DNA from: Sphingosinicella sp. BN140058
GTDB taxonomy: Bacteria; Pseudomonadota; Alphaproteobacteria; Sphingomonadales; Sphingomonadaceae
Length of the DNA: 64,000 bases
Assembly: GCF_004135585.1 (NCBI RefSeq)
Contig: NZ_CP035501.1
Span: 5,031,501 to 5,095,500, forward strand
Direction of reading: 5' to 3'
Each line of letters starts with the position of its first letter. Positions within the stretch are counted from its first letter, which is position 1. The notes beneath the pieces were generated by a model, which saw only the letters and a program-made list of their open reading frames with translations, made no database searches and was not told the DNA's origin. The position numbers were made by a program, and so were the translations under genes. Of this stretch, positions 1-64,000 are shown in pieces.

Positions 1-83
1 CTCGCATGCACCGCGCTCGCAACATAGGCCTGGGCCTGAGGCCCGAATTGCTGCTCGACGAGGACGTCGTGGCTGCGTGTCAC
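1..83 (-). CDS. N-terminus of a probable class I SAM-dependent methyltransferase (partial)
   Basis: Only the first 27 codons lie in the window; the gene leaves through the left edge. Translation probably begins at a GTG with AAGGAG six bases upstream; the ATG just before it reads straight into a stop. The start VTRSHDVLVEQQFG followed by AQAY resembles the N-termini of UbiE-type (Methyltransf_11) methyltransferases, where an xQFGxxAxxY stretch precedes the SAM-binding fold. That match is from memory and rests on few residues. It is divergent from the LysR gene, the usual arrangement for a regulator and its target. Confidence 0.5.
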   Translation of the reverse strand, partial: MTRSHDVLVEQQFGPQAQAYVASAVHA

Positions 84-205
84 ATCTCTCTCCTTTCAAT
101 GTGAGACTTAGGTAGATCCGAGGGGTATCCGCACCTTCTCTCTTGCGGATGCACGGCACAATGCGGGATATCCGAGGACAGGTTTCGTCCTGGCCGAAGG
201 CTATC

Positions 206-1129
206 ATGCGGTTCGATCTGGTTGATCTTCGTCTCTTCGCGTCGGTCGTCGACGCCGGCAGCATTTCCCGCGGGGCCGCCGCCGCCAATCTCGCGCTGGC
301 CTCGGCAAGCGCCCGGATCAGCGGCATGGAGGCGCTGCTGGGCACCGCCTTGCTGGAGCGCGGCCGGCGCGGAGTCGTGCCCACGCCGGCCGGACGCACG
401 CTTCTCCATCATGCCCGCGCCATCCTCGCGCAGACCGAGCGCATGCGTGGCGAACTTGCCACCTTCGCAGGCGGAATGAAGGGCGAAATCCGGATGGTCT
501 CGAACAGCGCCGCCTTGGTCGAGCTCGTCCCCCGGTCGGTCCGCGCCTTACTCGCCGCACACAGGCAGGTCGACATAGAGATCGAGGAACGGACCAGCGT
601 CGACGTCATCGCCGCAGTGGGGGAGGGCCGCGCCGAGTTCGGCCTGGCCAGCCATTCGGTCGATGCGGGGATCCTCGAAACCCGTCCGATCCTTACCGAT
701 CGGCTGGTGCTGGTGGCGGCGGCGGATCACCCGCTCGCCGGTCGCGAGACGATCCGCTTCGCCGAACTTCTCGATCAGCCTTTCGTCGGCCTCAGCGCCG
801 GTGCCTTGCACGCGAGTCTCGCCGATCAGGCGGCTCGTCTCGGCCGCCGCATCGGCTACCGCGTGCGGCTGCGCAGCTTCGAAACCATGGCAGGTCTGGT
901 CGAAGCCGGAATTGGTCTCGGCATCATGCCCTTGTCAGCCGCTCTGCCGGCGCAGTCGTCGACGCTCGTCATCGTCCCGCTCGCCGATCCCTGGGCGGAT
1001 CGACGTTTGGCCCTTTGTGCCCGCCGGTTCGACGATCTCAGTGCGCACGCGCGGGCGCTCGTCGAAGAATTAGCTCGGCAGGCCGCCACGCTCGAACGGG
1101 CGCGGCCGACGCTCAGCGTGGGGCGCTAA
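206..1129 (+). CDS. LysR-family transcriptional regulator
   Basis: A 307-residue DNA-binding regulator of normal family length. Residues 1-60 form the winged helix-turn-helix (MRFDLVDLRLFASVVDAGS, then NLALASASARISGME), and residues about 90-295 form the periplasmic-binding-like effector domain, opening with KGEIRMVSN. I start at the ATG that begins MRFDLVDL because it fits the family; an in-frame ATG 21 codons upstream would add an unrelated tail. It is divergent from the methyltransferase with about 120 bp between the starts, so that gene is the likely target. Its 3' end overlaps the convergent M20 peptidase gene by 17 bp. The ligand cannot be inferred. Confidence 0.9.
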   Translation: MRFDLVDLRLFASVVDAGSISRGAAAANLALASASARISGMEALLGTALLERGRRGVVPTPAGRTLLHHARAILAQTERMRGELATFAGGMKGEIRMVSNSAALVELVPRSVRALLAAHRQVDIEIEERTSVDVIAAVGEGRAEFGLASHSVDAGILETRPILTDRLVLVAAADHPLAGRETIRFAELLDQPFVGLSAGALHASLADQAARLGRRIGYRVRLRSFETMAGLVEAGIGLGIMPLSAALPAQSSTLVIVPLADPWADRRLALCARRFDDLSAHARALVEELARQAATLERARPTLSVGR

Positions 1130-2432
1130 GCCGCGACATCAGGATCGCCGCGCGCTTGGCCTGGCGGCGAATGCTGGCGAGATCGACCGTCTCGCCCGGA
1201 GCGTGATCGCCGGTGCTGAAGGTGCCGAGGCCGACGAGGCCGTCGACATCGCCGGCAACGAAGGAGATGTCGCCCGCGCCGCGCTTCAGCGGATCGAGCG
1301 GCGCCATGGTCTCGAGGCCGAGATCGCGATTGACCGCATTGAGAGCAGCCAGAAGGGCCTTGTTGCCTTCGGTCGGCGCCATCGCCGGATAGCCTTCGCC
1401 GAATTCGATCTTCGCGTCCGTACCGGGCGCATGAGCCGCGACGATCGCCATCATCTTGGCGCGGACGCGCTCCGTCTGCGCGTTGCTCAAGGTACGAAAA
1501 TCACCGAGCGCGATCGCGGTTGCCGGGATAATGTTGGACTTGCCCGCAACGCTGCCGGTGCCGCTCTCGTCGATCGCGGCGCGCGCTCCGCCGGCGATCA
1601 CCCCGGCATTGAAGGTGAGGTTGGGCTCGGGCAGTTCCTTGCGAAAGGCGGCGAGGATCCGCACCAGTTCGTTGACGGCGCCATCGCCCTGTTCGGGCGT
1701 GAAGATGAGGGAGGAATGGCCGGTCCGGCCGCTGGCCGTCAGCGTCCAATCGGTGACGGACCGGCGCGCGATCGAGCCCATGTCCTTGCCGTCCTGTGTG
1801 ACCAGCCCTTCGAAATCGAGCGCGATGTCGGCGCGCTTGCCGGCCGCGACCAGATCGGCGCGGGAGAGGCTGTGCGGGCTGCCCGCATCTTCCTCGTCGC
1901 CGGTCAGCACGATCTCGATGTCGGCCCCGGCGAGCGTGCCGGCGGCCTGCATCGCGCGCAACGCCGCCACGATCACCACCAGGCCGCCTTTGTCGTCGCC
2001 GGCGCCGGGCCCTTCGGCAAGATCGCCTTTGCGAACGAACGTCTGGAACGGGGAATCGCGTTCGAACACCGTATCGAGATGGCCGATCAGCAAAAGCTTC
2101 TTCGCACCTGCTTTGCCGGCATGGGTCGCGATCAGATGGCCGGCGCGCTGCACCTGCGCCATCGGTTTCCAGGTGACGGTGAAGCCCAGTGGCTCCAGCT
2201 CCGCCCGCATCATAGCGCCGACGGCGGTGACCCCTTCGAGGTTCAGGGTGCCGCTATTCTGGTCGACCAGCCGCTGCAGGAGACCGACGGAGCGCTCGAA
2301 CTCGCCGTCGACCGTCCGCCCGATCGTCTTTTCCGCGGCGGAGAGGCGCGCCGCCGCCGGCGCTGCGGCGATCAGCAGGGCGCCGGCCGCTGCCGCAGCG
2401 GCCGCGCGGCCCAGAACCGTTCTTCCGATCAC
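1113..2432 (-). CDS. Exported M20-family metallopeptidase (glutamate carboxypeptidase-like)
   Basis: 439 residues. An Ala-rich signal peptide (about 1-28) is followed by an M20 zinc peptidase: GHLDTVF with the metal-binding His and Asp, GAGDDKGG with the bridging Asp, TGDEEDAGS with the catalytic and metal-binding Glu pair, and a late His in STGDHAPGE. Members of this family release C-terminal Glu or other residues from small peptides. The start is a GTG that shares GTGA with the stop of the upstream TonB receptor gene, so the two are translationally coupled, which supports uptake followed by periplasmic cleavage of a peptide. The AAATTGTGA context is unusual but leaves no other start near the signal peptide. 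Substrate unknown. Confidence 0.88.
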   Translation of the reverse strand: MIGRTVLGRAAAAAAAGALLIAAAPAAARLSAAEKTIGRTVDGEFERSVGLLQRLVDQNSGTLNLEGVTAVGAMMRAELEPLGFTVTWKPMAQVQRAGHLIATHAGKAGAKKLLLIGHLDTVFERDSPFQTFVRKGDLAEGPGAGDDKGGLVVIVAALRAMQAAGTLAGADIEIVLTGDEEDAGSPHSLSRADLVAAGKRADIALDFEGLVTQDGKDMGSIARRSVTDWTLTASGRTGHSSLIFTPEQGDGAVNELVRILAAFRKELPEPNLTFNAGVIAGGARAAIDESGTGSVAGKSNIIPATAIALGDFRTLSNAQTERVRAKMMAIVAAHAPGTDAKIEFGEGYPAMAPTEGNKALLAALNAVNRDLGLETMAPLDPLKRGAGDISFVAGDVDGLVGLGTFSTGDHAPGETVDLASIRRQAKRAAILMSRLSAPR

Positions 2433-5260
2433 AATTTCTTCCCGCCCATTTTGTAGGTCAGCTGCAGATAGAAGCTGCGGCCGACCCCGTCGAACCACGA
2501 AATGTCGTAATAAGGATAGCTCGCATAGGTCGGGTCCTTGACCGGTGCCTTGTCGAACAGATTGTTAACGGTGCCCGACAGCCGGATCCGGTCCGTGAAG
2601 CTGTACTGGGCCGACAGATTGAACAGATAGCTCGCCTTTATGTAGGCATCCTCGTCATAATTGGGCAGCTTGCCGAGGCGCATGCCGGTGAGCGTGGTCG
2701 AGACCTTGCCGACGTTCCAGGTCAGGCTCGCCGTCCCCTTGTCGCGGGGGATGTAATAGCCGCTTTCATAAGCGAGCTTGTTGATCACCGGATCGCCCGG
2801 ATATTGCCGGATCTTGTGGCTGAAGACGTAGGTGTAGGCGGCGCTCAGCGCGAAGCTGCCGATGCCGGTCTGCGGCGAACGCAGGTGGGCGGCAACGTCG
2901 ATGCCGTCGGTGCTCTCCTGCGCGATATTGATCGGCGCGATCGACACGCCCTGCAATTCTCCGTCGAGGGCGCCGCCGGCATAACGCTGCACCCGGGCAA
3001 GCGCGTCGAGGCAGGTCGGCGAGCCGGTGTCGACGGCCGCGCCCGACGACGTCGTACCGATCCGGCAGTCCGCCTCGTCGCGCAGCAGGCTATCGATGTT
3101 CATGTCGAGCACCTGGTTCTTCATCTCCACCCGGAAATAGTCGGCCGAGACGTCGAACCAGCGGCGCGGCTGCCAGACGATGCCGGCGTTGAGCGATTTC
3201 GACGTTTCCGGCCGGAGATCGCGATTGCCGTTGCGGCGGGAGACGATGCCTTCGTCGGCGCGTCCGCAATCGCCGATGTCGACGTCGCTCTCTTCGGTTC
3301 GGCAGAGATAATAATCGGTCGCGGAGGGGTGGGTGTTGCCGGGGCCTCGGAACACGTAGTTCAGGTCCGGAGCCCGGAAGCCGGTGCCGTAGGCGCCGCG
3401 GAGCAGCAGGGCACGGGTCGGCCGCAATTGTGCGCCGAGGTTCCACGTCACCTTGCCGAAGCCGTTGCCGGCAAAGGCATAATGATCGTAGCGCGCGGCA
3501 CCGTTCAGCTCGAGGAACGAGAAGACGGGCACACGAAGTTCGCCGCCCGCGCCCCAATGACGGCGCTTGCCGCTGCCGTCCGAATCGATCAGCCCAACAT
3601 AATATTGGGTGAGCGCGAGCGGATCGGGCCTGAGGTCGTAGCCCTGGTTGCCAGCCTCGATCACCGCGGCGAAGCCGACCGGCCCAGCCGGAAGCGCGAA
3701 CAGATGGGTGGTGTTGATCGTGGCGGACGCATTGTTCACCCACGACTTCGGCCGGTAGACCGAATCGGCGGTGATCGAGCGATACTCGTCCGGGGTGAGC
3801 GGCGTGTAGAGCCGGGTCGGATCGGCATCGAAGATCGCATAGCCGCTGTCCGGATCGACGCCCTGCTGGCTGCCGAGGAAGAAGGCGTTGGCCTTGTCGA
3901 TCACCACCTGCGGAAAGTGGACGGTCGAGCGGTATTCGGCATGGTTGAGGGCGACCTCGTAGGACCAGCGGTCATCGGTGCCGAAGCTGCCCTTGATACC
4001 CGGCGTGATGGTGTAGCTCAGGGCATTGTTGCGGGTCAGTCCGGCCTTGAGGCCGCCCATCTCCTCCGGCGTGAACTGGCGGCTCCAATTGTCGAGCTGG
4101 GCGCCGCTATAGGTGTCGTCGGGCGACAGATTGGGATTGAAGAAGGTCCCTTCCTCATTGCCGTCGGGCGAGACGTAGAACCAGTCGAGAACGTCTCGGA
4201 ACAGCTTCAGCCGCGAATAGCTGAACTGGAGATCGGCGAAGAGTTCGGTACGATCGCCGAGCTTGTAGCTGAGCGCGCTGTAGGCGGACACCGACCTGCG
4301 CTTCGAAATCATCGTTCCGAACGCAACCGATTCGTTGCTACCGCAGAACCGGCCCGGCCCCGATATCGTGTCGTAGCGCGGACGGCTGGCATAATAGGTC
4401 GTGCCGAAGTTGAGGTCGGCGAGGCCGGCGCAGGTCGCCGCTCCGGGATCGATATAGCCGCTATCCTCGTCGGTGCGGAGAAAGGTGCGGCGGGCCAGCG
4501 GCGCTTCGGTGGTCGGATTGTCGGCCGTCGAATCCTGGCGCTTGCGTTGATATTGCCAGAGCGGCCGTTGATCGAGGAACTCGACTCCGAGCAGGCCCGT
4601 GAAGGCCCCGCTCTGCCAACCGGTGGACGCGGTGATCCGATAGGATGCGCCGCCGCCGTCTTCGGTGTCGCCGTAGCGAAGGTCGATCCGGGTGCCGTCC
4701 GGCCTGGACTTGAGCTGGAAATTGACCACGCCCGAAATCGCGTCCGAGCCGTAGATCGCCGACGCGCTCCCGCTCAGGATCTCCACGCGCTCGATGAGGC
4801 CGATCGGGATGTTGGAAATGTCGGTGAAATTGCTGTTGCCGTTGAACGGCAGCGGGAAGTCGGCGATCCGGCGGCCGTTGACCAGCACCAGAGTGTGGTT
4901 GGGGCCGAGCCCGCGCAGATCGACCTGCTGCGCACCGGGCGTGAAATCGGCGCCGGAGAAGCTCTGCTGGCTCTGCGTCTCGCCGCCATTCTGGGTGATC
5001 GCCCGCAGCACGTCGGGCACGCTCTGATAGCCGTTGCGGAGGATGTCCTCGGAGGTGATCGTCGTCACCGGCGCCGGCCCTTCGGCCTGCACCCGCGGAA
5101 TGCGCGAGCCGAGCACGACGATCTCGCCGCCGGCCGTCTCCTCGCCCACGGCCGCTGCGCCCACATCCACGGCCTCGCCGGTCTGGGCAGCCGCGGCTCC
5201 GGCGAGCACGACCAGGCTGCAGCCGGCCATGGCGAGGCCGATGATCTTCCGATGACGCAC
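2429..5260 (-). CDS. TonB-dependent outer-membrane receptor
   Basis: 943 residues, typical of large sphingomonad receptors. A signal peptide ends at AGAAAAQ (about residue 26). The plug follows: DVLRAITQNGG, then VDLRGLGPNHTLVLVNGRR, then SASAIYGSDAISGVVNF. The rest is a 22-strand barrel with many alternating aromatic strands, and the last strand is followed by a short basic tail (GGKKL) rather than the usual terminal Phe. I use the GTG beginning VRHRKIIGLA, eight bases after GAGGGGG; another GTG two codons earlier is possible. It imports an unknown ligand with TonB energy. Coupling to the M20 peptidase and divergence from an S51 peptidase and an AsnC regulator suggest a peptide or isopeptide. 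Confidence 0.95.
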   Translation of the reverse strand: MRHRKIIGLAMAGCSLVVLAGAAAAQTGEAVDVGAAAVGEETAGGEIVVLGSRIPRVQAEGPAPVTTITSEDILRNGYQSVPDVLRAITQNGGETQSQQSFSGADFTPGAQQVDLRGLGPNHTLVLVNGRRIADFPLPFNGNSNFTDISNIPIGLIERVEILSGSASAIYGSDAISGVVNFQLKSRPDGTRIDLRYGDTEDGGGASYRITASTGWQSGAFTGLLGVEFLDQRPLWQYQRKRQDSTADNPTTEAPLARRTFLRTDEDSGYIDPGAATCAGLADLNFGTTYYASRPRYDTISGPGRFCGSNESVAFGTMISKRRSVSAYSALSYKLGDRTELFADLQFSYSRLKLFRDVLDWFYVSPDGNEEGTFFNPNLSPDDTYSGAQLDNWSRQFTPEEMGGLKAGLTRNNALSYTITPGIKGSFGTDDRWSYEVALNHAEYRSTVHFPQVVIDKANAFFLGSQQGVDPDSGYAIFDADPTRLYTPLTPDEYRSITADSVYRPKSWVNNASATINTTHLFALPAGPVGFAAVIEAGNQGYDLRPDPLALTQYYVGLIDSDGSGKRRHWGAGGELRVPVFSFLELNGAARYDHYAFAGNGFGKVTWNLGAQLRPTRALLLRGAYGTGFRAPDLNYVFRGPGNTHPSATDYYLCRTEESDVDIGDCGRADEGIVSRRNGNRDLRPETSKSLNAGIVWQPRRWFDVSADYFRVEMKNQVLDMNIDSLLRDEADCRIGTTSSGAAVDTGSPTCLDALARVQRYAGGALDGELQGVSIAPINIAQESTDGIDVAAHLRSPQTGIGSFALSAAYTYVFSHKIRQYPGDPVINKLAYESGYYIPRDKGTASLTWNVGKVSTTLTGMRLGKLPNYDEDAYIKASYLFNLSAQYSFTDRIRLSGTVNNLFDKAPVKDPTYASYPYYDISWFDGVGRSFYLQLTYKMGGKKL

Positions 5261-5321
5261 GAACACTTCCCCCTCGTGATTTGACGAGACATATTGACAC
5301 CGGGGTCCATCAGATTGGAAT

Positions 5322-5340
5322 GACAAATATTCATAGTGTC
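5322..5340. promoter_or_regulatory. Imperfect inverted repeat between divergent peptidase and receptor genes
   Basis: GACA-N11-TGTC with an AT-rich centre lies in the 96-bp gap between the TonB receptor and the S51 peptidase. Lrp/AsnC sites often have this loose shape, and an AsnC gene sits at the end of the S51 operon. The arms are only four bases, so it may be chance. Confidence 0.25.
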
Positions 5341-5356
5341 GGGTGCGTCGAACGAA

Positions 5357-6382
5357 ATGATTGAACCTGTCGCCAGGAGGACACTGTTCGGGCTTCTCGC
5401 CGCCATGATCGCGGCGCTTGCCTGGACGCCCGCCGCGTCACGTCCGGCCAAGCCCGCCTACGAACATTATCAAATCGGCGCTGCGAAGGCCGCGCGCCCT
5501 TCCGCCACCGCCCCCGGCCTGCTTCTCGTCGGCGGCGGCGACTGGGATTACGGCGCCTTCCGCTGGTTCGCGGCGCAGGCGGGGCATGGTCACATCGTCG
5601 TCCTGCGCGCCTCCGGCGCGGGCGAGGCGGGCGAGGAATTCTACAATCAGGTGGGCGGCGTCGCCTCGGTCGAGACCCTGGTGTTCCACCACCGCAGCGC
5701 CGCTTCCGATCCGGCGGTGCTCGCCATCCTAGCCAAGGCGGACGGCATCTTCCTCGCCGGCGGCGATCAGGCCAATTACGTCAATTTCTGGAAGGGTACG
5801 GCGGTCGCTCGGCTGCTCGATGACCATGTCCGCAAGGGCAAGCCGATCGGCGGCACCAGCGCCGGTCTCGCGATTCTCGGCGGCATCGGCTACGGAGCGC
5901 TCGACGGCGGCAGCATCGACAGCCCGGCCGCGCTGGCCGATCCGGGTGGTGCGGCAGTCACGCTGGTCGGCGATTTCCTGCACATGCCGCGGCTCGCCCA
6001 TGTCGTCACCGACACCCATTTCAGCGCGCGCGACCGGCTCGGCCGGCTGATCGCGTTTCTCGCCAAGGCGCGGCAGGTCGATCCCGAGGCGATCGGACTC
6101 GGCGTCGACGAGGGCAGCGCCCTGTGCGTCGAAGCCGATGGGACTGCGCGCCTGCACACGCCCGATGGCGGCTTTGCGTGGCTGGTCGAACCGCAGGGAC
6201 GGCCGGCTCTTGCGCCTGGGATGCCCTTGGACTGGCGGCGGATCCGGATTACGGGTGTCGGGGCGGACAGCATCCTGGACCTCGGCACCATGCGCGTCAC
6301 CAATCCCGCTTTCTCCGGAGAGGCCGAAGTCCGGCAAGGCGTGCTTGTCGGCGCACCCGGGCCGGGGCCGGCGGCGCGCTGA
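5357..6382 (+). CDS. Cyanophycinase-like S51 serine peptidase, probably exported
   Basis: 341 residues. The N-terminus VARRTLFGLLAAMI looks like a twin-arginine or Sec signal. The body matches the S51 (cyanophycinase / isoaspartyl dipeptidase) fold: LLLVGGGDWDYG near the start, FLAGGDQANY, and the nucleophile elbow GGTSAGLAILGG, followed by DEGSALCVEADG. Family members cut beta-aspartyl or alpha-aspartyl bonds in cyanophycin-derived peptides or N-terminal Asp dipeptides. I start at ATG 5357; a GTG seven codons upstream is also open but neither has a strong ribosome site. The stop overlaps the start of the AsnC gene by one base (TGATG). Confidence 0.85.
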   Translation: MIEPVARRTLFGLLAAMIAALAWTPAASRPAKPAYEHYQIGAAKAARPSATAPGLLLVGGGDWDYGAFRWFAAQAGHGHIVVLRASGAGEAGEEFYNQVGGVASVETLVFHHRSAASDPAVLAILAKADGIFLAGGDQANYVNFWKGTAVARLLDDHVRKGKPIGGTSAGLAILGGIGYGALDGGSIDSPAALADPGGAAVTLVGDFLHMPRLAHVVTDTHFSARDRLGRLIAFLAKARQVDPEAIGLGVDEGSALCVEADGTARLHTPDGGFAWLVEPQGRPALAPGMPLDWRRIRITGVGADSILDLGTMRVTNPAFSGEAEVRQGVLVGAPGPGPAAR

Positions 6383-6822
6383 TGACGGCCCGGGCGCCGG
6401 AAGATGTCGATCGGCAACTTCTGGCGCTGCTTCGCGAGGATGCGCGCAGGAACGTCTCGGAGCTCGCGCTGGCGCTCGGAGTGTCCCGCTCCACCATCTA
6501 CAGCAGCATCGAGCGGCTGGAGCGGGCAGGGACCATCCTCGGCTACACCGTGCGTCTCGGCGATGCCTATGACCGGCGGCTGATCCGCGCCCATGTCATG
6601 ATCAAGGTCTTGCCCAAGGCTATCGGCGTGACCCAGGATGCGCTGGCGACGATGTCGGAACTTGCCGGGCTTTACGCGATCGCCGGGGAATATGATCTGA
6701 TCGCGATCGTCGAAGCCCCGGATCTCACCCGCCTGAACGACCTGCTCGACGCCATCGGCGCGATCGAGGGGGTCGAGCGGACGACCTCTTCGGTGATCCT
6801 GGCGACCAAGCTGCAGCGCTGA
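6382..6822 (+). CDS. AsnC/Lrp-family transcriptional regulator
   Basis: 146 residues. Residues 5-60 form the helix-turn-helix (LREDARRNVSELALALGVSRS, here split as LREDARRNVSE and LALGVSRSTIYSSIERL). Residues 65-140 form the RAM ligand-binding domain with the GEYDLIAIVEA core. Such proteins sense amino acids or small peptides and often act locally. The TGATG junction with the S51 peptidase gene couples their translation, so this is the best candidate regulator of the divergent receptor-peptidase genes. Confidence 0.92.
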   Translation: MTARAPEDVDRQLLALLREDARRNVSELALALGVSRSTIYSSIERLERAGTILGYTVRLGDAYDRRLIRAHVMIKVLPKAIGVTQDALATMSELAGLYAIAGEYDLIAIVEAPDLTRLNDLLDAIGAIEGVERTTSSVILATKLQR

Positions 6823-6937
6823 GCCCGCTTCATCAACCACCTGTTAACGACGGCAGCCTAAGTCTCTCGGTCAGCACCGAATTCCAGGCGAATGGGTGTT
6901 CGGCGCGCCTCGGCGACGAGGATGCACAGGAGTGAGC

Positions 6938-9058
6938 GTGACCTTTCGGAGCCAATCCTCGGACGCACTATCGATTCGCGCCGAGCGGATTCTGGTTTTC
7001 GCGATTGCCGGCACGCTTGCCTCCATCGCCGCATCGCTGGACTTCTTCGAGCGGTTCCGCGCATTCTCGGCACGATACGAGCATTTCGAAGTGGACGAGG
7101 TGCTGACCGCGCTGCTCGGGTTCGCGCTCGCCGGTGCCTGGCTCGCGTGGCGCACCAGCCGCCGGCTTTCGGTTGCCATGGCCGAGGTCCAGTCGCTTCA
7201 GGCGCAGGCGATCGCAGCCGCCCGCCTCGATCCGTTGACCGGCCTGCCCAATCGCCGCGCGCTCGCCGAATTCGTGGCCGATCATCGCAATGCCGGGGAA
7301 GGCGGCAGCGCACTCACGGTCCTGATCAGCGATCTCAATCACTTCAAGGCGGTCAACGACACCCACGGCCACCGCGCCGGCGATATCGTCCTGCGCGAAA
7401 TCGGTGCCCGCTTGCGCGCGGTTCAGACCGACCATGACGGGGTGCTGATCGTGCGCTTGGGCGGCGACGAATTCGCCGCCGTGGTGCACCATGATCCGGA
7501 GAGCGATCTTCCGGAGCGGATTTCGCGGCGGATCGCGCAGGCGGCGCGTAGGCCGATCGCAATCGCCGAGGATCTCACCGTCACTCTGAGCGCCTCCGTG
7601 GGCATGGCCGGGGTCGTTGCAGGTACCGCGATCGATGAGACCCTGAGCGCCGCCGACGCCGCCATGTACGCGGCCAAGCGGCGCGCTGCCTCGATCCGGG
7701 CGACGCATGCGCCCGCGGCGGCCGATACGGCCCACGGCACCTGGCGGCGCCGGCTGCTCGAGCGGCCCGGACCATTGGATGGCAGGGGCCGCACCGTGTT
7801 CGCCGCCGCGCTCAGTATCGATCGCTTTGCGGCGATGCGGGCGACGATCGGTCATGCCATGGGGGCGCAGTTGGTGCGGGAACTGGTCGAGCGGCTGGGC
7901 GCTTCGATCGGCGAGCTGGCGATCGAGCGGATCGCCCCCGATACCGTCGCAATTGCGTTCGACGGCGCCAATGCCGCCGACGCCGCAGACGTGATCGAAC
8001 GGCTCCAAATTGCCGCGGAAGGGGCGATCGCGGTCGGCGACCATGTCGTCGATCTCTCCGTCACGATCGGCTATGCGGGGCCGGGATCGGCGGACGAGCT
8101 GCGGGTGCTCGGCGAACAGGCGCAGATCGCGCTCGATCAGGCCCGGAATGCGCGGCACCGGCGCGCCTTGTTCAGCAAGGCTGATTACGGCGATCCCTCG
8201 GACCGGCTGGCGCTGATGCGAGACATGCGCGCAGGTTTGGCCAACGGCGAGATCACCTTGCGCTACCAGCCCAAGATCCGGATCCGCGACGATGCCATCG
8301 ACGGGGTCGAGGCCCTGATCCGCTGGCGGCATCCGGTGCGCGGCAGCATCGGACCCGAAGAGTTCGTCCGGATCGCCGAGGAAACCGGCGACATTCGCGA
8401 CATGACCGAATGGGTGCTGCATCGCGTGATCGCCGACCAGGCCTTTCTGCGTCAGTCGGGGATCCGCCTTCCCGTTCACGTCAACATGCCCGCCCGCCTC
8501 GTCGGAGACGAGGCGTTCACCAGGCGGATGCTTGCGCTGATCGGCACTGCAGAGGGAGAGATCGGGCTCGAGGTCACCGAGATCGCGGTGATCGACGATC
8601 CGGCGAACGCACTGGCCAATCTGCACCTGCTCGCCGACGCCGGCATCCGCCTGTCGATCGATGATTATGGCGCCGGCACGTCGTCGCTCGCCTATCTCAA
8701 GCAATTGCCCGTGCAGGAGCTCAAGATCGATCGGCAGTTCATCACCGAGCTCGTCGAGAGCCGCCGCGATCCGTTGATCGTTCGCTCCACCATCGACCTT
8801 GCCCACGGACTCGGCATGGACGTCACCGCCGAGGGCGTCGAGACGGAGGCGGCGAGGGACATGTTGCGGGTGATGGGCTGCGACCGCATCCAGGGCTTCC
8901 TCGTCGCGCCGGCACTGGAAATCGAGGAACTGATCGATTTCTGCGCAAGGAGGCGCGGCGAAGGGCAGGGGGCAGCGGAGGAAAGCCGATCGTGCCCTGT
9001 CGCGGCAGAGGGCGGAAACCGGCAGGCGCCGCTCCCTGCGACATCCTGCCGGGCCTGA
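6938..9058 (+). CDS. Membrane GGDEF-(degenerate GGDEF)-EAL protein, cyclic-di-GMP turnover
   Basis: 706 residues. Two membrane helices (about 17-35 and 55-72) are followed by a GGDEF domain with an intact motif at 175-179 (RLGGDEFAAV), so it may make cyclic-di-GMP. A second GGDEF-like stretch (about 285-410, AALSIDRFAAMRATIGHAMG) has lost the signature. The EAL domain starts near 430: EALIRW at 458-463, then NMPARLV, GLEVTEIAV, SIDDYGAGTSSLAYL and TAEGVET, so the phosphodiesterase metal ligands look present. The GTG start at 6938 has AGGAG five bases upstream; a GTG two codons earlier would place AGGAG against the start. Which activity wins cannot be told from sequence. Confidence 0.93.
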   Translation: MTFRSQSSDALSIRAERILVFAIAGTLASIAASLDFFERFRAFSARYEHFEVDEVLTALLGFALAGAWLAWRTSRRLSVAMAEVQSLQAQAIAAARLDPLTGLPNRRALAEFVADHRNAGEGGSALTVLISDLNHFKAVNDTHGHRAGDIVLREIGARLRAVQTDHDGVLIVRLGGDEFAAVVHHDPESDLPERISRRIAQAARRPIAIAEDLTVTLSASVGMAGVVAGTAIDETLSAADAAMYAAKRRAASIRATHAPAAADTAHGTWRRRLLERPGPLDGRGRTVFAAALSIDRFAAMRATIGHAMGAQLVRELVERLGASIGELAIERIAPDTVAIAFDGANAADAADVIERLQIAAEGAIAVGDHVVDLSVTIGYAGPGSADELRVLGEQAQIALDQARNARHRRALFSKADYGDPSDRLALMRDMRAGLANGEITLRYQPKIRIRDDAIDGVEALIRWRHPVRGSIGPEEFVRIAEETGDIRDMTEWVLHRVIADQAFLRQSGIRLPVHVNMPARLVGDEAFTRRMLALIGTAEGEIGLEVTEIAVIDDPANALANLHLLADAGIRLSIDDYGAGTSSLAYLKQLPVQELKIDRQFITELVESRRDPLIVRSTIDLAHGLGMDVTAEGVETEAARDMLRVMGCDRIQGFLVAPALEIEELIDFCARRRGEGQGAAEESRSCPVAAEGGNRQAPLPATSCRA

Positions 9059-9392
9059 TTGCGAAGACGGTCAAACTTCCCGGACAAGCGCGGTACGCCG
9101 GCGAAACACTTGAAGTCATCAGCGCCGCTGTGAACCAAGGAAATACGCCGTGCCAAGCACATGGCGTCCGCCAAGTTGCGATTGTTGCAGTGTTATCGGC
9201 AGGCCCGACTGCTCCACCTGTCGATGATATTTGAGCTGTCATGCCATGCCAGCGCATCTCCGCAGGGGCGGGATCGCCGATGCTTGCTTCGCGGAACACG
9301 TCCATGTCATAGGATTGCTCGCCCTGACGAGCCTGAACGGGTGCGACGTCCGGGCGCTTCGAGCGCGATCTTCAGCCTGCGGGGGATGTCGC
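9059..9392. other. 334-bp stretch without a recognisable gene
   Basis: Lies between the GGDEF-EAL gene and the MEDS gene. I see no tRNA, no strong hairpin with a T-run and no convincing promoter boxes; short open frames here lack ribosome sites. It presumably holds the promoter of the MEDS / kinase operon. Confidence 0.5.
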
Positions 9393-10019
9393 ATGAATCA
9401 GGCGACCGGGATGCATCTGGATTGTACGGCATCGGAAGACGTCAGGCATGCCTGCGCCTTCTTCAATGGGGAGGACGAGGCCTATCGCACCTTGCTGCCG
9501 TTCATAGCCGAGGGCTTCACGCGCGGCGAAAAGGCGGTCCACATCATCACACCCGATCAGGAATCGCGCCACCTTGCGCGTTTGGCGGAGGCGGGCATCG
9601 ACCTGCCAGCCGCCCGTGAGCGCGGGCAGCTCGATGTTCGTCGCAATGATGACGTCTATCTGAGCGGCGGACGCTTCGACCAGGACCGGATGGTGGCCGC
9701 GTTCGAAGCCATGGCCGGCGGCGACGGCACCTTCCCCATCAGCCGGATCGTCTGCAACATGGACTGGGCGGGGCAGTCGCCGCACCACGAAGAACTGATC
9801 GAATTCGAGGCGCGCGTGAACGAGATCTGGCGGCGCCATCGTGACATCGTGATCTGCGTGTACGATCTGAAGATGCTTTCCGGCGACATGCTGATCGATA
9901 TCCTGCGCACCCATCCGATGGTGCTGATCGGCGATGCCGTGCAGCAGAATCCGTTTTTCATCGAGCCCGGCGCGTTCCTGCGTGCACGGAGGGGCGAGAT
10001 TGCCGGCACCGGCCGATGA
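9393..10019 (+). CDS. MEDS-domain (DcmR-like) sensory protein
   Basis: 208 residues, nearly all one MEDS domain, the sensory module first described in DcmR and methanogen/methylotroph regulators. Visible features are HACAFFNGEDEAYRTLLPF near the start, GEKAVHIITP, RRNDDVYLSGGRFDQD, IVCNMDWA, and DIVICVYDLKMLSGDMLI with HPMVLIGDAVQQNPFF at the end. There is no DNA-binding or kinase domain, so it probably passes a signal to another protein. The ATG has GGGGGA upstream. Its stop shares ATGA with the start of the multi-PAS histidine kinase, so kinase and sensor are made together. The ligand of MEDS domains is not firmly known. Confidence 0.88.
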   Translation: MNQATGMHLDCTASEDVRHACAFFNGEDEAYRTLLPFIAEGFTRGEKAVHIITPDQESRHLARLAEAGIDLPAARERGQLDVRRNDDVYLSGGRFDQDRMVAAFEAMAGGDGTFPISRIVCNMDWAGQSPHHEELIEFEARVNEIWRRHRDIVICVYDLKMLSGDMLIDILRTHPMVLIGDAVQQNPFFIEPGAFLRARRGEIAGTGR

Positions 10020-13000
10020 TCCGCGCCGACGGAGACGTGGAAACGGGCCCCGCGACCGAGACTGCGCGGCTGAAGCGCGAGATGAACGATCTCGTCGGCC
10101 TGATCGGCGTCGGAGCCGCATCGCGCGGCGGCGAAGCGGGCCCGGCGCTTCGCCGGCTCGCCGAAGCATTGTTCGGCATGTCCATGCTCGACGTTTTCGT
10201 CCTCGACCTCGTCGAAGAGGTCGAAGGCACCGGGACGATCCTGCTCGCCGGCGACAATTACCCGACTGGATCCAGCCTTCTCCGGGAGCAACTTCGTCAA
10301 CTGATCGAGGAGGAAGCACGAACCCCGGTGGGGGTGAGGCGCAGCCGGCTTCTCGGCGGCGAGGTGTCGCTTGCCTTCGTGCCGCTTGGCCTTGATCGGC
10401 GGTTCGGCACGCTGGTGGCGGCGAGCACACGCGCCGACTTCCCCACGCATGGCGAGCGGCTGCTGCTCAACGTCGGGGCCAACCAGGCGTTGCTCAACCT
10501 GCAGGAGGCGCGGCTGCAGCAGGCGCAGCGCCGCCGCACCGAGGAACTCGACGCCCGCGTGGCGCAGCGAACCCGCGAGCTTGCCGAAGCCAATGCGGCG
10601 CTCGAGGCGGAAATCGCCGATCGCCGGCTTGCGGAGCAGGCCCTGCGGGCGAGCGAACTCAATGCGACCGCCCTGATCGAGAATCTGCCGGGTTTCGTCG
10701 CGGTGCTCGGGCCGGACGGTCGCGTCGAGCAGGTGAACCGGCAGATCGAGGCGTATTGCGGCGTCGGCCTCGAGGAATTGCGTGGCTGGGGCACCAACGG
10801 CATCGTCCATCCTGACGACATGCCGCACGTCGCCGACATCTTCGGCGGTTCGATCGCGGCCGGCACGCCCTATCAGATCGAGCAGCGACTCCGCCGCTTC
10901 GACGGGCACTATCGCTGGTTCGACAATCGGGGCCGTCCCCTGCGCGATGCGAGCGGTGCGATCGTCGCCTGGCACGTGCTGCTGACGGATGTCGACGATC
11001 GCAAGCGCGCCGAAGTCTCGCTGCGCGCGAGCGAACAGCGGCTACGGGAGCAATCGGAGACGATCCCGCAAATGCTGTGGAGCGCGACGCCCGACGGCCA
11101 CATCGACTACTGCAACGAACGGCTGCTCGAATATAGCGGCCTCACCGCAGAGGAAGTCGCCGGCGGAGGATGGGTGAACCTGCTCCATCCTGACGACCGT
11201 GACCGTGCGGCCGAAGTCTGGGGAAGGAGCCTCGAGACCGGTGAGCCTTATTCCGTCGAAGTCCGCCACTTCCATGTCGCCGATCAGAGCCATCGCTGGA
11301 TCCTGACCCTGGCGTTGCCGCTCCGCGACGCCGAAGGGAGGATCGTCAAATGGTACGGATCGTGCGCGGACATCCACGATCGCAAGCTCGCCGAGGATGC
11401 GCTGAAGGCGAGCGAGCGGCATCTCGCCCAGATCATCGATACGATCCCGGCTTATGTCTGGTCGGCGCGCGGCGACGGCGAGACCGATTTCCACAACAAG
11501 CATTATCGCGAATTTTTCGGGCTTCGCACCGAAGCGCTTCAGAGCTGGGACTGGGCCTCCGTGACCCATCCGGCGGACGTCGAACACGCGATGGCGCAGT
11601 GGCGGGGAGCGCTCGCCTCGGGCGACCCCATGGAAGCGCAGACCCGCATCCGGGGCGCCGACGGCAGCTATCGCTGGGTGCTGAACCGGGCGAGCGCGCT
11701 CGAGGAGGGCGACGGGAGCGTCAAATGGTTCGGCGTCATCATCGACATCGAAGAGATGAAGCAAGCGGAAGAACGCCTCCGCCAGAGCGAACTGAACTTG
11801 CGTCGCCTGACCGAGACGATCCCGCAGAACCTGTTCGGCGCCGGTGCCGACGGCCTCGTCAACTACCTCAATCCGCAATTGCGCCACTGGTTCGGGCGCA
11901 GCGACGATACGATCATGGCGGAAGAATGGGTCCACCTGGTGCATCCGGAGGACCGCGAACCGACCATCGAAGCCTGGACCAGCACCGTCGCTGCCGGCAC
12001 GTCCTATCGACACGAGGTGCGCTTCATCAGCAGGGACGGGAGCTATCGCTGGTGCGAGGTCCAGGCGCAGCCGCTACGCGACGAGTTCGGGGCGATCCTG
12101 GCGTGGCACGGAGTCGTCAACGACATTCACGATCGCAAGGTGGCCGAGGATGCGTTGAAGGCCAGCGAGCAGACCCTGCGGCTGACCATCGATACGATTC
12201 CGGCCCTCGTCTGGTCCGCCGAGGCCGATGGAACGGCGGATTTCTTTAACCAGCATTATCTCGACTATGTCGGCCGTACCCGAGACAACCTTGCGGCGTG
12301 GCAGTGGATCGGGCTGGTTCATCCCGACGATCTCGCCGCGCTCGGCGAAGTGTGGGCGCTCTGCCGCGACAGCGGGCAGGGTGCAGAGGCCGAAGCGCGC
12401 CTCCAGCGGCATGACGGCAGCTATCGCTGGTTCCGGTTCCAGGCCAGTCCGCTGCACGACGCCGACGGTAACGTCGTCAAATGGTACGGGATCAACACGG
12501 ATATCGAAGACCGGAAGCGGGTCGAGACCGAGCTTGCCGCCCGTGAGCGGACGCTGCGTGAAGCGCACAAGCATCTCAGCCAGGCGCAGCGCCTCAGTCG
12601 CACCGGCAGCTTCACCACCGACGTCCAGGCAGACACGCACGTCTGGTCCGACGAACTCTATGCTATCCTCGAATATGACAGGAAGCACGCGCCGACCTTC
12701 GCCGCCTTCCGTGATCGCATCCATGCCGCGGATCGGCCGGCTTTCGACGCGGGCTTCCGCCGGTCGATGGCCGACCGCGTCGATTTCGACGAGAGCTTCA
12801 GGATCGTCACCCCCAGGGGCAATATGAAATACCTGCACGCGGTCGCGCACTTCCAGGAAGACAGTCCGGATCGCCCGATCGTCATCGGCTCGATCCAGGA
12901 CGTGACCGAAAGCAGGCATGCCGAGGATCAACTGCGGAGAAGCGCCCATTATCTTTCGGCCGGCGAGCGGGTCAGCATGACGGGATCCTTCGCGTGGGAT

Positions 13001-14086
13001 GTCGAGACCGACGAGATCGCCTATTCCGATCAGTTGCGCGAGATCCACGAGCTCGAGGCCGAGCGCCGGTTGCGCGGCGCCGACTTCCGAAGCCGCTTCC
13101 ATCCCGATGACCTGCCGATCTTCGAGAAGCAGGTGGGCGCACTCGCACAGGGGGTGGACAGTATCGATTACGAAATGCGGCTGCGCATGCCGGACGGCAG
13201 GATCAAGCATGTTCACGCATTCGCGAAGATGATTCAGCAGGCCGATGGCCGCCGCGAATGCGTCGGTGCCGTCCAGGACGTCACCCGGCGCCGACAGGCC
13301 GAAGAGTCGCTCCAGAGAGTGCGGGGCGAGCTTGCTCATGTCGCGCGCGTGACCAGCCTTGGGCAGCTCACCGCATCGATCGCCCATGAGGTCAGTCAGC
13401 CCCTTGCCGGAATTATCACCAATGCGAACACGTGCCTGCGCATGCTCGCCGCCGATCCGCCGGATGTGGATGGAGCGATCGCCACGGCGCGGCGAACGCT
13501 GCGCGACGGCAATCGCGCAACCGAAGTGATCAGGCGGCTGCGATCTTTGTTCAGGAAAACGGAGCAAGCGTTCGAGCCCCTCGATCTCAACGATGCCGCG
13601 CGGGAGATCGTCGCGCTGTCGTCGCAGGATCTCCAGCGGCGGGGCATCGTCATCGCGGCGGAGTTCGACGACCTGCTTCCCGTCGCGGGCGATCGGGTCC
13701 AGCTCCAGCAGGTCATCCTCAACCTCGTGCTGAATGCGGCGGATGCGTTGGACGAGGTCACGGATCGGCAGCGTCTGATCGTGATCGAGACGCAGCAGGT
13801 TTCTCCCGTGCATGTGGAGCTCACCGTGCGCGATACCGGGCCGGGACTCGCCGACGAGGATAGCAAGCGGGTCTTCGAACCTTTCTACACCACCAAGGCC
13901 GGCGGAATGGGAATCGGCCTGTCGGTCAGCAAATCGATCCTCGAACACCATGACGGCAGGCTCTGGGTGGAGAGCGATCGCGCCGGAACCGCTTTCTCCT
14001 TTTCGGTGCCGGTGGCGCAGGCTTCCGACCCCGCTGCCGGGGACTTATCGCTCGATCGCTCTATGCGGGCTTCGCCAGATCGATGA
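10016..14086 (+). CDS. Cytoplasmic histidine kinase with GAF-like region and seven PAS domains
   Basis: 1356 residues with no membrane segment. A GAF-like region (about 25-165) leads into a coiled coil (about 170-215), then seven PAS/PAC units: five of one type opening with TIPxxxW or similar (LPGFVAVLGPDG, IPQMLWSATPDG, IPAYVWSARGDG, IPQNLFGAGADG, IPALVWSAEADG) and two opening with TGSFTTDV and TGSFAWDV. Linkers repeat as DRKLAEDALKASE and DRKVAEDALKASE. The HisKA box SIAHEVSQPLAG has phospho-acceptor His1124, and the ATPase has NLVLNAADAL, DTGPGL and GGMGIGLSVSKSI. The length comes from PAS duplication. It is coupled to the MEDS protein by an ATGA overlap; the FixJ-like regulators nearby are plausible partners. 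Its 3' end overlaps the convergent hydrolase by 26 bp. Confidence 0.93.
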   Translation: MIRADGDVETGPATETARLKREMNDLVGLIGVGAASRGGEAGPALRRLAEALFGMSMLDVFVLDLVEEVEGTGTILLAGDNYPTGSSLLREQLRQLIEEEARTPVGVRRSRLLGGEVSLAFVPLGLDRRFGTLVAASTRADFPTHGERLLLNVGANQALLNLQEARLQQAQRRRTEELDARVAQRTRELAEANAALEAEIADRRLAEQALRASELNATALIENLPGFVAVLGPDGRVEQVNRQIEAYCGVGLEELRGWGTNGIVHPDDMPHVADIFGGSIAAGTPYQIEQRLRRFDGHYRWFDNRGRPLRDASGAIVAWHVLLTDVDDRKRAEVSLRASEQRLREQSETIPQMLWSATPDGHIDYCNERLLEYSGLTAEEVAGGGWVNLLHPDDRDRAAEVWGRSLETGEPYSVEVRHFHVADQSHRWILTLALPLRDAEGRIVKWYGSCADIHDRKLAEDALKASERHLAQIIDTIPAYVWSARGDGETDFHNKHYREFFGLRTEALQSWDWASVTHPADVEHAMAQWRGALASGDPMEAQTRIRGADGSYRWVLNRASALEEGDGSVKWFGVIIDIEEMKQAEERLRQSELNLRRLTETIPQNLFGAGADGLVNYLNPQLRHWFGRSDDTIMAEEWVHLVHPEDREPTIEAWTSTVAAGTSYRHEVRFISRDGSYRWCEVQAQPLRDEFGAILAWHGVVNDIHDRKVAEDALKASEQTLRLTIDTIPALVWSAEADGTADFFNQHYLDYVGRTRDNLAAWQWIGLVHPDDLAALGEVWALCRDSGQGAEAEARLQRHDGSYRWFRFQASPLHDADGNVVKWYGINTDIEDRKRVETELAARERTLREAHKHLSQAQRLSRTGSFTTDVQADTHVWSDELYAILEYDRKHAPTFAAFRDRIHAADRPAFDAGFRRSMADRVDFDESFRIVTPRGNMKYLHAVAHFQEDSPDRPIVIGSIQDVTESRHAEDQLRRSAHYLSAGERVSMTGSFAWDVETDEIAYSDQLREIHELEAERRLRGADFRSRFHPDDLPIFEKQVGALAQGVDSIDYEMRLRMPDGRIKHVHAFAKMIQQADGRRECVGAVQDVTRRRQAEESLQRVRGELAHVARVTSLGQLTASIAHEVSQPLAGIITNANTCLRMLAADPPDVDGAIATARRTLRDGNRATEVIRRLRSLFRKTEQAFEPLDLNDAAREIVALSSQDLQRRGIVIAAEFDDLLPVAGDRVQLQQVILNLVLNAADALDEVTDRQRLIVIETQQVSPVHVELTVRDTGPGLADEDSKRVFEPFYTTKAGGMGIGLSVSKSILEHHDGRLWVESDRAGTAFSFSVPVAQASDPAAGDLSLDRSMRASPDR

Positions 14087-15083
14087 TCGCCTCGGCGAAC
14101 TGGCGCGGCGCCTCCTGCGGCAGATTATGGCCGATGCCGCCGCGGATCAGGCGGTGCTGATAGCGGCCGGTGAATTTCGTCGCATAAGCCGCTGGATCCG
14201 GATGCGGCGCCCCATTGGCATCGCCCTCCATCGTAATCGCCGGCACCGCGATCGTCGGCGCGGCGGCAAGCCGCTGTTCGAGCGAGTCGTAGCGCCGCTC
14301 GCCGTCTGCGAGGCCTTGGCGCCACCGATAGTTGTGAATGACGATGGCGACATGGTCGGGATTGTCGAAGGCCGCCGCCGAACGGTCGAAGGTCGCGTCG
14401 TCGAAATGCCATTGCGGCGAGGCCAGCTTCCAGATCAGCTTGGCAAAGTCGCGGCGATACTGGGCGTAGCCGTCGCGGCCCCGCTCCGTCGCGAAGTAGA
14501 ATTGATACCACCACTGGAATTCCGCTGCCGGCGGCAGCGGCTTTTTGCCCGCCGCCTGGCTTCCGATTAGATAACCGCTCACCGACACCAGGCCCTTGCA
14601 CCGTTCGGGCCATAAAGCGGCGATGATGTCGGCGCTGCGGGCGCCCCAGTCGAAGCCGGCGACGAGTGCGCTCGGGATTGCCAGCGCGTCCATCATCGCG
14701 ATCGTATCCGCTGCAACCGCGGACGGCTGTCCATTTCGCATGGTGTCGTCCGAAAGGAAGCGGGTGGTGCCAAAGCCGCGCAGATAGGGGATCAGCACTC
14801 GGTAGCCGTGCTGCGCCAGCATCGGCGCGACCTCGACGAAGCTGTGAATGTCGTAGGGCCAGCCGTGCAGCAGGATGACGGGCGGCCCGTCGGCCGCGCC
14901 AAGCTCGGCATAGCCGATCTCGACCTCGCCCGCGCGGATCGAGCGAAGCGGCAGGGGCTTTGGTCTCGGCGCAGCCACGGTCGCTCCTGCAGAATGGGTC
15001 TTCGCCAGCGCCGGCCAGTCCGTCATCGCTGCTCCGGCGAGTGCGGCGCCGAGCAGTTCGCGGCGTTTCAGATCGATCTGCAT
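14061..15083 (-). CDS. Exported alpha/beta hydrolase, epoxide hydrolase/dehalogenase type
   Basis: 340 residues. The N-terminus LKRRELLGAALAGAAM is a twin-arginine-like signal. The alpha/beta fold shows the oxyanion motif HGWPYD, a nucleophile elbow AGFDWGARS with Asp145 rather than Ser, and a late catalytic His in GIGHNLPQ. An Asp nucleophile points to an epoxide hydrolase or haloalkane dehalogenase-like enzyme acting through an alkyl-enzyme ester. I start at the ATG giving MQIDLKRR, eight bases after AAGGA; the open frame extends further upstream without a ribosome site. It sits convergent to the PAS kinase and divergent from the response regulators. Substrate unknown. Confidence 0.85.
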   Translation of the reverse strand: MQIDLKRRELLGAALAGAAMTDWPALAKTHSAGATVAAPRPKPLPLRSIRAGEVEIGYAELGAADGPPVILLHGWPYDIHSFVEVAPMLAQHGYRVLIPYLRGFGTTRFLSDDTMRNGQPSAVAADTIAMMDALAIPSALVAGFDWGARSADIIAALWPERCKGLVSVSGYLIGSQAAGKKPLPPAAEFQWWYQFYFATERGRDGYAQYRRDFAKLIWKLASPQWHFDDATFDRSAAAFDNPDHVAIVIHNYRWRQGLADGERRYDSLEQRLAAAPTIAVPAITMEGDANGAPHPDPAAYATKFTGRYQHRLIRGGIGHNLPQEAPRQFAEAIIDLAKPA

Positions 15084-15311
15084 GCATTTTGTCCTTGGAT
15101 CCATGCGGGGCATGCCGGATCGCATCGTTGCGAAGCCGCTGCCATTGTCCAAAGGTTTAGGTCGCGGCCGCGCAGCGCCCGCGGGTTCCGAGCACCGACA
15201 CCAAAGTATGCATGGACGACGCTGGTCCGGCGGCTCATGATCTGCTCGTTGGCCTGACCAGAAGGAGGATCTCACGCGCAGGATCGTTCGGCGGGAGCCA
15301 AGGGAAGCCCC

Positions 15312-15683
15312 ATGGAAGATCGCAAGATGATCGCCGTCGTGGATGATGACGAATCCGTGCGAGAATCCTTGCCCGAATTGCTGAAATCTTTCGGCTTCGA
15401 TGCAAGACCATTTGCGTCGGCGGAAGCGTTTCTGACGTCCGGTGAATGCGGTGCCGCCGATTGCCTGATCCTCGACGTGGCGATGCCCGGCATGAGCGGT
15501 CCCGAGCTTCAGCAGGCGCTCCGCCGCCTCGGCCACCGGATACCGATCATATTCATCACCGCGCACTCCGATGAGAAAGGCTGGTCCGCTTTGCTCGCCA
15601 GCGGGGCTGTTGCCTGCCTCATCAAGCCGTTCAGCGAGGACGCGATCCTCGATGCGGTCAGGCTCGCGCTCGAACGCGAATGA
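15312..15683 (+). CDS. Single-domain response regulator
   Basis: 123 residues, receiver domain only. It shows VVDDDESVRE with the acidic pocket, the phospho-acceptor Asp in LILDVAMPGMSG, the Thr in FITAHSD and the Lys in LIKPF. With no output domain it may act as a phosphate sink or shuttle, or bind a partner protein. It lies 82 bp before a FixJ-like regulator and near the seven-PAS kinase, so the three may form one relay. Its receiver is of the FixJ type (PELLKSFGFDARPFASAEAF), suggesting origin by loss of the HTH domain. Confidence 0.9.
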   Translation: MEDRKMIAVVDDDESVRESLPELLKSFGFDARPFASAEAFLTSGECGAADCLILDVAMPGMSGPELQQALRRLGHRIPIIFITAHSDEKGWSALLASGAVACLIKPFSEDAILDAVRLALERE

Positions 15684-15765
15684 GGATTTGCCGATGTATG
15701 CTCTCGCCGCGCACAGCAATCGCACGTCCAATGGGGCTGGTCACCTGACGGCTGGAGGGACGGCC

Positions 15766-16383
15766 ATGTCCGAGGCGAACCCGATGGTCATCATCGTCGA
15801 CGACGACGTCTCTATCCGGGAATCGCTTCAGCCTGCGCTCGAACTCGCCGGCTGGACGGTGAAGAGCTTCGAGTCGGCGACGGCCTTCCTCGAATCGGAG
15901 GCGCCGGAAGGCCCCTCCTGCCTGTTGCTGGACGTCAGCCTGCCAGACCTCAGCGGGCTCGATCTGCAGGCCCGGATCGCCGATCGTCGTGCCGAGATGC
16001 CGATCATCTTCATGACGGGCTATGGCGACGTACCGATGACAGTGCGGGCGATGAAGGCCGGAGCGGCCGAGTTCCTGACCAAGCCCCTCGACGAAGAAAT
16101 CCTGTTCGCGGCGGTCGAGCGGGCCATCGCGCAGAGCCGCATCGCGGTTCGAGAGCGGGCAGCCATGCGTGCCATCAAGGCGCGCTATGCCTCGCTCAGC
16201 CGGCGCGAGCGGGAGGTGTTGCGGCTGATCGTCGCAGGGCGGCTCAACAAGCAGGTCGGCGGCGATCTCGGCATCAGCGAGATCACCGTCAAGGCCCACC
16301 GCGGCCGGGTGATGGAGAAGATGAAGGCTGGTTCCTTCGCCGATCTCGTCAAGATGAGCGCGAAACTTCGCCTGGAGGAATAG
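15766..16383 (+). CDS. FixJ/NarL-type response regulator
   Basis: 205 residues. The receiver (about 5-120) has VIIVDDDVSIRE, the acceptor Asp in LLLDVSLPDLSG, FMTGYGDVPMTVRAMKAGA and the Lys in LTKPLDEE. The C-terminal LuxR-type helix-turn-helix (about 140-200) reads SLSRREREVLRLIVAG, then GISEITVKAHRGRVMEKM. I start at the ATG with GGAGG seven bases upstream; an ATG at 15694 with GAGGA seven bases upstream is also possible and would add 24 residues. It belongs with the preceding receiver-only protein and probably takes phosphate from a PAS kinase. Its target genes are unknown. Confidence 0.9.
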   Translation: MSEANPMVIIVDDDVSIRESLQPALELAGWTVKSFESATAFLESEAPEGPSCLLLDVSLPDLSGLDLQARIADRRAEMPIIFMTGYGDVPMTVRAMKAGAAEFLTKPLDEEILFAAVERAIAQSRIAVRERAAMRAIKARYASLSRREREVLRLIVAGRLNKQVGGDLGISEITVKAHRGRVMEKMKAGSFADLVKMSAKLRLEE

Positions 16384-16423
16384 TCCGGAGTCCCGTCGAG
16401 GCCACCGATACGTAGGTCTCCGC

Positions 16424-16437
16424 CACACCATGGTGTG
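16424..16437. promoter_or_regulatory. 14-bp perfect palindrome upstream of a kinase gene
   Basis: CACACCATGGTGTG reads the same on both strands and lies 70 bp before the start of the short histidine kinase, just after the FixJ-like gene. Its place and symmetry fit an operator for a dimeric regulator; no T-run follows, so a terminator is less likely. Confidence 0.35.
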
Positions 16438-16507
16438 ATAGCGTCCCCCGTCCCATTACCCGCACAACGTCCTCACCGGTCGAAGGTCGACCGCGAGGAG
16501 GGTAGAG

Positions 16508-17182
16508 ATGCTGGGATGTGATTCCGCGCCGGACGTGCTGCTGCCGCCGAGTTCGTTGAAGCTCGTCGAGGAAATCAATCATCGGGTCGTCAACGAATAT
16601 GCGGAGGCGATCGCGACCCTGTCGCTGGCGGCGTCGCGCGTAGAGGATCCGGCCGCCCAGGCGGTGCTGGCCAGGGCCGCAGCCCGGCTGCACGACCATG
16701 CGGAATCCCATCGTGCGCTGATGCCTCCCGCGGTGGACGGAGAGGCGGATCTCGGCGACCATGTCGCCCGCATCTGCGACGCCTTTACCAGAGCGACCCT
16801 TGCCGAGCGCGACGTGCATCTCGGGGTCCGCACCGTCGAGATCAGGCTTGCCGCCGAACGCTGCTGGCGGATCGGGCTGGTGCTCGTCGAACTGATCCGC
16901 AATGCCGCGCGGCACGGCTTGCGGGGCAGCGGCGGTCTGATCTCGGTCGAGGTGTCGGAGCAGTCGGGCCTGCTGACCTGCGAGGTGCGGGACAACGGAC
17001 GTCCGCCGTCGCGGGCTATTCCCGGTCGAGGGCAGGGACTGATCCGGGCACTCGTGGCCGAGCTCGGCGGCGGGGTGGAATGGATCTTCACCGAAGGCGG
17101 AGCAATCGCGCGTGTGCAATTGCCGGTGCGGGAGGACGCCGATTGCCTCACGCTGACCCGGAATTCGCTGAAGAGTTCCTGA
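16508..17182 (+). CDS. Short sensorless histidine kinase (HisKA_2/HWE-like)
   Basis: 224 residues. The N-terminal half carries a HisKA_2-like H-box, LVEEINHRVVNEYAEAI, with the likely acceptor His at about residue 25. The second half is a GHKL ATPase: LVLVELIRNAARHGLRG (N-box), CEVRDNGRPP (D-box) and GRGQGLIRALVAELGG (G-box). No PAS, GAF or membrane segment is present, so it needs another protein for its signal. GAGGAGGG lies five bases before the ATG. It follows the FixJ-like regulator on the same strand after 124 bp that contain a perfect palindrome. Confidence 0.85.
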   Translation: MLGCDSAPDVLLPPSSLKLVEEINHRVVNEYAEAIATLSLAASRVEDPAAQAVLARAAARLHDHAESHRALMPPAVDGEADLGDHVARICDAFTRATLAERDVHLGVRTVEIRLAAERCWRIGLVLVELIRNAARHGLRGSGGLISVEVSEQSGLLTCEVRDNGRPPSRAIPGRGQGLIRALVAELGGGVEWIFTEGGAIARVQLPVREDADCLTLTRNSLKSS

Positions 17183-17311
17183 TTTTCGCTATTTTGCGCC
17201 ACGCCCGACACGATCGTATCGTCGATACCTTCGTTCAATTACGCATTCTGCTTCGTCGTTTAACTGTACTTCGTGGTCCGCGACGGGTGCGGATGATCTA
17301 AGGAACGGGTC

Positions 17312-18370
17312 ATGACTGTGAAGCATGCGCGATTATCGTCTCTTCTACTTGGTGCGACGTGCGCGGCACTCGCTCTGTTCGAATCTGCCCAGGCCTCCGC
17401 CCAGGCTCCGGCGGGCGCCGCCGGCACACCCTATGCGAACATGCCCGCGCTTGCGCCGATCGGCGTTCGCCCGGATCGCTACCTTCCGGTGCCGGCCGAG
17501 GATCGCGCGCCCCCGATCGACCCGGCCAAAGGCTATCGCCTGCAGCCATTGGGCCGCGGCCTCTACATGGTGACGGAGAATGCCTACCAGTCCATGTTCC
17601 TGGTTTATGAGACCGGGGTGGTGGTGGTCGATGCGCCGCCGACCTATGCGCAGCATCTTCGGGCCGCGATCGCCGAGGTGACGGCGCTGCCGATCACGCA
17701 CGTCGTCTACAGCCATTCTCATATCGATCACATCGGCGGCGTCACCGCGCTCGGCGGGCACCCGGTGCTGATCGGGCATGAGGAGACGGCCCGCCTGTTG
17801 GCTCGCGCGAAGGATCCGAACCGCCCGGTTCCCACGGTCACCTTCAAGGATCGCTACACGCTGACGGTGGGCAGCCAGCGTCTCGAACTCAGCTACCATG
17901 GCATCGCCCACGAGCCCGGAAACATCTTCATCTATGCGCCCGAGCAGAAGGTGCTCATGGTGGTGGACGTCGTGTTTCCGGGCTGGATGCCGTGGCGCCG
18001 CTTCGCCCTTGCGCAGGACGTACCGGGCTATTTCGCTCAGGTAGCCGAAATCGACCGTCTCCCGTTCGAGACCATCGTCGGCGGCCATGTCAGCCGGGTC
18101 GGCACCCACGCCGATGTCGCGCTGCAGCTCGCCTTCATGGCCGACGTCAAGGCGGCGGCCGCGGCGGCGCTGAAGAGCACCGAGCCCGGCCGCGAGATCG
18201 ACCCTGCAGACGCGAGCAACGCGTGGGCGGTGTTCGACAATTACATCGACCGCGTGGTCATCCAGTGCGTCAATGCTGTGGCGCCCAAGTGGCAGTCGAG
18301 GCTCGCCGGCTTCGACGTCTACATCTGGGACCAATGCTACGCGATGGAACAGAGCCTGCGCATCGACTGA
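17312..18370 (+). CDS. Exported metallo-beta-lactamase-fold hydrolase
   Basis: 352 residues. A signal peptide ends near SAQASAQA (about residue 31). The metallo-beta-lactamase fold shows the metal site HSHIDH at residues 135-140 followed by IGG, GIAHEPGN with a third His, VVDVVFPG with the bridging Asp, and VGGHVSRVGT with a late His. This family includes lactonases, arylsulfatases, quinone-type oxidoreductases and true lactamases; sequence alone does not choose between them. AAGGAA lies seven bases before the ATG. It heads a same-strand run with an SDR, a crotonase and an epoxide hydrolase, which favours a catabolic role over antibiotic resistance. Confidence 0.88.
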   Translation: MTVKHARLSSLLLGATCAALALFESAQASAQAPAGAAGTPYANMPALAPIGVRPDRYLPVPAEDRAPPIDPAKGYRLQPLGRGLYMVTENAYQSMFLVYETGVVVVDAPPTYAQHLRAAIAEVTALPITHVVYSHSHIDHIGGVTALGGHPVLIGHEETARLLARAKDPNRPVPTVTFKDRYTLTVGSQRLELSYHGIAHEPGNIFIYAPEQKVLMVVDVVFPGWMPWRRFALAQDVPGYFAQVAEIDRLPFETIVGGHVSRVGTHADVALQLAFMADVKAAAAAALKSTEPGREIDPADASNAWAVFDNYIDRVVIQCVNAVAPKWQSRLAGFDVYIWDQCYAMEQSLRID

Positions 18371-18400
18371 GCACCTTTCCCCATTTTCAGGAGCAATATA

Positions 18401-19114
18401 ATGACCACCCAGCACAAAGTCGCCCTCGTCACCGGCGGATCGCAAGGCATCGGCGAGGATCTGGTGCGCGGCTATCGCGAGCTCGGCTATCGTGTCGTCG
18501 CCACGTCCCGCTCGATTGGCCATTCGAGCGATCCGGGCCTGCTCACCGTGAAAGGGGATATCGGCGACCCCGATACGGGCCCACGCGTGGTCGAACGGGC
18601 CCTCCAACATTTCGGCCGGCTCGATACGCTGGTCAACAATGCCGGCATCTTCGTGGCCAAGCCGTTCACCCGCTACGATGCCGGCGATTATGCCAGGGTC
18701 GTCGCGACCAACCTCGCCGGCTTCTTCTTCATCACGCAGGCTGCGGTCGCCGCGATGGAGAAACAGGGTGAGGGCGGTCACGTCGTCAGCATTACCACGG
18801 CGCTCACCGACCAGCCGCTTTCGGCGGTGCCATCGGTGCTGGCATCGCTGACCAAGGGCGGGATCGACGCGGCGACGCGCAGCCTCGCGATCGAATATGC
18901 CGCCCGCGGCATTCGCGTGAACGCGGTCGCCCCCGGCGTCATCAAGACTCCGATGCACCCGGCGGAAACCCATGCAACCCTCGCTTCGCTTCACCCGGTC
19001 GGGCGCATGGGCGAGATCTCCGAAGTGGTCGATGCCGTGCTCTACCTCGAACGCGCCGGCTTCGTCACCGGCGAGACCCTCCATGTCGACGGCGGCCAGT
19101 CCGCCGGCCACTGA
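18401..19114 (+). CDS. SDR-family oxidoreductase lacking the catalytic tyrosine
   Basis: 237 residues with a classical Rossmann fold: TGGSQGIG cofactor loop near residue 11, NNAGIF near 80, and PGVIKTP after the active site. The Ser/Thr region is VVSITTAL (Ser130). In the YxxxK motif the Lys is present (Lys152) but the Tyr position holds Ala148, in the stretch VLASLTKGG. Classical dehydrogenase catalysis is therefore unlikely by the usual route, although I recall a subfamily with this same LASLTKGG stretch. It lies 30 bp after the hydrolase gene and 20 bp before the crotonase gene, so the three are one operon. Confidence 0.9.
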   Translation: MTTQHKVALVTGGSQGIGEDLVRGYRELGYRVVATSRSIGHSSDPGLLTVKGDIGDPDTGPRVVERALQHFGRLDTLVNNAGIFVAKPFTRYDAGDYARVVATNLAGFFFITQAAVAAMEKQGEGGHVVSITTALTDQPLSAVPSVLASLTKGGIDAATRSLAIEYAARGIRVNAVAPGVIKTPMHPAETHATLASLHPVGRMGEISEVVDAVLYLERAGFVTGETLHVDGGQSAGH

Positions 19115-19134
19115 TCTTTCGCAAGGAGCCTGTC

Positions 19135-19953
19135 ATGGCCAAGCAGCTCGACATTTCCTCGCCGGCACCGGGCTATCTGCGGGCGACCTTCTCCAACCCG
19201 CCGATCAACCTGATCGACCTCGCGACCATCGTCGAACTGTCCGATCTGGTCTCGCGGCTCGAAAGCGATCGCGATGTGAAGGTGATCGTCTTTGAGAGCG
19301 CCGACCCGGACTTCTTCCTTGCTCATTACGATGTGCTGACCGATCGGGCGCGCACCGCGGCGATGGGGCCGGGGCCGACCGGGATGCATCCCTGGCTGGA
19401 CGTGCTCGCCCGCCTCGCGCGCGCGCCGGTCGTCTCTGTCGCTTCGATCCGTGGACGCGCGCGGGGTGCCGGCAGCGAATTCGCTTTGGCGTGCGACATC
19501 CGCTTTGCCAGTGCGGAAAAGGCGATCCTCGGGCAGTTCGAAGTCGCCGTCGGCGCGGTCCCCGGGGCCAATCCGATGGCGCGGCTGGGGCCGCTGGTCG
19601 GTCGCGGCCGCGCCATCGAAATCGTGCTCGGTGCCGACGATTTCCCCGGTGCGCTGGCCGAGCGATACGGCTACGTCAATCGAGCGCTGCCCGATGCGGA
19701 GCTCGACACGTTCGTCGATCGCTTTGCGCGCCGCCTTTCCGGGTTCGACAAGGAGACACTGGTCGAGGCGAAGCGCTTCGTCGACCAGGTCACCTTGCCG
19801 GAGGATGCCGTGTTCCCACCGGCGCTCGAGTGCTATTTCCGTTCGGTCGCGCGCCCGGCGGCGAAGGCCAGTCTGGCACGGCTGCTGGATGCAGGCCTGC
19901 AGACGCGGTCCGCCGTCGAGCTCGATCTCGGCCGCCACGCGGCGGGAATTTGA
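19135..19953 (+). CDS. Enoyl-CoA hydratase/isomerase (crotonase) family protein
   Basis: 272 residues of the crotonase fold. The first oxyanion-hole segment is FFLAHYD and the second is IRGRARGAGSEFALACD; the catalytic acid region reads ILGQFEVAVGAVPG. The C-terminal helices are present. AAGGAG lies seven bases before the ATG. The usual reaction is hydration or isomerisation of enoyl-CoA esters, but in this operon no CoA ligase or dehydrogenase of beta-oxidation is visible, so the substrate is open. The 3' end is followed by a separate promoter-like region before the epoxide hydrolase. Confidence 0.88.
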   Translation: MAKQLDISSPAPGYLRATFSNPPINLIDLATIVELSDLVSRLESDRDVKVIVFESADPDFFLAHYDVLTDRARTAAMGPGPTGMHPWLDVLARLARAPVVSVASIRGRARGAGSEFALACDIRFASAEKAILGQFEVAVGAVPGANPMARLGPLVGRGRAIEIVLGADDFPGALAERYGYVNRALPDAELDTFVDRFARRLSGFDKETLVEAKRFVDQVTLPEDAVFPPALECYFRSVARPAAKASLARLLDAGLQTRSAVELDLGRHAAGI

Positions 19954-19980
19954 GTGAATCCGGCGGCACCTTGGTCTATA

Positions 19981-19994
19981 TGTACCTTTGTACA
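19981..19994. promoter_or_regulatory. Inverted repeat TGTAC-N4-GTACA, possible TetR-type operator
   Basis: TGTAC CTTT GTACA lies 71 bp before the epoxide hydrolase start and overlaps a possible -10 box (TACAAT). Sites of this form are common for TetR-family repressors; no TetR gene is in the window, so the regulator would be encoded elsewhere. Confidence 0.4.
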
Positions 19995-20064
19995 ATGGCT
20001 CGCGCGCCTCAATAATCGAATGATGTTTCCTTCACTATCACCAATACCGGAAGAGGAAACGATC

Positions 20065-21405
20065 ATGTCTCTAAGTCTAGCATTGTTTCAGCGTCGTCAT
20101 TTTGTCGGCTCGGCGATTGCCGGTAGCTTCGGCCTCTTGCTGCCGTCGGTTGCGCATGCATCGGCAAATGGGGCGGCGTCCGGAGATCTGGCCGCGGCAC
20201 CTTCGAATATTGCCGAACAGGGCAGCGCGGCGACGTCGGCAATCAGGCCGTTCAAATATCGGGCGTCGGAGGAGGATCTGCGGGAGCTGAAGCGGCGGAT
20301 CAAGGCAACCCGTTGGCCGAGCCGCGAACTGGTGGCCGATGATAGCCAGGGGGTTCGGCTCGAGACGATGCGGAAGCTCGCCGACTATTGGGCGAACGGC
20401 TATGACTGGCGCAGGGCGGAGGCCGATCTCGGCCAATATCCCCAGTTCGTGACCAACATCGACGGCGTCGACATCCACTTCATCCACGTCAAGTCGAAGC
20501 ACGCCAAAGCCCTGCCGGTGATCGTCACCCACGGCTGGCCCGGTTCGGTCATCGAGCAGCTCAAGATCATCAAGCCGCTGACCGATCCGACCGCGTTCGG
20601 CGGGAGCGCCGCGGATGCGTTCGATGTCGTCATACCCTCCATCCCCGGCTATGGCTTCTCGGCGGCGCCGACCGAGCTCGGCTGGGATCCGCAGCGCGTC
20701 GCACGGGCCTGGGCGGTTCTGATGCAGAGGCTCGGCTACACCCGTTACGTCGCGCAAGGCGGCGACTGGGGTGACGCCATCAACGAGCAGATGGCGCTGC
20801 AGAAGCCGCAGGGCCTGCTTGCCATCCATACCAACATGCCCGGTACGCTGCCGGATGCGATTTCGGCGGCACTCTCCGGCGGACCGGCGCCGATCGGCCT
20901 TACCGGTGACGAGAAATATGCGTGGGACCAGCTCGATTTCTTCTACAAGAACCGGGTCGGCTACGCGCTTGAAATGGGGGCGCGGCCACAGACGCTCTAC
21001 GGCCTCGACGATTCCCCGATCGCACTTGCAGCCTGGATGATCGATCATGATCCGCAAAGCCAGAAACTGATCAACCGGGTGTTCGACGGCGCGAAGGAGG
21101 GCCTCAGCCGCGATGACATCCTCGACAACATCACGCTTTACTGGCTGACCGGAACGGGTCTGTCGTCGGGCCGGCTGTTCTGGGAAAGCAAGCTTGCATT
21201 CTTCGCGCCCAAGGGCGTGACCCTGCCGGTCGCGGTCAGCGCCTTTCCCGACGAAATCTACACTGCGCCGGAGAGCTGGACCCGCAAGGCGTTCCCGAAC
21301 CTGCTCTTCTACCGGCGTCATGCCAAGGGTGGGCATTTCGCGGCGTGGGAGCAGCCCCAGGCATTGGTCGAGGATTTGCGCGAGAGCTTTCGTTCGCTCC
21401 GCTGA
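20065..21405 (+). CDS. Exported epoxide hydrolase (EHN-type)
   Basis: 446 residues. A twin-arginine signal (FQRRHFVGSAIAG) is followed by the epoxide hydrolase N-terminal domain (about 62-170, IRPFKYRASEEDLREL) and an alpha/beta hydrolase domain: HGWPGS oxyanion motif, nucleophile Asp234 in GGDWGD, ring-opening Tyr candidates such as YWLTG, and a late His in KGGHFAAWEQP. It should open epoxides to diols, in the periplasm if exported. I start at the ATG after AGAGGAAAC because it begins the signal peptide; the frame is open 37 codons further up, back to the crotonase stop. It may have its own promoter with the inverted repeat upstream. Confidence 0.92.
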   Translation: MSLSLALFQRRHFVGSAIAGSFGLLLPSVAHASANGAASGDLAAAPSNIAEQGSAATSAIRPFKYRASEEDLRELKRRIKATRWPSRELVADDSQGVRLETMRKLADYWANGYDWRRAEADLGQYPQFVTNIDGVDIHFIHVKSKHAKALPVIVTHGWPGSVIEQLKIIKPLTDPTAFGGSAADAFDVVIPSIPGYGFSAAPTELGWDPQRVARAWAVLMQRLGYTRYVAQGGDWGDAINEQMALQKPQGLLAIHTNMPGTLPDAISAALSGGPAPIGLTGDEKYAWDQLDFFYKNRVGYALEMGARPQTLYGLDDSPIALAAWMIDHDPQSQKLINRVFDGAKEGLSRDDILDNITLYWLTGTGLSSGRLFWESKLAFFAPKGVTLPVAVSAFPDEIYTAPESWTRKAFPNLLFYRRHAKGGHFAAWEQPQALVEDLRESFRSLR

Positions 21406-21446
21406 CGATGCGGGGAGAGCGGCGCGATCCGCTCTCCCATTGCCTG

Positions 21447-22322
21447 TCACTTCGGCAGCCGACGGTCCAGAAAGTCCAGAATGCGTGCCGCGACTTGGTC
21501 GGCCTGCTCGTCGAGGGCGAAATGGCCGGCGTCGAGCAGGTGGATCTCGGCATCAGGAACGTCGCGCGCGTAGGCGAGCGCGCCGGGCACGATGAAGGAC
21601 GGATCGTAGCGCCCCCACAGCACCAGGGTGGGCGGCCGGTGGGCGCGCAGCCAGGCCTGCCATGCCGGATAGGCGGCGACGTTGGTCCTGTAATCGTACA
21701 GCAGGGCCGCCTGGATCTCACGCACACCGGCACGGGTCAGCATCGCATGTTCGTCCGTCCAGCTGTCGGGATCATAGCGCTCGGGGTTGGGGCTGTTGCC
21801 GATATGGCGCTGCTTCGCCGCGTCCAGCGACAGAAAGGTTTCGACGATCCCCGGATGGCCGGCCGGGTCCGCCCAGTAAGCGGCGATGCCCGCCCATTTG
21901 GCGCCGAGTCCCTCTCGGTAGGCATTGGCATTCTGGACGATGATCGCCGCCACCTTCTCGGAATTGCGCAGGGCGATGCGGAAGCCGACAGGACCGCCAT
22001 AATCCTGCATGAGCAGCACGTAACGTTCGATGCCCAGCGCTTCGAGCAGGCTCTCCATCGTCTCCGCAAGGTGATCGAACGTATAGGTGAAGGCCGAAGG
22101 CGCGGGCGCCCCGCTGTGGCCGAAGCCGGGATAATCGGGCGCGATCAGACGATAGCGCTGGGCGAGCGCCGGAAACAACGGCGCGTACATGCGCGACGAA
22201 GACGGGAAGCCGTGGAGCAGGACGATTGTCGGCGCGCTACGTTCTCCCGCTTCCCGATAGAAGATGTCGACCTCGTCGACCCGTACCGTATGATAGCTGG
22301 TGTGATGTGGTGGGCTGCCCAT
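21447..22322 (-). CDS. Alpha/beta hydrolase with Asp nucleophile
   Basis: 291 residues. The oxyanion motif HGFPSSSRMY and DYPGFGHSG are followed by a nucleophile elbow LLMQDYGGPVGF with Asp107, as in haloalkane dehalogenases and epoxide hydrolases. The acid is probably in LVLWGRYDPSF and the catalytic His in LDAGHFALDE. The ATG overlaps the stop of the DUF3237 gene by one base (TGATG), so it is the last gene of the tautomerase / nitronate monooxygenase / DUF3237 operon. It is convergent with the epoxide hydrolase, 41 bp apart. Substrate unknown. Confidence 0.88.
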   Translation of the reverse strand: MGSPPHHTSYHTVRVDEVDIFYREAGERSAPTIVLLHGFPSSSRMYAPLFPALAQRYRLIAPDYPGFGHSGAPAPSAFTYTFDHLAETMESLLEALGIERYVLLMQDYGGPVGFRIALRNSEKVAAIIVQNANAYREGLGAKWAGIAAYWADPAGHPGIVETFLSLDAAKQRHIGNSPNPERYDPDSWTDEHAMLTRAGVREIQAALLYDYRTNVAAYPAWQAWLRAHRPPTLVLWGRYDPSFIVPGALAYARDVPDAEIHLLDAGHFALDEQADQVAARILDFLDRRLPK

Positions 22323-22786
22323 CAGCAGATCTCGTGAATCTGATAGAGCGGTCCTTCGGGATCGCGGCGCCCGGTGCCGACGGCGACGATGCGGTTGAGC
22401 CATTGATAATGCGGGGCCGATGTGGCGAAAGTCGGGACGATTCTGAAATAATAGTCCGCGGGATCGACGCTCTCGCCGCGGCCGAGCCTCGCCATCACGT
22501 CGGCCGGACCATGGCGGAGGCCGCTATAGGTCATCGCAATCAGTGCCTCGTCGTCGGTCTGCAGAAGAATGCGGGCGTCGAGCGCGATCACGCCGTCCCT
22601 CCGCTCGATTTGCCAGTCGGATCCGCCCGGCAAGACCCGGCCGCGCAGGCGCTCCCCCTCGAACGAACCGCCTGGGATGGTGCCGATCCGGCGCTGCAGG
22701 CCTGGCGGGCCGCCCGGTGCGTGCAGACCGTCGACCAGCACGCGTAGTGTGAACAGCGGACGAAGCGCCGGCACGTCGCGGCTCAT
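22322..22786 (-). CDS. DUF3237 family protein
   Basis: 154 residues. The sequence matches the DUF3237 beta-barrel pattern: RPLFTLRVLVDG at the start, IPGGSFEGERLRGRVLPGGSDW (two linked glycine-rich strands, quoted in part as PGGSFEGERLRG), DARILLQTDD and DYYFRIVPTFAT near the end. No catalytic function is established for the family. Its start shares ATGA with the stop of the nitronate monooxygenase gene and its stop overlaps the next hydrolase start, so all are translated as a unit. Confidence 0.85.
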   Translation of the reverse strand: MSRDVPALRPLFTLRVLVDGLHAPGGPPGLQRRIGTIPGGSFEGERLRGRVLPGGSDWQIERRDGVIALDARILLQTDDEALIAMTYSGLRHGPADVMARLGRGESVDPADYYFRIVPTFATSAPHYQWLNRIVAVGTGRRDPEGPLYQIHEIC

Positions 22787-23853
22787 CCGATAGCGGCCTT
22801 CATTTCGTCGACCAGCCGGCGGACCAGGCTCGCAGCGTCGATCGGCGTCGCCAGCGGTGCGCCCTGGCCGGCCCATTGTGCCCCATAGCCGCTCTCGCCC
22901 CGTTTCCTGGCCGCGGCATGAAGCGCTTTGCCGAGGTCGTAGGCGATCGGGTAGGCGGGAACCGCGGCATTCGGAATCTCCTCGCCGAGGGCGGTGAAAC
23001 GATTGGCGAGACAGCGGGCGGGGCGTCCGGAGATCACCCGCGTCATCACCGTGTGATGCGCCGCCGCGCCGGAGAGCGCGGCGCGATAGCCGGCATCGGC
23101 AAGGCTCTCGTCGCAGGAGACGAACGCCGTCCCGAGCTGGGCGGCGGCGGCTCCGATCGCGAGCATCGCTGCAATCCTTGCGCCGTCCATGATCCCGCCG
23201 GCGGCGACCACCGGCAGCGTGCTCGCCCGCACCAGCAGGCGGGTCAACGCCACTGTCCCCAGCTTGTCGTCCGGCGCATCCGGGTCGAAGCAGCCGCGGT
23301 GGCCGCCGGCCTCCCAGCCCTGCGCGACGATCGCATCCAGCCCGGCCGCTTCGATGCTGCGCGCTTCCGCGAGGCTTGTGGCGGTGGCGATCATCCGGAT
23401 CCCGGCTGCACGCAACGCGGCGATCGCCACAGGTGAGGGAAGCCCGAAATGGAAGCTGACCACCGCCGGCCGAGTCTCGATCAGCATCCGCAGCATCGCA
23501 TCGTCCTCGACGAAGCTGCGGTAGATTTCGGAGAGCGAGGCCGGAGGTTCGGCGCCGTACGCCTGAAATTCGGGCCGTATCCGCGCGATCCAGGCATCCT
23601 CTCTGTCGGGGTCGGTTCGCGCCGGGACATGGCAGAACAGGTTGAGGTTGAACGACGCAGACGTCTGCGCGCGGACGGCCTCGATCATCGATCGTGCTGC
23701 CGCTGCATCGACCGCGCCGACAGCGATCGAACCGAGCCCGCCGGCCGCGCTGACCGCCGCCGCCATCGCCGGCGACGAAACCCCGGCCATCGGCGCCTGG
23801 ATGATCGGCAATTGGATGCCGAGCTGCACCAGCAGGGGCGAAGGCGTGTTCAT
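22783..23853 (-). CDS. Nitronate monooxygenase / 2-nitropropane dioxygenase family flavoprotein
   Basis: 356 residues forming an FMN TIM barrel. It opens with PIIQAPMAGVSSPAMAAAVS, then GGLGSIAVG, VVSFHFGLP, IVAQGWEAGGHRG with the conserved His region, and VVAAGGIMDG followed by LGTAFV for phosphate binding. Family members oxidise nitronates or act as related FMN reductases. The start MNTPSPLLVQLG lies 13 bp after the tautomerase gene. Being with a tautomerase, DUF3237 and a dehalogenase-like hydrolase suggests breakdown of a nitro- or halogen-containing compound, but this is inference. Confidence 0.9.
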   Translation of the reverse strand: MNTPSPLLVQLGIQLPIIQAPMAGVSSPAMAAAVSAAGGLGSIAVGAVDAAAARSMIEAVRAQTSASFNLNLFCHVPARTDPDREDAWIARIRPEFQAYGAEPPASLSEIYRSFVEDDAMLRMLIETRPAVVSFHFGLPSPVAIAALRAAGIRMIATATSLAEARSIEAAGLDAIVAQGWEAGGHRGCFDPDAPDDKLGTVALTRLLVRASTLPVVAAGGIMDGARIAAMLAIGAAAAQLGTAFVSCDESLADAGYRAALSGAAAHHTVMTRVISGRPARCLANRFTALGEEIPNAAVPAYPIAYDLGKALHAAARKRGESGYGAQWAGQGAPLATPIDAASLVRRLVDEMKAAIG

Positions 23854-23866
23854 GGCATCGGGTCCG

Positions 23867-24103
23867 TCATTGCTGCTCCTGGGCGAGCTGCTTGCGATAC
23901 TCCAGCACCGGCAACCCGCCCCAGCCCCAGTCCTGCACGTCGACCTCCTGGATGACCACCCAGGTCCAGGCATGCGGCTTCCCGAGCACGTCGAGCAGGA
24001 CCTGGCTCATGCCCTGGAAGATGGCGGCCTTTTGCTCGGCGGTGACGTGATCGACCCCGGGTTCGGTGCCTTCGCGGGTCAATTGGACGGTGACGATCGG
24101 CAC
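23867..24103 (-). CDS. 4-oxalocrotonate tautomerase-family protein
   Basis: 78 residues, close to the usual small tautomerase length. After removal of the initiator residue the N-terminus is Pro (PIVTVQLTREG), the catalytic base of the family. The pattern HVTAEQKAAIFQGMSQVLLD and WVVIQEVDVQDWGWGG also fits. Translation starts at GTG with AGGAG seven bases before it. It is the first gene of a four-gene operon and is divergent from an unknown START-like gene across 192 bp. Confidence 0.9.
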   Translation of the reverse strand: MPIVTVQLTREGTEPGVDHVTAEQKAAIFQGMSQVLLDVLGKPHAWTWVVIQEVDVQDWGWGGLPVLEYRKQLAQEQQ

Positions 24104-24295
24104 GCTCGGTCTCCTGTTCGGGCGGAGGCGGCGGAGTGTCGCCTCGTCATCTCTGATGAATGGCCGAACCGGCGCTGCCGCGGAATGAGACGATGGTATC
24201 TACACACCAAAGCGCAATTCGTGCCGGCATTCGCGCGCCCTACGTCACCGCCAAGGGCCAGCCTCTTGCTGTGCCCGGCAGGTAAGGAGCCTCTT

Positions 24296-24817
24296 ATGAG
24301 CAACCCGGAAATCGTCGACTCCAGCTTCACCGCTATCGTCAACGCGCCGATCGAAAAGGTCGATCTTCCAGCCTGGGCGTTCGGCCTGCCAGACGCGGAA
24401 TATCAGGGATGCTCGCCGGCCCATGTCGCGGCGGGCTTCACCACGGCGCCCGACGGTAAGCGGATGTCGATCAATGTGGAGATCATCGGCGGTAGCCTGA
24501 TGGTCCAGCATTATGTCGAAAAGGTCGGGGAGAGGGATCATCTCGTCCTTGAATCGGTGTCGGACGTATTCACCCCGTCGGGCCGCACGACGATCAACGT
24601 TCTATGGGAATTGCGCGTACGCAAGATCGACGCGGAAAGCTGCGAATTCACCAACCATGTCCGCTCGACCGCGACCGACGCCTTGATCGAGTTGCTCGAT
24701 CGCCAGGGCATACCGTTCGACGTGTTTCGAAGCCAGCGGCAGCCGATGTCGATAGCCCACAACCAGGGCGAGACTCCGCTCTTTGCAGCAAGCATCGCGC
24801 GCGCGGCCTTGCGCTGA
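24296..24817 (+). CDS. Uncharacterised protein, possibly SRPBCC/START-like
   Basis: 173 residues, no signal or membrane segment. AAGGAG lies six bases before the ATG. The alternation of strands (MSINVEIIGGSLMVQHYVEK, GRTTINVLWELRVRK, CEFTNHVRSTA) with a final helix suggests a START/SRPBCC-type ligand-binding barrel, which is only a fold impression. It is divergent from the tautomerase operon and 16 bp before an isochorismatase-like gene, so it may bind or process a metabolite of that pathway. Confidence 0.75.
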   Translation: MSNPEIVDSSFTAIVNAPIEKVDLPAWAFGLPDAEYQGCSPAHVAAGFTTAPDGKRMSINVEIIGGSLMVQHYVEKVGERDHLVLESVSDVFTPSGRTTINVLWELRVRKIDAESCEFTNHVRSTATDALIELLDRQGIPFDVFRSQRQPMSIAHNQGETPLFAASIARAALR

Positions 24818-24833
24818 ACCGGGGAGACAGGCG

Positions 24834-25460
24834 ATGAAACCTCCGCATTATGATGCCGCGTCGACCGCGCTGCTGCTCGTCGATCCCTACAACGACTTTC
24901 TTTCCGAAGGCGGCAAGGTCTGGCCGCGGGTCCAGGAGGTCGCCGAGGCGGTCGGGCTGCTCGCCAATCTCAAGGCGCTCCAGGCCGCGGCTCGTTCCGC
25001 AGGCATCCAGGTCGCGATCGCGCCGCACCGCCGCTGGGAGCCGGGCGACTATGAGGATTGGCACCATCCCAATCCGACGCAGATCGCGATCATGCGCCGC
25101 CACTCCTTCGCCCGCGGCGAATGGGGCGGAGCCTGGCACCCGGATTTCGTGCCGCAACCCGGCGACATCGTCGCCAAGGAGCATTGGGGCCAGAGTGGCT
25201 TCGCCAACACCGATCTCGACCAGCAGCTCAAACAGCGCGGGATCAGCCATGTCGTCATCGTCGGTCTGCTCGCCAACACCTGCATAGAATCCACCGCGCG
25301 CTACGCGATGGAGATCGGCTACCACGTCACCTTGATCCGCGATGCAACGGCCGCTTATTCGATGGACTTGATGCATGCCGCGCACGAACTGAACGGCCCG
25401 ACCTTCGCCCACGCCATCCTGACCACCGAACAACTTCTGGCGGCGCTGCCGTCCGCATAG
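24834..25460 (+). CDS. Isochorismatase-family cysteine hydrolase
   Basis: 208 residues. The catalytic triad of the family is visible: Asp17 in LLLVDPYND, Lys115 in VAKEHWGQ, and Cys150 in GLLANTCIESTARYA, with the usual cis-peptide region before the Cys. Substrates in the family range from isochorismate to nicotinamide, N-carbamoyl compounds and other amides, and none is indicated here. It follows the START-like gene after 16 bp, so the two form an operon, and it ends at a strong GC hairpin. Confidence 0.9.
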   Translation: MKPPHYDAASTALLLVDPYNDFLSEGGKVWPRVQEVAEAVGLLANLKALQAAARSAGIQVAIAPHRRWEPGDYEDWHHPNPTQIAIMRRHSFARGEWGGAWHPDFVPQPGDIVAKEHWGQSGFANTDLDQQLKQRGISHVVIVGLLANTCIESTARYAMEIGYHVTLIRDATAAYSMDLMHAAHELNGPTFAHAILTTEQLLAALPSA

Positions 25461-25466
25461 ACGGTA

Positions 25467-25499
25467 GGAGGCGCGGGCGGGTCACCACCCCGCGCCTCC
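25467..25499 (+). terminator. Strong GC hairpin after the cysteine hydrolase gene
   Basis: GGAGGCGCGGG pairs perfectly with CCCGCGCCTCC (11 bp, 11-base loop), starting seven bases after the stop codon. There is no T-run, so termination may need Rho or the stem may only protect the message end. Confidence 0.5.
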
Positions 25500-25609
25500 A
25501 CACAGCGGCGGAACGTCATTGTCTATCCGGTCACCCTGAATGAAGACTATGGGGAAGGAGAAGCTCGGGCCCGATTCCGCAAGCATCAACGAAGCATTGT
25601 TGGGGGCCT

Positions 25610-25633
25610 CCCCTCCAGGACTTCCTGGAGGGG
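25610..25633. repeat. Palindromic element CCCCTCCAGG-N4-CCTGGAGGGG
   Basis: A perfect 10-bp stem with a four-base loop in the gap between two convergent genes, followed by a run of G. Elements of this C/G-purine form look like dispersed intergenic palindromes of GC-rich alphaproteobacteria. It may end transcripts from both sides. Confidence 0.55.
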
Positions 25634-25646
25634 TAGGGGGGTGGCT

Positions 25647-25664
25647 CTTCTTCTTCTTCTTCTT
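25647..25664. repeat. (CTT)6 microsatellite
   Basis: Six tandem CTT triplets follow the palindromic element in the convergent intergenic space. On the plus strand this gives a pyrimidine tract after the hairpin. Slipped-strand change of copy number is possible but would not touch a coding region. Confidence 0.8.
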
Positions 25665-25708
25665 ATCGCGACTTTGTCACGTCCCCAGGAAATCCGGACG
25701 GGATCTAT

Positions 25709-26290
25709 TCACACGTCCCGCCCTCGCGCTTCGGCAAGCGTATTTGCCCACCAGCGAAGCTCCTCCAGCATCGTCTCCGCATTCTGTCCGATATAGGGAA
25801 TCGTGTTCAGGTCCTTGCCGTCCTGCAGCGCCGCAAAGAAATCGGCGCCCTGGATGTGGACGCCTGTCCTGGTCGGCGCCATCTGCAGCTCGATGCAGAT
25901 CAGCCGCAGCTGTTCGATCGCGCGGGCGGCGCCGACGCTGCCATAGCCCAGGCAGGCGGCCGGCTTCCGGTTCCATTCCGGATAGGCATAATCGAGCGCG
26001 TTCTTGAGCACGGCCGGGATGCTGCGATTATATTCGGCGGTTACGAAGACATAGCCGTCGAAGGCGGCGACCTTCTGCTGCCAGCGCCGCGCTTCTGCAT
26101 TCTCGGACGGTATCCACGCGTTGGACGCGGCTTCGTCGAAGAACGGCATCGAGAACTCACGAAGGTCGATCAGCTCGACATGCATGTCTTGCCGCGCGGC
26201 GGCGATCGCATACAGCCACGCCGCCGCAGTGTCGGCGAAGCGCGCCGCCCGGGTCGTGCTCATGATGATGGCGATGTTCGGTCGGTTCAT
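25709..26290 (-). CDS. NADPH-dependent FMN reductase (flavodoxin-fold)
   Basis: 193 residues of the flavodoxin-like NAD(P)H:FMN/quinone reductase family. It opens with NIAIIMSTTRAARFADTAA (phosphate-binding loop STTRxxR), then VFVTAEYNRSIPAVLKNALD, the typical flavin motif, and LGYGSVGAARAIEQLR. Such enzymes reduce FMN, quinones or azo compounds and often protect against electrophiles. GGGAA lies six bases before the ATG. It is downstream of the YciI-like gene on the same strand, separated by 171 bp that contain a triple half-site palindrome. Confidence 0.92.
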   Translation of the reverse strand: MNRPNIAIIMSTTRAARFADTAAAWLYAIAAARQDMHVELIDLREFSMPFFDEAASNAWIPSENAEARRWQQKVAAFDGYVFVTAEYNRSIPAVLKNALDYAYPEWNRKPAACLGYGSVGAARAIEQLRLICIELQMAPTRTGVHIQGADFFAALQDGKDLNTIPYIGQNAETMLEELRWWANTLAEARGRDV

Positions 26291-26415
26291 GATCTATTCC
26301 CAATCTGATGGCGCGCGTCGTCCCGACATAGTGGAGAGAGCGGATCGCCTGACTCACGCGGACCGCTCGGCCCGCCCGGTGATCCTGTGCGCGGCTGGGC
26401 TCGCCCGCGATTGAA

Positions 26416-26441
26416 CCTAGGTGTCGCCGACACCTAGGTGT
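26416..26441. promoter_or_regulatory. Overlapping palindromes built from AGGTGT half-sites
   Basis: CCTAGGTGTC-GCC-GACACCTAGG is a perfect 10-bp inverted repeat, and its right arm continues into ACACCTAGGTGT, a 12-bp perfect palindrome. Three AGGTGT half-sites therefore stand in alternating orientation, 126 bp upstream of the FMN reductase. A near copy of the core occurs at 26813-26827. Confidence 0.5.
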
Positions 26442-26461
26442 TGCCGGAGCGCGGCAACGCG

Positions 26462-26740
26462 CTAGACGAGCCTGCCGGCTTCGATGGTCAGTTCTGAGAT
26501 TTCGACCCGCGCATACAGGCCGGCATAAGGGCTGGCGGCGACGAACGCCTCCGCCGACGCCCAGTCCGGCGCTTCCACCAGCAGCAGAACGCCGCGGCGT
26601 TCGCCATGCTTGTCGCGCAGCACCCCGGCCAGCCGGACGCCGAGCGCCAGCTGCGCGAGATGGCCGCCGAACGCCTCGTGGAGTCGATCTCGCTCCGGCT
26701 CGATACCGGGCTTGAAAAGGGCTTCGGCGGCGAAGAGCAT
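26462..26740 (-). CDS. YciI-like protein
   Basis: 92 residues, the normal length of the YciI/YCII dimeric alpha-beta barrel family. Recognisable segments are MLFAAEALFKPG, HLAQLALGVRLAGVLRD, and VLLLVEAPDWASAEAFVAAS followed by PYAGLYARVEI. Residue roles in the family are poorly known. AAGGGAAG precedes the ATG. It lies upstream of the FMN reductase on the same strand, and its own start faces a near copy of the operator found before that reductase, so the two may share a regulator. Confidence 0.85.
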   Translation of the reverse strand: MLFAAEALFKPGIEPERDRLHEAFGGHLAQLALGVRLAGVLRDKHGERRGVLLLVEAPDWASAEAFVAASPYAGLYARVEISELTIEAGRLV

Positions 26741-26812
26741 TTGGTCTTCCCTTGGTTGACCCTGTCGTCTGCTCCACCATGGCCGCTTTCCCACTGGCCG
26801 CCATCCTCTTTT

Positions 26813-26827
26813 GGTGTCGGCGATACC
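26813..26827. promoter_or_regulatory. Second copy of the GGTGTC-N3-GAYACC palindrome
   Basis: GGTGTCGGCGATACC lies between the divergent YciI-like gene (start 73 bp away) and the LolA-like gene (start 79 bp away). On the minus strand it reads GGTATCGCCGACACC and differs from the core at 26420-26434 at one of 15 positions. Confidence 0.45.
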
Positions 26828-26905
26828 TTGGTCTGGTGGTCCCGGCGGCTGCGCGCGGCGAAATGCGGTTCTCTGTTCACCGATCCAGATGCGGAGCCAT
26901 GCGCT

Positions 26906-27625
26906 ATGACCGATCTTCTCGACGACGTGATCGCCGCCCATGGCGGCATGGAGGCGTGGCGCCGCGTCCGAACGGTCGACGCCGACATCGTCAGCGGCGG
27001 CGGATTCTTCGCGTTGAAGGGCATCGACCAGGATGCCGACACGCGACGGATCTCGATCTCGCTGCACGAGCAGCGCGCCAGCCTCCATCCGTACGGCGCG
27101 CCCGATCAGTTGAGCGTGTTCACGCCGGATCGGGTCGCAGTCGAGACGCTGGACGGGAGGGTGCTTGGCGAGCGCTTTGCACCGCGCGACTCGTTCGCGG
27201 GCCACCAGATGTCGACGCTGTGGGATCCGCTCCACCGCGCTTACTTCAACGGCGAGGCGCTCTGGACCTACTTCACGACGCCGTTCCTGCTGACCATGCC
27301 GGGCGTCGCGGTCGAGGAGGCGGACGCTTGGCAGGAAGGTGAAGAGAGCTGGCGGGTATTGCGAGCCCGATTCCCGGGTGCGATCGAAACCCACAGCCAG
27401 ACCCAGGATTTCTATTTCGGTCCTGATCTCATGCTTCGACGCCATGATTACCAGGTCAACGTCGCCGGCGGCTTCCCGGCGGCGCAGCTGGTCTCGGACT
27501 ATGTCGCCGTCGAGGGGCTGCGCCTGCCGACGCGACGGCGCGCTTACGTCCGCGGTCCGGACCGTCAGCCCGTACGCGAGATGCTGATGGTCTGGATCGA
27601 CATTGCCAACGTGCGATTCGAATGA
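26906..27625 (+). CDS. Uncharacterised protein, possibly LolA-like fold
   Basis: 239 residues with no signal peptide. It begins TDLLDDVIAAHGGMEAWRRV, then carries strands such as VDADIVSGGGFFALKG and ISLHEQRASLHPYG. Proteins that open with an AHGG-x2-W helix followed by many beta strands are often likened to the LolA / outer-membrane lipoprotein sorting fold; this is a memory-based and weak assignment. GGAG lies shortly before the ATG. It is divergent from the YciI-like gene with the shared palindrome in between. Confidence 0.8.
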   Translation: MTDLLDDVIAAHGGMEAWRRVRTVDADIVSGGGFFALKGIDQDADTRRISISLHEQRASLHPYGAPDQLSVFTPDRVAVETLDGRVLGERFAPRDSFAGHQMSTLWDPLHRAYFNGEALWTYFTTPFLLTMPGVAVEEADAWQEGEESWRVLRARFPGAIETHSQTQDFYFGPDLMLRRHDYQVNVAGGFPAAQLVSDYVAVEGLRLPTRRRAYVRGPDRQPVREMLMVWIDIANVRFE

Positions 27626-27640
27626 CCGCCCGCAGCGCCG

Positions 27641-28348
27641 TCACGCGCGCGGCACGAGTGTGAAGCTGATCGGTGCCCGCAGCGCGCCGCCTGCGCTTCG
27701 CACCGATGATGCATTGATGAACAGGGTGCCGTCGCGGGCCGTCTGTCCGGCGCCGGCGTGAACGTGGCCGAAACAGTGGATGCGCGGCGCTGTTCGGCGG
27801 ACCGCCTCAGCGAGTTCGGGGCAGCCGAAGGAGGTTCCACGCGTCGATCTGTCGAGCACGTTTCTGGGCGGCGTATGCGTCACCAGAATGTCGATTTCGT
27901 TCGGGATTCGCGCCCAGGCCTCCGCCAGCGCGGAACGCGTCTTCGGAAAGGCGTGGGTGGGGAGGCCGGGCACCCACGGCGCCCCATAGATCCGCAGGCC
28001 TCGGTAGTGGAGCATCTCATCCTCGAGATAGTGCGCATTCCGGAACGGCTGCGGGTTCGAGGCTCTCGCCTGCTCGAGAATTTGGTCGTGATTTCCTCCG
28101 GTGCACAGGATCCGCTCGAATGGCTGCTTGCCAAACCAGTCATCCATTCTGGCGAGGTCCCCCCCTTCCCGGCGGGACAGATCGAACATGTCGCCGCAAT
28201 GGATCAGCAGATCCCCAGCCGGAAGGCGCAAGGCGTCGTGCAGGCAATGCGTATCGCTGATCACGGTCACACGCACCTCTCCGGTGCGTCGGCGGTGCCG
28301 GTGGGGGAGGGCGGGTGCGAAGCGAAGAAGCCGGTCGAGCAGTCGCAT
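27641..28348 (-). CDS. Calcineurin-like metallophosphoesterase (MPPED-like)
   Basis: 235 residues. All metal-binding motifs of the calcineurin-like fold are present: ISDTHCLH, LLIHCGDMFD, CTGGNHDQIL, LVTHTPP and CFGHVHAGAG. The arrangement resembles the MPPED subfamily of metallophosphoesterases, which act on cyclic nucleotides or other phosphodiesters in vitro. The ATG giving MRLLDRLL has GGGA upstream; an ATG seven codons earlier (MLQRDDAM) is also possible. It converges with the LolA-like gene, 15 bp apart. Confidence 0.88.
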   Translation of the reverse strand: MRLLDRLLRFAPALPHRHRRRTGEVRVTVISDTHCLHDALRLPAGDLLIHCGDMFDLSRREGGDLARMDDWFGKQPFERILCTGGNHDQILEQARASNPQPFRNAHYLEDEMLHYRGLRIYGAPWVPGLPTHAFPKTRSALAEAWARIPNEIDILVTHTPPRNVLDRSTRGTSFGCPELAEAVRRTAPRIHCFGHVHAGAGQTARDGTLFINASSVRSAGGALRAPISFTLVPRA

Positions 28349-28527
28349 GGCATCGTCCCGTTGCAGCATCGTCCCCGTGAAGCTGTGCAGCGGCAGCTCC
28401 GGTTCAAGCGCGGCGCAGCGCCGCATCTCGTGGCTATACCGCCGATCGTGCGGGCGCAAATCGTGGCGCCAAGGCTCCGAAAGCGGCGGCCTATGGTGCG
28501 GTCTCAAATCCCCTCTTAAGAAGAGAC

Positions 28528-29379
28528 ATGATCTGCAGGAATTCAGCCCGGACCCTCGTCCGCATCGCAGCCGCGGCGATCGCCCTGGCATCCGGTCCTT
28601 CCTCCGCGCGGGAGCGGCTCGGCTACACGCTCGCATGGTCCGACGAGTTCGACGGGGCGGGCGTCCCGGATCCGGCCAAATGGAGCTATGATACACACGC
28701 CAACAAGGCGGGTTGGTACAATCACGAACTGCAATATTATGCGGCGGACCGTCCTGAAAATGCCAGGATCGAAGGCGGCAGGCTGATCATCACCGCCCGC
28801 AAGGAGAGCCTGGCGGATCGCCCGGACCAAGGCGGCCAGCGTTACACCTCCGCCCGTCTCATCACCAAGGGCAAGGCCGAGTGGACCTACGGCGTCTTCG
28901 AAATCCGCGCCAAATTGCCCTGCGGCAAGGGATCGTGGCCGGCCATCTGGATGCTCGGGGCTGCTGCGGGATGGCCGGACGGGGGCGAGATCGACATCAT
29001 GGAGCATGTCGGCAAGGCTCCGGGTGAAGTCTCCGGCACCATTCACAATCGGTCGACGGCGGGAACCTTCGGCAAGAGCGGCCAGATGCGCATACCCGAC
29101 GCTTGCGACGCCTTCCACGATTACCAGATCGACTGGACGCCGGAGGCGATCACCTTCGCCGTCGACGGCAAGACCTATCACCGATACGTCAACGCGAAGA
29201 CCGGTACGGCGCAATGGCCGTTCGACAAACCCCAATATCTCCTGCTCAATCTTGCCATCGGCGGCGAGATGGGCGGCGATGTCGACGACGGCATCTTTCC
29301 GATCCGATTCGAGATCGACCATGTTCGGGTCTACCAGCGGACGGCCGGGACCGGCGGCGCGGCAACGAGCCGGCGTTGA
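28528..29379 (+). CDS. Secreted glycoside hydrolase family 16
   Basis: 283 residues. A signal peptide (about 1-28, VRIAAAAIALASGPSSA) precedes a GH16 beta-jelly roll. The catalytic motif GGEIDIMEHVG has the nucleophile Glu154, Asp156 and acid/base Glu159. Other family landmarks are LAWSDEFDG, YTSARLIT, YGVFEIRAKLP and the terminal FEIDHVRVYQ. It probably cuts beta-1,3- or mixed beta-glucans (laminarinase/lichenase type); porphyran or agar specificity cannot be excluded. GAAGAGA precedes the ATG. No sugar transporter lies beside it. Confidence 0.93.
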   Translation: MICRNSARTLVRIAAAAIALASGPSSARERLGYTLAWSDEFDGAGVPDPAKWSYDTHANKAGWYNHELQYYAADRPENARIEGGRLIITARKESLADRPDQGGQRYTSARLITKGKAEWTYGVFEIRAKLPCGKGSWPAIWMLGAAAGWPDGGEIDIMEHVGKAPGEVSGTIHNRSTAGTFGKSGQMRIPDACDAFHDYQIDWTPEAITFAVDGKTYHRYVNAKTGTAQWPFDKPQYLLLNLAIGGEMGGDVDDGIFPIRFEIDHVRVYQRTAGTGGAATSRR

Positions 29380-29480
29380 TCCCCGCCACGCCAATCGGGT
29401 CCTCGGGCGGGAATGCGAGGGCTTGCCGCCGCACCCCAGCGTAGCGGTGCGACGAAGCGCGCGTCGGGCGATCGCACCCG

Positions 29481-29509
29481 TTGACAGACGCCGCCGACCC
29501 CGGTTTACA
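29481..29509 (+). promoter_or_regulatory. Promoter of the chrA transcription unit
   Basis: A consensus -35 TTGACA, a 17-bp spacer and TTTACA as -10. It ends five bases before the conserved leader, so transcription should begin at or next to the first base of that leader. The chrB leader is preceded by a matching TTGACA box. Confidence 0.6.
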
Positions 29510-29514
29510 GAGGC

Positions 29515-29585
29515 GATGGGGGCTGCGATCACCCCATGAGGCGACAGGCTGAAGCATCGCGTCCTGATTTTGAAGAGGACGCCTC
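29515..29585 (+). promoter_or_regulatory. Structured leader of chrA, homologous to the chrB leader
   Basis: A 71-base leader. Hairpin 1 pairs ATGGGG (29516-29521) with CCCCAT (29532-29537). Then follow GAGGCGACAG and GAAG. Hairpin 2 pairs GCGTCCT (29559-29565) with AGGACGC (29576-29582). The second strand of hairpin 2 contains the Shine-Dalgarno, three bases before the ATG of the 44-codon gene. The same blocks in the same order precede chrB (34026-34099). This suggests a cis-acting RNA that controls translation; the ligand, if any, is unknown. Confidence 0.7.
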
Positions 29586-29720
29586 ATGCCTGCAATCGAT
29601 GCCATTCCTCCGAACGAGCCTGAGCCTGTGACCGGGTGCCCCCGATGTCGGGGCATCGTCGCTCTGTGGTCGGACGATGACACCTGGGTCTCCCAGCCGC
29701 CGCAAGGGGCGCGGCCGTGA
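29586..29720 (+). CDS. 44-residue CPRC-containing small protein coupled to chrA
   Basis: A short gene with GAGGAC five bases before its ATG. The product starts MPAIDAIPPNE, contains GCPRCRGIVALW, and has no membrane segment. The CxxC pair could bind a metal or change redox state. Its stop shares GTGA with the start of chrA, so ribosomes must finish it to reach chrA. The first ten residues resemble the start of the ChrB-like protein (MPALNSIAPE), so it may be a remnant of a duplicated chrB 5' end that now serves as a leader peptide. Function unknown. Confidence 0.65.
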   Translation: MPAIDAIPPNEPEPVTGCPRCRGIVALWSDDDTWVSQPPQGARP

Positions 29721-30973
29721 TCGATGAAACCAATAGCGATGCTGCAGTGGTGCCGGACGTGATCACGTCTGCGCCGGCCGATGCGGCTGAGGCGCGGCCG
29801 CCAGAGCTGAGCTACGCCGCGTTGTTCCTGCGCTTCCTTCGCTTCGGGATGCTCGCCTTCGGCGGGCCGGTCGCACAGATCGCCATGATCCGGCGCGAGC
29901 TCGTCGACGACGAAAAGTGGATCGGCAGTGCTAACTTCAACAAGCGGCTTGCCGTGATGCAGGTGTTGCCGGGACCGGAAGCGCACGAGCTTTGCGTCCA
30001 TCTCGGGATCCGCGCGAAAGGGCGTCTCGGAGGGGTGCTGGCGGGGCTCGGCTTCATGCTGCCCGGCTTCGTGCTGATGCTTCTGCTCGCATGGATCTAC
30101 ACGCGCCTTCCGATCAACGGGACATTGTTCGGCGCGATCTTCCTCGGCGTCCAGGCGGCCGTGCTGGCCGTCATCGTGCGCGCCGTGCACCGCATCGGCG
30201 AGCACATTCTCCTCGACGCCTGGCTCTGGATCGCGGCGCTCGCTGCAGCCGCGGCATCCTTCCTGGGTGTGAGTTTCTGGATCGTGTTGCCCACGGCGGG
30301 GGCGGCCTATGCCCTTGGATCGACCGGGCGCTATGCCCTGACGTCACTCGTCCTGCTCGTCGGCGCGGTCGCGGCCGCATGGACGATCTTCCCGGACGAG
30401 ACCATCCCGGCGGCGCGAGCGGCGATGCGCGAGGCGGCCCCCACGACGATGTCTCTGTTCCTGGCGGGGCTGAAGGGCGGGCTGCTGACGTTCGGCGGCG
30501 CCTATACCGCGATTCCGTTCGTCCGCAACGACACCGTCGGGCGCGGCTGGATGACCGACGCCCAGTTCCTGGACGGGCTCGCACTCTCCGGTGTCCTGCC
30601 GGCGCCGCTGGTCATCTTTTCGACCTTCGTCGGCTGGATCTGCGGCGGCCCTGCGGGGGCGCTGGCGATCACCGCCGGCATGTTCCTGCCGGCATTCGCT
30701 TTCTCGCTCGTCTTCTACGAGCATCTCGAGGCGGTGGCCGAGCACAAGCGTCTGCAGCTGTTCCTTTCAGGCGTGGCGGCCGGCGTAGTAGGCGTGATCA
30801 CGATCACCGTCCTGGACCTTGGCCAAAAGACCGCGGTGCGGACGCCCAATCTGTTGCTCAGTGCAATGATCTTCGCGGTCGCGCTGACGGTGATGTATCG
30901 CTGGAAGAGCAAGCTGGCGACACCGGTCGTCCTTGCCGCTGGAGCTCTGGCCGGTGGACTTGCTCTCGCATAG
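29717..30973 (+). CDS. chrA: ChrA chromate/oxyanion transporter
   Basis: 418 residues with about ten membrane segments, the length of a two-domain ChrA. Both CHR repeats are visible: LRFGMLAFGGPVAQIAMI with EKWI, and LKGGLLTFGGAYTAIPFV with the following RGWMTDAQFLDGLALSG. LPGPEAHELCVHLG and LPAPLVIFSTFVG are the paired P-rich loops. ChrA exports chromate, driven by the membrane potential; some homologues handle other anions. The GTG start overlaps the stop of the 44-residue gene (GTGA). Expression is probably set by the structured leader upstream. Confidence 0.93.
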   Translation: MIDETNSDAAVVPDVITSAPADAAEARPPELSYAALFLRFLRFGMLAFGGPVAQIAMIRRELVDDEKWIGSANFNKRLAVMQVLPGPEAHELCVHLGIRAKGRLGGVLAGLGFMLPGFVLMLLLAWIYTRLPINGTLFGAIFLGVQAAVLAVIVRAVHRIGEHILLDAWLWIAALAAAAASFLGVSFWIVLPTAGAAYALGSTGRYALTSLVLLVGAVAAAWTIFPDETIPAARAAMREAAPTTMSLFLAGLKGGLLTFGGAYTAIPFVRNDTVGRGWMTDAQFLDGLALSGVLPAPLVIFSTFVGWICGGPAGALAITAGMFLPAFAFSLVFYEHLEAVAEHKRLQLFLSGVAAGVVGVITITVLDLGQKTAVRTPNLLLSAMIFAVALTVMYRWKSKLATPVVLAAGALAGGLALA

Positions 30974-31065
30974 CAGCGGACATTGGCCTCGAGGTGAGGA
31001 CCTCGAGCGGCGCATCGGTTATTCGTCCGGGACGCCCTCGTCGAGCCACAGGTGCGACGCTTGAG

Positions 31066-32133
31066 CTACGCGTCCGGTGCCTTGGCATCGCCGGACACAG
31101 CGCCGGCTGGTGGCATGGCGGGCGGATCCGGGCGGCATTCGCCGAACGTCTTGTTCATTCCGGCGAGGTAGGACGGTAGTGGGTCGAGCTCGAACTCGGC
31201 GCGCAAGCGATCGACCGCTTTTTCGTCCTCCACCGGTTGCGGCAAGCGCTTGCCGGCGCGGCACATGGCCTGCGTCGCGAAGCGCTGCTTTCCCGTGATC
31301 TTGAGCATCACCCGATCGTAGAGGTAGGCATAGTTGCGCTTGCCGACCTCGCCGGTCGCAACCAAGGGCTCCATCAGCCGCAGCGCCTGAAGCTGGAACG
31401 CCGGATCGGCATCCGCATGCTGGACGAGCAGCCAGGCTTGTTGCGAAGCAGGCTCGCCCACTTCGGAAATTCTCGGCCAACCCTGTTCGGAGACGATGGC
31501 TTTCAGCCACTCCGTATTGTCGTGGTCACGCTTGCTCAAGGCGATCCCGATCCGTGCGACGACGATGGCCCGAGCATCGGGCGTCAACGCCGGGGCGTCC
31601 TTCATGACCCCATCGCCCCAGCCGGTCGCCGTGCGCAGCATCTGCTCGCCGAGCGGCCGCGCGAGCAGCGCGTCGGCGAGATCGGGGCGTCGTGGCCGCC
31701 CGATCCGCTCGGCCTCGGCAACCGCCATCAGATACGTGTCGGCCACCGGCTTCGCGGCGGCGAGGGCCTGCTGGAATTCGGCGAACGTGTTCGCCGCGAG
31801 CGGCTGGGGCAGGTGGGCGACGGCCGCGCAAAGCGGATCGCTGATCGCGTTCCGCTCGATCCTGGCACCGGCCACATTCAGTTCGGCGAGCTTCGCGCGC
31901 CGATCCGCTTCATCCTGTTCGTGGCAGGCCGTGAGCCAATTTCCGATCTCTCTCCATGCAGCCTTGTCGGCGGGCGTTGAGTCCGCGAAACGGCCGCGCA
32001 TCCATCCGTAATCGCCGGGTTCGAAATCGCCTCCGCGAACATAGGGCGCGAGCGAGGTGGGCGGCGGCGGAGCCGCCGTCGCTGCCGCCGACAGACTCGC
32101 CAGCGCCACGGTTATGATCAAGAGCCTGCCCAT
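31066..32133 (-). CDS. Exported DUF6624-like protein
   Basis: 355 residues. A signal peptide (LLIITVALASLSAAATAA) is followed by a mature part whose C-terminal half matches the DUF6624 pattern: NTEWLKAIVSEQGWP, SQQAWLLVQHADADPAFQ and RNYAYLYDRVMLKITGKQRF. The family has no known activity. A Cys pair (about positions in LTACHEQD and DPLCAAVAH) could form a disulfide. It lies between chrA and the tRNA-Lys pair, on the opposite strand to chrA, with no other gene in its transcription unit. Confidence 0.85.
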   Translation of the reverse strand: MGRLLIITVALASLSAAATAAPPPPTSLAPYVRGGDFEPGDYGWMRGRFADSTPADKAAWREIGNWLTACHEQDEADRRAKLAELNVAGARIERNAISDPLCAAVAHLPQPLAANTFAEFQQALAAAKPVADTYLMAVAEAERIGRPRRPDLADALLARPLGEQMLRTATGWGDGVMKDAPALTPDARAIVVARIGIALSKRDHDNTEWLKAIVSEQGWPRISEVGEPASQQAWLLVQHADADPAFQLQALRLMEPLVATGEVGKRNYAYLYDRVMLKITGKQRFATQAMCRAGKRLPQPVEDEKAVDRLRAEFELDPLPSYLAGMNKTFGECRPDPPAMPPAGAVSGDAKAPDA

Positions 32134-32342
32134 CTCGTTAAACTCGCAAGATTGGCGTCAACGCGCAATGCGTCTGCGTGGACGATGCCGAGCTGGCGCG
32201 ACCGCGTCGAGGAGAGAAGCACCTGCCTCCCTTGTGGAAGACAGATGTTCGTGTTACGTTCCTTCGTTGGGCTGGGCGGAGATGAGACCGTGCCTAGCGG
32301 GTTCTGAGCACGTCTTTGAAAATGTAAACGGGAACGGCCAAG

Positions 32343-32375
32343 CCGGGACAGTCGCTGTGCGCGCGGCTGTCCCGG
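32343..32375. other. Stable 13-bp hairpin in a non-coding stretch
   Basis: CCGGGACAG pairs with CTGTCCCGG, continued by a G-T pair and CGC/GCG around a seven-base loop. No T-run follows on the plus strand. It may belong to an untranslated RNA or mark a transcript end. Confidence 0.4.
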
Positions 32376-32495
32376 ATGGCCCTGCTGTGGAGACAGTTGT
32401 TCGGCGGTGAGCCGTCTTGCGACGCCGGTCTCTCGCACGCGCTGTGCGGCAGCGTGCTTCGCGGGCGCGACTGCGTCGCTTCACGGGCAATCGTG

Positions 32496-32527
32496 AAAAA
32501 CGACCGTAATTTCGGTCAATACGGTCG
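32496..32527 (-). terminator. Rho-independent terminator of the tRNA-Lys pair
   Basis: On the minus strand CGACCGT and ACGGTCG form a 7-bp stem around a 13-base loop, directly followed by TTTTT (plus-strand AAAAA at 32496-32500). It lies 70 bp downstream of the second tRNA-Lys to be transcribed. Confidence 0.75.
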
Positions 32528-32596
32528 CGCAAAAGCGGGATTGACGCCGTCACACGCGCGGCTGCCATGCTGATGAGGATTGGCGTGAGAAGAAGG

Positions 32597-32672
<76 letters not shown>

Positions 32673-32721
32673 GATGCCTTCGGGCCGGGCCGGAGCCTTC
32701 GCCTGGGGTCTTCGAAGAAGG

Positions 32722-32797
<76 letters not shown>

Positions 32798-32818
32798 AAT
32801 GCCTTGCGGCTGGAGGGC

Positions 32819-32847
32819 CCTCTACGGTCGCTCCGGAACGATTGCAA
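32819..32847 (-). promoter_or_regulatory. Candidate promoter of the tRNA-Lys pair
   Basis: On the minus strand TTGCAA, a 17-bp spacer and TAGAGG, followed by a GC-rich discriminator (GGGCCC) as often found before stable RNA genes. The predicted start is about 15 bp before the first tRNA. Confidence 0.4.
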
Positions 32848-32893
32848 CCACGCATTTGCCCTTATCCACATTCTCGGAATGAAAGGGTGGCGT

Positions 32894-33130
32894 TCAAGGA
32901 CCGTACTTCGTCCAGCGTCCGATTGGAGCGTCCTTGCCGTGCAGAACCGCATCGAGCTCCAGGCGGAGTGCTGGGGCGAGCGTGCGCAGGTTGATGAGGC
33001 CGTCCTTCCCATCGAACCCGGCCCGTGCCTGGCCGTCGACCGCCTCGTAGCCGAGGCGCGACGATCCCGAGAGCTGAAATCCGTGGCTCGCTTGCGCGCA
33101 GACGGGCCCTGCGATGGCGCCGAGCGCCAT
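32894..33130 (-). pseudogene. Remnant of an outer-membrane porin (alginate-export type)
   Basis: 78 residues. The signal-peptide part (FGMALGAIAGPVCAQA) and the following GFQLSGSSRLGYEAVDG and ARAGFDGKDGLINLRTLA resemble the N-terminus of sphingomonad alginate-export-family porins, which are normally around 400 residues. Here the homologous part stops after about 55 residues. Upstream, ATG CGA TAA TGG CTG puts a stop between a likely original start and the hydrophobic core of the signal. The piece lies between the tRNA-Lys pair and the ChrB-like gene, so it looks like debris from a rearrangement. The family match is from memory. Confidence 0.55.
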
Positions 33131-33200
33131 CCCGAACAGCCATTATCGCATCAGCCGTGCCTGGCAGCAGGCACGTTCCGAACGCGGCCCGAGGCGGCGC

Positions 33201-34025
33201 TCATGCCCGCACCTCGCGGGGCGCATGCGAGGTCCAGTCGTGGGTCTCGCCCCTGGCGTCGCGGCACCAGCGGTAGAGCGCGTCGTAGAGGAGCATGCCG
33301 GCGTCGAGCTGCTCCAGATCGTCCGCATACATGCGCGACAGGCCAAGCGACATCGCGAGCAGGCCGGCCGCCTCCGGTACCAGATCGGGCCGCCCGGTAT
33401 CGGCTCCCCGCACGATCGCCGCGAGATGGTCGATCGCCGCAAAGTCGCCAAGCCCGAACATCTCGATCATAAGGTCGAACGTGCAGCGCTCCCCGCGATG
33501 GCTCCAGAAGACGTCTTCGTGGGCGACGTCGAACGCCGCCGCATTGCGGTCGCGGGCAACGGCGAGAACGTCGGCGGCAGGCACGAACAGAAAGCGTGCG
33601 CGCGGATCGACGAAGCGGCGGATCAGCCACGGGCAGGCGATCCGGTCGACCTTGGGCCGGGCGCGCGTGACCCACAGGGTCCGACCCTGGCTATCCCTCG
33701 CCGGAAGCTTGTCGATGTCGATCCGCGGCAGCCCAGCTGCCTGCCACGCCTCGAAACCGCCGTCGAGCGCCTCCGCCGGGATGCCTTCGGAGCGCAGCCA
33801 GGCGGCGATGCCGTGGGCGGACGTGCGCCCGTCTTCGTCGACGACGACGGCAGACGTGGCGTCGAGCGTCGGGGACCAATGCTCCACCTCCTCAGCGGAG
33901 AAGCGGATCGCGCTCGGGACGCGATGGGTCTTCTCGCCCGGGCGAACGTCGATGATCGCCGGCGCGGCGGGCGTGCCGACCAGGCGGGCGAGCTTTTCGG
34001 GAGCGATGCTGTTCAACGCGGGCAT
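33201..34025 (-). CDS. chrB: ChrB-like chromate resistance protein with rhodanese-like N-domain
   Basis: 274 residues. Residues about 15-125 form a rhodanese-like fold (PAIIDVRPGEKTHRVPSAIR, then LDGGFEAWQAAGLPRID), but the usual active-site Cys region reads VVVDEDGRTSAHG, so sulfur transfer is unlikely. Residues about 135-270 match the ChrB C-terminal domain: VDRIACPWLIRRFVDP, AFDVAHEDVFWSHRG, TFDLMIEMFGL and AGMLLYDALYRWC. ChrB proteins are linked to chromate resistance and regulate or assist ChrA. The start is fixed by AGGACGC three bases before the ATG, in a leader that is homologous to that of chrA. chrA itself lies 2.2 kb beyond the 3' end, convergent. Confidence 0.88.
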   Translation of the reverse strand: MPALNSIAPEKLARLVGTPAAPAIIDVRPGEKTHRVPSAIRFSAEEVEHWSPTLDATSAVVVDEDGRTSAHGIAAWLRSEGIPAEALDGGFEAWQAAGLPRIDIDKLPARDSQGRTLWVTRARPKVDRIACPWLIRRFVDPRARFLFVPAADVLAVARDRNAAAFDVAHEDVFWSHRGERCTFDLMIEMFGLGDFAAIDHLAAIVRGADTGRPDLVPEAAGLLAMSLGLSRMYADDLEQLDAGMLLYDALYRWCRDARGETHDWTSHAPREVRA

Positions 34026-34099
34026 GCAGCGTCCTTGTTCGACAATGGGAGGACGCGAGTCTTCGGCTGTCGCCTCGTGGGGAGACCGCCGTCCCCATC
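34026..34099 (-). promoter_or_regulatory. Structured leader of chrB, homologous to the chrA leader
   Basis: Read on the minus strand: GATGGGG, hairpin 1 pairing TGGGGA with TCCCCA, then GAGGCGACAG (34067-34076), C-GAAG, and hairpin 2 pairing GCGTCCT (34050-34056) with AGGACGC (34029-34035). As in chrA, the Shine-Dalgarno is in the closing strand of hairpin 2, exactly three bases before the ATG. Loop lengths differ (14 versus 10 bases) while the paired blocks are kept. Confidence 0.7.
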
Positions 34100-34104
34100 G
34101 CCGG

Positions 34105-34134
34105 ATATTCACGCGAACGCGCCGGCCTTGTCAA
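34105..34134 (-). promoter_or_regulatory. Promoter of chrB
   Basis: On the minus strand TTGACA (34129-34134), an 18-bp spacer and GAATAT, or 17 bp and TGAATA. It ends about five bases before the conserved leader, the same distance as at chrA. Confidence 0.55.
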
Positions 34135-34163
34135 CGCGGCAGACGGAAGCGCCGAGGCGGAGG

Positions 34164-35276
34164 TTAGCGACGCGTATCTCGCTTGTTGCCGCGGTCGATC
34201 GCCATCAGCACGCCGAGGCAGATCATCACCGTCAGCATCGCCGATCCGCCATAGGAGACGAGGGGGAGGGGGATGCCGACGACCGGCGCCAGGCCCATCA
34301 CCATCATCAGGTTGATCGCGAGATAGAAGAAGATGGTAAGGGTGAGGCCGGCCGCGGAAAGCCGCTCGAAGCGGCCCTTGGATTCGATGGCGACGTTCAT
34401 GCCCCAGCGCACCAGCAGGAAGAACAGGGCGATCAGCACGCAGCCGCCGATCAGCCCCCATTCCTCCGCGATTGCCGAGAAGACGAAATCGGTATGCTGC
34501 TCGGGAAGATATTCGAGGTGGCTCTGGGTGCCGTTGAGATAGCCCTTTCCGAACAGGCCGCCCGATCCGATCGCAATCTTGGACTGGGTGAGGTGGTAGC
34601 CGGCGCCGAGCGGATCCGCCTCCGGATTGAGGAAGATCAGCACCCTCTTCTGCTGGTGGGGCAGGAGCAGGAAATTGTAGATCATCGGCAGCGCCGCTCC
34701 GACCGCGAGGCCGCCGCCGATGAACAGCCGCAGCGGCAGTCCGGCAAGGAACATCAGCGCGATCGTGTTGAGGATGATCAGCATCGCGGTGCCGAGATCC
34801 GGCTGGAGCAGGATCAGCAGCAAGGGCGGACCGAGGAAGACAGCGATGGGCCAGATCGCCGACCAGCGCCGGATTTCCCGGGGCGGCACCCGGGCGTAGA
34901 AACGGGCGACGACGAACACGATGATCGGCTTCATCAGCTCGGAGGGCTGGAGGCGGACGAAGCCGAGCTCGAGCCAGCTCCGCGCACCGCCGCCGATCGC
35001 CCCAAGCAGCAGGGTCAGGATCAGCAGCAGGATGCCGCCGGCATACGCAATGAAGGCGAGATCGTGGAAGGTTTCGGGTTTGAAGCGCGAGATCACGATC
35101 GCCATGCAGAGGAAGGCGGTGAACCGGACTGCGTGGAATGCCGCCCACGGGGTGAACGAACCCCCCGCCGCCGAATAGAGCGCGAGCACGCCCGAAACGC
35201 CGAGTGCGAACACGATCCAGAGCATGCCCCAGGGCAGGGTAGCGACCGGTGCCGGAACGAACGAGGCGCCCCTCAT
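34164..35276 (-). CDS. rodA: RodA, SEDS peptidoglycan glycosyltransferase
   Basis: 370 residues with about ten membrane segments. SEDS signatures are ARSWLELGFVRLQPSELMKP, LLLQPDLGTAM (part of ILLQPDLGTAMLI), FLNPEADPLGAGYHLTQSKI, EQHTDFVFSAIAEEWG and LPLVSYGGSAML. RodA polymerises glycan strands for cell elongation, working with PBP2. Its ATG shares ATGA with the stop of mrdA. It is the last gene of mreB-mreC-mreD-mrdA-rodA, the canonical elongasome order. Confidence 0.97.
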   Translation of the reverse strand: MRGASFVPAPVATLPWGMLWIVFALGVSGVLALYSAAGGSFTPWAAFHAVRFTAFLCMAIVISRFKPETFHDLAFIAYAGGILLLILTLLLGAIGGGARSWLELGFVRLQPSELMKPIIVFVVARFYARVPPREIRRWSAIWPIAVFLGPPLLLILLQPDLGTAMLIILNTIALMFLAGLPLRLFIGGGLAVGAALPMIYNFLLLPHQQKRVLIFLNPEADPLGAGYHLTQSKIAIGSGGLFGKGYLNGTQSHLEYLPEQHTDFVFSAIAEEWGLIGGCVLIALFFLLVRWGMNVAIESKGRFERLSAAGLTLTIFFYLAINLMMVMGLAPVVGIPLPLVSYGGSAMLTVMICLGVLMAIDRGNKRDTRR

Positions 35277-37207
35277 CGCGCACCCCCGCCGGTGCCGCCC
35301 TCGAGCGCCGCTTTCTCGGCCGCCTTCTCGGCGAGCCAGCGGTTGGTGCGCGCTTCCATGCGCTGCGCCATGGTGCCGCCCCATTGCTCCTCGAACCTGG
35401 TCAGCGAGGCCATCGCCCGCTCCTTGTCGAACAGATAGGTGAGCACGTCCTTGGCGACCGGCGCCGCCGCGCGGGCGCCGCCCATGCCGTGCTCGATCAC
35501 CACCGATGCCGCATAACGGGGCGAAGCGGTTGGTGCGAAGCAGACGAACAGGCCGTGATCGCGATATTTCCACTCGCCGCTCTGGCCGCGCTGGGACCCG
35601 ACGATGCGGCGGACCTGGGCGGTACCGGTCTTGCCGCCCATCTCGACGCCGGGCAGTTCGAGCCGGCTGCGGCCGGCGGTGCCCGCGCCGTTGACGACTT
35701 CCCACATGCCCGAGCGCACCGTTTCGAAATGCTCCTTGGCGAAGGGCAGCGGCTTGGGAGGCGGGCGATTGGCGCGGAGCAGCTGCGGCTGCAGATCGAG
35801 CCCGGAGGCGACCCGCGACACCATGACAGCAAGCTGCAGCGGGTTGACGATCACATAGCCCTGGCCGATCGACGTGTTGAGGGTGTCGGACTGCGACCAA
35901 TCGTCCTTATATTTGCGCTGCTTCCATTCGGCGCTCGGCATCGTCCCGTAATTCTGGGAGACGACCGGCAGATCGAACTTCTGGCCGAAGCCGAGCTGAC
36001 GGCCCATCGCCGAGATCACGTCGATCCCGGCGCGCCGGCCCATCGAATAGAAATAGGTGTTGCAGCTCTTCGCGAGCGCGGTGTGCATGGTCATCGATCC
36101 GTGCCGGCCGAGGCAGCGGAAGAAGCGGCTGCCGAGCTGGAAGCCGCCCGGGCAGTTGACGCGTGCGGTCGGATCGATGCCGGCCTGGAGCAGCGCCATC
36201 GCGACCATCGGCTTGAACGTCGATCCCGGCGGATAGAGGCCGTTCAGCGCCTTGTTGATCAGCGGATGGCGCTCGTCCTGGGCGAGCATCTTCCATTCGT
36301 TCTGGCTGATGCCGTCGGTGAAGCTATTGGGATCGTAGGCCGGCATCGAGGCCAGGCAGAGGATGTCACCCGTCAGGCAGTCGATCACCACCACCGAGCC
36401 CGATTCCTCACCCAGCCGTCGGGCCGCGAAGGTTTGCAGGCCGCCGTCGATGGTCAGCGGCAGAGGCTGTCCGGATACGTCGGAGAGGGTGGAGAGCTCG
36501 CGCACCAGCTGGCCGCGGGCGGTGACTTCGATCCGCTGCGCGCCGGGCTTGCCGCGCAGTCGCTGCTCCATCGTCTTCTCGAGCCCTTCCTTGCCGATCT
36601 TGAAGCCGGGGGCGATCAGCAGCGGGCTCTTGTTCTCGGCTTCATATTCCTTGCGGTTGGGCGTGCCGACATAGCCGACGAGATGCGCGACTGCGGCGCC
36701 ATCGGGGTAGAAGCGCGAAAAGGAGCGCAGAGGCGCGACGCCGGGCAGCTCGGGCAGGCGCACGGTCACCGCGGCATATTTCTCGAACGGCACATTCTCC
36801 GCGACGGGCACCGGCTGATAGCCCGCCGCATGCTTGAGTTCGGCGCGAATGCGATCGAGCTCGTCCGGCGAGAGCTCGAGCAAGCGGGCGAGTTCGCCGA
36901 GGATCTTGTCGGGATCGTGAAGCCGGTCGGGGATAAGGTCGACGCGGAAATCGGATCGGTTGATCGCGATCGGCTGGCCATGCCGATCGACGATCCAGCC
37001 GCGCCGCGGCGGCATCAGCCGCATCTGGATCCGGTTCTCGTCCGAAAGCAGATTGTAGCGCTCGTTCTCGGCGATCGCGATATAGGCCATCCGGCCGGCG
37101 AGGGCGGCAGCGAGCAGGCCCTGACCCGCGCCAAGGACCATCGCCCGCCGCGTGAAAGTATAGACCTGGCTATTCTCGGTGATGATCGGGGCGTTGCGCC
37201 GCCTCAT
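35273..37207 (-). CDS. mrdA: Penicillin-binding protein 2 (peptidoglycan transpeptidase)
   Basis: 644 residues: one N-terminal membrane anchor (about 20-46), the dimerisation domain (RRGWIVDRHGQPIAINR, part shown), and the transpeptidase with catalytic Ser329 in PGSTFKP, the SxN motif in AKSCNTYFY and GGKTGTAQ. It cross-links glycan made by RodA during lateral growth. The C-terminal tail is Ala/Gly-rich. The ATG shares ATGA with the stop of mreD, and the stop overlaps the start of rodA. Confidence 0.97.
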   Translation of the reverse strand: MRRRNAPIITENSQVYTFTRRAMVLGAGQGLLAAALAGRMAYIAIAENERYNLLSDENRIQMRLMPPRRGWIVDRHGQPIAINRSDFRVDLIPDRLHDPDKILGELARLLELSPDELDRIRAELKHAAGYQPVPVAENVPFEKYAAVTVRLPELPGVAPLRSFSRFYPDGAAVAHLVGYVGTPNRKEYEAENKSPLLIAPGFKIGKEGLEKTMEQRLRGKPGAQRIEVTARGQLVRELSTLSDVSGQPLPLTIDGGLQTFAARRLGEESGSVVVIDCLTGDILCLASMPAYDPNSFTDGISQNEWKMLAQDERHPLINKALNGLYPPGSTFKPMVAMALLQAGIDPTARVNCPGGFQLGSRFFRCLGRHGSMTMHTALAKSCNTYFYSMGRRAGIDVISAMGRQLGFGQKFDLPVVSQNYGTMPSAEWKQRKYKDDWSQSDTLNTSIGQGYVIVNPLQLAVMVSRVASGLDLQPQLLRANRPPPKPLPFAKEHFETVRSGMWEVVNGAGTAGRSRLELPGVEMGGKTGTAQVRRIVGSQRGQSGEWKYRDHGLFVCFAPTASPRYAASVVIEHGMGGARAAAPVAKDVLTYLFDKERAMASLTRFEEQWGGTMAQRMEARTNRWLAEKAAEKAALEGGTGGGAR

Positions 37208-37719
37208 CGCACCAGTCGCCAGCGATCGAGGCCGAGCACGATGCGCGCGGCCAGCGGATAGAAGAAGAGCGACAGCACGAGCTGCGGCGCCAGGATCAGG
37301 AAGTCGGTTCGGCTACCGGCAACCCAGGCGACGTACCAGCCGGCGGCGCTGTGAAAGGCAATGGCGAGGGAGGCGAACAGCCAGTCTGTCCAATAATCGC
37401 GCCAGCCGACCCGCAGATCGATGAGGTCGAACGCGAGGAAGGTCACCGTCCAGATCGCCATCGATTGGCCGAGCGGATGGCCGGCGATGAGATCGTTGAA
37501 GAAGCCGAGCGGCAAGGCGACATAGGCCTGCCAGAGCTCGGGACGCAGCAGCCGCCAGGCGATCAGCACCAGAAAGGCGAAATCGGGGACGAGCGGGGTC
37601 TGGCTGACGATCGGCAGGGCATCGAGCAGGATTGCGACCAGCGTGCTCAGCACCGGCACCAGCTGGCGCCGCACGCTCCACCAGGCGACGTCGCGTTCGG
37701 ACCCGGCGATCCGGCTCAC
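37204..37719 (-). CDS. mreD: MreD, rod-shape membrane protein
   Basis: 171 residues with five or six hydrophobic segments (LVPVLSTLVAILLDALPI, FAFLVLIAWRLL, MAIWTVTFLAFDLIDLRV, LVLSLFFYPLAARIVLGLD). It shows the common MreD features LPLGFFNDLIAGHPLGQS near the middle. It links the MreC ring with membrane enzymes of the elongasome. Four-base ATGA overlaps join it to mreC upstream and mrdA downstream. Confidence 0.92.
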   Translation of the reverse strand: MSRIAGSERDVAWWSVRRQLVPVLSTLVAILLDALPIVSQTPLVPDFAFLVLIAWRLLRPELWQAYVALPLGFFNDLIAGHPLGQSMAIWTVTFLAFDLIDLRVGWRDYWTDWLFASLAIAFHSAAGWYVAWVAGSRTDFLILAPQLVLSLFFYPLAARIVLGLDRWRLVR

Positions 37720-38615
37720 TGCGCCGCGCCCTGCAGCGCCGTTGTCGTCGCGTTCGACAAGGGCTGGTCCGCGGCAGGCTGGAACGGCCGCAGCACCATC
37801 GCGAAATCGACCGTGGACGGATCGGCGAGGGGGCGGGCGATGGTCCGCTCGCGCTCCACCCGGACGACCACCGCGACCGGGACGTTGGGGGGATAGACCC
37901 CGCCGACGCCGGACGTGACCAGGATGTCGCCGCGGCGGAACGGATTTGTGCCGACCTCCAGCGTCTTGAGATCGATGCTGCCGTCGCCGCGGCCCTGCGC
38001 GATCGCCGGCGTGCCGTCGCGCACCAGCCGCACCGGAATGCTGCTCGCGCCGTCGCTGACCAGCAGCACGCGCGATGCCCAGCGCCCCGTCTCGATCACC
38101 CGGCCGATCAGGCCCTCGGGCGCGCGCACCGGCTGCCCCGGTGCGATACCGGATCCGGAACCGGCCGAAAGGGTCGCCAGCCGCCGGCTGGAATCGAACG
38201 AGGAACCGACCACCCGGGTGACGGCGACCTGTTCGCCGACACTCTGGCTGAGCTTCAACATCGCCTTCAGCCGCTGGTTCTCGAGCTCGGTCGCGCGGGC
38301 GTCGATGATCTTGCGCCGCGCCGAGGCGAGCTGGCGCTTGAGATCGTCATTCTGCGCACCGGCGTTGAAGTAATTGCCGATGGTGCTGCCGATGCCGCCG
38401 AAGAAGTTGACCACGCCGCGGCCCGCCGACGTCACCGGGCTGGTGGCGTCGAGCGCGGCGCCCTTCAAGGCACCGAACCCGCGCGGATCGATCACCGACA
38501 CGGTCAGCAGCATCAGCGCGAACAGGACGCCCGCCACCGCCACGACGTAGCCGAGAAAGAGACCGTATTGCGCCCTGCGGGAAAATCCGGGGCGCCGTGT
38601 CGACGGCGGCGCCAT
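37716..38615 (-). CDS. mreC: MreC, rod-shape periplasmic scaffold
   Basis: 299 residues. One membrane helix (about 18-42, LFLGYVVAVAGVLFALMLL) is followed by a coiled coil (about 75-110, DDLKRQLASARRKIIDARA) and the double beta-barrel with VTRVVGSSFDSSRR and VLLVSDGASSIPVRL. MreC bridges MreB and PBP2. The ATG has GGAAG five bases upstream; it lies 11 bp after mreB. Confidence 0.95.
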   Translation of the reverse strand: MAPPSTRRPGFSRRAQYGLFLGYVVAVAGVLFALMLLTVSVIDPRGFGALKGAALDATSPVTSAGRGVVNFFGGIGSTIGNYFNAGAQNDDLKRQLASARRKIIDARATELENQRLKAMLKLSQSVGEQVAVTRVVGSSFDSSRRLATLSAGSGSGIAPGQPVRAPEGLIGRVIETGRWASRVLLVSDGASSIPVRLVRDGTPAIAQGRGDGSIDLKTLEVGTNPFRRGDILVTSGVGGVYPPNVPVAVVVRVERERTIARPLADPSTVDFAMVLRPFQPAADQPLSNATTTALQGAAQ

Positions 38616-38626
38616 GCTGCTTCCGA

Positions 38627-39808
<1,182 letters not shown>

Positions 39809-39822
39809 CTAGAGTAGAAACC

Positions 39823-41640
39823 ATGTCAATACGCAGACTTCCTGAGCATTTGGTCAATCGCATCGCCGCCGGTGAAGTGGTGGAAAGGCCGGCCAGTGCG
39901 CTGAAGGAACTGGTCGAGAATGCCATTGATGCAGGGGCCACCCGGATCGGGGTTTCGCTCGGCCAGGGCGGGCTCGGCCGGATCGAGGTGATCGACGACG
40001 GCTGCGGCATGGACCGGGACGAGATGGCGCTTGCATTGGAGCGCCACGCCACCTCGAAACTGCCTGACGACGAGATCGATGCGGTGACCACCCTCGGCTT
40101 TCGCGGCGAGGCGCTGCCGTCGATCGCCAGCGTCGCCCGGCTTGCGATCGAAAGCCGTGTTCGCGGCGCCGACGGCTGGTCGCGCATCGTCGACAATGGC
40201 CGGCTGGCGGGGGAAGGGCCGGCGGCGCTGCCGCCGGGCACTCGCATTCTGGTCGAGGATCTGTTCGCCAACGTGCCGGCCCGGCGCAAGTTCATGCGCT
40301 CCGAGCGCTCGGAATATGCAGCCTGCGTCGATGTCGTGAAGCGGCTCGCCATGGCGCGGCCCGACGTCGGCTTCACCCTGGAACATGACGGCCGCCGCAA
40401 TTTCTCCGTTCCGCCTGGCGAGGATCGGCCGGCGCGGGTCGCCGCGCTGACCGATCGCGGGCTCGCCGAGAACAGCGTCGGCATCGATTACGAGCGCGGC
40501 CGCGCCCGGCTCGGGGGGGTTGCGGGGCTGCCGACGTTCAACCGCGGCATCGCCGACCATCAATATCTGTTCGTCAACGGCCGCCCGGTGAAGGACCGGC
40601 TGCTGATCGGTGCGCTGCGCGGCGCCTACCAGGAGATGCTCGCCCGCGATCGCCACCCGGTCGTTGCTCTGTTCGTCGATCTTCCCGGCGAGGAGGTGGA
40701 CGTCAACGTCCACCCGGCCAAGACGGAGGTGCGGTTCCGCGATCCGGCGCTGATCCGCGGCCTGATCATCGGCGGCCTCCGCCACGCGCTGGACGCGGCC
40801 GGGCACCGCAGCGTCCAGCGCCCGCAGGAGGTCGCCTGGCAGCAGGAACCGATCGCCCCGCCGCCCGCGGCGATGCCGCTGTGGGAGCAGATGCATTCGA
40901 TGCCGTCCGGCGCCGGCAGCTGGAACGGCGGCCAGGCGACGCTCGCAAGGCCCGCTTTCCCGTCGCAGGCAAGCGGCGTCTGGGAAGCGCGGCAGGATTA
41001 TACGCCGGCGCCGATGGCGCGGGCCGAGGCGGCGACGGCCGCGCCCCCGGAAGCGCGGCGCTTCCCGCTCGGCGTCGCCCGCGGCCAGGTCGCCGCGACC
41101 TATATCGTCGCCGAGGCCGAGGACGGCCTCGTCCTCGTCGACCAGCATGCGGCCCATGAGCGGCTGGTGCTGGAGCGGATGCGGCGGGCGATGGCCGACG
41201 GCGGCGTCGCCCGGCAGGCGCTGCTGCTGCCGGAAGTGGTCGAACTCGACGAAGTCGCGTGCGACCGGCTCGAAGCACGGATCGGCGAGCTTGCCGAGAT
41301 GGGGCTGGAGCTCGAGCGGTTCGGTCCGCGGGCGATGCTGGTCAGGGCAACGCCGGCGCTGCTCGGCAACGGCAACGTCATCGGCCTCGTCACCGATCTC
41401 GCCGACGAACTCGCCGCCTTCGACGAGGCGCTCTCGCTCAAGGAGCGGCTCGACCATGTCGCCGCGACGATGGCGTGTCACGGGTCGGTCCGCGCCGGCC
41501 GTATTCTGTCCGTCGCCGAAATGAACGCGCTGCTGCGCGAGATGGAGGTGACTCCCCATTCCGGGCAGTGCAACCATGGCCGGCCGACCTGGGTGAAGCT
41601 CGCCCATGGCGACATCGAGAAATTGTTCGGCCGCAAGTAG
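39823..41640 (+). CDS. mutL: DNA mismatch repair protein MutL with endonuclease motif
   Basis: 605 residues. The N-terminal GHKL ATPase shows ELVENAIDAGATRIGV, DDGCGMDRDEM and TLGFRGEALPSIASV. A Pro/Ala-rich linker (about 325-420) leads to the C-terminal domain with DQHAAHERLVLE (from Asp440), which fits DQHA-x2-E-x4-E, the metal-dependent nicking motif, plus MACHGSVRAGR and CNHGRPTW. This is the strand-nicking type of MutL used where MutH and Dam are lacking. It starts 146 bp from mreB on the other strand and is followed closely by a VOC gene. Confidence 0.97.
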   Translation: MSIRRLPEHLVNRIAAGEVVERPASALKELVENAIDAGATRIGVSLGQGGLGRIEVIDDGCGMDRDEMALALERHATSKLPDDEIDAVTTLGFRGEALPSIASVARLAIESRVRGADGWSRIVDNGRLAGEGPAALPPGTRILVEDLFANVPARRKFMRSERSEYAACVDVVKRLAMARPDVGFTLEHDGRRNFSVPPGEDRPARVAALTDRGLAENSVGIDYERGRARLGGVAGLPTFNRGIADHQYLFVNGRPVKDRLLIGALRGAYQEMLARDRHPVVALFVDLPGEEVDVNVHPAKTEVRFRDPALIRGLIIGGLRHALDAAGHRSVQRPQEVAWQQEPIAPPPAAMPLWEQMHSMPSGAGSWNGGQATLARPAFPSQASGVWEARQDYTPAPMARAEAATAAPPEARRFPLGVARGQVAATYIVAEAEDGLVLVDQHAAHERLVLERMRRAMADGGVARQALLLPEVVELDEVACDRLEARIGELAEMGLELERFGPRAMLVRATPALLGNGNVIGLVTDLADELAAFDEALSLKERLDHVAATMACHGSVRAGRILSVAEMNALLREMEVTPHSGQCNHGRPTWVKLAHGDIEKLFGRK

Positions 41641-41664
41641 CCGCCGATCCTGGGAGCTGAGACG

Positions 41665-42024
41665 ATGGTTGATCTTGCCACGCCCAATCTGCCGGCCCGC
41701 GATTTCGATGCGACCGAAGCCTTCTACGGGAAGCTCGGCTTCACCCGCAGCTGGCGCGATCCCGCCTGGATGATCCTGGTGCGCGGCGATCTCCGGCTTG
41801 AATTCTTCCCCTATCCCGATCTCGATCCGGCGACGAGTTCGTTCGGATCGTGCCTGCGTGTCGACGATCTCGATGCTCTGGTCTCGGCGGTCCGCGCGGC
41901 CGACATCCCGGAAGCACGCACCGGCTTCCCGCGTTTTCACCCGCCTCGGCGCGAATCCTGGGGCGGTCTGGTCGGCGCGGTGATCGATCTCGACGGCTCG
42001 CTCCTCCGCCTGATCCAGAATTAG
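41665..42024 (+). CDS. VOC-fold protein, bleomycin-resistance type
   Basis: 119 residues with one pair of beta-alpha-beta3 modules: NLPARDFDATEAFYGKLGF, FRSWRDP-like turn (TRSWRDPAWMILVRG), LEFFPYPDLDP, and the second module from SFGSCLRVDDLDAL to VIDLDGSLLRLIQN. The pattern resembles BLMA/ShBle drug-binding proteins, which trap bleomycin without altering it; many such proteins have other ligands. It lies 24 bp after mutL and is probably co-transcribed. Confidence 0.85.
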   Translation: MVDLATPNLPARDFDATEAFYGKLGFTRSWRDPAWMILVRGDLRLEFFPYPDLDPATSSFGSCLRVDDLDALVSAVRAADIPEARTGFPRFHPPRRESWGGLVGAVIDLDGSLLRLIQN

Positions 42025-42101
42025 GCCGCCGATCGCAAAGGGCTTCTTCCCCGGCGCCGACATGCTATCCAGCCGGGGTGGATGTGTGGGGCATCGGGGG
42101 G

Positions 42102-44036
42102 ATGGTGACGCGCTTTCGGCCGAGACTGCCTGAACGAATACCGGATTTCAGTCGCCGGGCCTTGTGGCTGTTTCGGCCGATCTGGTTCGCGGCCTTGTTG
42201 CTGGCCATCGTGGGGCCGATCGGCGGTGTCTGGCTACGCCTGACGGCGCCGTCGCCGAACAGCAGCCTGATCCCCGGCAGCCGCGCCGGCCTTGCGCTCG
42301 ACGCCGAGGATCTGACACGGGTCCGCTTCACCGTCGGCAGCGCTGCCGCGTCGGCGGGCGTTCGGGCCGGCGACGACATCGTCGCGATCGACACCATTCC
42401 GATCTCCGCCGTCGTTCCCGAGCGTCCCGGCGACCGCCTGCGCTGTCTGTCCGGCAACGAGGAAGCCGCGGTGCCGCCTGGCACGACCGCGCTCGATTAC
42501 GGGCTGCTCGCACCTCTGCTCTGCGCCGGCGAAGACCGGCCGTTGCTGCTCACCCTGCGCGGCACCGACGGCGCTCGGCGGAACGTCGAGATCCTGACCG
42601 GCGAGAACCATATCGAGCAGGCGGCCGCGGCGAGCGGCGTGCCGGGCCGGCTGCTCGACTTTACCGATCTCGCCCACCTGCCGGTCTATCCGTTCCTGCT
42701 CGCCTGTGCCTGGTTCCTCTGCCGGCGCCGCGAAGCCGACGTCGAGAGCTCGATCGTCAGCCTCGCCATCCTGCTGACCATGGCCGGCGAGCAGCCGTCC
42801 TACAATTTCCTGGCGACGATGCTCGCGCAGCCCGCACTGCAGGGGCTCGGTGCGGAAGCGGTGCCGCGCCTGCTCTACGATCTCGCCAATATTCTTCTGC
42901 TGACCGGGGTCTTGTTGTTCCCGTTCGGACGTCTGCGGCCGCGCTGGGTGCTGGCGGTGATCGCAGCGCTTCCGATCCTGCTTTTCGTCGGGGGGAACAT
43001 TTACCGAATGCTGTTCATCGCCTTCATGGCGATCGCCGTCGACACCCTGTTCCGAAGGCTTCGTCAAACGCCGCAGAGCGACGAACGCCAGCAGCTCAAA
43101 TGGGCCTTGTTCGGCTTCGCCGGTTATGCGGTGATGCTCGGCGTGTCGCTGACCATCGACATGCTGAAAAACGACGCCAACGGCCTCGGCCAGCAATTGG
43201 CGCTGGAGATGACGGCCGGTTTCACCTTCGCTTTGGCATTCCTGATCCTGCAATCGGGCCTGCTGATCGCGCTGATGAAATACCGCCTCTACGATGCCGA
43301 GGCGGTGATCAGCCGGTCGATCTCGGTGGCGCTGATCACCCTCATACTCGGCGCCGCCTTCGCCGGAGTGATGGAAGGGGTGAAGGAAATCATTCTCCGC
43401 GGCTTCGGCCAGAATGCCGGCTCGATCGCCCCGATTGTCGGCACCGCCGTTTCCACGATCCTGGTGGTTCCGGTCTACGAACGAGTGCAGGCCTGGACGG
43501 AGCGGCGATTCCACCGCAAGCTCGTTGATCTTCGTCAGGGCCTGCCCGAATGCCTGCGCGACATCCGCCACTTCGCGCCGCTTCGCGAGGTCACGTCGGA
43601 GGTGCTGAAGCGCATCGAGAGTGGTGTCCGCCCGCGCCGGCTGGCGGCGGTGGTCGACGGCAAGTTGGTCGTGGCACGGGGCGTGAGCGACGAGGAGGTC
43701 GCGTCGTGGCTCGCAGCCGAGCCGTCTCCGGGCGACTTCAGCCTGCAATTCGACGCCGTCGACAAGCTCTTCTCGATCCGGATTCCGTTGCGGGCGGAGG
43801 AGGGGCCGCTGCTCGGCTGGATCCTGGTCGGCGCGCGTCCCGATCGGTCCTGCCTCAGCAGTGCCGAGCGGGATGCGCTGATCGAGATCATGGATCCGGT
43901 CGCGCGCGCCGTCCGCATGGTGATGAAGCGCGAGGAGCGGGAGCGCAGCGTCACCGCGACGCTGCACGGCCTCCAACGCCAGATCGACGGTCTGCGCGAG
44001 CGGCTTCGGATTGACCGGACCGGCACGGCGGCGTAG
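42102..44036 (+). CDS. Multi-spanning membrane protein with PDZ-like domain, unknown function
   Basis: 644 residues. After one membrane helix (about 24-46) comes a periplasmic PDZ-like region (about 65-150, VGSAAASAGVRAGDDIVAID). About eight membrane helices follow (e.g. VYPFLLACAWFL, LANILLLTGVLLF, VLAVIAALPILLFVGG, FGFAGYAVMLGVSLTI). The soluble tail (about 465-644) looks like a GAF-type domain (RRLAAVVDGKLVVARG, FSIRIPLRAEEGPLLGWIL) and ends in a short coiled coil. This resembles a sensor kinase whose kinase domain is absent. ATG 42102 follows a G-rich run; a GTG eight codons earlier is possible. Confidence 0.8.
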   Translation: MVTRFRPRLPERIPDFSRRALWLFRPIWFAALLLAIVGPIGGVWLRLTAPSPNSSLIPGSRAGLALDAEDLTRVRFTVGSAAASAGVRAGDDIVAIDTIPISAVVPERPGDRLRCLSGNEEAAVPPGTTALDYGLLAPLLCAGEDRPLLLTLRGTDGARRNVEILTGENHIEQAAAASGVPGRLLDFTDLAHLPVYPFLLACAWFLCRRREADVESSIVSLAILLTMAGEQPSYNFLATMLAQPALQGLGAEAVPRLLYDLANILLLTGVLLFPFGRLRPRWVLAVIAALPILLFVGGNIYRMLFIAFMAIAVDTLFRRLRQTPQSDERQQLKWALFGFAGYAVMLGVSLTIDMLKNDANGLGQQLALEMTAGFTFALAFLILQSGLLIALMKYRLYDAEAVISRSISVALITLILGAAFAGVMEGVKEIILRGFGQNAGSIAPIVGTAVSTILVVPVYERVQAWTERRFHRKLVDLRQGLPECLRDIRHFAPLREVTSEVLKRIESGVRPRRLAAVVDGKLVVARGVSDEEVASWLAAEPSPGDFSLQFDAVDKLFSIRIPLRAEEGPLLGWILVGARPDRSCLSSAERDALIEIMDPVARAVRMVMKREERERSVTATLHGLQRQIDGLRERLRIDRTGTAA

Positions 44037-44071
44037 GGTCGCCGGCGAGAGGGTTCATGGGGGAACTCTGA

Positions 44072-44575
44072 ATGTTACGCGCACTCACTGTGGCGTCGTT
44101 GTTGCTCGTGCCCGTGCCGGGGCTGGCCCCAATGGCCTTGGCCACCGGGTCCGAAACGCCTGCCAAGCAGAAATGCGACGAAGGCACCAAGAAGAAACGC
44201 AAGGCTCTTGGCGGCCTGTTCGGCAGCGTCGCCGGCAACATGCTCGGCGGCAGCATGGGGAGTGTCGGCAGCTTCCTTCCGACCGGTGAGCTTCTCTCCG
44301 AAGCATTGATCGCCATCCTCGACTGCAAGGAGCAACAGCAGGCCGCCCAGGCGACCAACGAAGCCGTCCGCGGCGGCGTCGGGACGACTTCGAACTGGAC
44401 GTCGGAATCGCGGCCCAATGTTTCGGGCTCGTCGAGCGTCACCGGCCAGGAGACGCTGGCCGATGGCCGCCAATGCCTGACGGTGAGCGACGTGGTCATC
44501 GTCGACGGGGAGGAGACGACCGCTCCCAAGACGATGTGCCGCAAGCCCGGCGAGAGCAAGTACGTGCGGGTCTGA
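44072..44575 (+). CDS. Exported small surface-antigen-like protein
   Basis: 167 residues. A signal peptide (about 1-24, ALTVASLLLVPVPGLAPMALA) is followed by a Lys-rich patch, a Gly-rich hydrophobic stretch (LGGLFGSVAGNMLGGSMGSV) like those of 17-kDa surface antigens, and a C-terminal domain with DGRQCLTVSDVVIVDGEE and CRKPGESKYVRV. It has paired Cys residues. It is followed after two bases by the ClpP-like protein gene, so the two are probably one unit. Function unknown. Confidence 0.78.
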   Translation: MLRALTVASLLLVPVPGLAPMALATGSETPAKQKCDEGTKKKRKALGGLFGSVAGNMLGGSMGSVGSFLPTGELLSEALIAILDCKEQQQAAQATNEAVRGGVGTTSNWTSESRPNVSGSSSVTGQETLADGRQCLTVSDVVIVDGEETTAPKTMCRKPGESKYVRV

Positions 44576-44577
44576 CG

Positions 44578-45285
44578 GTGCGCCCTTTGCCACTGCTCGG
44601 CGCCTTGCTCGCCCTCCTGTCCGCGCAAGGCGCGATCGCGCAGGACGCGGTCGACCCGCTCAATCCGACCTGTCCGAAGAGCCTCAACTGGTCGACCTAC
44701 CGCCAGATGCGCTTCACCGCCGAGGAAAGCGGAGGCCGCAAGGTGCTCCGGGCGGAAGGCGCGATCGACGAAGGCGCCGCGGAGCGGCTCAAGGCGGCGC
44801 TTGCCGCGGAGAGCGGCGTGATCGACGAGATCTGGATCCGCTCGCCCGGCGGCAATGCCCGGGTCGGCAATGCTGCCGGGCGGATCATTCGCGAATCCGG
44901 CATCCCGACCCGGATCCCCAAGGGATGGGCGTGCTTTTCCGCCTGCAACTTCATGTTCATGGGCGGCGCCGTCCGCTTCGTGGAGCCCGGCGGCCAATTC
45001 ATCGTCCACATGTTCACCCACACGTCCGATCGGGACTCGATCAAGAGCGAGCTCTCGGGCGGCGGCGACAAGGCGATCGGACTGATCGCCACGGTGGAAC
45101 AGGATTCAGCGCTGCTCGCCAGCGAGGACAACGACTTCCTGATCAAGATGGGCGTGTCCCGAAAGCTGCTCACGGACGTCATGTACCGCCAGAAGGCGGT
45201 CGCCGAACATGGCGAGGACAAGTCGACCCGCCGGTGCCTCACCGCTGACGAGACCTTCCGCTACAACGTCGCGAACATGCGCTGA
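44578..45285 (+). CDS. Exported ClpP/crotonase-fold protein (COG3904-like)
   Basis: 235 residues. A signal peptide (LPLLGALLALLSAQGAIAQ) precedes a ClpP-like fold: IDEIWIRSPGGNARVGNAAG (oxyanion region), IPKGWACFSACNFMFMGG where a Ser stands between two Cys in the place of the ClpP nucleophile, and GGQFIVHMFTHTSD with a His. It could be a periplasmic serine peptidase, but activity is unproven for the group. The start is a GTG two bases after the previous stop, with no clear Shine-Dalgarno, so it depends on coupling. Confidence 0.8.
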   Translation: MRPLPLLGALLALLSAQGAIAQDAVDPLNPTCPKSLNWSTYRQMRFTAEESGGRKVLRAEGAIDEGAAERLKAALAAESGVIDEIWIRSPGGNARVGNAAGRIIRESGIPTRIPKGWACFSACNFMFMGGAVRFVEPGGQFIVHMFTHTSDRDSIKSELSGGGDKAIGLIATVEQDSALLASEDNDFLIKMGVSRKLLTDVMYRQKAVAEHGEDKSTRRCLTADETFRYNVANMR

Positions 45286-45327
45286 CGTCCCTGTAATCAA
45301 ATAGATATCTAGAGGAGTGACGTTGTC

Positions 45328-46011
45328 ATGAGAACTCCGAAAACACTTCTTTCCCTGGCCTTTGTGACCAGCCTGGCACTTCCCGGCCTCGCCCAGGCCG
45401 GCCTTGTCGTCCGCTCGGCCGGGCCGTCCTCGTCGGCCTACCCGCCGGGACGGTCTGTTGCCGACGCGGCGCCGATCGCGCTCAAGCCCGGCGACATCGT
45501 CACCGTGCTGGTTTCGAACGCGACCCGCGTGCTGCGCGGCCCCGGTACCTTCACCCTCGGCGCGACCCGTGTCGCCGCGGCCGCGTTCAACGCGCGCGGA
45601 CGCTTCGGAGCCATGCGTTCCGGCGACATTCCGTCGAGCCCGAGCTTGTGGCACGTCGACGTCTCGCAGAGCGGCACCGTGTGCGTCAGCCCGGACGTGG
45701 GCGTCAAATTGTGGCGGCCGGAGAAGGATGCGGCAGTGAAGCTTGCGATCTCCGGCCCTGGCGGCGCGGCGCAGTCGGTCGACTGGGCGGGCGGCAAGGA
45801 TGAACTGGCCTGGCCGCGAGCGCTGCCGCTTCAGGACGGCGGCGAATATCGGCTGACCTGGACCGGCAATGACGACCCGACCCGGCTCAAGCTCGTCAAG
45901 CTCGCCTCGGTTCCGAACGATCCCGATGGGCTCGCCAAGGTGTTGATCGACAAGGGCTGTCAGTCGCAGCTCGATCTGTTCATCGACAACATTCCGCCAG
46001 CGGCGAGCTGA
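45328..46011 (+). CDS. Exported protein of unknown function
   Basis: 227 residues. A signal peptide (LLSLAFVTSLALPGLAQA) is followed by beta-rich sequence: LVVRSAGPSSSAYPPG, LKPGDIVTVLVSNATRVLRG, and GTVCVSPDVGVKLWRP. The early part recalls FecR-like or SH3-like repeats but I do not recognise the family. AGAGGAG lies nine bases before the ATG. It is third in a run of exported proteins after the PDZ membrane protein, and converges with ilvC three bases away. Confidence 0.78.
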   Translation: MRTPKTLLSLAFVTSLALPGLAQAGLVVRSAGPSSSAYPPGRSVADAAPIALKPGDIVTVLVSNATRVLRGPGTFTLGATRVAAAAFNARGRFGAMRSGDIPSSPSLWHVDVSQSGTVCVSPDVGVKLWRPEKDAAVKLAISGPGGAAQSVDWAGGKDELAWPRALPLQDGGEYRLTWTGNDDPTRLKLVKLASVPNDPDGLAKVLIDKGCQSQLDLFIDNIPPAAS

Positions 46012-46014
46012 GCC

Positions 46015-46998
46015 TCAGGCCTTGCCGGTCAAGCCGCGCAGCCGCTGTCCCACCTGTTCGATCGGGTGCGCGGCGGCATCGGCGCGGCTGGCCCGAAGGC
46101 GGGGGTAACCGGCACTCGCGTCCGCCATGAGGCCGTCGACGAAGCGGCCGCTGCGCACCTCGGCGAGGATGCGGCGCATCTCGGCGCGCGTCTCCGGGGT
46201 GACGATCCGCGTGCCGCCTTCGAGCGCGCCGAACTCGGCGGTGTTCGAGATCGCCTCGCGCATCCCCGCGATGCCCCGGGCGTAGATCAGATCCGCAAGC
46301 AGCTTTACCTCGGTAAGGCATTCGAAATAGGCGACTTCCGGGGAGAAGCCGGCTTCCACCAAAGTTTCGAAGCCGGCATGGATCAGCTCCGGAATCGCGC
46401 CCCACAACACCGCCTGCTCGTTGAACAGGTCCGCCTCGCTCTCCTCGGCAAAGGTGGTCGGCAGGATGCCGGCACGGCCGCTTCCGAGCGCGGCCGCGTA
46501 GGACAAAGCGAGGCCGCTTGCCGTTCCTGTCGCATCCTGGCCGACGGCGTAGAGGGCGATGAGACCGGCCCCGGCCTGATATTCGGAACGAAGCGCCGTC
46601 CCCGGGCCCTTGGGTGCGACCAGAAGGACGTCCAGATCGGCGCGGGGCACGATCAATCCGAAGCGAATGGAAAGGCCGTGCGCGAACAGGATGGCCGCGC
46701 CGTCGCGGACATTTGGTTCGATCTCCTCGGAATAGATGCGCGCATGATCCTCGTCGGCGGCGAGCAGCACGAGGAGGTCGGCGCGTCCCGCCGCTTCGGC
46801 AGTGGTGAAGACGGCAAACCCGTCTTCCCGCGCTTGGTCGCGCCGCCGCGATTGCTCCGGCAAGGCGATGGTGACATCGACGCCGCTGTCGCGAAGGTTG
46901 AGCGCCTGGGCCCGACCCTGATTGCCGTAGCCGATCACCGCCACGCGCCGCGAACGCACCAGCGCCAGATCGGCATCCTTGTCGAAGAAGACGTTCAT
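46015..46998 (-). CDS. ilvC: Divergent class I ketol-acid reductoisomerase
   Basis: 327 residues. The Rossmann part has VIGYGNQGRAQALNLRDSG (usual HAHA replaced by RAQA). The knotted domain has FAHGLSIRFG, VAPKGPGTALRSEY (His of GPGH replaced by Thr), DLFNEQAVLWG (usual DLFGEQAVLCGG), YFECLTEVKLLADL (usual CLHELKL) and AISNTAEFGAL. The metal-binding Asp and Glu residues look kept, but many near-invariant neighbours changed and the C-terminus is about ten residues short. It would convert acetolactate to dihydroxyisovalerate in branched-chain synthesis if active. ilvB and ilvN are not beside it. It follows miaA after 47 bp. Confidence 0.85.
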   Translation of the reverse strand: MNVFFDKDADLALVRSRRVAVIGYGNQGRAQALNLRDSGVDVTIALPEQSRRRDQAREDGFAVFTTAEAAGRADLLVLLAADEDHARIYSEEIEPNVRDGAAILFAHGLSIRFGLIVPRADLDVLLVAPKGPGTALRSEYQAGAGLIALYAVGQDATGTASGLALSYAAALGSGRAGILPTTFAEESEADLFNEQAVLWGAIPELIHAGFETLVEAGFSPEVAYFECLTEVKLLADLIYARGIAGMREAISNTAEFGALEGGTRIVTPETRAEMRRILAEVRSGRFVDGLMADASAGYPRLRASRADAAAHPIEQVGQRLRGLTGKA

Positions 46999-47045
46999 GC
47001 ACCGGCGCTAGGCCTTACCGACCGGCGTCGCAATGCCGCTGCACC

Positions 47046-47978
47046 TCAGCCGGCAAGCAGCGCCAGCGCCTGTATGTGCGTTGCTTCGGTGAGGGGCACG
47101 GTGAAGCGCGGCCATTCCGCCGGGCTCTGATGCGCGAACCAGGTATATTGGCGCTTGGCATATTGGCGGGTCGCCCGCCGCCCGGCCTCCAGCGCCTGTT
47201 CGCGGCTTGTTTCGCCGCGCAGGAACGCCGCAATCTCCCGGACGCCGATCGCCCGCATCACCGGAAGCATCGGGTCGAGACCGCGTGCGACAAGCGAGGA
47301 GACTTCGGCAAGTCCTTGATCGGACATCATATGTTCGAACCGGCGATCGCAACGCTCGTAGAGCCAATCACGCGGCGGCAGCAGGATCAAAGGCTTGAGG
47401 GAGATGTGCTTGCCAATCCCGCCGACACGGTCCTGCTGCCAGGCCGAGAGCGGTTTGCCGGTGGAGCGCACCACCTCGAGCGCGCGGGCGACGCGGGTCG
47501 TGTCGCTGGGGCGGAGGCGGGCGGCGGCATCGGGATCCTCGGCGCTCAGGGCGGCATGCGCGGCGGCGACATCCAGTCCACGCACATGCTCGCGAATGGC
47601 GGGGTCGATGGCGGGAATGGGGGCGATGCCGTCCAGAAGGGTGCGGATGTAGAGGCCGGTCCCGCCAACCACCACAGGCTGGCGGCCTTCGCCAAGCGCG
47701 GCCGCGATCGCGCGGCGGGCATCATCCGCCCAGTCGGCCGCCGAGCAGGGCGCCGCGCCGTCGCGATAGCCATAGAGGGCGTGGGGCGCCTGGGCTTCAT
47801 CTTCGGGCGCCGGGCGAGCGCTGACCAGGCGGAGATCGCGATAGACCTGGGCGCTGTCGGCATTGACGACGATCCCGCCGACCTGCCGTGCATGGCTCAG
47901 CGCCAATGCCGACTTGCCGCTGGCGGTCGGTCCCGCAATAAGCGCGACCTCGGGAGATGAGGGAGACGAGATGTTCAT
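47046..47978 (-). CDS. miaA: tRNA dimethylallyltransferase MiaA
   Basis: 310 residues. The P-loop is [15 protein letters not shown], followed by [20 protein letters not shown] (base-contact region), [19 protein letters not shown], and [15 protein letters not shown]. The C-terminal [15 protein letters not shown] is the usual tRNA-binding end. It adds dimethylallyl to A37 of tRNAs that read UNN codons. The only good start, ATG 47978, overlaps the start region of serB on the other strand: both start codons lie within eight bases. Confidence 0.96.
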
Positions 47979-48849
47979 CGCGACGCTGATAGCAGCAGAC
48001 CAGCTTTCGGGCGGGGATATTTCCACCGCCGAGGACCTGCTGCGGGATCGCGGCGTCGAGCCGATGGGCCGCAGCTGGATCGAACGCGACAAGGCGTGCG
48101 ATCTGCTCTTTTCCGCCGACCCGGCGCCCATCCGCAGCGCGCTCGAGGGGCGCTTCGCCGGAGTCGATGTCATCGTTCAGGGGGAGGCATCGCGCCGCAA
48201 GACGCTGCTCGTCGCCGACATGGATTCGACGATGATCACCGTCGAGTGCATCGACGAACTCGCCGATTATGCCGGCCTGAAGGCGGAAGTGGCCGAGATC
48301 ACCGAACGGGCAATGCGGGGCGAGCTCCAGTTCGAGCAGGCGCTGCGCGCCCGCGTTGCGCTCCTCAAGGATCTGGACGAGGCAATGATCGATCGTTGCC
48401 GAAACGAGCGGGTGCGCCTGACGCCCGGCGCCCGCGCGCTGGTTCGGACGATGCGCCGCGACGGTGCGCTGACCATCCTCGTCTCCGGCGGCTTCACCGC
48501 CTTTGCCGAGCCGGTCGGCGCGGAGATCGGATTCGAGCGTGTGCTCGCCAACCGTCTGCTCGGTGCCGATGGGCGTCTCGACGGCACGGTCGGCGAGCCG
48601 ATCGTCGGTGCCGACACCAAACGCGCGACCTTGCTCCATGCGCTCGCCGAGCGCAGTCTCGATGCTGCCGAGGCGCTTGCGGTCGGCGACGGTGCCAACG
48701 ACATTCCGATGATCGAGGCAGCCGGCCTCGGCGTCGCCTTCCACGCCAAGCCTGCGGCGGCGGCCGCCGCCGACGCCCGGATCGCGCACGGCGACCTTAC
48801 CGTCCTCCTCTACGCGCAGGGCTATGCGCGTAGCGAGTGGGCGGACTGA
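47971..48849 (+). CDS. serB: Phosphoserine phosphatase SerB
   Basis: 292 residues. An N-terminal ACT-like or accessory region (about 1-75) precedes the HAD domain: [17 protein letters not shown] with nucleophile Asp83 and Asp85, [14 protein letters not shown], and [15 protein letters not shown]. It makes serine from phosphoserine. GAGGGA lies six bases before the ATG, and this ribosome site lies inside the miaA coding sequence. Promoter signals for each gene must lie within the other. Confidence 0.96.
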
Positions 48850-48875
48850 GCAGGCCCGGTGACCCGACGGGCGGC

Positions 48876-50903
48876 TCAGCCGGCCCCGGCCTTGCCGAGG
48901 TAGAAGGAGAGCCGATTGCCGCTGCCGCCGGAGCGCTGGGCGCGAATGGCATCGTAGACGACCGCATTTTCGAGAACGCGCTGCACGTAATTGCGGGTTT
49001 CCGAATAAGGAATGTCCTCGATCCAGCGGACGATATCGGCGCCGGCACGCGGATCGCCGTTCTGGCGCACCCACTTGGCGACGTTGCCGGCACCGGCATT
49101 GTAGCTCGCCACCGCCATCGGCACGTTGCCGCCCCATTGATCGAGCAGCCGCTGGAAGTAGCTGGTGCCAAGCATGACGTTGTAGCTCGGATCGCTGGTC
49201 AGGCGGCCGAGATCGTACGGAAGGCCCACCTTCCTGGCCTGCTCGCGAGCGGTGCCCGGCATCAGCTGCATCATCCCGCGCGCATCGGCGTGGCTGACCG
49301 CCGCGCGATCGAACGAGCTTTCCTGCCGCGTGATGCCGTGGGCGAGGCTCCACTGGTGCGAATAAGAGGCGGGCAGGGTGACTTCCGGGAATGCGGACGG
49401 CGCGTAGAAATTGGCGCCGCTGTTTCGCGCCTGACGCGCGACCCACACGCCGAGATCGAGGCGGCCGATGCTGCGCCCGAACTCGCCTGCAAGGATACGC
49501 TCCTGATCGGAGTCGAGCTCGTCGGCCAAAGCACGGACGAACAGCGACTGATCGCTCCACCGGCCAAGATCTCCGAGCGCCTTGGTCGCCTGGACCAGCG
49601 GCCGGTTGGCGAAGGTCGCGCGATCCGCCGCCGTCGGAAGGAAGGCCGGCTGGGCGGGCGGAGTCACGCGTCGGCCGAGCCGTTCCAGCGCGAGCTGACC
49701 ATAATATTGGTCCGGACTGGCCGCAGCTTGCTGGAGCAGCGAATCGGACAGGGCTTGCTGGCCCGCCCCGTAGGCGGCGCGCGCGCCCCAATAGAAGCCC
49801 TTCGAGCGTGTCTGGGGAGACTTGGCGGCGCGGGCGTAGCGATCGAACATCCGAGCCGCGTCGGCGTGCCTGGCAAGCTTGTTCAAGGCGGCATTGCCGC
49901 CCAGCCAGACCAGGCTGGTATAGGCGTCGCGCTCGCCATAGGGGCGGGCGCTGACGTCGGTGCCAGCCGGATAGGAATCGTCGGCACGCGCGGCGATGTC
50001 GTAGGCGGTCGACCACTGACCGTCATTGGCCGCAGCGCGGGCATTGGTCAGCAAGGTCTCCAGCCAGGTCTCCGGATTGGCTGGACGAGTGGTGATCCGC
50101 GCGGTGGCGAGCAGCTGGCGCGCGGCGATGCTCTGGCCGCTGCTGCGCAGGTAATTGGCGCGATCCTGAATGAGGCCGGCATGCCCCTCATAGCCGCTCA
50201 GCATCGATACGCGGGTGGCCGCGTCGGGTGCGCGCGACTGAAGCGCGAGCCGCGCCTCGAACATCGGCCGCTGCGCCGCCGACGCGTAACCGAGCGAACG
50301 GCGCGCGCCCGCCAGCGCGCCATCGGCGAGCAGCCGATCGACCCGGGCGTCATGATCCTGCGGTGTCAGCGACGCTCCGAACAGGCTCAAAATCCGAAAT
50401 TCGTCGGCATCGGAAAGGGTGCCGCCGATCCAGGCTGTTCTTGCCGCCGCCCGTGCGGCGTCGGGCTGACCGGAATTGAGCAGGCCGAAGGCGAGCTTGG
50501 CCTGGCCGGTATTGCTGACCGGCGGCAGCAGGCGGAAATAATTGAGCACTTCGCTCGCGGGCGTCGCATCGTTGATCGCCTTTTCGGCCGACCGACGCAT
50601 CGCCGTCTCTCCCGGCCAGCCGCGATAGGAAGCGAGGAAGGAGGCGTAGGAGGAGAAGGGAAGATTGTCGCTCTGGCGCAGCGCGTTCCAGCGGGACAGG
50701 GCGCTGTCGATTGCCGCCGGCACATAGGCACGGGGCGGCGGCGCCGGCGGCAAGGCCGGCCGCACCACTGCCGGAGCGGCCGCGGTCTGTACGGCGGCCG
50801 GAAGCACGCGAGCGGGATTCATCTGCGGGACGCCGGTTGCGACCGCTGCGAGCGAGGCTGCGGAAACCCCAAGAAGACCGCTCAACGCCAACTTTTTCTG
50901 CAT
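48876..50903 (-). CDS. slt: Soluble lytic murein transglycosylase (Slt-like)
   Basis: 675 residues. A signal peptide (LALSGLLGVSAASLAAVATG) leads to a Pro/Ala-rich stretch and a long helical superhelix (about 60-480). The lysozyme-like domain has the catalytic Glu528 in GITRQESSFDRAAV, then GMMQLMPGTARE and SYNAGAGNVAKW. It cuts glycan strands to 1,6-anhydro muropeptides for wall turnover. It is divergent from dapA across 93 bp and converges with serB. Confidence 0.94.
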   Translation of the reverse strand: MQKKLALSGLLGVSAASLAAVATGVPQMNPARVLPAAVQTAAAPAVVRPALPPAPPPRAYVPAAIDSALSRWNALRQSDNLPFSSYASFLASYRGWPGETAMRRSAEKAINDATPASEVLNYFRLLPPVSNTGQAKLAFGLLNSGQPDAARAAARTAWIGGTLSDADEFRILSLFGASLTPQDHDARVDRLLADGALAGARRSLGYASAAQRPMFEARLALQSRAPDAATRVSMLSGYEGHAGLIQDRANYLRSSGQSIAARQLLATARITTRPANPETWLETLLTNARAAANDGQWSTAYDIAARADDSYPAGTDVSARPYGERDAYTSLVWLGGNAALNKLARHADAARMFDRYARAAKSPQTRSKGFYWGARAAYGAGQQALSDSLLQQAAASPDQYYGQLALERLGRRVTPPAQPAFLPTAADRATFANRPLVQATKALGDLGRWSDQSLFVRALADELDSDQERILAGEFGRSIGRLDLGVWVARQARNSGANFYAPSAFPEVTLPASYSHQWSLAHGITRQESSFDRAAVSHADARGMMQLMPGTAREQARKVGLPYDLGRLTSDPSYNVMLGTSYFQRLLDQWGGNVPMAVASYNAGAGNVAKWVRQNGDPRAGADIVRWIEDIPYSETRNYVQRVLENAVVYDAIRAQRSGGSGNRLSFYLGKAGAG

Positions 50904-50996
50904 GCTGGACAGAATGCCACCCCGCTCCTTATCAGGCCCTGAACGGCCACCCGCTATATGACCCTATACGCAATGCCGTCTCAATGAAGGAGACCA

Positions 50997-51893
50997 ATGA
51001 TGTTTCGCGGGTCGATCCCGGCTCTGGTGACGCCTTTCCGCGACGAAGCGTTCGACGAAGGCTGCTATCGCGAGTTCGTCGAGTGGCAAATTGCCGAAGG
51101 GAGTCATGGGCTTGCCCCCGTTGGAACGACCGGCGAATCGGCGACCCTGGTTGCCGAAGATCATTATCGCGTCGTCGCCACCTGCGTCGACCAGGGAAAA
51201 GGCCGAGTTCCGGTGATTGCCGGGTGCGGGTCGAACAGTACGCAGAGCGCGATCCAGAACATGAAGGCGGCGCAGGATTGCGGCGCCGATGCCGCCCTGA
51301 TCGTGCTGCCTTATTACAACCGGCCGAACCAGGACGGGCTGGTCCGTCACTTCGAGATGCTGGTCGAAGCGTGTGATCTTCCGATTGTCGTCTACAACGT
51401 TCCAGGCCGCACCGTCACCGATATCAATGTCGAGACGCTGGCACGGATCTCGAAGCTGCCGAGCGTCGTCGCGATCAAGGATGCTTCCGGCCAGCTCGCC
51501 CGTGTCTCCGCACAACGTCTCGCTTGCGGCGCCGACTTCGTCCAGCTTTCCGGCAACGACGACATGACCCTCGGCTTCATGGCGATGGGGGGTGTCGGAT
51601 CGATCTCGGTCACCGCCAATGTCGCGCCGAGGCTCTGCGCCGACTTCCACGAAGCCTGTCTCAACGGCGACTGGGCTGGTGCGCTCGCGCTGCAGGATCG
51701 GCTCTACCCGCTCCATGCCGCCCTGTTTTCGGATGCCTCGCCGGGGCCGACTAAATATGCATTATCGCGCATCCTCGCGGATTTTCCGATGGATCTGCGG
51801 CTGCCGATGACGCCGCCGTCGGAGGCGAGCCGCCGTGCCGTCGACGCCGCGCTCGATCACGCCGGCATCGCCGTTTCGGAGCGCCGCGCATGA
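50997..51893 (+). CDS. dapA: 4-hydroxy-tetrahydrodipicolinate synthase
   Basis: 298 residues of the DapA TIM barrel. GTTGESATL carries the Thr of the proton relay, PYYNRPNQDGL the Tyr, and VAIKDASG the Schiff-base Lys161. It condenses pyruvate with aspartate semialdehyde for lysine and diaminopimelate synthesis, supplying wall precursors. AAGGAGACCA precedes a double ATG. It comes before smpB on the same strand with 53 bp between. Confidence 0.96.
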   Translation: MMFRGSIPALVTPFRDEAFDEGCYREFVEWQIAEGSHGLAPVGTTGESATLVAEDHYRVVATCVDQGKGRVPVIAGCGSNSTQSAIQNMKAAQDCGADAALIVLPYYNRPNQDGLVRHFEMLVEACDLPIVVYNVPGRTVTDINVETLARISKLPSVVAIKDASGQLARVSAQRLACGADFVQLSGNDDMTLGFMAMGGVGSISVTANVAPRLCADFHEACLNGDWAGALALQDRLYPLHAALFSDASPGPTKYALSRILADFPMDLRLPMTPPSEASRRAVDAALDHAGIAVSERRA

Positions 51894-51946
51894 TCTTCGC
51901 CATCCGCCGCTTGGGTGCGCGGTCCTTCGATCCTATCTGGTAAGCC

Positions 51947-52429
51947 ATGGCCCGTCCCCGTCCCGCAACGTTCGACAAGAAGAAGGTCGTCGCCGAAAAC
52001 CGGCGCGCGCGCTTCGACTATGCGATCGACACCACCTACGAAGCCGGCATCGCGCTCACCGGCACCGAAGTGAAATCCCTGCGCTTCGGCGAGGGTTCGA
52101 TCGCCGAGAGTTATGCCGAAGTGAAGGATGGCGAGGTCTGGCTGGTCAACGCCAACGTGCCTGAATTCAGCCACGGCAATCGCTTCAACCATGAGCCGAA
52201 GCGGCCCCGCAAACTGCTGCTGCACGAGCGTGAGATCTCGAAGCTGCACGGCGCCGTGGCGCGCGAGGGCATGACGCTCGTGCCTCTGTCGATCTACTTC
52301 AACAGCCGCGGGCGCGCCAAGGTGGAGCTCGCGCTGGCCAAGGGTCGCAAGGCGCCCGACAAGCGCGAATATCAGAAGGAAAAGGACTGGAAGCGGGAGC
52401 AGGGCAGGCTGATGCGCCAGCATGGCTGA
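51947..52429 (+). CDS. smpB: SsrA-binding protein SmpB
   Basis: 160 residues. Typical blocks are [48 protein letters not shown] and the basic C-terminal tail [17 protein letters not shown] that inserts in the mRNA path. SmpB carries tmRNA to stalled ribosomes; the tmRNA gene itself is not in the window. Its 3' end overlaps the DUF2062 gene by eight bases. Confidence 0.97.
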
Positions 52430-52985
52430 GCGGTCGCGCCTTGCCCGCTGGGCCTCCGAGAACATGCCGCGGCGCGAGGATCTCGCCGAGAGCCGCTGGA
52501 TCAAGCCGTTCGGCCAGCGCGTTCTCCACAGCGAATTCTGGCGCTTCACCCGCCGCTCGGTACCCCGCGGAGTCGCGGTCGGTTTGCTGGTCGGGATCTT
52601 CCTGATGATACCGGGGCTGCAGATCGTCGGCGCCGCGCTGATGTGCGTACCGGTTCGTGGAAACATTCCGCTGGCCGCGCTGATGACCTTCCTGTCCAAC
52701 CCGCTGACCACGCCCTTCTTCCTGCTGGCTGCGATCTTCGTCGGCAACACGATGGGTTTCCGTGCCGATACGGGCACCTTCTGGTCGATGTACGAACATC
52801 ACGCGGGCGTCGGGGCATGGCTGCGCTGGCTGCTCTCGGACGCGGCGCCGTCGCTGATCACCGGGCTGTTCGTGATCGCAGCGGTCTGCGCCGTGATCGG
52901 CTATTTTCTGTCGATCGGCATCTGGCGGTGGTGGCAGGTCCGCAAATGGCGGCGCCGTGCCCGCCGCTTCATGCCGGAGATTTGA
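52422..52985 (+). CDS. DUF2062 membrane protein
   Basis: 187 residues. Amphipathic basic N-terminus, then hydrophobic segments [39 protein letters not shown] and [19 protein letters not shown], and a very basic end ([10 protein letters not shown]). The [11 protein letters not shown] and [11 protein letters not shown] motifs are those of DUF2062. No function is established. The overlap with smpB and the short gap to cckA indicate one transcription unit. Confidence 0.92.
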
Positions 52986-53015
52986 TCGCAGCGTCGCCGC
53001 TGCTATCCCGACGTC

Positions 53016-55361
53016 ATGGCTTCTGTTCCTTCCGCCCGCTCCGGCCCATTTCTCGCGACTTTGCTGATTCTGCTCGGGGCCGCGGCATCGGCCGGCTTGC
53101 TGCTGTGGGCGATCGGTGACCCCGCCTTCGCCGCGATCTTTTTCGCCGGAATCCTCGCGCTCGCCGCGCCGCTGCTGCTGTTCGGCCGAAGGCGCCCGGG
53201 CGGTTCATTGTCCGCAGCCGAAACGCGGCCTCTCGCCGATCTGTCGCTGCTGCGAGCCGCACTCGATTGTTCAGAGGCTGCCGCTGCAGTGACCGATCGA
53301 GACGGCGGGCTCGTCGCTGCGAATGAGGTCTGGCAGGAATGGTTCGGCGCGCGCGGGCCGCTCGACCTGCCGCTCGGCGAGGACATGAACGCCTTGCTGG
53401 TTGCCGCCCGCCGGGATGGCCGCGGCGGCGCGACCGGGCTGCAGGCGGGCGAGATCATCCTGTCGGCCTCGCTGCGGATCGCCGGCCTCGACGACGGCCA
53501 CGTCGTCTGGACCCTCGATCGCCCGGTTGCCAACGATCTCGCCGCCGACGCCGAGCGCCTCGTCGTCGGCGAAACCGGCGACCGGCTCGGCTTCGCCGGC
53601 GTGATGAGCCTGGTAGCAGATCCCGACGGCAATTTGCTGGCCGCGAGCCGTGCCTTCCTGCTGCGTGCGGCCACCGACGGGCATGCCGGCCTCGGCACGC
53701 CACTCGCCAATCTGCTCACCGTCAGTCCCGAAGGCGCCCTGATGTTCGCGCGCGACGGCAAGAACGGGACGCCGCTGCGCATCATCCAGGTGCCGCTCAC
53801 CGAATCTGCCGAGACCGGGCCGAGCCTGTTCCTGCTGCTCGAGGATGCCGGAGAGTTCGGTCGGGAGGGCGGCGCCAACATCAATGCTCTGCTCGAGATT
53901 CTGCCTCTCGGGCTCGCGCTTGCGGATCGGGACGGACGCTTCATCTATCTCAATTCCGCATTCCGGCGTGGTGCCGGGCTCGATCGCGAAGCCGAGCCGA
54001 CCTGGCCCGGCGACCTCGTCGTGGACGAGGACAAGGCCGCGGTCTCCGATTCGGTGCGACGTTTCGCACGGGGTCCCTCGATGTCCGGCGACATCGCGGT
54101 GCGGCTGCGGTCCAAGCCTGAGGAGCCGGTGGCGATGACGGTGGCGGGAGCACGGGGGCTCGGCGATGCCGCCGTGTTGCTGTCGCTCAAGGACAATACC
54201 GAGGAAGATCGGCTGAAACGGCAGGTGGCGCAGGCCACCAAGATGCAGGCGGTGGGGCAGCTTGCCGGCGGCGTCGCCCACGATTTCAACAATATCCTGA
54301 CCGCGATCATCGGCCATTGCGATCTCATGCTGATGCGCCACACGCCCGGTGACAGCGACTATGACGATATTCAGCAGATCCGCTCCAATTCGAACCGGGC
54401 CGCCGGACTGACCCGCCAGTTGCTCGCGTTTTCGCGTCAGCAGACGTTGCGCCCGCAAGTGCTGCAACTGCCCGATGTCATTGCCGAAGTCTCGAACCTG
54501 CTGAAGCGACTGCTCGGCGAGAAGGTGAGCCTCCAGGTCAAGCATGGCCGAGCGCTCGGGTCGGTTCGGGCGGATCCCGGGCAGCTGGAGCAGGTGATCG
54601 TCAACCTTGCCGTCAACGCGCGCGACGCGATGCCGGAAGGCGGAGCCCTTACCATCCAGACCTATTCGGTCTCGGCGGACGACGTTCGGCGGATGGGCAG
54701 CGAGATCCTGCCGATCGCGGAATATACCGCCCTGCGGGTCACGGACACCGGCAGCGGCATCCCCGCCAACGTGCTGCCCAAGATCTTCGAACCCTTTTTC
54801 ACGACCAAGGAGGTCGGCAAGGGCACCGGGCTCGGCCTGTCGACCGTCTACGGCATCGTCAAGCAATCCGGCGGCTTCATCTTCGCCGAATCGCAGCCGG
54901 GTCAGGGGACCAGCTTCGTCATCTACCTTCCGGTCAATCGCAGCGAGACGCCGGCAACCAGTCGGAAGGTCAAGGAGAGTGCCGGCGAGCTATGGGGCAG
55001 CGGCACCATCCTGCTCGTCGAGGACGAGGCGACGGTGCGTGCCGTCGCCGAGCGCGCGCTGACCCGCCATGGTTATTCGGTGCTGCTCGCTGAAAATGGC
55101 GAGGCGGCGATCGAGATCCTGGAGCGCGAGCCCAAGATCGACCTGATGATCTCCGACGTGGTGATGCCGACGATGGACGGACCGACGACGGCGCGGATCG
55201 CGCGCGAGATGAACCCGAACCTGCCGATCTTGTTCATCTCCGGCTATGCCGAGGAGCAGCTTCGCCAGTCGATCGACCTCGAGCGCGTCTCCTTTCTAGC
55301 CAAGCCATTCTCCGTCCAGAAGCTGGCGGAGGCCGCGCGCGACGCGATCGCCGCGAAATAA
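53016..55361 (+). CDS. cckA: Hybrid histidine kinase CckA
   Basis: 781 residues. Two membrane helices (about 12-32 and 38-56), PAS-like regions (about 75-290 and 290-390), a HisKA box with acceptor His422 in GGVAHDFNNILTAIIGHCDL, a GHKL ATPase (VNLAVNARDAMPEGG, DTGSGIPANVLPKIFEPFF, GTGLGLSTVYG) and a receiver with Asp714 in LMISDVVMPTMDG. This order and the H-box match CckA, which controls CtrA phosphorylation through ChpT, a system shared by alphaproteobacteria. Neither partner lies in the window. The PAS part is divergent, as usual. Confidence 0.94.
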   Translation: MASVPSARSGPFLATLLILLGAAASAGLLLWAIGDPAFAAIFFAGILALAAPLLLFGRRRPGGSLSAAETRPLADLSLLRAALDCSEAAAAVTDRDGGLVAANEVWQEWFGARGPLDLPLGEDMNALLVAARRDGRGGATGLQAGEIILSASLRIAGLDDGHVVWTLDRPVANDLAADAERLVVGETGDRLGFAGVMSLVADPDGNLLAASRAFLLRAATDGHAGLGTPLANLLTVSPEGALMFARDGKNGTPLRIIQVPLTESAETGPSLFLLLEDAGEFGREGGANINALLEILPLGLALADRDGRFIYLNSAFRRGAGLDREAEPTWPGDLVVDEDKAAVSDSVRRFARGPSMSGDIAVRLRSKPEEPVAMTVAGARGLGDAAVLLSLKDNTEEDRLKRQVAQATKMQAVGQLAGGVAHDFNNILTAIIGHCDLMLMRHTPGDSDYDDIQQIRSNSNRAAGLTRQLLAFSRQQTLRPQVLQLPDVIAEVSNLLKRLLGEKVSLQVKHGRALGSVRADPGQLEQVIVNLAVNARDAMPEGGALTIQTYSVSADDVRRMGSEILPIAEYTALRVTDTGSGIPANVLPKIFEPFFTTKEVGKGTGLGLSTVYGIVKQSGGFIFAESQPGQGTSFVIYLPVNRSETPATSRKVKESAGELWGSGTILLVEDEATVRAVAERALTRHGYSVLLAENGEAAIEILEREPKIDLMISDVVMPTMDGPTTARIAREMNPNLPILFISGYAEEQLRQSIDLERVSFLAKPFSVQKLAEAARDAIAAK

Positions 55362-55399
55362 TTGTTTCGCAACGGTTCCGGAGCCACTAAGCGATCACC

Positions 55400-55753
55400 G
55401 TGACTGCTCGTTCCGTACTCATCGTCGAAGACGAATCGCTTATCGCCATGATGCTCGAGGATTTCCTCGACTCGATGGGGCACCGTATCGCCGGCACATG
55501 CGAAAGCGTGCCTGAAGCGATGGCACGAGTCGGGGAGGGCGGCTTCGACGTCGCTATCCTCGACGTCAACCTGAAGGGCGAACGGATCTGGCCGGTCGCC
55601 GACCGTCTGCGCGAGATGGGCATCCCCTACATCCTCGCCACGGGCGGCCATATCGAGCCGCCGCCGCCGGCCCACGCCGAAGCACCGGTGCTGTCAAAGC
55701 CGTTTACGATCGACGCGATCGAACCGGCCCTCGACGAGGCTTTCGCCGGGTGA
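55400..55753 (+). CDS. Single-domain response regulator after cckA
   Basis: 117 residues: receiver domain only. LIVEDESLIAMMLEDFLD has the acidic pocket, VAILDVNLKGERIWPVAD the acceptor Asp, ILATGGH the Ser/Thr position, and LSKPFTIDA the Lys. The shortened loop (PPPPAHAEAPV) is typical of a group of small receivers in this clade. The start is GTG with a distant GGAG. It lies 38 bp after cckA and may take phosphate from it, but no link is proven. Confidence 0.87.
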   Translation: MTARSVLIVEDESLIAMMLEDFLDSMGHRIAGTCESVPEAMARVGEGGFDVAILDVNLKGERIWPVADRLREMGIPYILATGGHIEPPPPAHAEAPVLSKPFTIDAIEPALDEAFAG

Positions 55754-55802
55754 CATTGCGTGCCCCTGCCGCGGCGGGGGACGAGGCCGCAGGCGGGCGG
55801 CG

Positions 55803-56606
55803 ATGATCTGGAAGCTGCTTCTCGCTCCAGTCTTTCTCTACTTCATCATCGTGTTGGCGATGTTCCTGTTCCAGGATCGCCTGCTGTTTCCAGCGGCGAT
55901 GGTCGGAGGAGCCCGCATGCCGCCCGGTGCGGAGCTCCTGCGGCTGCAGGCGGCCAGCGGCGAGACGCTGCACGGGCTTCATCTTCCCGCCGCAGGCGGA
56001 CCGGCCGCTGCGGGATCACCGCTGCTGCTCGGCTTCGGCGGCAATGGCTGGAATGCGGCCGCTGCGGCGGAGTATCTCCACGCCCTCTATCCGGATCACG
56101 ACGTCGTCGTGTTCCACTATCGCGGCTATGCCCCGAGCACCGGCCGCGCCGGCGCCGCGGCACTGACGGCGGATTCGCTGCTCGTCCATGATGAGGTCGC
56201 CCGCCGCTTCCCCGGCCGCCCGATCGTTGCGATCGGCTTCAGCGTCGGCACCGGCGTCGCCGCCTATCTGGCAAGCCGGCGCAATCTCGCCGGTCTGATC
56301 CTCGTCACCCCCTTCGATTCGCTCCGGGACGTTGCGGCGACCCAATATCCCTGGCTGCCGGTGCGGCTGCTGTTCCGCCACCCGATGCCATCCGCCGAAT
56401 GGTTGCGAGGGCGGCGCCTGCCGGTCGCCATTCTCGCCGGCGGGAGCGATACTCTGGTGCGGCCGGAGTGTACCGACGCTCTCAGAAAGGCGGTTCCCAA
56501 CCTCGTCTTCGACCGGACCATCGCCGGCGCCGGTCACAACGACATCTACCAGCGGTCGGCATTCCAGCTGGCGATGGATGGCGCTTTGCGGGCGATCAAG
56601 CGCTAA
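55803..56606 (+). CDS. Membrane-anchored alpha/beta hydrolase (BEM46/YfhR-like)
   Basis: 267 residues. One N-terminal membrane helix (LLLAPVFLYFIIVLAMFLF) then QDRLLFPAA, the usual opening of BEM46-like hydrolases. The nucleophile elbow is IGFSVGTGVAAYLA, with the acid in LAGGSDTLVRP and the His in AGAGHNDIYQ. The active site probably faces the periplasm or cytosol side of the membrane. Substrate unknown. It lies between the response regulator and recA; the recA SOS box begins six bases after its stop. Confidence 0.88.
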   Translation: MIWKLLLAPVFLYFIIVLAMFLFQDRLLFPAAMVGGARMPPGAELLRLQAASGETLHGLHLPAAGGPAAAGSPLLLGFGGNGWNAAAAAEYLHALYPDHDVVVFHYRGYAPSTGRAGAAALTADSLLVHDEVARRFPGRPIVAIGFSVGTGVAAYLASRRNLAGLILVTPFDSLRDVAATQYPWLPVRLLFRHPMPSAEWLRGRRLPVAILAGGSDTLVRPECTDALRKAVPNLVFDRTIAGAGHNDIYQRSAFQLAMDGALRAIKR

Positions 56607-56611
56607 TTAAC

Positions 56612-56635
56612 GTTCCCCTCTTGTTCCTTTGGAAC
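56612..56635 (+). promoter_or_regulatory. SOS (LexA) box upstream of recA
   Basis: GTTC-CCCTCTT-GTTC is an exact alphaproteobacterial LexA direct repeat. The second GTTC continues as GTTCC-TTT-GGAAC, an inverted repeat. The site ends 64 bp before the recA start, so LexA would block its promoter. Confidence 0.75.
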
Positions 56636-56699
56636 ATGTCTAGTACATAGCACTCACGCGTTGAATGGGCGGCGCGGCTCGCATAGGAGTGGTCGGGCC

Positions 56700-57764
56700 A
56701 TGGTGGCATCTCTCAAGGTCGTTGGAACTTCTGACAATATGGACAAGCAAAAAGCCCTCGATGCCGCCCTGGCGCAGATCGACCGCGCGTTCGGCAAGGG
56801 CAGCGCGATGCGGCTCGGCTCGCGCGAAGCGATCGCGATTGAGGCGATTTCGACCGGCTCGCTCGGGCTGGACATCGCGCTCGGCATCGGCGGCCTGCCA
56901 CGCGGCCGCGTGATCGAGGTCTATGGGCCGGAAAGCTCGGGCAAGACGACGCTCGCCCTCCACGTCATCGCCGAGGCGCAGCGCAATGGCGGCACCGCCG
57001 CCTTCGTCGACGCCGAACACGCGCTTGACCCGGTCTATGCGAAGAAGCTCGGCGTCGACGTCGACAATTTGATCGTCTCGCAGCCGGACACCGGCGAGCA
57101 GGCGCTCGAGATCACCGACACCCTGGTCCGCTCGAACGCGATCGACGTGCTGGTCGTCGACTCCGTCGCAGCGCTCGTGCCGCGCGCCGAAATCGAAGGT
57201 GAGATGGGCGACAGCCATGTCGGCCTTCAGGCCCGACTGATGAGCCAGTCGCTGCGGAAGCTCACCGGCTCGATCTCCAAATCCAAGTGCCTGGTGATCT
57301 TCATCAACCAGCTGCGCATGAAGATCGGTGTCATGTACGGCAATCCGGAGACGACGACGGGCGGCAACGCGCTCAAATTCTACGCCTCCGTTCGCCTCGA
57401 CATCCGCCGTACCGGGCAGATCAAGGACCGCGACGATATCGTCGGCAACACCACCCGGGTGAAGGTGGTCAAGAACAAGGTCGCGCCGCCGTTCAAGCAG
57501 GTCGAGTTCGACATCATGTACGGCGAAGGCATTTCCAAGATCGGCGAGATCCTCGATCTTGGCGTCAAAGCGGGCATCGTCGAGAAATCGGGTGCGTGGT
57601 TCAGCTACGATTCGGTGCGCATCGGGCAGGGACGTGAGAACGCCAAGAATTTCCTGCGCGAAAATACCGAAATGGCCGAGCGCCTGGAGCGGGCGATCCG
57701 CGGCAAGACCGAGGAAGTCGCCGACGCCCTGATGGTCGGGCCCAGCGAAGACGACGACGTCTGA
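56700..57764 (+). CDS. recA: Recombinase RecA
   Basis: 354 residues. Walker A is GPESSGKT (76-83), Walker [12 protein letters not shown], and other hallmarks are [37 protein letters not shown] and [17 protein letters not shown]. The end is acidic (SEDDDV). RecA drives strand exchange and triggers LexA self-cleavage; lexA is 5 kb further on in this window. The ATG follows AGGAG by ten bases, slightly long. A hairpin terminator follows. Confidence 0.98.
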
Positions 57765-57797
57765 TTGTTCGGCTGTCGACAGGATTGCAGGACATGA

Positions 57798-57825
57798 GGG
57801 CAGGGAAGCTTCGGCTTCGCTGCCC
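57798..57825 (+). terminator. Hairpin terminator after recA
   Basis: GGGCAG pairs with CTGCCC, and inside it GAAGC-TTCG-GCTTC forms a tetraloop stem with one mismatch between the two stems. TTCCTCCT follows. It lies 34 bp after the recA stop. Confidence 0.6.
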
Positions 57826-57857
57826 TTCCTCCTGAAAGGCGCTAATCCGCGAGAACG

Positions 57858-57869
57858 AATCCGCGGATT
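57858..57869. promoter_or_regulatory. 12-bp palindrome AATCCGCGGATT with an extra half-site
   Basis: A perfect palindrome with a direct copy of AATCCGCG 14 bp upstream (57844-57851). It lies between recA and a small membrane-protein gene. It could be an operator for the latter or a replication/binding site; nothing in the window names the protein that would bind. Confidence 0.3.
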
Positions 57870-58028
57870 TCCGCCCTCGTTCCATCAGATTGCGACGACG
57901 TGCTTGGACGCTTGCAGGAGTCTTACGCAGCCATACGGCAGGCCGGCGCAATGTTGCGGTAACCATCTCCCGCGCATTGTTCCGCTCACCCGCCCTGGTG
58001 CTCCCGCCGAGGCGACCGGAGCAAGAAG

Positions 58029-58142
58029 ATGGCTGTCGACCCCACTGGACGTTTCCGCCTCACCGTCGTGGCGATCATGGGCTTGGGCTGCGCAGTCAGC
58101 CTGCTGAGCGGCACTTTCCTGGCGTACGGCGCCAGCATCTAA
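58029..58142 (+). CDS. 37-residue single-helix membrane protein
   Basis: A short gene with GGAG eight bases before the ATG. The product begins MAVDPTGRFRL and is then one hydrophobic helix (TVVAIMGLGCAVSLLSGTFL) ending YGASI. Basic residues before and none after the helix fit insertion with the C-terminus out. No family recognised. Codon use agrees with the neighbours (G/C third positions). It stands alone between recA and the 484-residue gene. Confidence 0.55.
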   Translation: MAVDPTGRFRLTVVAIMGLGCAVSLLSGTFLAYGASI

Positions 58143-58437
58143 GCGCCTGCTGCCGCCCGACCGGATCGGCGCCCCGACGAATAGGGCCACTTCGCGCCGC
58201 CGCCGTGCGCGCAGTCGACCGCATGTTCTGCGTGAACCATCCCGCTCGTATCCGGTGATGGACACGCGCCCGAACGCCCTCAGAGTGCCTTCTCCCCAGG
58301 CACACCTTTCGGCTGCAGGCTGCCAAAAGTGCGCCGAACGCTGCCGATCTAAACGAATCGTGGAGCGCGCCGAACTCTCGTCAATGCTCTAATGGGTCGA
58401 CGCCGAGTCCGGCGTCTTCCGCGAGGAGATTGGCGCC

Positions 58438-59892
58438 ATGGTAAGCCCGGTTCAGCAGGCTGCGGTCGACTACATCAAGAGCAAACTCGACGATAATGGC
58501 GCGTTCAACACGGTCACCCATGCCGAGATGAACGACGTCAAGAGCAAGCTGTCGAGCCTCAACGCGACCGACGCGGACGCGGTGGTAGACGAGCTTCAGC
58601 GCCAGGGGCAGCTCGACAAGCTCGCGGGGCAGGCAACGGATGGCAGCTGGTTCGGCAATGGCGGCTATTCCGCCAATGAACGGCGCGACCTGTTCAACGA
58701 TCTTGCGGCAAAGCTCGACGGGCAAAGTCTGGCTGCGGTCAGCAACGCCTTCGCCAAAACCGACGCTGGCGCCGACGGGCATCAGCGCGTCACCGAGTTC
58801 GCTGCGGCGATCGCTACGCACGCGCCCAATCACCACAAGGTACAATATGTCGAGGCGCTGAAGGGGCAGGTGGCGGACGGCAAGGCCTGGACCGAGAACC
58901 ACATCCTTACCGTGACCAGCCACGGCAGCGATCCCGAGGCGGCCGCCATCGGCCAAGTGCTGTCGAGCATGAAGGGCAGCACCTATGCCGATGACGCGTT
59001 CAAGGCGCTGAGTTCGGATCAATTGCGTGCGGTGATGAAGGCTTCGGTCGACGAGACGATGACCAGCGGGGTCGGCGCGAGCCCCAGCGTTGCGTGGAAT
59101 ACCGACGACTTCGGCAAGCTGATGGACTCCGCCGCCGCGATACCCGACGCAGATCTCAAGGCGCGGATCTTCGATGCCGGTGCAGACACGCTTCGCCAGG
59201 TCCGGGAGACGAACGGGGTCGCCGGACGTCCCCTGATCAGGGGCAAGGACGATGCCATGAATGCGATTGCGAGCGGCCTCACCAAGATCATCGACAGCGA
59301 CGCGACCGGCGTGGTTCGCGAGCTCGCCTATAATCGTGAGACGATGGACGGCTCCGATCTCGCCACCTATTCGCGGGCGTTGATGGAAGGGGGGCAGGAG
59401 AAGAAGCTTGGCGAGATCATGGCCAAGCTTCAGCTCGGCAACGGCCTCGATCAAAATCCCGCAGCCCGGCTCGATGCGACATCACAGGTCAAGGTCGCCG
59501 GCGGCGCGGCGCAGGAGCGGCGGGAAAATGCCGGCGCCCTCGGCTATTTCGTCGGCGCGACATATGCCGGAGCCCAGTCCTGGTCGACCGACGTCAAGAA
59601 GCAGCAGGAGATGATGACCTCCGTCCTGGATTCGACGCTGACCCTGATCGACAAGGCGAAGATCGGCGGTCCCGCCAAGGATGCGGTGGGAACCGCCGCC
59701 AGCGTCGCCAAGGAATGGACCCATTATGCGGTGCGCTGGGCGCTGGAGGATCCCGGCCTTGCGCCGGCGCAACGGCTGGAGCGCGCCGCCTTGCCGGTCG
59801 ATCCCGCCACCAACGAGCTCGGCGTCGGCGACGACATCCGCAACGCGTTCAACACTAGCCTCAGCATCGTGCAGCGGACCGCCCAGCCTTGA
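58438..59892 (+). CDS. Unknown 484-residue helical protein
   Basis: 484 residues, no signal peptide and no membrane segment. It is rich in Ala, Asp and Lys and appears almost all helical. Similar helix-turn units recur, e.g. VVDELQRQGQLDKLAGQA, LAAVSNAFAKTDAGADG and FKALSSDQLRAVMKASVDE. Large Ala/Asp-rich proteins with such units occur among secreted effectors and among proteins that carry a toxin end, but I see no catalytic motif. GAGGAG lies nine bases before the ATG. Its stop region overlaps or nearly touches the following small lipoprotein-like gene, which suggests a functional pair. I do not recognise the family. Confidence 0.82.
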   Translation: MVSPVQQAAVDYIKSKLDDNGAFNTVTHAEMNDVKSKLSSLNATDADAVVDELQRQGQLDKLAGQATDGSWFGNGGYSANERRDLFNDLAAKLDGQSLAAVSNAFAKTDAGADGHQRVTEFAAAIATHAPNHHKVQYVEALKGQVADGKAWTENHILTVTSHGSDPEAAAIGQVLSSMKGSTYADDAFKALSSDQLRAVMKASVDETMTSGVGASPSVAWNTDDFGKLMDSAAAIPDADLKARIFDAGADTLRQVRETNGVAGRPLIRGKDDAMNAIASGLTKIIDSDATGVVRELAYNRETMDGSDLATYSRALMEGGQEKKLGEIMAKLQLGNGLDQNPAARLDATSQVKVAGGAAQERRENAGALGYFVGATYAGAQSWSTDVKKQQEMMTSVLDSTLTLIDKAKIGGPAKDAVGTAASVAKEWTHYAVRWALEDPGLAPAQRLERAALPVDPATNELGVGDDIRNAFNTSLSIVQRTAQP

Positions 59893-59906
59893 GGCCAGGG
59901 CGGCGC

Positions 59907-60350
59907 GTGGCGCTCGGGCGACGCGCCGCCGCTTTGCTGTTGCCGCTGCTGCTTGGTGATTGCCGGGCGGCGCCGATGGAGCCGGAGGTGCCGAGCCCGC
60001 CATCGGCTTTCCGGCAGCAGGAGGAATATGCGTTCGGTGACACGATCGCAGCCGCCGACACTGCTGCTGTCGCGCACGTCGTCGACGTGCTTGGGCCTCG
60101 TTTCGGTCGCCCGGAAGTGGCGCGTTACGTCCTAGCGGCCACGGTCGATCTGGCGCGGGTCGAAGCCTATTACGCGAACGGAGCCAAGGCAGCAGGCTGG
60201 CGACCGCTTCCCGACATCGGCGCCGGCGTTTCGCCCGGGGAGAGAGCCTTCGCCTTTCGATCCGACCGCACCGCCTTCGCAGTCGTCGCGATTGCACCGC
60301 GCCCGGGCGTCGACACCATCCCTGCGAACGTAATCCGATTTCACCGCTAG
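59907..60350 (+). CDS. Small exported protein, possibly a lipoprotein
   Basis: 147 residues from a GTG with AGGG upstream; a TTG at 59889 overlapping the previous stop would add six codons. The N-terminus (RRAAALLLPLLLGDC) is a signal segment ending in Cys, but Asp before the Cys is not a normal lipobox. The rest has FGDTIAAADTAAVAHVVDV and VARYVLAATVDLARVEAYYA and no recognised domain. It lies 14 bp after the 484-residue gene and may be its partner or immunity factor; that is a guess. Confidence 0.68.
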   Translation: MALGRRAAALLLPLLLGDCRAAPMEPEVPSPPSAFRQQEEYAFGDTIAAADTAAVAHVVDVLGPRFGRPEVARYVLAATVDLARVEAYYANGAKAAGWRPLPDIGAGVSPGERAFAFRSDRTAFAVVAIAPRPGVDTIPANVIRFHR

Positions 60351-60500
60351 CAGTTGGGTCAGCCGCTCCGGTCGTGATGCTCGAGCCTTCGACGGCAAAG
60401 CATCACCCCGAGCCGAACCCCCTTGCTCTCGCCGCCATGTTCGGGGGAATAGCCTCCGACGAATCGGCCGAAGTGGCCGTTCAAGCGGGGAATTTCGTAC

Positions 60501-61424
60501 ATGCCCTCCGGTCTGGTTGCGTTGCTCGACGATATTGCGGGCATCACCAAGCTTGCCGCCGCATCGCTGGACGATGTCGGTGCTGCCGCGGGCAAGGCCG
60601 GATCCAAGGCGGTCGGCGTGGTCGTCGACGATACAGCGGTGACGCCCCGCTATGTGGTCGGCCTGTCGCCGGAGCGCGAATTGCCGATCATCGGCAAGAT
60701 CGCTCTCGGTTCGCTGCGCAACAAATTGCTGATCCTGCTGCCCGCCGCCTTGCTGCTCAGCGCCTTCGCGCCCTGGGCAATCACGCCCTTGCTGATGCTG
60801 GGTGGCGCCTATCTTTGCTTCGAGGGTGCGGAGAAGGTGATCGAGGCGCTCGGCGGCCCTGGACATGCCGAGGAGGAGGTTGCCACCACCGATGCGGCCG
60901 CACTCGAGAAGGAGAAGGTCGGCGGCGCGATCCGGACCGATCTCATCCTTTCGGCCGAGATCATGGCCATCGCGCTGGCGGACGTCGCCAATTCGCCGAT
61001 CCTCAACCAGGCGCTCGTGCTCGCCATCGTCGGGATTGCGATCACGATCGGCGTCTACGGGGTTGTCGGCCTTATCGTGAAGATGGACGATATCGGCCTG
61101 CACCTTGCGAAGCGCGGTTCGGCGCCGGTGCGGACGATCGGCCGCGGCCTGGTGAAAGGCATGCCGGTGCTGATGCGCGCCTTGTCGATCATCGGCACCG
61201 CGGCGATGATCTGGGTGGGCGGTGGGATCCTGATCCACGGCCTCGAAGTGCTCGGCCTGCACGCACCTGCAGAGGCCATCCATCATGTTGCGGAGGCCGT
61301 GCACCATGCCGCCGGCGGCGTTGGTGGGATCGTCGCCTGGCTTGTCACCGCCGCGGCCTCCGGCTTGTTCGGCCTTGTGCTCGGCGGCATCATCGCCTGG
61401 ATCGTCCACAAGATCCGCCACTGA
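60501..61424 (+). CDS. DUF808 (YedI-like) inner-membrane protein
   Basis: 307 residues. The start SGLVALLDDIAGITKLAAAS and DDTAVTPRYVVGLSPEREL are signature stretches of DUF808. Several membrane segments follow (LLILLPAALLLSAFAPWAI, LVLAIVGIAITIGVYGVVG, ALSIIGTAAMIWVGGGILI, LVTAAASGLFGLVLGGIIA). A His-rich stretch (AIHHVAEAVHHAAGG) precedes the last helix and could bind metal. Function unknown. It stands alone, 150 bp after the small lipoprotein-like gene. Confidence 0.93.
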   Translation: MPSGLVALLDDIAGITKLAAASLDDVGAAAGKAGSKAVGVVVDDTAVTPRYVVGLSPERELPIIGKIALGSLRNKLLILLPAALLLSAFAPWAITPLLMLGGAYLCFEGAEKVIEALGGPGHAEEEVATTDAAALEKEKVGGAIRTDLILSAEIMAIALADVANSPILNQALVLAIVGIAITIGVYGVVGLIVKMDDIGLHLAKRGSAPVRTIGRGLVKGMPVLMRALSIIGTAAMIWVGGGILIHGLEVLGLHAPAEAIHHVAEAVHHAAGGVGGIVAWLVTAAASGLFGLVLGGIIAWIVHKIRH

Positions 61425-61763
61425 CACGGATCGAGCCTCAGCCGACCCAACGATCCCGCGTATGGAAGGCGCGGTTTGGAGGCGCGCCGGTCGAACCGTG
61501 CGCCGGATTGACTCGGTCGCGGCGAGCTGGATGCAACGGTGCGCCTCAAGCGCAGCCAGAGCATGATCGACTGATGCACAAGCGCTTCGCTTCCGCCGAC
61601 GGCGGGGACCGTGCTCGATCACATGGTTGAGACAAGGATGCACGTCTCAGCCTGATCCAACCCGAAACGATCTTGGTCTCGGTCGCGATGGAGCATCCCG
61701 GGCCACAAGCCTTTGTTTCTTGTGGGGCAGACCGGCCGGCTTCAGCGCGCCTCGGGCCCCGCT
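61425..61763. other. 339-bp stretch without a recognisable gene
   Basis: Lies between DUF808 and the convergent VOC gene. It has one modest hairpin (TGAGAC with GTCTCA near 61627-61650) and no T-run. Short open frames lack ribosome sites and family features. Confidence 0.5.
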
Positions 61764-62114
61764 TCAGTCCGCCGGGTGTGGATCGGACTTCACGGCAGCG
61801 ATTTCGTTGCCGCTGGGATCGAGAAACTGGAACCGCCGTCCGCCAGGGAAAGCGAAGATCGGGCGGGTAAGCGTCCCGCCTGCCTGCTGAACCGCGGCAA
61901 GCGCCGCGTCGAGATCATCGACCTCGATCACCGGCAGCGGCGCCTTGGTCGCTTCGGCGGCGTCGCCCTGCAGACCGATGTCGGTATCGCCGGTCAGGGT
62001 CGCCGCATATGTCGGGCCGAATTCGGTCAAGCTCCAGCCGAACGCGCTTTCGTAAAAGGCCTTGGCAGCAGCGACGTCGCGGACGGGAAGTTCGACATAA
62101 TTGAGGCGGGACAT
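61764..62114 (-). CDS. VOC-family (glyoxalase-like) protein
   Basis: 116 residues with the VOC double module: LNYVELPVRDVAAAKAFYES, FGWSLTEFGPTYAA, then PLPVIEVDDLDAALAAVQQAG and FAFPGGRRFQFLDPSGNEIA. The order matches single-domain glyoxalase/bleomycin-resistance-like proteins of the kind that begin with the YVELPVRDV stretch. A metal site cannot be confirmed. AGGAA lies before the ATG. It lies downstream of lexA on the same strand, 268 bp away. Confidence 0.9.
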   Translation of the reverse strand: MSRLNYVELPVRDVAAAKAFYESAFGWSLTEFGPTYAATLTGDTDIGLQGDAAEATKAPLPVIEVDDLDAALAAVQQAGGTLTRPIFAFPGGRRFQFLDPSGNEIAAVKSDPHPAD

Positions 62115-62382
62115 GGCACTGTTCCTATCTTGCCGCTCCCTCCTGGTGGGAAGCAGCGTGGGGTGGACCGAGACAGGCCGCCGGCGATCGCGCGTGCGAC
62201 GACGACGCCCTTGCCGATCATGTCATGGCTCGAGGCGCGATGGCCGAAGCGAGATGGATCCGGCGGAGGGTCGACGGCCGATGTGGTGCCTCCGCCGCGT
62301 CCATCCACCCTCTCAACCCAGGGGAGGGCTTCAGGCCTGTGTCGGGCTTATTCCGGACCGAGGCTTCCGCATCGAATTCGTC

Positions 62383-63036
62383 TCAATAGCGTCGGAGCAA
62401 GCCCGCGAGTTTCCCTTGAATGCGGACCTGGTCGGGGCGGTAGCGCTGGGGATCGTAATTGCGGTTCGCAGGGTCAAGGCGGATCATCGAGCCTTCGCGG
62501 CGGAAGGTCTTCAATGTCGCTTCTTCCTCATTGATCAGCGCCACCACGATCTCGCCATCACGCGCATTGTCGGTCTTGCGGACCAGAGCGTAGTCGCCAT
62601 CGAGGATGCCTTCCTCGACCATCGAATCGCCCGCAACCTCGAGCGCATAATGTTCGCCGGGCCCTAGCAGGGCTGCCGGAACCGGCAGGGTGCTCTGCCC
62701 CTCCAGCGCCTCGATCGGCATGCCTGCGGCGATACGGCCGTGCAGCGGAAGCTCGATGACATCGTTGGCCGCCTGCGGCGTGCTGACCGGCGCCTTGGGC
62801 TGGCTGGCAATGCCGGCCTTGACGTCGGGCATGCGCATCACCTCCAGCGCACGCGCCCGGTTCGGCAGGCGACGAAGGAAGCCGCGCTCTTCAAGCGCCG
62901 AGATCAGGCGGTGCACGCCCGATTTCGACTTGAGGTCGAGCGCATCCTTCATTTCTTCGAAGGACGGCGACACGCCCGTTTCGGCGAGCTTGTCGTGAAT
63001 ATAGGTCAGAAGCTCATGTTGCTTGCGCGTCAGCAT
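62383..63036 (-). CDS. lexA: LexA repressor
   Basis: 217 residues. The winged helix domain (1-70) has [18 protein letters not shown] and [16 protein letters not shown]. The self-cleavage site is Ala104-Gly105 in GRIAAGMPI, with Ser138 in [10 protein letters not shown] and Lys176 in ATLKTF as the catalytic dyad. LexA represses SOS genes until RecA filaments trigger cleavage. A GTTC-N7-GTTC box 16 bp before its start shows self-control. Confidence 0.98.
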
Positions 63037-63051
63037 CGTCTGGCCCTCAAG

Positions 63052-63066
63052 GAACGAATGCGGAAC
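63052..63066 (-). promoter_or_regulatory. SOS (LexA) box upstream of lexA
   Basis: On the minus strand GTTC-CGCATTC-GTTC, the alphaproteobacterial SOS direct repeat, 15 bp before the lexA ATG. It matches the spacing at recA. Confidence 0.8.
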
Positions 63067-63139
63067 GTGTAGGAAACAGGTGCAGGCCTGTCAACTCGTT
63101 TCACGCACGGCTCGAATTGCGAGCGCTATCGGTGCACGT

Positions 63140-63805
63140 TCAGGCGCCGCGGCTCAGGGCGATGAAGTTCTGGAGCATCCGGTAGCCGCCCTCGCTGGCG
63201 ACGCTTTCCGGGTGGAACTGGACGCCATGGATGGGCAACGTGCGATGGCGAAGCCCCTGCACGGTGGCATCGTCCGCCGTCGCGTTTACGATCAGGCAGT
63301 CGGGGACGCTTGCCGGCTCTGCGACCAGAGAATGGTAGCGTGCGGCGGTGAAGGGCGAGGGGAGGCCTTCGAACAGAAAGTCTCCGTCGTGGCGGACCGG
63401 ACAGGTCTTGCCGTGCATCGGCTTGGGCGCGCGAACGACCTTGCCGCCGAAGGTGGCGGCGATCGCCTGGTGGCCGAGGCAGATTCCGAGCAGCGGCTTG
63501 GCGGTCTCGGCGCAGGCGGCGACGAGCGCCATCGAGATGCCGGCCTCCTCCGGCCGTCCCGGACCGGGCGAGACGAGGATGCCGTCGGCGCCGTAGGCGA
63601 AGGCATCGGCGACGCTGATGTCGTCGGTGCGCTCGATCCTTACCTGGGCGCCGAGCGCGCGCAGATAATGGACGATGTTCCAGGTGAAGCTGTCGTAATT
63701 GTCGACGACGAGGATCCGGGCCGCATATTGGCGCCGCTGCGGGCGCTTCAGGAACGGCCGGCTCCGCCGCGTGGGCCGGGCCCACGCGGGAGAGCCCGCA
63801 ATCAT
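63140..63805 (-). CDS. trpG: Anthranilate / aminodeoxychorismate synthase glutaminase subunit, N-terminally extended
   Basis: 221 residues. The class I glutaminase has Cys109 in LLGICLGHQAI and His198/Glu200 in GVQFHPES, so ammonia release should work. The family usually begins at MILVIDNYDSFTWN, but here that point (ILVVDNYDSF) is residue 31. The first 30 residues (MIAGSPAWARPTRR and on) are Arg/Pro-rich, and they are encoded by a GC hairpin; no nearer in-frame ATG exists. The ATG shares ATGA with the stop of the PpiD-like gene. trpE is not between them, so the partner enzyme must be elsewhere or lost. Confidence 0.85.
   Translation of the reverse strand: MIAGSPAWARPTRRSRPFLKRPQRRQYAARILVVDNYDSFTWNIVHYLRALGAQVRIERTDDISVADAFAYGADGILVSPGPGRPEEAGISMALVAACAETAKPLLGICLGHQAIAATFGGKVVRAPKPMHGKTCPVRHDGDFLFEGLPSPFTAARYHSLVAEPASVPDCLIVNATADDATVQGLRHRTLPIHGVQFHPESVASEGGYRMLQNFIALSRGA
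63767..63789. other. 10-bp GC hairpin inside the 5' end of trpG
   Basis: CCGCGTGGGC pairs perfectly with GCCCACGCGG around a three-base loop. On the minus strand it begins 16 bp after the trpG ATG, in the part that has no counterpart in normal family members. It could be an old terminator or an intergenic repeat now translated. Confidence 0.5.
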
Positions 63806-64000
63806 TGGCCGCCGCCGGTCAGCTGCTTCCTGAGCGCCTGGATCGCTTCCTCGTTGCGCTTGACCTTGGTGCGGGCACGCACGGCGGCGCTGAGCTGGTC
63901 GACATATTCGTTGCCGATCACTTCGCTGAACTGGTTCTTCACGCTGGAGATTAGTGCCGCTTCCTTGCTCGCATCGCCGGGCACGACCTTGTCGAGATAG
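63802..64000 (-). CDS. C-terminus of a PpiD/SurA-type peptidyl-prolyl isomerase chaperone (partial)
   Basis: The last 65 residues only; the gene enters from the right edge. The end NEYVDQLSAAVRARTKVKRN followed by EEAIQALRKQL resembles the C-termini of sphingomonad SurA_N domain (PpiD-like) membrane chaperones, which usually stand next to trpE. The stop overlaps the trpG start by four bases. Confidence 0.6.
   Translation of the reverse strand, partial: YLDKVVPGDASKEAALISSVKNQFSEVIGNEYVDQLSAAVRARTKVKRNEEAIQALRKQLTGGGQ

Follow-up and report, generated by a model that had tools for sequence, protein, structure and literature searches.

Candidate translational riboswitches of the chrB-a class upstream of chrA and chrB in Sphingosinicella sp. 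BN140058

Why should the chromate transporter gene chrA and the convergent gene chrB of Sphingosinicella sp. BN140058 be preceded by closely similar leader RNAs, and to what signal might these respond? Both genes lie in the window analysed here, a stretch of 64,000 nucleotides of contig NZ_CP035501.1 (Table 1), and their identities hold (PF02417 for ChrA, PF00581 with PF09828 for ChrB). In the window ChrB, the position of the rhodanese cysteine is occupied by Asp. A first-pass annotation of the sequence had located both leaders correctly, had called them homologous and had pointed to published candidate motifs named after chrB, without being able to tell whether this was one of them. The motif is Rfam chrB-a (RF03078, gathering cut-off 43.9 bits), which covers consensus positions 1-80 of 80 in both leaders, with both Rfam helices and the ATG included, although the chrA copy has one non-standard pair in P1. 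No match to chrB-b (RF03086) was found in the window at its gathering score of 36.5. Homology is borne out by the alignment of the two leaders with each other, which has 62 identical columns out of 80 and a score of 40.5 (maximum of 13.5 in 2000 shuffles), and the blocks GATGGGG, GGGG/CCCC, GAGGCGACAG, TCGCGTCCT, AGGACGC and ATG are all present. The example given earlier for pairing kept while bases vary is, however, not compensatory, since one copy has A-U at the extra pair where its counterpart has a G/A mismatch; compensatory stem changes were found only among relatives.

The promoters were recognized rightly in so far as TTGACA serves as the -35 box, but the leader does not begin five bases after it: on the chrA side the match starts 32 bases past the first base of the hexamer (26 after its last), with a -10-like hexamer a few bases ahead of it. 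This distance is constant in the family. TTGAC lies with its first base 31-35 bases ahead of the start in 144 of 153 distinct leaders, as compared with 5 of 153 for a control stretch; the count keeps one row, L025/L255 of genome G317, taken as a false match. The chrB-a leader is therefore probably the entire 5' UTR, and transcription would start with the motif or no more than a few bases from it. Two leaders upstream of chrB, L004 and L005, have TTGAC at -33 and -32 and lie outside the main chrB-a collection, in which five places are entered twice (L022/L256, L023/L210, L024/L254, L025/L255 and L145/L209). As a chr leader, L025/L255 (33.9 bits) was rejected because no chr gene lies downstream.

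Table 1. Features of the two leaders and their genes (window coordinates).
Feature	Position	Strand	Basis
-35 box TTGACA, chrA-side promoter	29481..29486	+	sequence; TTGAC at -31 to -35 in 144/153 distinct leaders
-10-like TTTACA, 17-nt spacer	29504..29509	+	sequence; 17 is the commonest spacing
chrB-a leader RNA before chrA unit	29513..29588	+	RF03078, 74.5 bits, E 1e-10
P1 hairpin, chrA leader	29517..29536 (29517-29521 with 29532-29536)	+	Rfam helix, family alignment
Pseudoknot 5' strand GCGAT in P1 loop, chrA leader	29525..29529 (with ATCGC 29556-29560)	+	family covariation
Middle hairpin, chrA leader	29540..29550 (GGC 29540-29542 with GCT 29548-29550)	+	conserved, not covarying
Pseudoknot 3' strand, chrA leader	29556..29560 (29559-29560 at its end are shared with P3)	+	family alignments
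P3, Shine-Dalgarno-hiding hairpin, chrA leader	29559..29582 (29559-29565 with 29576-29582; Shine-Dalgarno AGGA 29576-29579)	+	folds, sequence
44-codon ORF	29586..29720	+	first codons chrB-like; TGA overlaps chrA GTG
chrA, chromate transporter	29717..30973	+	PF02417 E 6e-71; TIGR00937
-35 box TTGACA, chrB promoter	34129..34134	-	sequence
-10-like TGAATA, 17-nt spacer, chrB promoter	34106..34111	-	sequence
chrB-a leader RNA before chrB	34023..34101	-	RF03078, 73.2 bits, E 2e-10
P1 hairpin, chrB leader	34078..34097	-	Rfam helix, fold
Pseudoknot 5' strand GCGG, chrB leader	34086..34089 (with TCGC 34055-34058; 4 pairs, one G-U)	-	sequence; family covariation
Middle hairpin GGC-GACA-GCC, chrB leader	34065..34074	-	family alignment, fold
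P3 hairpin, chrB leader	34029..34056 (34050-34056 with 34029-34035; Shine-Dalgarno AGGA 34032-34035; contested GC 34055-34056)	-	folds
chrB, rhodanese-like + ChrB_C protein	33201..34025	-	PF09828 E 1e-44, PF00581 E 4e-6

The 5' half of the leader would fold as a three-stem pseudoknot, made up of P1, a small conserved hairpin, and a pairing of the P1 loop with the strand just past that hairpin. In the family alignments, covariation backs P1, the Shine-Dalgarno hairpin P3 and the pseudoknot. The middle hairpin is paired in every distinct row of alignments A3 and A2 and varies only from G-C to G-U; it is therefore conserved rather than covarying. The whole chrB-a structure in A3 (84 distinct rows, that of L025/L255 included) scores above all 500 shuffles, which ignore the relatedness of the sequences, and above all slid versions, with the counts for P1 and P3 biased their way since A2 and A3 were fitted to these two helices. 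The pseudoknot lies outside the fitted model; 96.1% of its cells are paired in A3, with both-side changes in three of five pairs, and in A2 both-side change is limited to one pair of the five, three pairs being invariant. For chrB-b, alignment A4 (28 of the 29 target-read loci, without L266, plus L239, L254 and L210) has 94.8% of pseudoknot cells paired over 31 rows, and both-side changes in 22 cells as against 7.6 in shuffles. In the window itself the chrA copy has five pseudoknot pairs and the chrB copy only four. Single-sequence folding was dropped as evidence for structure, as the energies of both window leaders are unremarkable against shuffles (z = -0.30 and -0.29). In the minimum-energy fold of the chrA leader, P1 and the upper part of P3 form, but the middle hairpin and the lower part of P3 do not; the alternative pairing of this fold before the ATG, GAGGC/GCCUC, was set aside for want of a chrB-copy counterpart.

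The connection to translation lies in two bases. The last two bases of the pseudoknot 3' strand also open P3, in chrB-a and chrB-b alike, and the 3' side of P3 carries the Shine-Dalgarno sequence. These contested bases are paired within P3 in 146 of 150 chrB-a leaders, with a median loss of about 6 kcal/mol when they are withheld (the rows of L023, L210, L024, L254, L025 and L255, three distinct sequences, are omitted, and L210 and L254 are counted as chrB-b), and in 28 of 30 chrB-b leaders (17.6 from plain shuffles). As the outer two pseudoknot pairs are nearly invariant throughout, the two-base contest rests on conservation, not covariation. Opening of P3 may be partial, because a median of -6.7 kcal/mol remains after loss of the two pairs. 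Judged from sequence, a conserved structure and a Shine-Dalgarno helix are present, that is, a putative aptamer with its expression platform. The Rfam match, the constant promoter distance, the three covarying helices and the sequestered Shine-Dalgarno sequence together uphold the earlier proposal of a structured, translational leader common to chrA and chrB.

Across relatives the usual target is rhodanese-ChrB. Of 108 such loci found, the best 80 were fetched, and the leader stands before the gene in 79 of these; the remaining fetched locus begins inside the gene. By frequency chrB is the commonest target and chrA the next, with leaders of both Rfam types upstream of chrA in many genomes. Other targets are SOD (which we take to be the chrC of chromate operons), outer-membrane porins, MFS transporters, ornithine-cyclodeaminase-like proteins, a Cj0069-family protein and DUF1259; chrB, chrA and SOD are the gene set of chromate operons. 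The survey read 29 loci among 45 places (L269 was not read), and L259, L266, L267, L268, L277 and L278 gave no assignable target. When flanks were lengthened in five less complete genomes, G571 alone yielded new targets, an MFS and an ornithine-cyclodeaminase-like protein, and the flanks of L289, L290, L291 and L294 yielded none that could be assigned. Good porin targets are L199 and L191 only. The outer-membrane-protein target of L198 lacks the N-terminus of its family and may be a broken fusion.

The position upstream of chrB holds for the window chrB copy, and the chrA copy is the exception. The annotated chrA unit does contain chrA, but its first reading frame is a 44-codon ORF whose TGA stop overlaps the GTG start of chrA. 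Compared with 148 chrB 5' ends, the 5' end of this ORF reaches 25 identities over 36 nucleotides for the closest of them, where 1734 ATG 36-mers taken as control reach at most 20; its first codons look like a chrB remnant. The chrA copy probably stems from a duplication of the leader together with the first chrB codons. The leader would drive the short ORF, and chrA would probably be translated by coupling across the overlap. By eye, the leader copies L201 and L209 also stand before short ORFs with a chrB-like start.

We propose, with a probability of roughly 0.6, that both leaders are translational ON riboswitches of the chrB-a class with chromate or a close correlate as predicted ligand. At rest P3 would be complete and translation low. 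The signal, which the target genes suggest to be intracellular chromate or a close correlate, would lock the pseudoknot, and the bottom pairs of P3 would be lost, freeing the ribosome site for joint production of ChrB and ChrA.

The first-pass annotation had left the choice between a riboswitch and a protein-bound leader, and ChrB itself is a candidate protein: it could bind the chrA leader as well as the one on its own mRNA, blocking translation until chromate frees it. In the class sample, 31 of 32 chrB-a matches are followed 343-378 bp downstream by a ChrB_C domain, and ChrB_C occurs in 30 of 30 match-bearing genomes; moreover, rhodanese-ChrB has no ChrB_N domain, and the ChrB of O. tritici is thought to bind DNA through its N-terminal part (PMC3817168). 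Against this, 12 near-complete genomes among those tested for ChrB_C have a leader match and no ChrB_C match, and in 11 of them the match lies before chrA (80.2 bits in G242), although only five of the 12 genomes' matches exceed an Rfam cut-off and that of G317 is no chr leader. ChrB is therefore probably not an obligatory partner; we regard repression by ChrB as improbable, and the evidence leans to a riboswitch with predicted ligand binding. The leader might also be bound by an RNA-binding protein unrelated to ChrB. A sensor RNA for another signal, whether Cr(III), sulfate or some other oxyanion, a thiol, a product of oxidation or stress in general, deserves some weight but is doubtful: the MFS, ornithine-cyclodeaminase-like, Cj0069-family, porin and DUF1259 targets are not all classical chromate genes, yet chrB and then chrA are the commonest.

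Two further explanations were weighed. The inverted repeats could be a protein site on DNA, with RNA folding incidental, given that the leaders adjoin the promoter and that an inverted repeat in the O. tritici chr promoter is described as a putative ChrB site in PMC3817168. Covariation of the P1 loop with the strand past the second hairpin fits RNA pairing instead, as do the compensatory changes seen in both P1 and P3, and none of nine confirmed ChrB_N + ChrB_C proteins has a chrB-a or chrB-b leader nearby, so that we give a DNA operator almost no credence. Alternatively, the chrA copy could be a mere duplication relic, resemblance reflecting chance or shared ancestry without function, as the chrB remnant and the chrB-like ORFs after L201 and L209 might suggest; its intact structure (74.5 bits) and the leaders of both types before chrA in many genomes make this very unlikely.

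The chrB motifs are already in Rfam as cis-regulatory RNAs, and searches of open-licence papers found no ligand or mechanism for them. P1 and P3 correspond to the two helices in the Rfam consensus structure of chrB-a, from which the pseudoknot and the middle hairpin are absent, and one window copy differs in preceding chrA rather than chrB. The chrB RNA does figure among families with a covarying pseudoknot in Rivas 2020 (PMC7657543). ChrB-b shares P1, the middle hairpin, the loop-to-3'-strand pseudoknot, the two contested bases and the chrB and chrA targets, but has its own pseudoknot and P3 sequences. Rfam gives no clan for the pair; both models recognize L210 and L254, chrB-a with scores under its cut-off, which suggests one superfamily. 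The fluoride (crcB) riboswitch invites a comparison only of how the RNAs work: the crcB model has no match in the scanned stretches, and the window leaders match chrB-a only. The crcB RNA folds as a three-stem pseudoknot that encloses an additional hairpin (PMC11262651) and belongs to a context of toxic-anion detoxification (PMC8752731). It acts on transcription termination, whereas the chr leaders are proposed to act on translation. The O. tritici system is chromate-inducible, as is proposed for the leaders here, with chrB, chrA and chrC (SOD) as targets. There, however, ChrB is described in PMC3817168 as a DNA-binding regulator with an operator, in place of the rhodanese-like N-terminus and RNA leader found here.

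What is new here is the promoter distance, the covariation with the two-base overlap of P3, the range of targets with the remnant in the chrA copy, and the leader-bearing genomes free of ChrB_C. Only tentatively can this be extended to a single chromate-binding class uniting chrB-a and chrB-b, with a three-stem pseudoknot like that of the fluoride riboswitch, a switch in which the pseudoknot and the Shine-Dalgarno helix compete for two bases, and a complete sensor in the genomes with leader and chrA. Genomes that combine leader and chrA without ChrB make sensing by the RNA itself directly testable. If the proposal is true, a toxic metal oxyanion would be sensed by RNA, and the leader would be a compact, ready-made chromate biosensor.

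Our results place the two window leaders as ordinary members of a catalogued orphan RNA family, chrB-a (Rfam RF03078). They have 62 of 80 aligned columns in common and are the only matches in their own genome (E <= 0.001). One stands upstream of chrA (PF02417, 6e-71) and the other upstream of a chrB that joins a rhodanese-like domain to a ChrB_C domain. In this ChrB an aspartate replaces the catalytic cysteine of the rhodanese-like domain; over 148 aligned rows, the window ChrB included, the column holds C in 132, D in 13 and G in 3. A tandem tRNA-Lys(CTT) gene pair and a DUF6624 protein lie between the chrA and chrB units. The chrB motif was reportedly first described in a 2017 paper. Our search of the open-licence literature returned neither chrB-a nor chrB-b RNA by name or Rfam accession, and no paper on chromate and riboswitches with such an RNA in its title among the matches listed; the name 'chrB RNA' appeared, among the matches listed, in Rivas 2020 (PMC7657543) alone, where its pseudoknot is already named.

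Positions of the features discussed (window coordinates, except for L210 and L254, which are loci from relatives with coordinates of their own)
Feature	Position	Strand	Assignment
chrB-a leader, chrA side	29513-29588	+	Rfam RF03078 full model, 74.5 bits (cut-off 43.9)
chrB-a leader, chrB side	34023-34101	-	Rfam RF03078 full model, 73.2 bits (cut-off 43.9)
ChrB	33201-34025		
DUF6624 protein	31066-32133	-	PF20329
tRNA-Lys(CTT)	32597-32672	-	
tRNA-Lys(CTT)	32722-32797	-	
Leader of L210	5001-5084		chrB-b over cut-off, chrB-a under cut-off
Leader of L254	5001-5080		chrB-b over cut-off, chrB-a under cut-off

The Rfam drawing of chrB-a has just two helices, which we call P1 (the first hairpin) and P3 (the Shine-Dalgarno hairpin). 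On alignment A3 (90 rows, 84 distinct) the structure counted comprised P1, P3, a GGC/GCC hairpin in the middle, and a pseudoknot of the P1 loop with the strand before P3. This whole structure pairs in 96.1% of cells with both-side changes in 11 of 18 pairs, values matched by none of 500 shuffles, which take no account of relatedness, and by no slid version. A2 and A3 were both fitted to P1 and P3 with the pseudoknot left out. The pseudoknot alone is 96.1% paired on A3, with changes from G-C to A-U, A-U to G-U, and U-A to A-U, U-G, G-U and C-G. Alignment A2 (80 rows, 74 distinct) agrees (99.0% paired overall, 99.7% in the pseudoknot); there, both sides change in only one of the five pseudoknot pairs, three are invariant, and the count of further pair types is equalled by 1 of 500 shuffles. 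The middle hairpin pairs in all distinct rows and varies on one side only, and its pairing is therefore rated as conserved, not proven.

The second Rfam family, chrB-b (RF03086), keeps the pseudoknot layout with other letters (GCAG/CUGC, GCCGU/ACGGC, GCAAC/GUUGC). Over 31 rows 94.8% of its cells are paired, and double changes appear 22 times where shuffles give 7.6. Two other counts are not decisive: pairs showing such a change (3, with 1.8 in shuffles; 42 of 500 shuffles reach it) and further pair types (reached by 51 of 500). The leaders of L210 and L254, both before chrA, match both models and are a bridge between the families.

The promoter and target counts use 170 leader rows, of which 153 are distinct; weak and false matches were kept in. 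TTGAC starts 31-35 bases upstream of the match in 144 of 153 distinct leaders and occurs in 5 of 153 control stretches farther upstream; the nine leaders lacking it include the false match L025 and the weak L023, L024 and L197. The best -10 match most often lies at a spacing of 17 bases (69 of 142). Given the fixed distance to TTGAC, transcription probably begins at the motif, and the leader would then be the entire 5' UTR. The first-pass annotation had set the start five bases after TTGACA, which we correct to a few bases past the -10. Family, structure and promoter position of the leader are well supported.

At the level of the order, 24 of 396 genomes have a match; in the class it is 30 of 385, and in a phylum sample overlapping both sets 32 of 299. 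The sole match outside the class, L196 (43.1 bits, chrB-a-like, just under the cut-off), likely reflects horizontal transfer. It carries a long insertion before the Shine-Dalgarno strand and precedes chrB and, by resemblance, chrA. Of the 32 chrB-a matches in the class sample, 31 lie 343-378 bp upstream of a ChrB_C domain, the exception being the window chrA copy. A ChrB similarity search gave 108 loci; of the 80 best, 79 have the leader, and the sequence of the remaining one (L110) begins within the gene. Among 41 class-sample rhodanese-ChrB_C fusions, chrB-a precedes 31, all full-length by profile, and chrB-b precedes six over the cut-off and two just below; two (L243, L247) have no leader. 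The remaining ChrB_C proteins are stand-alone, fragments, or ChrB_N + ChrB_C; nine loci hold a separate rhodanese-like ORF beside a stand-alone ChrB_C.

The genes led into, some places counted twice, are chrB in 152 of 170 rows, chrA in 7 and the window short ORF in 1; in another 10 rows the ORF behind the leader had no match, and these include the false L025 and L255 and also L196, where chrB is reached after the insertion. Leaders of chrB-a precede chrA in the window, L006, L159, L197 and L201, and others lead past a short ORF into SOD (L209) or DUF1259 (L195), directly into Alginate_exp outer-membrane porins (L199, L191), or into a TorF-like porin fragment (L198). At L198 two leaders stand 750 bp apart in one genome, one ahead of this fragment and the other preceding chrB and, by resemblance, chrA. 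The dual-match L210 and L254 lead into chrA. Targets of chrB-b, read at 29 of 45 places, are rhodanese-ChrB (7), ChrB_C alone (2), chrA (6), MFS transporters (5: L263, L265, L270, L276, L283; two Pfam-checked, the rest by resemblance), ornithine-cyclodeaminase-like proteins (2: L257, L258) and a Cj0069-family protein (1: L273), with 6 unassigned.

The chrA-side leader is followed by a 44-codon ORF, whose TGA overlaps the GTG of chrA and which starts like chrB (MPAIDAI against MPALNSI). Compared with 148 chrB starts, the first 36 bases of this ORF agree at up to 25 positions (median 19); for the 1734 other window ATG 36-mers the maximum is 20 (median 12). L006 is arranged alike by eye, with a chrB start and then chrA in a different frame, so the leader probably moved along with the beginning of chrB.

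How might such a leader act? In both window copies the Shine-Dalgarno sequence lies within P3, six bases upstream of the ATG, and the final two bases of the pseudoknot 3' strand are the opening two of P3. Since these contested bases are common to both, we propose a translational switch in which pseudoknot and P3 would compete for them. An alternative with full P3 and a shortened pseudoknot scores equally well on A3, so both pairings are kept. The contested bases pair in the minimum-energy fold of P3 in 146 of 150 chrB-a leaders, and in chrB-b with a probability above 0.5 in 28 of 30 (exceptions L277, L286), where plain shuffling of the downstream sequence would give 17.6 of 30. When they are withheld, the chrB-a P3 loses about 6 kcal/mol and retains -6.7 kcal/mol (medians); opening of P3 may be partial.

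Alternatively, ChrB itself could bind the leader. The ChrB of O. tritici is a DNA binder whose chromate response is abolished by C-terminal changes (PMC3817168). The ChrB_N + ChrB_C architecture was confirmed in 9 of 10 tested proteins, and near none of these nine was a chrB-a or chrB-b match found. We searched PF09828 in the 385 class genomes and in 13 genomes whose leaders are unusual or weak. No ChrB_C match came up in twelve genomes that have a leader match (chrB-a or chrB-b, E <= 0.001) and are at least 99% complete (G242, G855, G937, G062, G317, G712, G656, G019, G560, G491, G005, G025). All except G317, which has no chr gene behind its match, carry chrA behind the leader, directly or past a short ORF, and 5 of these 11 pass an Rfam cut-off (in bits, G242 80.2, G855 49.1, G062 41.9 with chrB-b, G712 53.7, G656 36.7). 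Five less complete genomes (70-95%) likewise hold chrB-b over the cut-off and no ChrB_C. In the genomes searched, leaders kept before chrA without a ChrB_C match therefore make binding by ChrB unlikely as a general mechanism. The fluoride riboswitch, which activates detoxification genes (PMC8752731) and folds as a pseudoknot of three stems plus an additional hairpin (PMC11262651), resembles chrB-a in layout, not in sequence. There is good new evidence that the chrB-a leader is a translational switch, probably one independent of ChrB, and the leader is likely a riboswitch.
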